This document shows, piece by piece, positions 1 to 21,210 of a stretch of DNA of 21,210 nt; positions within the stretch are counted from its first letter, which is position 1, and every line of letters starts with the position of its first letter. The stretch covers positions 1-21,210 of IMG/VR virus record IMGVR_UViG_3300044825_001644. One strand, 5' to 3'. Source of the stretch: a virus. The position numbers were made by a program, and so were the translations under genes. Under the pieces are notes generated by a model. It worked only from the letters and a program-made list of their open reading frames with translations. It searched no databases and was not told the DNA's origin.

Positions 1-219
1 CTGCGCCTTTTTCAAGTCCTCCAGCTTGCTTCCCTTCTTGCCTGCCCGGCTGATATACTTAATGACATTGCCCAGGTTAAAGCCAAGCTCCCAAGCCTCT
101 ATCACCTTGATTGCCTCATAGATATTCTCTGCTCCACCATAGTGAGCAGGATGATCTACTGCCTGCAATGGGTCAGCATCCGGCAGGGTGTTAAGGTAAC
201 TACTGATAATATCTCCCAT
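1..219 (-). CDS. DUF3310-family small phage protein (3' end cut by window)
   Basis: The ATG is at 219 and the frame stays open for 73 codons to the window edge, so the C-terminus is missing. The segment DHPAHYGG (residues 22-29), followed by IKVIEAWELGFNLGNVIKY and ISRAGKKG..LEDLKKA, is the signature of DUF3310, a short family very common in phage genomes near replication and nucleotide metabolism genes. The biochemical role of the family is not established; some members are annotated as nucleotide-kinase-like. It is the most downstream gene seen in the leftward operon that starts at 1978, two bases after the stop of the preceding gene, so it is probably co-transcribed and translationally coupled. 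The family call is confident, the function is not. Confidence 0.85.
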   Translation of the reverse strand, partial: MGDIISSYLNTLPDADPLQAVDHPAHYGGAENIYEAIKVIEAWELGFNLGNVIKYISRAGKKGSKLEDLKKAQ

Positions 220-221
220 AA

Positions 222-449
222 TTAAGGATAATAAAATAATGGTTTAGGGTGATTAAAATCTGACATGGTTCTGCCTCTTAGCTCATCCATATCTCTGTAA
301 AGTTTTCCGTTGAAGTACCAACCGGCATGCCTGGGCTTGCTCCGCATGTTAATAAGCTCAGCCTTGATTAGCACATCATTCAGGTCAATCTCATCCTTAT
401 TGTCCAGGATAAAGTCAATCAGCTCCTCTATTTGATTAGGTATGCTCAT
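222..449 (-). CDS. Hypothetical protein, 75 aa
   Basis: A 75-residue protein with no family I recognise. The N-terminal half is acidic and probably helical (IEELIDFILDNKDEIDLNDVL), and the C-terminal half is more basic with several aromatics (GWYFNGKLYRDMDELRG). The start codon overlaps the stop of the upstream gene in an ATGA (446-449), and the stop is followed after two bases by the ATG of the DUF3310 gene, so it is an integral member of the leftward operon. Support is mainly from this tight packing and from the uninterrupted frame. Confidence 0.7.
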   Translation of the reverse strand: MSIPNQIEELIDFILDNKDEIDLNDVLIKAELINMRSKPRHAGWYFNGKLYRDMDELRGRTMSDFNHPKPLFYYP

Positions 450-619
450 TTAGATTCGTTTATCAATCTCTCAATTACATGTTTAAGGTATGTGAGCGCA
501 GATAGGCCACCAGACCAGTAGTTCCTGGTTGCCTTATCATTGCCATCATGATTCATCAGAAGCTGCTTAGACTTCATCTCCTTCTTGACAATTATTAAAA
601 GCTGCTCAAGTTGTGTCAT
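446..619 (-). CDS. Hypothetical protein, 57 aa
   Basis: A short leftward frame that fills the gap between two longer genes. It begins MTQLEQLLIIVKKEMKSKQ and ends HVIERLINESK. Both ends join neighbours through ATGA overlaps (616-619 upstream, 446-449 downstream), the junction type used throughout this operon and strong support that the frame is real. The protein looks helical with a central polar stretch containing NYWSGGLSALTYL. I recognise no family and propose no function. Confidence 0.75.
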   Translation of the reverse strand: MTQLEQLLIIVKKEMKSKQLLMNHDGNDKATRNYWSGGLSALTYLKHVIERLINESK

Positions 620-846
620 ACAATTAGGCGGTCAATGTTAATGTCATGCGATTCCTTCAGCTCATTCCAGGCTTCCCAGATGTGAGCTTCATCAATGTGC
701 TTGCCATCCTCTGATGTGTCAACCAGTTGATTAAGTTTGTTTCGCAAATCCCAGATAAACAAGGCCATGTCTAAGGACTTAACGCACCTGTAATGCTCCA
801 TAGCATCATCTGAATCACTAAGGTCAAATGTTAGTGTTGCCTTCAT
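616..846 (-). CDS. Small phage protein of the MKATLxFDL type, 76 aa
   Basis: The opening MKATLTFDLSDSDDAMEHY followed by LDMALFIWDLRNKLNQLV resembles a widespread set of small uncharacterised phage proteins that begin MKAxLxFxLPED, then have an ALWDLDQWLR-like helix and an acidic C-terminal helix. They usually sit among early replication genes. The role is unknown. The start overlaps the stop of the glycosyltransferase gene (ATGA at 843-846) and the stop overlaps the next start (616-619), so translation is probably coupled. The resemblance is from memory of the family pattern, not from an alignment. Confidence 0.75.
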   Translation of the reverse strand: MKATLTFDLSDSDDAMEHYRCVKSLDMALFIWDLRNKLNQLVDTSEDGKHIDEAHIWEAWNELKESHDINIDRLIV

Positions 847-1556
847 CTTTTTAACTGCATCTTTTTAGTTGAATTGTGCCAGCCTATGTGCTTTACAAAG
901 CCCCTGCACAATGTTGCGCCTATAAATCCAGCATCGCTGTACTTCTTATTATAGGCCATTTCAGAGGTTATGTGATTAGACCTATTCCACACGCAGAAGT
1001 CTCCGAATTTGCCCATTGCCTTGTAATCGGCATATCTACGAAGACCAGGATTCCAGGTCATGCCATGCCAGACACGCCTGAAATTCTTAATCATGTGCTG
1101 ATACCTAATGCCCTGCTTAGTTAAGTGCATTCCAGATGCAACTGGATGCCCATTCCTGTCGCTGGGATGCCTTAGCCAGACAGTGTGAATCTTAGGATCA
1201 GCATCTAAAACAGAGCGAGAGTCGGCAATAAAGCCTGTCTGATAAAACTCCCAATCATCCTGGCAGTGGAAAATGTAAGGTGTCTGCACCTGCTGATAAA
1301 GCACATCCAGAGCATGAACCTGACCAGCATATTCACTAAATGACCAATCACTCATTATCTGCCAATGTCTCATCAGGAATCGGTCAAGGTCAGCTATTAA
1401 TTCTGCCGGATGCTGGCCCGAATCTTCATGTATCAGGAACTGAGCCGGAGGCTTGCCATCCCAATAAGTAACAAGGCTATTCACCGTGCGCTCAAGCAAG
1501 TCAAATCTCCCGCAGCTGGTCAGGCAGATGGTTATATCTCTATCACCCATAAACAT
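843..1556 (-). CDS. GT2-like glycosyltransferase (GT-A fold)
   Basis: A protein of 237 residues. It opens with a Rossmann-like strand and the sugar-nucleotide-binding start of GT-A enzymes (ITICLTSCGRFDLLERTVNSL), followed by HEDSG near residue 45 and a QDDW motif near 99-102 in the place of the metal-binding DXD. Such enzymes move a sugar from a nucleotide-sugar to an acceptor. In phages the targets include host lipopolysaccharide or capsule, modified phage DNA bases, or virion proteins; the sequence does not say which. The first ATG is at 1556, but the ATG at 1550 (MGDRD...) overlaps the upstream stop less and may be the real start. It lies in an operon of small early-type genes, so it may act early in infection. 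Family confidence is moderate to good, substrate unknown. Confidence 0.75.
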   Translation of the reverse strand: MFMGDRDITICLTSCGRFDLLERTVNSLVTYWDGKPPAQFLIHEDSGQHPAELIADLDRFLMRHWQIMSDWSFSEYAGQVHALDVLYQQVQTPYIFHCQDDWEFYQTGFIADSRSVLDADPKIHTVWLRHPSDRNGHPVASGMHLTKQGIRYQHMIKNFRRVWHGMTWNPGLRRYADYKAMGKFGDFCVWNRSNHITSEMAYNKKYSDAGFIGATLCRGFVKHIGWHNSTKKMQLKR

Positions 1557-1662
1557 AAGTAATGAATTTAATGATTAATAAGCCTATCAGAATTGCATAA
1601 ACAACGTAGAATATGCTTTTCATCAATATCTCCTTGAGTAACTTCTCCATGTGTTCTCCCAT
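1543..1662 (-). CDS. Single-span membrane microprotein, about 39 aa
   Basis: The frame can extend upstream, but that would run far into the preceding gene. The ATG at 1662 leaves a 7-base gap after the upstream stop. A second ATG at 1650 has a GGGAG Shine-Dalgarno-like stretch just before it and would give 35 residues. The C-terminal half is one clear membrane span (IFYVVYAILIGLLIIKFITYVYG) preceded by a short amphipathic charged helix (MEKLLKEILMKS). The stop overlaps the start of the glycosyltransferase gene. A single-span peptide beside a glycosyltransferase could be a membrane anchor or a superinfection-exclusion peptide, but that is speculation. Confidence 0.6.
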   Translation of the reverse strand: MGEHMEKLLKEILMKSIFYVVYAILIGLLIIKFITYVYG

Positions 1663-1669
1663 AATCGTA

Positions 1670-1978
1670 TTAAATGAAGTATTGATTATCAAGTAACAAT
1701 AATTCTGTTCCTGGTGCAACCTTTTTCCAGCTCTCATTATTCCATAACTTCATCTGGGTGTTGAACTGCTCCTCTGTGATGACACAGCCAAGGAATTGAA
1801 CGGTTACTCTGCCTTCGCTGTAAGTAAAGCCTATGCGATACTCATCATTAACTAAATGATATACCAGCAAGTTACCACCCATTAGACATGCTCTCTGGAG
1901 ATCATGCATGTCGCACCCGGTTACATCTACCCACAGGTCATTGTAGGCATCGAATCTGATTTTAGCTTTCATGTTCAT
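1670..1978 (-). CDS. Hypothetical protein, 102 aa, first gene of leftward operon
   Basis: This is the promoter-proximal gene of the leftward operon. It begins at ATG 1978 (a second ATG follows at 1972, MKAKIRF). The protein appears beta-rich with alternating hydrophobic residues (VYHLVNDEYRIGFTYSEGRVTVQFLGCVIT) and a short helical acidic patch (TEEQFNTQMKLWNNESW). No family recognised. The leader contains AACCAATAA (complement of 1985-1993) seven bases before the ATG, a motif repeated before several other genes here. No Shine-Dalgarno sequence is visible. Confidence 0.7.
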   Translation of the reverse strand: MNMKAKIRFDAYNDLWVDVTGCDMHDLQRACLMGGNLLVYHLVNDEYRIGFTYSEGRVTVQFLGCVITEEQFNTQMKLWNNESWKKVAPGTELLLLDNQYFI

Positions 1979-1992
1979 AATTAATTATTGGT

Positions 1993-2000
1993 TAGATTTG
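1993..2000 (+). promoter_or_regulatory. Rightward promoter -7 element TAGATTTG for head operon
   Basis: TAGATTTG matches the Bacteroidota -7 box TAnnTTTG, 54 bases before the ATG at 2055. No good TTG/TTTG -33 box is found 17-23 bases upstream. It is the only candidate seen ahead of the 2055-6265 gene set and lies in a 76-base divergent intergenic region shared with the leftward operon. Confidence 0.45.
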
Positions 2001-2021
2001 AGTGGCAATTAAGGCAAAGGG

Positions 2022-2046
2022 AAAATAACTGCAAAATTATTTTACA
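2022..2046 (-). promoter_or_regulatory. Leftward promoter/operator element, copy B
   Basis: On the minus strand this reads GTAAAATAATTTTGCAG followed by a T-rich stretch. It contains TAATTTTG, a match to the -7 box TAnnTTTG. Over 25 bases it agrees with the element at 8527-8551 at 22 positions, and is closely similar to one at 9933-9963 on the other strand. It lies 44-68 bases ahead of the first gene of the leftward operon, after any leader. No -33 box is evident, so it may depend on a regulator or be an operator rather than a complete promoter. Confidence 0.5.
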
Positions 2047-2054
2047 AAAAAGTT

Positions 2055-2606
2055 ATGCCGGTATATGACTCCACATCAGCCTTCCTGAAGCAGCAGCTCA
2101 AGAACTTTAAGCAGGCCAGCAAAGCCGACAAGGTGCTGAGGGCAGCTGCTCTTTATGCTGCTCCGGCTGTCCAGGATAGAGTGCAGGATAGCGGAAGAAA
2201 GTCAGATGGTTCAGAACTTCCTCCTTATGACTCTGGGCGTACAATAGGCAAAGGAAGCCCTATAAGCAGAAAGTTTGGTGAAATAGCGAGTCAGAAGCAG
2301 GTCAAAGCAAGAATGCGAGCCTTTGGTGATACAGATGAGTTCTATGGCTATGCTGACTTTCGTAGGTCATTAGGCAGACAGACTGCTTACATGGACTTGA
2401 CATTAACCGGAGACATGTGGGCAAGCTGGAAGCCAGTGCCAATAAGCAATACAGCCTATGGTGTTACATTCACTACAACAGAACAGGCAAAAGTTGCTGG
2501 GTATCTTGAGGAACGTTTCGGTGCTATTTTTGAGCTGTCAGACAAGGAGCTGGAGCAATCACTCCAGATTATCAATCGCCTGGCTACTGAATTACTGAGT
2601 AAATGA
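2055..2606 (+). CDS. Putative head-tail connector / tail completion protein (gp10-like)
   Basis: A 183-residue protein. It has an N-terminal helical part (SAFLKQQLKNFKQASKADKVLRAAALYAAPAVQDRV), a basic, glycine- and serine-rich middle (GRKSDGSELPPYDSGRTIGKGS, shown here broken by context) and a beta-rich end (YMDLTLTGDMWASWK). Small basic proteins with an N-terminal helix that multimerises and a LTGxMxxSW-like segment are typical of HK97 gp10-like and phage virion morphogenesis families that seal the connector to the tail. The call is by pattern and context: it heads a rightward operon that includes scaffold and capsid candidates and is joined by an ATGA overlap to another small neck candidate. 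Confidence 0.5.
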   Translation: MPVYDSTSAFLKQQLKNFKQASKADKVLRAAALYAAPAVQDRVQDSGRKSDGSELPPYDSGRTIGKGSPISRKFGEIASQKQVKARMRAFGDTDEFYGYADFRRSLGRQTAYMDLTLTGDMWASWKPVPISNTAYGVTFTTTEQAKVAGYLEERFGAIFELSDKELEQSLQIINRLATELLSK

Positions 2607-3088
2607 TTGTTACAAAGGTTACTGTTGAATCTGCGCTGAAGGCTCTCTGCGAGAACCTGGCAGGCACATTCGTTAATAACATGCTCAACTATGGCGAAGC
2701 TGTGGAGAGCATTGTTGAAGGCAGTGCTGGCAACTATGTAACTAAGGATGGAAACACTTATTGCGCTGTCAATGATACTTATCCTCTGGTAGTGTTCTTT
2801 GTCCGGGAATCAGCCTCAGTAGAGGCAGCACCAGCCGGAGGCAGAGCCAACAGCCTGCTCAGGACAGTGAACTTTAAACTGATAGCCAATTCAACTTTTG
2901 AAAATGCCGAATTTGGCATTGCCACAATAATCAACAGAACAAAAGGTATAACCTATGCCGGTACGGATTACAACTCGAAAGCAATTGCAAGCCAATACTT
3001 CGGACTTGCAGAACGCAACTTTGAGACCTACTTCTTCAGCATCGACTTCTCGGTTACCGAGAGGATTAGCTGTGAAGTTGCCTGTTGA
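2603..3088 (+). CDS. Putative neck / tail terminator protein
   Basis: A 161-residue protein beginning in an ATGA overlap with the previous stop. The composition is mixed alpha/beta, with strands such as YPLVVFFVRESASV, LRTVNFKLIANS and TYFFSIDFSVTERI ending close to the C-terminus. A helix-strand fold of this size following a gp10-like gene is the usual position of the tail terminator, which caps the tail tube at the head. I do not recognise a specific family signature, so the role is inferred from position and size only. Its last 17 bases overlap the start of the glycosyltransferase gene. Confidence 0.4.
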   Translation: MIVTKVTVESALKALCENLAGTFVNNMLNYGEAVESIVEGSAGNYVTKDGNTYCAVNDTYPLVVFFVRESASVEAAPAGGRANSLLRTVNFKLIANSTFENAEFGIATIINRTKGITYAGTDYNSKAIASQYFGLAERNFETYFFSIDFSVTERISCEVAC

Positions 3089-3734
3089 TGCTATCTACTT
3101 TATAAGTCTGCAAAAAGCCAGTCAGCGCAGAAATAGACTACTGCAATTTATGAGGGGCATTACCGATGTTCATGGTAATGATCCTCAGTGGCACAAAGCC
3201 AATGATGGTAATAAGCCAGGTCATAAAGTTGACAATCGCCTAAAAAAGTCAAGGAACAGGCCATCACTATCAATTGGTGAGATAGGCTGCTGTGCCTCAC
3301 ATCGGGAAGTGTGGACAAAAATTGTCCAAAATGGGCATCAGTCTGCGCTTGTTCTGGAAGATGATGCCCGATTCGACATTGACAAGCTCATCAATCTGGT
3401 AACTAATTGGAACAAATTGCCGGAGTTTGACTTCCTGCACTTAGGCTGGAACTATTACGCTGGCTATAAGGAGCAGACCATTGAGAAGGTAGAGATACCT
3501 GAGATTCCTGACTTGTGGAAAGGTGATGGAATGTGGCTGACTCATGCCTACATCATTACTAATCATTGCGCTCTGGATTGGCTGTCTAAAACACAAGTGC
3601 AGAATAATGGACTTGATGCCATGACAGCAGACATGCAGAGTGATTGCAATGCCTATGGCTTTAAGCCACCAATTGCCTACCAGGAGCGAGGCACTTCAGG
3701 AATGCTCCGGTCTCAAATTCATCATACAGGGTAA
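3072..3734 (+). CDS. GT25-family glycosyltransferase (LPS-type)
   Basis: The protein (220 residues from the GTG at 3072) shows the GT25 pattern in order: IYFISLQKASQRRNRL at residues 8-23, GEIGCCASHREVW at 69-81, and ALVLEDDARF at 92-101, where EDD is the metal/sugar-nucleotide site. Family members transfer galactose or related sugars during lipopolysaccharide synthesis, and some modify proteins. The frame is open much further upstream but that part overlaps the previous gene; GTG 3072 (MKLPVDA...) overlaps only 17 bases and puts the first strand at the expected place. TTG 3078 is an alternative. Its place inside a head/neck gene cluster suggests late expression and perhaps modification of virion proteins, though host surface sugars remain possible. 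Confidence 0.85.
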   Translation: MKLPVDAIYFISLQKASQRRNRLLQFMRGITDVHGNDPQWHKANDGNKPGHKVDNRLKKSRNRPSLSIGEIGCCASHREVWTKIVQNGHQSALVLEDDARFDIDKLINLVTNWNKLPEFDFLHLGWNYYAGYKEQTIEKVEIPEIPDLWKGDGMWLTHAYIITNHCALDWLSKTQVQNNGLDAMTADMQSDCNAYGFKPPIAYQERGTSGMLRSQIHHTG

Positions 3735-3752
3735 CTTAATTAAATAACTATA

Positions 3753-4226
3753 ATGGATAATCTACAGTACATCCGTGATGCCATCAGGACTGGTGGTAAA
3801 CGAGCATTAGTCAAAGTAATTCGCTGGCAAATGAACCCGGCAACAGGAGCGCAGGACATACCTTACGAGGTAACAGTTAATGCTGCTGGTGCGCTTCGGG
3901 AACTTTCTAAGCCAGTTAATAAGCGGTCATTTAGCTGGAGCAAGATTAGGCCAATAGGTGAGCTTTACATCGGTAAGGTCATGCAGCCAATTGACCAGAA
4001 CTCACTTAGCAATCCTGAGCTTCTTAGCAAGCTGAAGGCAGAATTGAAGGCACAAATACTTGCCGAAATGGAGGCAGAAATGAAAGCTACTGCAACTATC
4101 ACCGAAGAAGAGGAAAAGCCAAAGCGTAAGCGCAAGGCAGTTGTTGAGGAAGTGTCAGACAATGACCTCGACAATCCAGCCAACTTTATTCACCCTGACC
4201 AGGACATTAACGATTTGCCCCTATAA
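3753..4226 (+). CDS. Unknown charged protein in capsid operon, 157 aa
   Basis: The N-terminal 75 residues look folded (IRDAIRTGGKRALVKVIRW, YEVTVNAAGALREL, IGELYIGKVMQPI). The rest is a low-complexity helix rich in Glu, Lys and Ala (LKAELKAQILAEMEAEM), a basic patch (EEEEKPKRKRKAVVEE) and an acidic tail ending DINDLPL. It sits three bases before the scaffold candidate. The mix of an acidic/basic helical tail and this position would suit a scaffold partner or a head-interior protein, but no family is recognised. A similar acidic, Leu-Pro-ending tail occurs on the probable ssDNA-binding protein. Confidence 0.6.
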   Translation: MDNLQYIRDAIRTGGKRALVKVIRWQMNPATGAQDIPYEVTVNAAGALRELSKPVNKRSFSWSKIRPIGELYIGKVMQPIDQNSLSNPELLSKLKAELKAQILAEMEAEMKATATITEEEEKPKRKRKAVVEEVSDNDLDNPANFIHPDQDINDLPL

Positions 4227-4229
4227 TTT

Positions 4230-5129
4230 ATGAATATCAAAGAATTTTTAATCCAGCAGGCAAAACGTGCTGGGGTATCAGATGATCCAGAGTTCAATCT
4301 GATGATTTCTGCATCAGCATTGAATGACATTCAAGTGCCGGAGGCAGTCAGCAATAAGTTCAATACTAACCTTTATGACTTTGAGCTTGCCAAGACCAGC
4401 CTTGATCTTAAAAAGCACTTCATCAGCAATTACATGATGGGCTATGATGAGGAAATTGTTAGGATGGCTAAAGAGTACGGTCTTGACTCCAATAGCATTG
4501 AGGAACTGAAGGTGACCAAGAACTCAGGAGACAAGATTAAACTGGCTCTTAAAAAGCTAAAGGAGCTGGAGGAGAAGGCTAAGAATGCAACCAATAGCAA
4601 CCAGTCTGAGGAGTTCTTGAAAAAGATGGCAGAGGCACAGGCTAAATATGATGACCTGGTGAGTAAGGCAGAGGCAGACAAGCAGCTGATTGAGCAGAGA
4701 TATGTGAGCAAGATGAAAAACCTATGGGAACAGACACAGCTCAATGGCATCCAGTGGAATGACCAAATCCCCGAAGCAGCCAGAGTGCCAGCATATCAGG
4801 CAGTCCTGGAGCGCAAACTTGCACAGCTGGATGGGCAAATCATCTATGATGCAGAACGTAATAATGCTCGCCTGGTGAATGCTAAAGACCCATCACTCCC
4901 ACTTGTCCACAATGGAAGAGAGTTTTCATATTCTGACCTTTCTGCATTAGTTTTGCAGGAAAATAAGTTACTTAAAGAACAGGGATCAGGTGGCTCTAAC
5001 CCTGGGCAATATGTAGCAGGCACACCCAACTTCCCGGCTGCACCTACGGTGAGCCAAGGCACACAACTTCCGCAAGCTGTTCGCTCTGCCTTAGCGCAGA
5101 TTGAAAGCATTGCAACCAAAATGCATTAA
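4230..5129 (+). CDS. Putative capsid scaffolding protein
   Basis: A 299-residue protein. The N-terminal part carries helical segments, then a long coiled-coil-like region at about residues 90-165 rich in Lys, Glu and Ala (IKLALKKLKELEEKAKNA, FLKKMAEAQAKYDDLVSKAE), then a Gly/Ser/Pro/Gln-rich flexible segment (GSGGSNPGQYVAGTPNFPAA) and a short terminal helix (AVRSALAQIESIATKMH). A coiled-coil protein with a flexible tail and a final helix immediately before the major capsid gene is the standard picture of a scaffold, whose terminal helix binds the capsid protein during prohead assembly and which then leaves the shell. No protease domain is visible. Functional call by architecture and position. 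Confidence 0.6.
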   Translation: MNIKEFLIQQAKRAGVSDDPEFNLMISASALNDIQVPEAVSNKFNTNLYDFELAKTSLDLKKHFISNYMMGYDEEIVRMAKEYGLDSNSIEELKVTKNSGDKIKLALKKLKELEEKAKNATNSNQSEEFLKKMAEAQAKYDDLVSKAEADKQLIEQRYVSKMKNLWEQTQLNGIQWNDQIPEAARVPAYQAVLERKLAQLDGQIIYDAERNNARLVNAKDPSLPLVHNGREFSYSDLSALVLQENKLLKEQGSGGSNPGQYVAGTPNFPAAPTVSQGTQLPQAVRSALAQIESIATKMH

Positions 5130-5143
5130 TCTCATTTACTAAA

Positions 5144-6265
5144 ATGTCATTATCAACAGCTAATGTCTGTCCAGCGATTCTTACTTCGCTGTCTGACAAC
5201 CTCATAAATAACCCACAGAATGTGGGCATCATGGGCGGTACTCTCGCTGCCCTTACCGATCCTTCCAACCTTCGTGCTGGTCAAATCATTCGCCAGGCCA
5301 ACGATAACGGAACAGGCCACACTCGTGAAGTTCGTGTTGTGTACAAGCAGAGGCAATTGCCTTCTGATGTTGTGGACACCAAGTCATGCGAAGCTGGCCC
5401 TCAGATGAACTACATCGAGGAGACACTTCAGATTAACAACTTCAAGCAGGTGTCCTTCACCATGACAGAGGCTCAACTTCGTGCATACTGTTCAGCTTAC
5501 TCCGATTTGATTCAAATCACGGGCGCAAATAGTCCGGGGATGATCGCTGAGCGGGCAGCTGGTATCGGTGCTGCTCAAGGTGCGCTTTCAGTTGTTCGTG
5601 AGCTTTACAATGACATCCAGCTTTCCACTAATGCCCTGATTCAGGCTGTCAATGCTGACCTGCTGACTCAGATTCAGGCTGCTGCTGGTAACTGGTATGG
5701 TGGCACTGCTAACCCATCCTACACTGTTGAAGGTACTGATGGTTCTATCTATGCTGCTGGCCTATTTGCCATGAAGCAGAACTACATGAACACCGGATTT
5801 AATGGTGCGCCTATCATCATCGGTGGTGCAGGTGCGCTGCAGCGTGTATGGATGAACGATAGCCGATACTTCGGTCAGGGCGCAAATGGTATCAATTTCT
5901 CAACTGTTCGTGAAAATACCGGACTTGCTGAATTTTACTTTGACCCTAATGCTAACACAATCCTTGGCTCTGAAGATGCAGCCATTGTGTTTGCTCCTGG
6001 TTCGGTTGTTTTCACTCCATTCCTTGAGTATGTTGGTCAATTCGGTAACATCGGCACAATGACTCGCTTCACTGCACCTCTTCCCGGTCTTGAGCGTGTA
6101 TCAGCTGATTTTCGCATACTCCCGTCGGAATGCACCGAGGAGTATAATCTCTTCATTAGCATGGCGTATGACAGCTTCTCACCTAACGATGGCATGTTCC
6201 CTGTAGGTGATGTCAACGAAGGTGTAAACGGTGTATTCACTGCTGATTTCGTTACTGCTCCTTAA
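5144..6265 (+). CDS. Putative major capsid protein, 373 aa
   Basis: The gene follows the scaffold candidate by 14 bases and ends the operon just before a strong terminator, a usual position and size for a major capsid protein. The product is soluble, with few lysines, rich in Ala, Gly, Asn and Thr, with many short beta strands and no signal peptide or membrane span. Codon choice differs from its neighbours: 13 of 14 arginine codons are CGN (8 are CGT), against 5 of 9 in the scaffold gene, fitting translational selection in a very highly expressed gene. I see no obvious HK97-type N-terminal delta domain motif, so the fold is not assigned from sequence. A major tail protein is the main alternative. 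Confidence 0.65.
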   Translation: MSLSTANVCPAILTSLSDNLINNPQNVGIMGGTLAALTDPSNLRAGQIIRQANDNGTGHTREVRVVYKQRQLPSDVVDTKSCEAGPQMNYIEETLQINNFKQVSFTMTEAQLRAYCSAYSDLIQITGANSPGMIAERAAGIGAAQGALSVVRELYNDIQLSTNALIQAVNADLLTQIQAAAGNWYGGTANPSYTVEGTDGSIYAAGLFAMKQNYMNTGFNGAPIIIGGAGALQRVWMNDSRYFGQGANGINFSTVRENTGLAEFYFDPNANTILGSEDAAIVFAPGSVVFTPFLEYVGQFGNIGTMTRFTAPLPGLERVSADFRILPSECTEEYNLFISMAYDSFSPNDGMFPVGDVNEGVNGVFTADFVTAP

Positions 6266-6279
6266 ATAAAACTAAGGAC

Positions 6280-6313
6280 AAAAAAAGAGGGAGGCTAAAA
6301 ACCTCCCTTTTTT
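6280..6313. terminator. Bidirectional intrinsic terminator between converging operons
   Basis: GGGAGG (6289-6294) pairs with CCTCCC (6302-6307) across a 7-base loop, extended outward by an A-run on the left and a T-run on the right. Each strand therefore shows a GC stem followed by U's. It lies between the rightward capsid gene (stop 6265) and the leftward Gp157 gene (stop 6344), so it can stop both transcripts. Confidence 0.85.
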
Positions 6314-6343
6314 CGTTTTACACCATTTGTTAACCAATAAACA

Positions 6344-6847
6344 CTACCTGAGCGAGAGACTGATGTTTTCCTTCATCTGCGCCCCTGGTATCTCTGAGCC
6401 ATCCTTTATTGCCTGACTGATGGATGACTTACTTACTTCTTTCTTAATTACCCAATAATCATCTGGAATAAGGGTATCATCGAGTATCTCTACTGACTGA
6501 CTTCTGCGAGTGCTGAGCTTGGCAAGAGGAGTCTCATACCTCCTGATGCCTTTGCTGTCCTCTTCGGTGAACACCATAAGAGCAGCCAGCAGTGTGTCCT
6601 TCAGTCGCTGTACGGTGTTCTCCTTGGCCTTCTTCAGAGCCTGTATGCGCTTAATCTCAGCAGCAGCCTGGTCAGCCTCGGATTCCAGCTTCAGGATGAA
6701 CTTAGCATAGGCTTCTGCCTTGTACTGGAAGTTCTCTCTCCTGATGGCAAGCTCCTCAATGATCTCATCATTGACCTCGCCTCCGTTCTCCTCCATCAAT
6801 GCGATGAAGGAGAGTTCTTCTTGTGTTAATTGCCAAAGTGTCTGCAT
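6344..6847 (-). CDS. Gp157-family protein (siphovirus early protein)
   Basis: The 167-residue product matches the Gp157 layout: an N-terminal LxQLTxEELxFIALMEENGGEVNDE segment, a long central coiled coil with the typical KAEAYAKFILKLESEADQ and EIKRIQALKKAKENTVQRLK stretches, a shorter STRRSQSVEILDDTLIPDDYW part where IPxxY is characteristic, and an end with SSISQAIKDGSEIPGAQ. Family members sit among phage recombination/replication genes, typically near ssDNA-binding and annealing proteins; one member was linked to phage resistance when overexpressed in Streptococcus. The exact activity is unknown. It overlaps the upstream gene by 22 bases. Confidence 0.88.
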   Translation of the reverse strand: MQTLWQLTQEELSFIALMEENGGEVNDEIIEELAIRRENFQYKAEAYAKFILKLESEADQAAAEIKRIQALKKAKENTVQRLKDTLLAALMVFTEEDSKGIRRYETPLAKLSTRRSQSVEILDDTLIPDDYWVIKKEVSKSSISQAIKDGSEIPGAQMKENISLSLR

Positions 6848-7197
6848 AACTTTTGAGAAAATTGGTAAATGTTTAATTTATCAGTCTTGCGTTCAATAGT
6901 CATTAAACCTTTATCGACAATCTTTCTAAATGATTGTTGAATTTCAGGAACATAATATTTTTTCCTGACCTCCAGCATTTGACTTCCAGTAAATGGCTCA
7001 GACTTATACTTATTTATCAACTCTATGATTGCCTTCTTAGTATTAGTGTGGAAACCTTTTAGTGGATCATCAGTCAAATTATCATCAAACTTTATCTCCT
7101 CCTGAACTCCTCCCATTAAAGTTTGCATCAGCATCTTTTGCTCTTCCTTTGATAAAAGGATGCAAAGTGTTCCGTTCGGTGCTTTAACTACTTCCAT
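6826..7197 (-). CDS. Hypothetical protein with probable winged-helix-like C-terminus, 123 aa
   Basis: The start is ATG 7197 (MEVVKAPNG); a TTG six bases earlier is unlikely because it lies inside the upstream stop. The C-terminal half, with FTGSQMLEVRKKYYVPEIQQSFRKIVDKGLMTIERKTDKLNIYQF, reads like a winged-helix: three short helices followed by GLMTIERK and LNIYQF strands. That would suit nucleic-acid binding, but no family is recognised. It lies between the ssDNA-binding candidate (stop 2 bases away) and the Gp157 gene (22-base overlap), so a role in DNA metabolism is plausible. Confidence 0.65.
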   Translation of the reverse strand: MEVVKAPNGTLCILLSKEEQKMLMQTLMGGVQEEIKFDDNLTDDPLKGFHTNTKKAIIELINKYKSEPFTGSQMLEVRKKYYVPEIQQSFRKIVDKGLMTIERKTDKLNIYQFSQKLCRHFGN

Positions 7198-7199
7198 AA

Positions 7200-7874
7200 T
7201 CAAAATGGCAATTCGTCAAACTCTTCATTAGCTAATTTAGCAGCTACCTCCTGCTGGTGCAGCATCTCTTGCTTCTGGGCATTGGTAGGCTGTGCCGGAG
7301 CTTTCATCATTGCCTGATATTCCTTACTTCCGGTAATCATCTCCTGGAGAAATGTAGGCAGGCTCTCGAACTTTGTGCGGTCAAATTCCAGCACACTAAA
7401 CTCCATGCTTGGGTTATGCTGCGGAGGGCATGTCATTCCCTTCATCATAGGCATCACTGCTGCAATGCGCTCATACACTTTCTCAGGGTTAGCTTTGCTT
7501 GGCTGGTGGATGAGGTTAATCATGCACGGTGCGCCTATGAGCTTAGCCAGGTCAAATGCCTTTGCCTCCTCCTCTGTCAGTGCCTTACCTCTCCAGGCAT
7601 TGAGCATGGCTCTCAGGTTTGACTTATCATTGAGTGATAGTGTCATTTCCTTGCTGATAGCACAAGGCTGCATGCCCTTCTCCTGGTTAAAGCATCTTAG
7701 CTCGGTGGGAAGTTCCCAAGTAAACCTAACCAGGTCTACTAATTTCTCCTCACCCATGTACTTCTGCGTAACATGTCCAAGGTGAACAACTGAATAACAT
7801 CTGGCTACATAAGTGCCAGCAGGGATTAGCTCTCTCTGAGTGCTTTCTCCGGTAGATTTTGCGATAATCGCCAT
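7200..7874 (-). CDS. Probable phage single-stranded DNA-binding protein
   Basis: A 224-residue protein. The N-terminal part (ELIPAGTYVARCYSVVHLG, LVDLVRFTWELP) has the shape of phage replication/ssDNA-binding proteins that start with an IPAGTYxAR-like segment and an OB-type beta domain. The C-terminus is a Gln/Ala-rich flexible linker ending NEEFDELPF, an acidic tip finishing in Pro-Phe as in bacterial SSB (DDDIPF), where it recruits partner proteins. Next door is the Gp157 gene, a common neighbour of SSB and annealing genes. An alternative is a recombination-associated protein of related build. The start ATG 7874 is preceded by AACCAATA five bases upstream. Confidence 0.65.
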   Translation of the reverse strand: MAIIAKSTGESTQRELIPAGTYVARCYSVVHLGHVTQKYMGEEKLVDLVRFTWELPTELRCFNQEKGMQPCAISKEMTLSLNDKSNLRAMLNAWRGKALTEEEAKAFDLAKLIGAPCMINLIHQPSKANPEKVYERIAAVMPMMKGMTCPPQHNPSMEFSVLEFDRTKFESLPTFLQEMITGSKEYQAMMKAPAQPTNAQKQEMLHQQEVAAKLANEEFDELPF

Positions 7875-7889
7875 ACTTCTATTGGTTTA

Positions 7890-8099
7890 TTAATTAGAAT
7901 TAAAATTTGTTTCAGGACACGGAAGCTGAAATGGTATCTCAGCATTTTGAAGGATTGATAATGATGCTGTATTTAGCTTTATCCATTTCAACCATTTGCC
8001 TTCGGTATTATAGACTCCGATTTTTGTAATGACGATGTCATTACCATACTTGGCAGGAACGAGCTTAATCTCTTTAATTTTTAAAATGTAATCGTTCAT
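7890..8099 (-). CDS. Hypothetical protein, 69 aa
   Basis: A small protein with alternating strands (YILKIKEIKLVPAKYG, DIVITKIGVYN, WLKWIKLN) and a Pro/Asn-rich C-terminus with one Cys. It looks like a small beta barrel or sheet. No family recognised. It follows the 32-residue gene upstream and precedes the ssDNA-binding candidate by 15 bases in the same leftward operon; a variant of the AACCAATA motif (ATCAATAG) sits just before its ATG. Confidence 0.6.
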   Translation of the reverse strand: MNDYILKIKEIKLVPAKYGNDIVITKIGVYNTEGKWLKWIKLNTASLSILQNAEIPFQLPCPETNFNSN

Positions 8100-8109
8100 A
8101 ACTATTGAT

Positions 8110-8208
8110 TTAGAGTGCTTCGATAATGAGTGCGAGCATCCACACTCCGAATAATTTAGCCAGCAGGATAGCCTGATCCTTGAGTGGCAGTTGAGGAAAG
8201 TCTTTCAT
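8110..8208 (-). CDS. Small hydrophobic protein, 32 aa
   Basis: A frame of 33 codons fills what would otherwise be a gap between two genes. The start ATG 8208 is two bases after the upstream stop (8211-8213), the same tight spacing used elsewhere in these operons. The product is MKDFPQLPLKDQ followed by AILLAKLFGVWMLALIIEAL, one likely membrane span. Its size and hydrophobicity suit a membrane microprotein, but chance cannot be excluded for so short a frame. Confidence 0.5.
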   Translation of the reverse strand: MKDFPQLPLKDQAILLAKLFGVWMLALIIEAL

Positions 8209-8210
8209 GA

Positions 8211-8474
8211 TTATGCGAATAATGCTTTTTGAATAAGTGCGTATTGCTCAATGTATGACTCAGGCCACTCACCTCTGATGCGCTTAGTCATTTCAATTGC
8301 TAATCCAGGATGCTGCTCAGTAAATGCTAAATCTAATTCATTGCAAAAGTGATGGTAATGCCTTCCACCGAATCCTTTTGGAGTCTTAAATGTATAACCT
8401 TCACCGGCTTCGGTAATGGTGCAAACAATGTCCTTACCGTAGATATTAACTGTTACTTGCTGTGCTGTTGTCAT
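8211..8474 (-). CDS. Hypothetical protein, 87 aa
   Basis: The first gene behind the strongest leftward promoter in the window. The product starts with beta strands (QQVTVNIYGKDIVCTITEAGEGYTF, broken here only by length) and continues with a helix (NELDLAFTEQHPG, LAIEMTKRIRGEWPESY). There are four histidines and two cysteines but no clear metal site, and no family is recognised. AACCAATAA lies five to eight bases ahead of the ATG. Confidence 0.65.
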   Translation of the reverse strand: MTTAQQVTVNIYGKDIVCTITEAGEGYTFKTPKGFGGRHYHHFCNELDLAFTEQHPGLAIEMTKRIRGEWPESYIEQYALIQKALFA

Positions 8475-8498
8475 GTCTTTATTGGTTTAATGTTGAGA

Positions 8499-8529
8499 CA
8501 AAGGTAAGCACAGAAATTATATCTGCAAA
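8499..8529 (-). promoter_or_regulatory. Bacteroidota-type promoter TTTG-N19-TACCTTTG
   Basis: On the minus strand TTTG (8526-8529) is followed after exactly 19 bases by TACCTTTG (8499-8506), a full match to the Bacteroidota consensus TTTG, 19-21 bases, TAnnTTTG. Transcription would start near 8492-8495, giving a leader of about 20 bases before the ATG at 8474. This should drive the leftward operon 8474 to 6344. Confidence 0.8.
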
Positions 8530-8541
8530 TTATCTGCAAAA
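8520..8541. repeat. Tandem direct repeat TATCTGCAAA, 11-bp period (candidate operator)
   Basis: TATCTGCAAAT (8520-8530) is repeated as TATCTGCAAAA (8531-8541). The period of 11 bp is about one helical turn, so two protein subunits could bind on the same DNA face. The first copy covers the -33 box of the promoter at 8499-8529, as expected for a repressor or activator site. The second copy is part of the element shared with 2022-2046. Confidence 0.55.
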
Positions 8542-8551
8542 ATATTTTACA
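8527..8551 (-). promoter_or_regulatory. Promoter/operator element, copy A
   Basis: The minus strand reads GTAAAATATTTTTGCAG with an internal TATTTTTG (8537-8544), another -7 box match, followed by A/T-rich sequence. It agrees with 2022-2046 at 22 of 25 positions. The upstream flank is a long A-tract on the same strand (8552-8570) rather than a -33 box, so this may be a second, activator- or UP-dependent start or a regulator site. Confidence 0.5.
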
Positions 8552-8557
8552 TTTTTT

Positions 8558-8920
8558 TCATATTTTTTTTCGAATCAGCCTCCCATGCTTCAAAAGGGCA
8601 TAATTATGCTTGCTATCCACCACCATTAATTGCCCATCGTGATCCTCCAGCTGCATCCGGTGGCACACTTTTTTAAAGTGTTCAGTAGTTACTCCATGCT
8701 TGACACAGAAGGCATCCAGGCTTAGCCTTGGCTTGCGCCTGCGAGTGCCGGTGTGCTGGAGGATGTCGGCAACCATTGCCAAGTTCCAGTCATCCAGCTT
8801 TACCCAAGGCACTTTATAGCCATCCACTTTCTGAGTGTGAAATAGCCTCTTGTACCTGGTGAATCGATGCTGGGGCAAATTGAACTTCCGGCAGAAGTCA
8901 GAAATTTTAAGTAAAAACAT
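8558..8920 (-). CDS. Putative DNA-binding protein with duplicated FC-x-K motif, 120 aa
   Basis: A strongly basic protein (N- and C-terminal halves rich in Lys, Arg and His). Residues 6-43 and 68-102 look like two copies of one unit: ISDFCRKFNLPQHRFTRYKR against LDAFCVKHGVTTEHFKKVCH, each followed by a D-G turn and a V-x-x-D strand. The arrangement of two short helices with a turn and a wing-like strand resembles small helix-turn-helix modules. This suggests a regulator binding tandem DNA sites, but no named family is recognised. The gene stands alone between two regulatory regions: the repeat-bearing promoter downstream and the divergent promoters at 8931-8946, so autoregulation is plausible. 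Confidence 0.6.
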   Translation of the reverse strand: MFLLKISDFCRKFNLPQHRFTRYKRLFHTQKVDGYKVPWVKLDDWNLAMVADILQHTGTRRRKPRLSLDAFCVKHGVTTEHFKKVCHRMQLEDHDGQLMVVDSKHNYALLKHGRLIRKKI

Positions 8921-8930
8921 TGTTTTGGTT

Positions 8931-8946
8931 TAGGTTTGCAAAAATA
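8931..8946. promoter_or_regulatory. Back-to-back divergent -7 boxes
   Basis: TAGGTTTG (8931-8938) on the plus strand faces the nuclease gene at 8960, and TATTTTTG on the minus strand (complement of 8939-8946) faces the gene starting at 8920. Both match TAnnTTTG and they abut without a gap, so only one polymerase could use the site at a time. Neither has a clear -33 box. The site also holds two copies of TGCAAAA (8937-8943 and 8949-8955). Confidence 0.5.
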
Positions 8947-8959
8947 AGTGCAAAACCTT

Positions 8960-9394
8960 ATGCCCGGATTTTTTTTTGATTTTCAATTGCCGGATGTGAT
9001 TAAGCCTAACCCAGACTTTAAGAAGTATGTCGGCTCGGAAGATAACTTCCAGAAGGCAGTTGCTCGTTATCTTGACACATTAGGAGCATTCTGGTTTCAT
9101 TGCCCAAATGGAGGCAGTCGGAATGCCATAGAAGCAAGCAAGCTAAAAGGCATGGGCGTAAAGGCTGGCATACCTGACTGCCTGATATTAGATCAGCGCA
9201 AAGGCTACTCCGGGATGGCAATTGAGCTGAAGGTAGGCTACAACAAGCCATCAGAACAGCAGTTGTCAATATTTGACAAGTTAGTTTCTGCCAACTGGCT
9301 GGTGCTTGTGTCCTGGTCTCTTGATGAAGTCATAACTATGATTGATTACTACTATGAAAATAAATCAGCAAGGATTCTGGGAGAATCCGACTAA
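8960..9394 (+). CDS. VRR-NUC domain nuclease
   Basis: From ATG 8960 the product has 144 residues; a GTG at 8948 lies almost on the promoter and is less likely. The VRR-NUC signature is complete: E27 with Q31 in the first helix (SEDNFQKAVARYLDTLG), FHCPNGGSRN at 46-55, GxKAGIPDCLI with D73, and AIELKV with E89 and K91. This is the PD-(D/E)xK nuclease site of phage and Fan1-type enzymes that act on branched or replication-intermediate DNA. In phages the small stand-alone form is usually beside replication genes, as here. The last 41 bases overlap the methyltransferase gene. A T9 run at 8969-8977 encodes FFF near the start. Confidence 0.93.
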   Translation: MPGFFFDFQLPDVIKPNPDFKKYVGSEDNFQKAVARYLDTLGAFWFHCPNGGSRNAIEASKLKGMGVKAGIPDCLILDQRKGYSGMAIELKVGYNKPSEQQLSIFDKLVSANWLVLVSWSLDEVITMIDYYYENKSARILGESD

Positions 9395-9911
9395 GGAGGG
9401 CCATGCCCATGACAGCAGGCTGGCAGGTGCTATTCTAAAAGTGCTTAAGGCTCGCAAGATTGATACAATTGTGGACTTCGGCTGTGGCACTGGTGAGTAT
9501 GCACGGTTCTTCCGCAGGCATGGCTTAGTTGTGGAGGCTTACGATGGCAACCCATATACTGAGCAGCTTACCGGAGGCATAGGTCAGGTCAAGGACTTAA
9601 GCGAGCCATTTGACCTGCATAAGCAGTTTCAATGCGTGATGAGTCTGGAAGTAGGTGAGCATATTCCGGCAGAGTTCGAGCAAACATTTTTTGACAACAT
9701 TGTCAAGCACTCTCTGGATGGAGGCATAATCATTCTATCGTGGGCAATACCAGGACAGGGCGGTGATGGGCATGTCAATTGCCAAACCAATGACTACATC
9801 ATGCAACAGATGCAGCAGCGAGGCTATTACCTTGATAACACCTTGACCAACCAGCTTCGAAAGTCATCCAGCCTGCGCTGGTTCAAGAACACACTCATGG
9901 TTTTTATCTGA
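9354..9911 (+). CDS. SAM-dependent class I methyltransferase
   Basis: A product of 185 residues from ATG 9354 (a TTG 12 bases earlier is less likely). Motif I, VDFGCGTG, is at residues 40-47, the acidic residue ending strand 2 follows in VEAYDGNP, and CVMSLEVGEHIP gives the post-I region with the typical EVGEHI. The layout is that of small-molecule or protein/RNA cap-like methyltransferases of the Methyltransf_11/23 type. There is no DPPY or PC motif, so it does not look like a DNA-base methyltransferase. Phage copies of this type often sit near glycosyltransferase or surface genes. The substrate cannot be read from sequence. It overlaps the nuclease gene by 41 bases and probably shares its transcript. 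Confidence 0.85.
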   Translation: MKINQQGFWENPTKEGHAHDSRLAGAILKVLKARKIDTIVDFGCGTGEYARFFRRHGLVVEAYDGNPYTEQLTGGIGQVKDLSEPFDLHKQFQCVMSLEVGEHIPAEFEQTFFDNIVKHSLDGGIIILSWAIPGQGGDGHVNCQTNDYIMQQMQQRGYYLDNTLTNQLRKSSSLRWFKNTLMVFI

Positions 9912-9916
9912 TTTTT

Positions 9917-9947
9917 TCTGTGATACTTTTTTCGTAAGATATTTTTG
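9917..9947 (+). promoter_or_regulatory. Rightward promoter TCTG-N19-TATTTTTG (element copy C)
   Basis: TATTTTTG (9940-9947) follows TCTG (9917-9920) by 19 bases, close to the TTTG/TAnnTTTG consensus. The stretch from 9933 to 9963 reads CGTAAGATATTTTTGCC and then an ATTTGCA box, nearly the same as the minus-strand elements at 8527-8551 and 2022-2046. It should drive the gene at 9989. Confidence 0.65.
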
Positions 9948-9988
9948 CCATTTATTTGCAAAAAAATCTACCAATAAATTTTAAACAC

Positions 9989-10273
9989 ATGGAAGAAATC
10001 ACTGATTTACAGAAGAAACTGGAGGACTGCCGGAGGCATTCCGACAATCACAGGCGGTCAAGAGACTATCACAAGGAGCAGTCGGCTGACCTTCGGGAAA
10101 ATGTTAAAGAACTGGAGCTATTAATTACATTCTGGAGAAAGCAGTTTGAAAAGATGGATCAAGCCTATGTCCAGGAGCGCAGGTCAGTCAATGTCTGGAG
10201 TACAGTGGCATTTATTGCCATTGCCTTTTCCATTGCCATGTCAGTTTTATTTTTTTGGGCGGTGAGAAACTAA
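9989..10273 (+). CDS. Coiled-coil protein with C-terminal membrane anchor, 94 aa
   Basis: From ATG 9989, residues 1-65 form a highly charged coiled coil (ITDLQKKLEDCRRHSDNH, EQSADLRENVKELELL), and residues 70-92 form one membrane span (WSTVAFIAIAFSIAMSVLFF) ending AVRN. The protein is C-tail anchored with its charged part probably in the cytoplasm. Spanins and some holin partners share the size, but they are N-terminally anchored or have a lipobox, which is absent here, so lysis is only one option; exclusion or anchoring of replication complexes are others. It has its own promoter and an ACCAATAAA motif in the leader. Confidence 0.65.
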   Translation: MEEITDLQKKLEDCRRHSDNHRRSRDYHKEQSADLRENVKELELLITFWRKQFEKMDQAYVQERRSVNVWSTVAFIAIAFSIAMSVLFFWAVRN

Positions 10274-10282
10274 TTATATTTG
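10254..10282 (+). promoter_or_regulatory. Rightward promoter TTTG-N17-TATATTTG
   Basis: TTTG (10254-10257) and TATATTTG (10275-10282) are 17 bases apart, within the 17-23 range described for Flavobacterium promoters. The -7 box overlaps or just follows the TAA stop of the preceding gene (10271-10273). Transcription would begin near 10287, at the GGCGAAAGCC hairpin of the next feature. Confidence 0.65.
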
Positions 10283-10420
10283 CACCTGGCGAAAGCCCCC
10301 GATTGAGACCCGGGTAAAAATTCAGAGAAATGAAAAATATTAAAGCCCCATTCGGTCAGTACTTGGCAGCCTATCTCTGGGCTGGTCTCACCAAGGAAAG
10401 CCGGATGGGGTTTTTGTTTT
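10283..10420 (+). ncRNA. Candidate structured RNA with 3' intrinsic terminator
   Basis: About 135 bases that look like an RNA unit. A GGC-GAAA-GCC tetraloop hairpin (10288-10297) stands at the predicted 5' end. CCCCATTCGG (10346-10355) pairs with CCGGATGGGG (10401-10410), a 10-bp stem with one G-U, extendable by AAAG with the following TTTT. Inside it CTTGG/CCAAG (10362-10366 with 10391-10395) and CAGCC/GGCTG (10367-10371 with 10380-10384) stack, leaving GTCTCA bulged. A TTTTTGTTTT tract closes it. Segments TGAGACC (10304-10310) and CAGAGA (10323-10328) are complementary to GGTCTCA (10384-10390) and TCTCTG (10374-10379), so a rival fold is possible. It could be a free small RNA or an attenuating leader of the 10421 gene. 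A 34-codon frame (10330-10434) crosses it and is the alternative reading. Confidence 0.5.
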
Positions 10421-10624
10421 ATGGAACTATATGACATTTTTCACAAAATTAGGCAAGAGCCTGAGTTCATTGAAAGTTTACAAAGGGAGGGCAATGGCCT
10501 TCATGATCGGGAGATAGTCCTGATTTATCGATTACTTATAGATAAGTATTCTGAGCATTTGGACAAATTAAGTTCAAAGGATGCCATCTATCTTTTTAAA
10601 CAATTAGCCAAAAGTTTAGTATGA
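10421..10624 (+). CDS. Hypothetical helical protein, 67 aa
   Basis: A short all-helical, charged protein (YDIFHKIRQEPEFIESLQRE, REIVLIYRLLIDKYSEHLDKL). The ATG comes straight after the T-tract of the candidate RNA, so expression depends on read-through or on a start within that tract. Its TGA overlaps the ATG of the replication initiator (10621-10624), suggesting translational coupling and perhaps a partner or regulator of that protein. No family recognised. Confidence 0.65.
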   Translation: MELYDIFHKIRQEPEFIESLQREGNGLHDREIVLIYRLLIDKYSEHLDKLSSKDAIYLFKQLAKSLV

Positions 10625-11574
10625 ATGGCTATCAATTAACCAGGCAATGGTTTGAGTGGAGGTTTAATAATCCAGGCAAGCTATCCTCTGCTCATGCGGA
10701 GCTTTATTTCTACATAGTTGACAGATGGAATTATTTTGGTCAAAAGCCTGAGTTTGGGCTTCCAAGATTGCATACTATGGAGGTGCTTTCAATAGGCAGT
10801 CGGAATACTTACAAGAAACTTTTTGGCGATCTGATTGAGCATGGATTTATCAAGTTGATTCGTGAATCATGCAATCAATACCATCATGCCTCAATAATTG
10901 CATTGTCAAAATTTGAGCAAGCACCTGACACTCCACTTGACACACCAACTGAGCAAGCACATGAGCAAGCACCTGACCCAATAGGTAAACCAAATAACTT
11001 AGGAACTAAAGAACTAAAGAAGAAAGGATTTGATTTTTCAGGATATGGAATGTTAAGTGAGCTAATGCAGAAATGGGTTGACTATAAAAAGTCAATTAAG
11101 AACTCATACAAGTCTCAGAGTAGTCTTGACATAGTTTTTAAAAAGCTAAATGAATTATCAGGTGGAGACTATCAGAAAGCAGAAGCAATAGTTGAGCAGT
11201 CAATAGCTAATCAGTGGCAAGGTTTATTTGAGTTAAGGCAACACAACACGAATGTAAACAGAGGTAATAGCCAGCCGCCGGTCGATCCCTCAAAAATTAT
11301 AAACTATGGCAAAGGGAATGGAGCAGTAGTGTACAGTGAGAAGTACAAAGTTTACTATGAGCCTATTCATAATGGTCAGCCACCGAAAGAAGTAGTTGAC
11401 TTAATTTACCTTGACCAGGGCAACCATAGCAACTATGGAGAGTATGTCAAATGGATGCTCAAGAATGACAGACACCCATTGCCACCAGAGGACACCCGCT
11501 ATTTTCCAGAAGACTGGAACTTTGAAAAGTTTGTCTCCGAACAAAAGGCTATCCTTGCAAATTCTAACCAATAA
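10621..11574 (+). CDS. Phage replication initiator / helicase-loader-like protein
   Basis: A protein of 317 residues. The N-terminal 95 residues form a helix-turn-helix/winged-helix domain (SSAHAELYFYIVDRWNYFG, GSRNTYKKLFGDLIEHGFIKLI), as in phage origin-binding proteins. A linker at about 98-121 consists of four-residue repeats (EQAP, DTPL, DTPT, EQAH, EQAP). Then a helical part (MQKWVDYKKSIKNSYKSQ, YQKAEAIVEQSIANQWQGLF) resembles the DnaD-like module of primosome proteins. The C-terminus holds YGEYVKWML and an EDW motif. With the primase-helicase directly downstream, the natural reading is an initiator that binds the origin and brings in the helicase, comparable in role to lambda O. Homology to a named family was not confirmed. 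Confidence 0.7.
   Translation: MNGYQLTRQWFEWRFNNPGKLSSAHAELYFYIVDRWNYFGQKPEFGLPRLHTMEVLSIGSRNTYKKLFGDLIEHGFIKLIRESCNQYHHASIIALSKFEQAPDTPLDTPTEQAHEQAPDPIGKPNNLGTKELKKKGFDFSGYGMLSELMQKWVDYKKSIKNSYKSQSSLDIVFKKLNELSGGDYQKAEAIVEQSIANQWQGLFELRQHNTNVNRGNSQPPVDPSKIINYGKGNGAVVYSEKYKVYYEPIHNGQPPKEVVDLIYLDQGNHSNYGEYVKWMLKNDRHPLPPEDTRYFPEDWNFEKFVSEQKAILANSNQ
10914..10985 (+). repeat. 12-bp tandem repeats (iteron candidates) inside initiator gene
   Basis: Six units begin with TGA every 12 bases (10914, 10926, 10938, 10950, 10962, 10974). Units 1, 4 and 5 are TGAGCAAGCAC plus one base; units 2, 3 and 6 are divergent and begin TGAC. An A-rich, G/C-poor stretch follows (10986-11045) with a tandem GAACTAAA. 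Coding for an EQAP/DTPx linker is an alternative explanation for the period. Confidence 0.6.
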
Positions 11575-11579
11575 CCTTT

Positions 11580-13472
11580 ATGATGACAGTTACCTACTTT
11601 GACAATTTTCGCACTGTAAATGATCCTAAGTTTTTCCCTGTTGACATGGTGCTGGAGCGTATTAAGAATGGCGCATCAAAAGAACTCATTGAACAACTTA
11701 GAGCAATAACTGACCCTGAGCAGCAAAAGGATTTTAAGCTAAACAGACTGCCACTAATCTGCTTCTCCGGTCAATTCACCAGGAGAGCAGCAGTAGCCTT
11801 CAAGAAAGCCTCTGGATTAGCCATTATGGATTGGGATGATGTGCAGGCTGAAAATCTGCGTGATCTTCAGACAATCATAATTTCTGAGCCTTACACCTAT
11901 GCCTGCTGGGTATCTCCCAGAGGAGGACTGAAAGCACTCATCAGGATAGCCGATGCAGAAAAATATAAAGAACAATATGAAGCCCTACTTGACTATTTCA
12001 ATGGTCTGACTATTGATTATTGCCAGGCAGACAAGGCTAACAAGGACATTGCCAGAGGATGCTTTGAAAGCTATGATCCTGACTTGTACATAAACCGAGA
12101 GGCTAAGCCATTTCAGTACTACATCAAGCATGAGCGCATGGAAATGCCCACATACGAAAGTAAAGTGGAGCTTATCCCTCGCATCCTAAAGTGGACAGCA
12201 TCAAAAAACCAATATTTCCAGGATGGTCAGCGAAATCACTTTATCCTGTGCTTTGCCGGAGCTTGTTGCCGCTTTGGAATTGACCAATATGATTGCCTTG
12301 CTTTTTGCGATAACCAATTTCTGGCTAATGATACTTCCTTTAGCCGGAAGGAATGCGAGCAAACAATAGCCAATGCCTACCGATTCTGGCAGAATCAATT
12401 TGGAACTGCTGAGTTCAATTCTGGTAAAGTAGTGGACACAAAAACTCTGATGGAGATAGATGTTGCGCCACCTGCTGAACTATTTGACACTACCCAGCCA
12501 GCAAAGGATGTTGTCTATGGCTCATCAGTAATTGACCGGGCAATTGACTTGCTTGAAAATGGGCTACCATACATTGAAGGAATAGGCATTCCAATGCTGG
12601 ATGACTTATTCAAGTTCAGGAGAGGAGAGATTACACTTCTATCCGGTCATGGTAATCATGGAAAATCCAGCATAATGAAATACATGATGCTTTGCCATGC
12701 TGCTATCTATGGCCGAAAGTTTGCCATATTCCCACCAGAGGACAATCCAGCTGAATTATTCTACCATGACCTGGTTGAGATTCTGCTGGGCATGGAATGT
12801 AATCCTAAAAATCCTTATGCACCTACAAAAGCCAAGTATGAACGTGCTTTTAGATGGGTAAGCGACCACTTCTTTTACATTTATCCTGAAACTGAAAGCC
12901 CTACACCTGCTTACATTAAACAGCGATTCCTTGAGTTAATCATAAAAGAAAAGGTAGATGGCTGCATCATTGACCCATTCAACCAGATGGACAATGATAT
13001 TAGCCGTGCCGGTGGTCGAGATGACCAATACCTAAGCATTGTCCTGGGAGACTTTGCCAGATTTGCTGCACAGAACAATGTTTATTTTTTCATTCTAAGC
13101 CATCCGAAAGGTGGAGGTAAAAAGACAAACGGAGACAATTATCCATGCCCAGATGTCTATGATTTAGCCGGAGGCGCAATGTGGAACAATAAAATGTGGA
13201 ATATTTTAATCTATCACCGACCACTATTTTACAGCACTCCACAAGACCCTGCATGTGAGCTACATGCAAAAAAAATAAAGCGAAAGGAAGTAGGAAAACG
13301 TGGATTTATTGAATTTGAATATAAGTATCAGAAGCGCAGATTTCTTTTTAACGGCAACGATCCAATGGAGCGCATTTTGGGAGACTTAAACTTAAATGCT
13401 TACTTGCCGACTCCGGTAGCAATTGCTCCTAATTTAGAAGATACACTTCCATTCGATGACTGCCCATTCTAA
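11580..13472 (+). CDS. Primase-helicase: VirE/BT4734-like N-terminus with DnaB-like C-terminus
   Basis: A protein of 630 residues. The N-terminal 200 residues match the VirE N-terminal (BT4734-like) pattern: LPLICFSGQFTRRAAVAF, SGLAIMDWDDV with the acidic DxDD-like cluster, then YACWVSPRGGLKALIRI and DIARGCFESYDPDLY. Such domains occur in Bacteroidota mobile elements as primase-like modules. A middle section (GQRNHFILCFAGACCRFGI) suggests a primase C-terminal domain. The C-terminal part is a RecA-fold helicase: Walker A GHGNHGKSS near residues 355-363 and Walker B GCIIDPFNQM near 461. It ends in EDTLPFDDCPF, an SSB-like acidic tip. Expected job: priming and unwinding at the phage fork. ATG 11580 and 11583 are both possible; AACCAATAA precedes them. 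Confidence 0.85.
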   Translation: MMTVTYFDNFRTVNDPKFFPVDMVLERIKNGASKELIEQLRAITDPEQQKDFKLNRLPLICFSGQFTRRAAVAFKKASGLAIMDWDDVQAENLRDLQTIIISEPYTYACWVSPRGGLKALIRIADAEKYKEQYEALLDYFNGLTIDYCQADKANKDIARGCFESYDPDLYINREAKPFQYYIKHERMEMPTYESKVELIPRILKWTASKNQYFQDGQRNHFILCFAGACCRFGIDQYDCLAFCDNQFLANDTSFSRKECEQTIANAYRFWQNQFGTAEFNSGKVVDTKTLMEIDVAPPAELFDTTQPAKDVVYGSSVIDRAIDLLENGLPYIEGIGIPMLDDLFKFRRGEITLLSGHGNHGKSSIMKYMMLCHAAIYGRKFAIFPPEDNPAELFYHDLVEILLGMECNPKNPYAPTKAKYERAFRWVSDHFFYIYPETESPTPAYIKQRFLELIIKEKVDGCIIDPFNQMDNDISRAGGRDDQYLSIVLGDFARFAAQNNVYFFILSHPKGGGKKTNGDNYPCPDVYDLAGGAMWNNKMWNILIYHRPLFYSTPQDPACELHAKKIKRKEVGKRGFIEFEYKYQKRRFLFNGNDPMERILGDLNLNAYLPTPVAIAPNLEDTLPFDDCPF

Positions 13473-13728
13473 CATAAACGCAATACACATAAGCCAAATG
13501 CCAGACAATTGGAATGGCGAAGGCACTTACTCCAATACTATGATTTATAATTACATTCCAACTAAGTACAACAGAGAGCAATGCATGGACTATCTCATGC
13601 GCAAAATCCGGCAGCTTGAAAAAAAGATTGCTGATGGCACTGAATCAAGACAATACATGAGCCGATGGATGAATCAGCGTGAGATGTATCAAGCAATTTG
13701 GAATTTGCTAAATTTGCACAAACTTTAA
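13456..13728 (+). CDS. Hypothetical protein, 90 aa
   Basis: The ATG at 13456 overlaps the helicase gene by 17 bases; an internal ATG at 13498 (MPDNWNGEG) is an alternative. The central and C-terminal parts are helical and charged (REQCMDYLMRKIRQLEKKIAD, YMSRWMNQREMYQAIWNLLNL). No family recognised. Being coupled to the helicase gene, it may serve replication. Confidence 0.6.
   Translation: MTAHSNINAIHISQMPDNWNGEGTYSNTMIYNYIPTKYNREQCMDYLMRKIRQLEKKIADGTESRQYMSRWMNQREMYQAIWNLLNLHKL
13709..13716 (+). promoter_or_regulatory. Possible promoter -7 element TAAATTTG
   Basis: TAAATTTG lies at the end of the preceding gene, 16 bases before the ATG at 13733. It matches TAnnTTTG and is followed by CA as in other boxes here. 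There is no -33 box at the right distance (a TTTG is only 8 bases away), and the box also encodes Leu-Asn-Leu, so chance is possible. It could feed the small basic gene and the terminase genes. Confidence 0.35.
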
Positions 13729-13732
13729 TGCC

Positions 13733-13873
13733 ATGCTTAAGAAAGGCTATTCAGCTAAAACAATTAGCAAGAACATCAAGACCGAGATGAAATCGGGCAA
13801 GCCTCAGAAGCAGGCAGTAGCCATTGCCTTGTCTGTGGCTAAGAAGGCTAAGAAGGCAGCAAAAAAGAAATAA
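13733..13873 (+). CDS. Small basic protein, 46 aa, DUF6496-like
   Basis: The frame encodes MLKKGYSAKTISKNIKTEMK, then GKPQKQAVAIALSVAKKAKK and a Lys-rich end. The segment with KQAVAIALS is a pattern found in many very small phage proteins located near terminase genes and annotated as DUF6496-like. About 15 of 46 residues are Lys, so nucleic-acid binding is likely by charge. The function is unknown. It starts four bases after the stop of the preceding gene. Confidence 0.8.
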   Translation: MLKKGYSAKTISKNIKTEMKSGKPQKQAVAIALSVAKKAKKAAKKK

Positions 13874-13909
13874 TCACCTAAAACAAGGGGAGCAATCCCG
13901 GTACAATTT

Positions 13910-14371
13910 ATGGCAGCACCGAAAGGGAATAATTGTTGGCAATTGCGCCTCAAGCATGGTCTTGATGGCAAATTCAAATCACCAGATGAAATCCTGACCA
14001 ATTTTGAGCAGTATGTGCAGTGGGCAGAAGAGAATCCACTAATCGAAGTTGATTTCAGAGGCAAGGATGCAATGAGGGTTGAAATACCTAAAAAAAGAGT
14101 GCTGACTAAGGATGGCTTTGCGCTTGCTTGTGGCTTTAGCTGCTATGCCAAGCTATCAGAGTATAAGACCAAATCAAAAGATTTCGGTGATGTCTTTACA
14201 CGCATAGAAGAAGCCATCCGCTTACAGAAGTTTGAAGGGGCTTCTTCTGGCTTCTTTAATCACAACATCATAGCCAGAGACCTTGGCCTGATGAACCAGG
14301 AACAAATGACCGTGCAGATGCATGAAGTCATCGTGCCTAAGGTGCTACGCAAGGAGGAGCAGGCTGACTGA
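13910..14371 (+). CDS. terS: Terminase small subunit (DNA recognition)
   Basis: A protein of 153 residues directly before the large terminase, with TGATG overlapping ends. The N-terminus is MAAPKGNNCWQLRLKHG, a form common in small subunits and DNA-packaging proteins of this class; it continues with a helical DNA-binding section (SPDEILTNFEQYVQWAEENP), ALACGFSCYAKLSEY resembling a helix-turn-helix, and a helical C-terminal part (FTRIEEAIRLQKFEGASSG, FNHNIIARDLGLMNQEQ). The last section resembles the portion that couples to the large subunit. The expected job is to bind the packaging site and load the motor. Confidence 0.85.
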   Translation: MAAPKGNNCWQLRLKHGLDGKFKSPDEILTNFEQYVQWAEENPLIEVDFRGKDAMRVEIPKKRVLTKDGFALACGFSCYAKLSEYKTKSKDFGDVFTRIEEAIRLQKFEGASSGFFNHNIIARDLGLMNQEQMTVQMHEVIVPKVLRKEEQAD

Positions 14372-15705
14372 TGGCAGTAATTGACTTGTCAAGTCCTGAC
14401 CTTTGGAGTCAGAAGTACTTGCCTGCTCTGGTTGAGCCAAAGACCTACAACATCCTATGGGGTGGAGCAGGATCAGGCAAAAGCCAGACCATGATTCAGC
14501 TGCTGCTGGCTGAGATATGCAATCACAAGGCTAACCAATTTCAGACTTATTTTGTCATTCGCAAAGTTGCCAGCACTCTGCGAAACTCAGTGTTCGCTGA
14601 CTTCCGCAATAAGATTAGTCAATGGGGATTTGAAAAGCTGGTCAAGGCCAAGACCGGCTACCTTGAGCTTCAGTCTGGCACAAACAAGATTGTATTCTTA
14701 GGCTGTGATGATCCTGAGAAGCTGAAATCACTTAGTCAGGCAAAGTACATCTGGATAGAGGAGGCAACAGAACTAAGCCTTGAGGACTTCACCCAGATAA
14801 CCCTACGACTTAGAGGTAAGTCAGAGACACCTAAACGATTCTTCTTGACCTTTAACCCGGTCTCAGACAGCCACTGGATCAAGAAGAGGTTTTTCGATGA
14901 TGTGCCAGCAAAGGAAGCCAACCAAATACTTAGGCTGCACGGTACTTATCGAGATGCCCTCAACTTTCTTGATGATGACTATGTAACCAGGATGGAGGCA
15001 CTGAGGACTGTCAACCAAACCTACTATGAAGTCTATGCCCTTGGTCAATGGGGTGTGTGGGATAAAGAGAGTCTATTTGCCTACACATTTGAGTTTTCTA
15101 AGCATGTCTATGGTGGCTACATCAAGGCTAACCCACATCACCCACTTTACCTGGCATTTGACTTCAACGTAACTAACACATGCGTGGTATGTCAGTACAT
15201 CAAGTATGGTTATGAGTCAGACTACTATGCCAACATCAATGTCATCAAGGTGTACAGGGTTGGAGACCTAAGCACACTCTGCCAGACCATCAAGCAAGAG
15301 TTTCCAGGCATGACATATGTAATAAATGGCGATGCCTCCGGGGCTGCTCGCAATGCATTTACTCAAGGCAACATTAGTGCCTACCTGATGATTAAGAATT
15401 ATCTGAATGTAGTTGATATGCAGCTGCAAGTGCCAAAGGTTAATCCCAGTCATATAGCCAGCAGACTAATTACTATTCTGGTGCTTCAGAAGGCTAAGGT
15501 CAAGATAGGCGAGAAGGAGTGTGGCATCCTAATCACTGACCTCAAGGAAGCCAAGGTAGACCGGCAGGGCAGCCTTGACCAGTGGAAAAACAAGAACCCA
15601 GACAAGAGCCATGCACTGGATGCTTTTCGGTATTTCATTTTCAGTAACTTTGCAGAGATAACTTCAAACTTCAATCTGGAAAAGTATGGCACTATGCTGC
15701 AATAA
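14371..15705 (+). CDS. terL: Terminase large subunit
   Basis: A protein of 444 residues with the full terminase layout. Walker A GGAGSGKS is at residues 31-38, an adenine-binding R at about 64-65 (VIRK), Walker B YIWIEEATEL at 126-135, and the coupling motif FFLTFNP near 170. The nuclease domain follows: FDFNVTN near residue 262, NGDASG near 318 and DKSHALDAFRYF near 411-422. It packages DNA into the prohead by ATP hydrolysis and cuts the concatemer. The motifs are those of the PBSX/Terminase_3-6C type. Its end overlaps the next gene by 20 bases. Confidence 0.97.
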   Translation: MAVIDLSSPDLWSQKYLPALVEPKTYNILWGGAGSGKSQTMIQLLLAEICNHKANQFQTYFVIRKVASTLRNSVFADFRNKISQWGFEKLVKAKTGYLELQSGTNKIVFLGCDDPEKLKSLSQAKYIWIEEATELSLEDFTQITLRLRGKSETPKRFFLTFNPVSDSHWIKKRFFDDVPAKEANQILRLHGTYRDALNFLDDDYVTRMEALRTVNQTYYEVYALGQWGVWDKESLFAYTFEFSKHVYGGYIKANPHHPLYLAFDFNVTNTCVVCQYIKYGYESDYYANINVIKVYRVGDLSTLCQTIKQEFPGMTYVINGDASGAARNAFTQGNISAYLMIKNYLNVVDMQLQVPKVNPSHIASRLITILVLQKAKVKIGEKECGILITDLKEAKVDRQGSLDQWKNKNPDKSHALDAFRYFIFSNFAEITSNFNLEKYGTMLQ

Positions 15706-16090
15706 ATGCTACCCTATCTGCCTGCCATTGCCAAGCTGTCCGGCAGCTGTGTTTCTATACACTCCGCCTGGCGATTATGGCAGGGGCATAACGGTCAACA
15801 TCGTAAAGCCTGGAGTCAATGTGCAAGGGCAGCAGTTGCTAAGCATAGGCGCAGATGGGTTTGTCGAGATTGACCTTGAAGGCTTACCGGAAGGATTTTT
15901 TAATCCTTGGGGTGGGCAATACACGATAAGTTATTCAGACCCTGATTTGCCAAATCAAGTGCTTACATTTACTGCGCAGGATGGTCAGCAATATGACAGC
16001 ATCTGTCTGTCATTTATCCAGAGCATCAGCAATCAGGAGACAGTAATCGCAATAATTAATCCTATCAATAATGACCAACCAGAACTATGA
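15686..16090 (+). CDS. Cys-rich N-terminus, beta-rich protein, 134 aa (probable virion)
   Basis: The first 20 residues hold five cysteines (MALCCNKCYPICLPLPSCP), followed by a beta-rich domain (GITVNIVKPGVNVQGQQLL, FVEIDLEGLPEGF, YTISYSDPDLPNQVLTF). The order, between the terminase and the tail genes, suggests a head-tail or tail structural role. The cysteines may bind a metal or form disulfides. No family recognised. It overlaps the terminase end by 20 bases and is linked to the next gene by ATGA (16087-16090). Confidence 0.6.
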   Translation: MALCCNKCYPICLPLPSCPAAVFLYTPPGDYGRGITVNIVKPGVNVQGQQLLSIGADGFVEIDLEGLPEGFFNPWGGQYTISYSDPDLPNQVLTFTAQDGQQYDSICLSFIQSISNQETVIAIINPINNDQPEL

Positions 16091-16482
16091 TTTTGACGCA
16101 AGCTGTGGAGGTAAGCGCAGAGGCTGTTGCCTTATCGAGCTACCACACGATTCCGAGCCTTCTATTGCTCACCTTGGTAGCACTGATCAGTGCGACTTTC
16201 TCTTTGTTTATGGATTACTTTCTGGAGGATCACCCACTTGGGCAGTGGTATCTGTCTCAGATTCAGAAGCTGCCCATGAACTGGGCGAAGCCACTCGGTG
16301 AATGCCCTTTCTGCTCAGGTGCATGGCAGTTTCTGCTTATCTCCTGGGCAATGTTTGACTACCCTTTCTATCTATGTTCAATATTTTTAGGCGTAAATCA
16401 CATGCTCCTGCTCCTGCTCAACAAGTGGCAGAAGAAGCTCCTTTACAAGCAGAAGGTAGCAGAGTACTTTACAGGGGAGTAG
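16087..16482 (+). CDS. Membrane protein with CPFC motif, 131 aa
   Basis: Two to three membrane segments are visible: IPSLLLLTLVALISATFSLF (about residues 22-41), FLLISWAMFDYPFYLCSIFL (around 82-101) and a final hydrophobic piece (HMLLLLLN). Between the first two is ECPFCSGAWQ, a CxxC-x3-W arrangement seen in small phage and bacterial membrane proteins of the DUF1360 type. The final 109 bases overlap the next gene in a different frame. A shorter shadow frame at 16071-16301 is ruled out by this membrane pattern and the ATGA join at 16087. The role is unknown; location beside tail genes would fit a membrane-active late protein. Confidence 0.65.
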   Translation: MILTQAVEVSAEAVALSSYHTIPSLLLLTLVALISATFSLFMDYFLEDHPLGQWYLSQIQKLPMNWAKPLGECPFCSGAWQFLLISWAMFDYPFYLCSIFLGVNHMLLLLLNKWQKKLLYKQKVAEYFTGE

Positions 16483-17126
16483 CACCGAAAGACCGGTGGG
16501 ATCAGATTGAGTTTGCCTTTACCTCCGGTGGAGTCAATTACTTCAAATTCTCAGCTGAGGTTAATGTGCCATTCCAGAGGGCAGTTGCTGCCAGAGACAT
16601 ATTCACCGAGGAGCTATGGCAAATCAACCCAGACTACCTGAGAGGCTGGAACAATGGCCTGATTAACCTTCTGATGGACAAGAAAAAGAAGGATGATAAG
16701 AAGCTGTATGAGATAGGTGTGCTTGCATCCCGGCTAAAGGAGCAGATGGAGATGTCGGTTAGCTTCCTGAGGCAGCTGAAGCTGGCAACAGTGCTTTACT
16801 TTGACGAGCAAGAGAATCCACTTGACTACCAATATCCATACAACAAGCAGAAGCTCGACCACTGGATGAAGCATAATGATGTGCAGGGTTTTTTTTTGAA
16901 TCTGCCGGAGTACGCCTTTCTTCCCTCTTTGACAGAATACAGTCAGAATTTCCCGACTTATTTGCAAGCAGAAACTCTGCAAAGCCTAAACAACCTGAAG
17001 CACATTATTGGACTTCAATTATCAGACAGCACAGACAGAGATTTGATGAGCAGTTTAGAATCGCAGGTGGAGATGCTCAAAGACTTAAATTCCTGGTCGA
17101 AAGGCCAATCTATGAGTATTACTTGA
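16374..17126 (+). CDS. Putative tail assembly protein, 250 aa, frame-0 product
   Basis: The frame begins MFNIFRRKSHAPAPAQQVAEE, a basic start and an Ala/Pro-rich stretch, then a folded part (WDQIEFAFTSGGVNYFKFS, LWQINPDYLRGWNNGLINLLMD) and a long charged helix (KKKKDDKKLYEIGVLASRLKEQMEM). It precedes the tape measure gene, the usual position of the tail assembly chaperones. A T9 run at 16889-16897 follows codon 172. After it this frame runs 76 more codons to 17126, and the -1 frame also stays open to 17179. No family is recognised. The start overlaps the membrane-protein gene by 109 bases, which is unusually long. Confidence 0.6.
   Translation: MFNIFRRKSHAPAPAQQVAEEAPLQAEGSRVLYRGVAPKDRWDQIEFAFTSGGVNYFKFSAEVNVPFQRAVAARDIFTEELWQINPDYLRGWNNGLINLLMDKKKKDDKKLYEIGVLASRLKEQMEMSVSFLRQLKLATVLYFDEQENPLDYQYPYNKQKLDHWMKHNDVQGFFLNLPEYAFLPSLTEYSQNFPTYLQAETLQSLNNLKHIIGLQLSDSTDRDLMSSLESQVEMLKDLNSWSKGQSMSIT
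16889..16897 (+). other. T9 slip site, candidate -1 frameshift
   Basis: Nine T's following CAG GGT contain the repeated form T_TTT_TTT, on which a ribosome or RNA polymerase can slip by one base. A -1 shift joins the first 174 residues of the 16374 gene to a frame that stays open to 17179. No clear downstream stimulator hairpin was seen. Confidence 0.45.
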
Positions 17127-17179
17127 TTGCCTCTGCCTATATTGCGGAGCAAAAGAAACGTAGGACAACTAAAGGGTAA
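16895..17179 (+). CDS. -1 frame extension of tail assembly gene (268-aa fusion if shifted)
   Basis: This is the frame read after a -1 slip at the T9 run, 94 codons to TAA 17177-17179. It has no ATG or other convincing start of its own, so it must be reached by slippage or by joining the upstream frame in a corrected sequence. The peptide looks like real protein: LSSLFDRIQSEFPDLFASR, HYWTSIIRQHRQRFDEQF and PIYEYYLIASAYIAEQKKRR. In lambda and many siphoviruses the tail chaperone gene before the tape measure gene makes a long form by -1 frameshifting (G and GT). Against this, the zero frame continues for 76 codons, where classic cases stop soon after the slip, so a miscounted homopolymer is the main rival. 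Confidence 0.45.
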   Translation, partial: FESAGVRLSSLFDRIQSEFPDLFASRNSAKPKQPEAHYWTSIIRQHRQRFDEQFRIAGGDAQRLKFLVERPIYEYYLIASAYIAEQKKRRTTKG

Positions 17180-17209
17180 GTGTTTTTTTCAGAGTAAGGT
17201 TAGTCAAAG

Positions 17210-17235
17210 AGCCACTGAATTTCGGTGGCTTTTTT
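17210..17235 (+). terminator. Intrinsic terminator before tape measure gene
   Basis: AGCCACTG (17210-17217) pairs with CGGTGGCT (17223-17230), one T-G wobble, across a 5-base loop AATTT, followed by a run of T's to 17235. It ends the terminase/tail assembly transcript just before the next promoter. Confidence 0.8.
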
Positions 17236-17241
17236 AATTGC

Positions 17242-17249
17242 TATCTTTG
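17242..17249 (+). promoter_or_regulatory. Promoter -7 element TATCTTTG for tape measure gene
   Basis: TATCTTTG matches TAnnTTTG, 17 bases before ATG 17267. The best -33 candidate is TTTC (17220-17223), 18 bases upstream, inside the terminator hairpin. The predicted leader is only about 12 bases. Confidence 0.6.
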
Positions 17250-17266
17250 GGGCAAATAACAAGCCT

Positions 17267-19708
17267 ATGGCACTCTCCAATAACGAAATCAAAATTAAAT
17301 ATGTCATTGATGACACCGAGCTGCGGAAAGCAGCCACCAGCTTTGACAACCTGACCAAAGAGGAGCAGGATGCCATTAACTCAATGAAGAAATTCAATAC
17401 TGAGTTAAGCAATACAGGAGCAAAGGCCACCGAAACAGGCAATAAAGTAAAGGGAGCATTTGACAAAGCCCAGGGAGGAATTGATAACTTTATCAAAGGA
17501 CTTGGCCCAGTTGGCCCGGCAATAGCCGGAGCATTTGCAGCAACAAGCATAATCAGCTTTGGTAAGGCAGTCTTTGATGTTACTGCCAACTTTGAGAAGC
17601 TGGCTGCTGTACTTAAGAACACTCTGGGTAGTGGAGCGCAGGCATCACTTGCATTGGAGAGCATCAAGGAGTTTGCCAAGACAACTCCATTCAGCGTTCA
17701 GGAGCTTACAGCCAGCTTTGTTAAGCTCGCCAATCAGGGATTCAGGCCAACAACTGAGCAGATGCGAAAGCTGGGTGATCTTGCATCCAGCACTGGTAAG
17801 CAATTTGACCAACTAACAGAAGCAATAATAGATGCCCAAGTCGGAGAGTTTGAAAGGCTTAAGGAGTTCGGCATCCGAGCGCAAAAGCAAGGAGACCAGG
17901 TTACATTCACATTTAAAGGTGTCCAGACTCAGGTTAAATTCACCAATGAAGCAATTAGAGAGTACATCACATCACTTGGCGATTACAATGGTGTAGCTGG
18001 CTCAGCTGCTGCTGTATCGGAGACACTCGGAGGTAAGGTCAATAACTTAGGCGATGCCTGGGATAACTTCCTAAACTCAATAGGCACTTTACTAAAACCT
18101 GTTCTGGCTGGTGCTTTGTCCACTACCGCTGAGGTTATGGATAAGATTAATGCACTGTTCAAATTAGGCACAACTACATCTCAGCAGCTCACAGACATTG
18201 AGGTAGCCTCTTTTCAGGCATATCAGAAAGAAGTTACTAAAATGACTGATGACATGCTTGATGCGCAGCTGAAGCGCAATGACCAAGCTATTAAAGAACT
18301 ATCAGCAAAGGCAGCTGAGTTGGGCAAAAAACTTCAAGGAGTACCAAGTATTGCCGGATTTGACCCTGCTTTAGGTACTCGCCAGGAGCTTGAGGCAGTA
18401 CAGAAAGGATTAGCCATGATTAAGGGCGAAAATGCTGCCATAACCGAGCAGATTAATGACAGGCAAGCTAACATAACCAAGTATGAGGAGCTAATGGCAA
18501 GGCTTAGAAATGAAGCCACCAAGGATAAGGAAGCTCAACAAAAGATTGATGAGAAAAACTATCAGTTAAAGCTAAAACAGCTTCAGATTGAGAAGGAAAT
18601 CCTGATTTTACAAGCTCAATTGCGTGGAGAAGGCCCAGCAGGTGCTGAAAAAGTAATTGCAGAAAAAATTTATCAATTAAAAAAGGATAATCTCGGCAAA
18701 ATCAAAGACCTGACTGAACAGGAGGTTACGGCTGCTGAATTAGGAGCGCAAGCAAAAGCAAAAGCATTTGAAGAGGCATCTCAAAAAGAGAAAATGACTA
18801 CTAAAAATGGCCTTGATTATCTAAGACAGGAAACTGACAAGAATTATGCAAAGGGTCAGGAAGCCTTAGACAAGGACATGAAGCAGCGCATGGATAAAAC
18901 AAAGGCCATGCATGAGTTAGAATTGGAAGAACTTAGAAAGCAAGAGGAATTAAAGCAGGAAATCAGAAATAAAGCAGTTGAATTAGGACAAACAGTTGTT
19001 ACCGGTGCATTTGACCTATACCAGGCACAGCTGAACAATGAGATGTCATCACTCCAAAAACGATACGATGAGGAAATCAGGCTGGCTGATGGCAACAAGC
19101 AGAAGATTACTGAAATCAATGAGCGCAAGGCAGCATCCGAGAGAGACATTAAGCTAAAGCAATTTAGAGCCGAGCAACTTAATGCTGTTGCCAATATCTG
19201 GTTTCAGGCTGCGCCTCAGATTGTCAAGTATGGTGCAAATCCTGCGACTATTCCATTAGCTGTCCTAGTTGCATCCATTGCAGCTGCTCAGACTGGATTT
19301 GTTGCTGCTCAACCAGTGCCTGAGTTCGCTGAAGGTACTAAGGGCAAGCCATTCAAAGGTGGTAAGGCCATTGTAGGTGAACGTGGAGTTGAGAAAGTGG
19401 TAACCGAATCCGGCAAGGTGTACTTCACTCCACCGACTGCTACCCTGGTTGACCTACCTAAAGGCTCACAGGTAATTCCTAACCATGCTTTGAGCAAGCA
19501 AGAGTTGTTTATGGCAAGCCACTATGCCAGCAGAAGCAACAGCACAGCATCTCCGGTAGTGGGAGAATTAAGGGAGCTTGGAAGCATCATTAGAGCATTG
19601 CCCATCACTCAGCTTAACATGGATGAGAGGGGCTTTGAGAAGTACATCAGAACACCGAGGCGCACAACCAAGGTGCTAAATAATCGCTTTCGTTCAGGCG
19701 AGTCATAG
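17267..19708 (+). CDS. Tail tape measure protein, 813 aa
   Basis: The true start is ATG 17267 (MALSNNEIKIKYVIDDTEL); the frame is open from 17225 but that start lies in the terminator. A hydrophobic patch at about residues 78-102 (GPVGPAIAGAFAATSIISFG) is followed by the TP901-type tape measure core: TTPFSVQELTASFVKLANQG, STGKQFDQLTEAIIDAQVG and FERLKEFGIRAQKQGD. A long coiled-coil middle (Lys/Glu/Gln-rich, about 370-600) and the usual C-terminus GGKAIVGERGVEKVV, FTPPTATLVDLPKGSQVIPN complete it. The protein sets tail length and passes DNA into the cell. At about 1.5 angstrom per residue, the tail would be roughly 120 nm, which supports a siphovirus. Confidence 0.93.
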   Translation: MALSNNEIKIKYVIDDTELRKAATSFDNLTKEEQDAINSMKKFNTELSNTGAKATETGNKVKGAFDKAQGGIDNFIKGLGPVGPAIAGAFAATSIISFGKAVFDVTANFEKLAAVLKNTLGSGAQASLALESIKEFAKTTPFSVQELTASFVKLANQGFRPTTEQMRKLGDLASSTGKQFDQLTEAIIDAQVGEFERLKEFGIRAQKQGDQVTFTFKGVQTQVKFTNEAIREYITSLGDYNGVAGSAAAVSETLGGKVNNLGDAWDNFLNSIGTLLKPVLAGALSTTAEVMDKINALFKLGTTTSQQLTDIEVASFQAYQKEVTKMTDDMLDAQLKRNDQAIKELSAKAAELGKKLQGVPSIAGFDPALGTRQELEAVQKGLAMIKGENAAITEQINDRQANITKYEELMARLRNEATKDKEAQQKIDEKNYQLKLKQLQIEKEILILQAQLRGEGPAGAEKVIAEKIYQLKKDNLGKIKDLTEQEVTAAELGAQAKAKAFEEASQKEKMTTKNGLDYLRQETDKNYAKGQEALDKDMKQRMDKTKAMHELELEELRKQEELKQEIRNKAVELGQTVVTGAFDLYQAQLNNEMSSLQKRYDEEIRLADGNKQKITEINERKAASERDIKLKQFRAEQLNAVANIWFQAAPQIVKYGANPATIPLAVLVASIAAAQTGFVAAQPVPEFAEGTKGKPFKGGKAIVGERGVEKVVTESGKVYFTPPTATLVDLPKGSQVIPNHALSKQELFMASHYASRSNSTASPVVGELRELGSIIRALPITQLNMDERGFEKYIRTPRRTTKVLNNRFRSGES

Positions 19709-19737
19709 TTTATTGGTTTAGATAGAAACGAGTAAAG

Positions 19738-19768
19738 TGCCTCTGAGATTCAGGGGCATTTTCTTTTT
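19738..19768 (+). terminator. Intrinsic terminator after tape measure gene
   Basis: TGCCTCTGA (19738-19746) pairs with TCAGGGGCA (19750-19758) with one T-G wobble across a GAT loop, followed by TTTTCTTTTT. The T-tract runs straight into the next -7 box. Confidence 0.85.
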
Positions 19769-19775
19769 ACCTTTG
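19768..19775 (+). promoter_or_regulatory. Promoter -7 element TACCTTTG, nearly on the start codon
   Basis: TACCTTTG matches TAnnTTTG and ends 4 bases before the ATG at 19780. If used, transcription would start at or within a few bases of the ATG, giving a leaderless or nearly leaderless mRNA. There is no clear -33 box because the terminator occupies that place. Confidence 0.5.
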
Positions 19776-19779
19776 CCTT

Positions 19780-21210
19780 ATGGCAAACTGGAAGTTCTAC
19801 TTAGATGGCAATGAGGTCGAAGAACCTATTGGCTGGGATGCAATTGAATTTACAGCACTCCGCATGGAAAGTCATGGCATTGACCAGCCATTCAGCACCG
19901 AAGTGCGCTTTTATAATCAAGGAGCTAAGTACATTAAGTCAATCTATGACCAGTACTTTATCAATCAGCCTATTGCCATTCAGATTACATCAGATGTAGG
20001 CTATAATGGCACTCCTTTTGTCTTTGATGGCTTTCTGAACATGGCTATCTATCAGGAGCATAACGTATGCGATACTGATAGCTGGGAGATAACAGTAGGT
20101 ATCATTGATGATAATTTCAGGGAGTCATTCAAGGCTCGGCAGGATGTTGAGATAAACCTGAGAGATAACAAGGATGTCGAGGGAAATGCAATAGCTCCTG
20201 CTGAATGGGAAAGTATAAGACTTCACAAGTCAGATATTTATCTAAGTGCATCTGGCAGAAATCTTGATTTTGCTACCTTATATCTTGAGTATAATTCCAA
20301 TAATGTTGTTGCTCCTTATGATTGGGTGTTTCCTGACTACATCAAGATTTTCCCTGTCTATTGGTCCAATAGTGATTTTGTGAATCCGGTAGGTTCAACA
20401 GTTGATGTTACTGGCCTAACTTACACAACAACCAATGCTATTTTCTCAAATAATACTTCATATACCAGGACAATTAAGTTTGCCGGCACAGTTAATGGGC
20501 GGTGGAGGGTAACCAACAGAACCTGTGGAGGAACATCAAATTGGGATGCCTACATTTTAGTTCAAGATACTACCGGAGTTACTCAAACATATTATCCTGT
20601 CTATACATCGCCTGTTGTTGGCAATGGAACAATACCAACACCTACTTTTTATGACTATGATTTTAGTTTTTCAGTTGATGTAGTAGTTCCTGCAAATTAT
20701 ATTGTGCTTTTCGGTGCATGGTGGGGAACTGGAGGAACAATTCAACGTGAAGTTCCAACAGGTACATTTCCTCTTCCATTTCTCTGCCAAGGAGATACTA
20801 TTATAGGAGTTGATAATCTATGCATTACTGCATCTGAACTTAATACAGGTGAATATGCTTCATTCTGCGATGTACTGAAAGTCGAGAATTATCTTAATCA
20901 AATAATTTACAAGCTGACAGGAAGTAATAATAAGCTAATCTCAGAAACATTTAGCCAGGCATCTGATGGATGCTACTGGAATAATGCTGTAACCAATGGG
21001 CTAAGAATCAGAAATGCAGTTACTATAACCCAGACAGAGGTAGGCTGTGGTGATACTCCAGAGGACAATCAAAATATCTTCAATACTACCTGGAAAAAGG
21101 CATTTGAGGCACTTGATAAAATCTTCTGCCTTGGCTGGGCATTTGAGTGGACTGGTCTTGAGTGGAAGATAAGAGTCGAAAGCAGAGATTACTTCTACCA
21201 GAACTTAGTC
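19780..21210 (+). CDS. Tail / baseplate protein (3' end cut by window)
   Basis: From ATG 19780 the frame runs 477 codons without a stop to the window edge, so it is a partial gene. The product starts MANWKFYLDGNEVEEPIGWD, then AIEFTALRMESHGIDQPFST and a beta-rich body with many aromatics, Asn and Thr (GYNGTPFVFDGFLNMAIYQ, SWEITVGIIDDNFRESF). The late part includes WKKAFEALDKIFCLGWAFEW. Its position after the tape measure gene is that of distal tail, baseplate hub or host-recognition proteins. The exact component cannot be named from the visible part. RNA signals upstream are a terminator and a close -7 box. Confidence 0.8.
   Translation, partial: MANWKFYLDGNEVEEPIGWDAIEFTALRMESHGIDQPFSTEVRFYNQGAKYIKSIYDQYFINQPIAIQITSDVGYNGTPFVFDGFLNMAIYQEHNVCDTDSWEITVGIIDDNFRESFKARQDVEINLRDNKDVEGNAIAPAEWESIRLHKSDIYLSASGRNLDFATLYLEYNSNNVVAPYDWVFPDYIKIFPVYWSNSDFVNPVGSTVDVTGLTYTTTNAIFSNNTSYTRTIKFAGTVNGRWRVTNRTCGGTSNWDAYILVQDTTGVTQTYYPVYTSPVVGNGTIPTPTFYDYDFSFSVDVVVPANYIVLFGAWWGTGGTIQREVPTGTFPLPFLCQGDTIIGVDNLCITASELNTGEYASFCDVLKVENYLNQIIYKLTGSNNKLISETFSQASDGCYWNNAVTNGLRIRNAVTITQTEVGCGDTPEDNQNIFNTTWKKAFEALDKIFCLGWAFEWTGLEWKIRVESRDYFYQNLV

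Follow-up and report, generated by a model that had tools for sequence, protein, structure and literature searches.

A tail-chaperone-like phage gene with a conserved poly-T slip site and two C-terminal tails selected in overlapping frames

In the virus sequence studied here, an IMG/VR record of 21,210 bases (referred to as a whole as the window), a run of nine T's is found in the gene that immediately precedes the tape measure gene, by which tail length is determined, and two reading frames remain open beyond the run. Is this a single frame, apparently broken by an error in the assembly, or is one N-terminal start continued into two different C-termini, each of which matters to the phage? Both readings were raised by an earlier note on this DNA, which compared the location to that of the tail chaperone pair made by -1 frameshifting in lambda-type phages, and found it odd that the zero frame does not stop soon after the slip.

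The features of the region are collected in Table 1. The zero frame (16374–17126, + strand) encodes a protein of 250 aa: 174 common residues are followed by 76 codons, including the stop codon at 17124–17126. The -1 frame is uninterrupted from the T run until its own stop at 17177–17179, and its tail features two conserved motifs, EFxDLF and VE(R/K)PxYEYY.

Table 1. Features of the slip site region and of the sequences downstream; positions refer to the window.
Feature	Position	Strand	Evidence
N (N-terminal region common to both products)	16374..16888	+	174 aa through FF; open reading frame; 59–100% aa identity in relatives
T9 slippery run	16889..16897	+	T9 in 125/128 haplotypes; the other 3 have an in-register T7
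C1 (zero-frame C-terminal tail)	16898..17126	+	75 codons and stop; open in 110/110 tested relatives; dNN/dSN; simulation
C2 (-1 frame C-terminal tail)	16898..17179	+	93 codons and stop; conserved motifs; dNN/dNS
Intrinsic-terminator-like hairpin followed by T's	17208..17238	+	106/109 distinct intergenic regions
TATCTTTG, matching the TAnnTTTG box	17242..17249	+	pattern in 101/109 distinct intergenic regions
Tape measure protein gene	17267..19708	+	Pfam and PHROG matches

The -1 frame had been described as lacking any start of its own, and this is borne out by its relatives: in 121 haplotypes, the first ATG, GTG or TTG of the -1 tail is found at codon 68 or later, and in 117 of them the -1 frame does not remain open for more than 4 codons ahead of the T run. 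C2 must therefore be entered from the zero frame, and an independent start, having no start codon available before codon 68, was rejected. A TTG within the YEYYLI sequence is a nominal start codon, located very late in the frame. At its other end, the chaperone-like gene overlaps by 109 bases (16374–16482), in a different frame, the end of ORF 16087–16482; the 131 aa encoded by the latter include a CPFCSGAW motif and are membrane-bound in appearance, and no match to them was found in database searches.

Relatives were gathered by scanning viral contigs from many metagenomes, both with the common N-terminal part and with the -1 tail: they form a group of freshwater phages, where 128 distinct haplotypes cover the slip site, while two further contigs end before it. 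The run measures exactly nine T's in 125 of the 128, with N-part identities reaching down to about 60%; among these are two near-identical relatives (L002, L003), assembled independently from other metagenomes. In the zero frame the run is read as GGT TTT TTT TTG, so that its first seven T's constitute the -1 heptamer T_TTT_TTT. The three remaining haplotypes (L288, L291, L300) carry seven T's in the same register, GAT TTT TTT ATT, and keep both tails. The heptamer, in zero-frame register, is thus present in all 128 (in L268 after allowing for a one-base indel upstream of the slip site), and its first T is unchanged even where the codon is GAT instead of GGT. Where tails are complete, they extend for 69–87 codons in the zero frame and for 92–104 in the -1 frame, with the exceptions of L004 and L268. 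Both tails are still present in deep relatives, where identity has fallen to about 60% in N and about 40–50% in C2.

The selection acting on the two frames was evaluated by sorting substitutions according to their effect in either frame and comparing the rates of the resulting classes, with an OLGenie-like approach implemented in our own script; the earlier note had proposed such a comparison in related phages, and its outcome is purifying selection on both frames. For 24 representatives, dNN/dSN is 0.31 in the zero frame (95% interval 0.19–0.47; 0.28–0.31 across estimates) and dNN/dNS is 0.38 in the -1 frame (0.25–0.59; 0.38–0.40 across estimates), with values of 0.93 and 1.09 for the control +1 frame within the overlap. 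Controls were also run on the N domain, where a false -1 frame scores 1.39 and a false +1 frame 0.69: the latter shows the spread of the method, and values near 0.7 are accordingly not readable as selection. For 13 representatives of deep clades, ratios are 0.58 (0.41–0.85) in the zero frame and 0.57 (0.38–0.87) in the -1 frame, with controls of 1.01 and 0.93. The rate of substitutions synonymous in the zero frame is about 1.5 in the N domain and about fourfold lower, near 0.4, within the overlap. The -1 peptide, whose lack of conservation would have removed the second product, is conserved both by its ratio and by its motifs.

The openness of the zero frame was also evaluated by simulation, on a tree of 110 leaves and 6.3 substitutions per site, constraining the -1 frame alone. 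Over 600 runs, zero-frame stops before codon 72 were found in about 101 of the 110 leaves, with a minimum of 50, while none is observed in the 110 actual sequences; as the constraint is uniform and indels are not modelled, the number is a rough one, but the gap is large. Low ratios in both frames, controls near 1, and the contrast between simulated and observed stops indicate that both C-termini are selected, and that about 75 codons are truly dual coding. Two long and different tails on one 174-residue start, as the earlier note had envisaged, are thus supported.

These data bear on two other explanations of the locus. According to the first, raised by the earlier note itself, the true frame is continuous and a base was gained or lost in the homopolymer during assembly. 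Homopolymers are indeed error prone, and one relative, L004, carries the C2 domain in the zero frame (L004:939–1250), thus providing the single uninterrupted frame proposed as a sign of such an error. It is the only haplotype to do so: in this contig of 4.2 kb, an N part similar to that of the window meets a C part similar to that of L240; both parts share the stretch where they join, and L240 has one base less. L004 looks chimeric, either by assembly or as a true recombinant of two phage types. Nine T's recurring in independent assemblies, including the near-identical ones, and selection on both frames, which an error would not leave, exclude this explanation for any practical purpose: the T9 run with two open frames before the tape measure gene is real. 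The other explanation holds that only C2 matters, the openness of the zero frame being a fortuitous effect of the C2 codons, and C1 a passive extension. Single sequences could not show selection on C1, because after random synonymous recoding of C2 the zero frame of each stays open with a probability of 0.02–0.14; besides, the usual zero-frame stop falls within the codons for the conserved YEYYLI motif of C2. Yet dNN/dSN is well below 1 where control frames are near 1, and not one of the 600 simulation runs was free of zero-frame stops. A passive C1 is therefore strongly disfavoured, and very improbable.

The nature of the protein was approached from its surroundings. The next gene, with its ATG at 17267, matches Pfam TMP_3 (E=2.4e-9, just under the gathering score) and PHROG 5062 (E=2e-44), and is confirmed as the tape measure protein gene. 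A -1 slip site in the gene that immediately precedes the tape measure gene is a hallmark of tail chaperones (PMC5009743). The searches of both products suggested by the earlier note, run against 50,697 phage records, Pfam, PHROGs, NCBIfam and PDB sequences, returned nothing, known tail chaperone families in the latter four collections included. AlphaFold models, for which C2 was modelled alone, apart from N, are of low confidence (pLDDT 50 and 63), with both tails weakly predicted to be helical; no significant match was obtained by Foldseek from these models, which are too poor for fold comparison. Since similarity to known tail chaperones was found neither in sequence nor in fold, the assignment of a function rests on architecture. 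Of the lambda-type chaperone pair anticipated by the earlier note, position, conserved slip site and two selected C-termini stand, and a chaperone role is what we infer from the layout of the genes.

In most relatives, two elements are kept in the intergenic region ahead of the tape measure gene, a terminator-like hairpin and a TAnnTTTG box (Table 1); their conservation suggests that the tape measure gene may be transcribed separately from the chaperone-like gene. The hairpin is not listed by a generic scan. The box, which matches the Bacteroidota -7 promoter box, and a BT4734-like_N domain, found in 11580–13472, point to Bacteroidota as the probable host. Genome contigs, when scanned with the N domain, did not contain any relative; when scanned with TerL, they returned only distant terminases, with no clear host.

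Elsewhere in the window, a second run of nine T's (8969–8977) occurs early in a VRR-NUC-like nuclease gene (8948–9394), where it is read as GGA TTT TTT TTT GAT. It is found again in many relatives, while others encode GIIFE or GFYFE, so that it is not strictly conserved; slippage there would at once stop or shift the frame. A further overlap, of 134 bases, would be present between ORF 2955–3734, glycosyltransferase-like by eye, and the preceding ORF 2603–3088, if the first start of the former is used.

What the sequences show is the slip site, how it is conserved, and that both frames are selected; slippage itself, its ribosomal nature, its rate and the chaperone role are inferred. The most probable reading, in which we place good though not full confidence, is that of a two-form protein, similar to tail assembly chaperones, produced by a -1 ribosomal slip and selected for both its C-termini. 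Most ribosomes would stay in frame across the T run, producing N + C1 (250 aa), while some would slip back by one base on U_UUU_UUU, where both tRNA-Phe could fully re-pair in the -1 frame, and produce N + C2 (about 268 aa). The same ~229 nt encode C1 and C2 in two frames, and selection maintains each of them. If the analogy with lambda gpG/gpGT holds, N + C1 would be the major form, coating the tape measure protein, and N + C2 a rarer form, recruiting the tail tube.

Two alternatives concern the mechanism and the function. The slip might be made by RNA polymerase rather than by the ribosome: one extra U in the transcript would lead to N + C2, a faithful T9 transcript to N + C1, and a T8 transcript to a short protein, stopping at once at a TGA. 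Transcriptional slippage usually takes place at homopolymers of at least 8 (PMC3711429), a length reached at the slip site in 125 of the 128 haplotypes, and the GA after the run does form a +1-frame TGA in most relatives. Conserved RNA structures, looked for downstream of the slip site as stimulators, were not found, which would also suit a slipping polymerase; as to upstream SD-like stimulators, a purine-rich GG is present directly at the T run, and not 6–17 nt before it. Such stimulators, on the other hand, are not always found in prokaryotes (PMC4066793). Ribosomal slippage is favoured by the three T7 haplotypes, which fall below the length usual for the polymerase, yet hold the exact heptamer in register and keep both tails. 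The immediate +1 stop is also missing in L280 and L284, where T9 is followed by A, as it is in the T7 group; the idea that T8 transcripts supply a third, conserved product was therefore rejected. Slippage of the polymerase is unlikely as the main mechanism, with a chance that deserves some weight, and is possible as a contributor on T9. As to function, the gene might encode, instead of a chaperone, some other protein, of the tail or structural, whose C-terminus comes in two forms. The missing homology to chaperones would fit this, as would the conserved terminator and promoter-like box in the intergenic region before the tape measure gene; the position, combined with the -1 slip site, is nonetheless the hallmark of chaperones (PMC5009743), and a different function appears rather unlikely.

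Under the preferred reading, that of a chaperone-like protein made in two forms by ribosomal slippage, the locus has some practical implications. It would provide a candidate tail chaperone for a phage group, probably of Bacteroidota, with no annotated one. It is a natural case of long dual coding, with more than 100 divergent relatives, useful for the study of overlapping genes. It also carries a warning for annotation, since C2 would escape gene callers, whose output would be the 250-aa product.

Programmed transcriptional realignment at an A/T homopolymer, as in Shigella mxiE, is one of the known systems to be compared with this locus. There, too, a second open frame comes after a homopolymer at least 8 long (PMC3711429); the T7 relatives, in contrast, hold a ribosomal heptamer, against the need for a long homopolymer. 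Lambda gpG/gpGT is similar in its architecture: a gene immediately preceding that of the tape measure, with a common N-terminus and a -1 slip site leading to an extended second form, is widely kept among its relatives too (PMC5009743), although no sequence similarity to gpG/gpGT was found. The lambda slip site, however, is near the 3' end of g, while here 75 further conserved residues follow in the zero frame. In the SEA-PHAGES training data, made of actinophage chaperones, slip site and zero-frame stop are on average 26 nt apart (PMC10885494); here the stretch after the T run, counted through the zero-frame stop, measures 229 nt, a departure from a nearness which is typical of tail chaperones, but not strictly defining. 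A long dual-coded chaperone frameshift was not found described in the open-access literature searched, and precedents may exist elsewhere. P2 E/E+E' shares with this locus a poly-T slip site, a -1 extension and a tail gene before the tape measure gene, and slip sites of P2-like phages are T6G and T7G; E' reaches only 37 nt back into E (PMC3931495), compared with an overlap of about 229 nt here, with both frames selected. In known tail chaperone frameshifts, a domain is added to a protein which would otherwise stop soon after the slip. Here the unshifted product also ends in a long, conserved tail, read from the same bases, so that the shift would swap the C-termini: on balance, it seems likely that these ~229 nt encode two separately functional C-terminal domains, chosen by frameshifting and carried on one tail-chaperone N-terminus. 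The two forms would then differ by an exchange of domains, unlike those of lambda and P2, where one domain is added.
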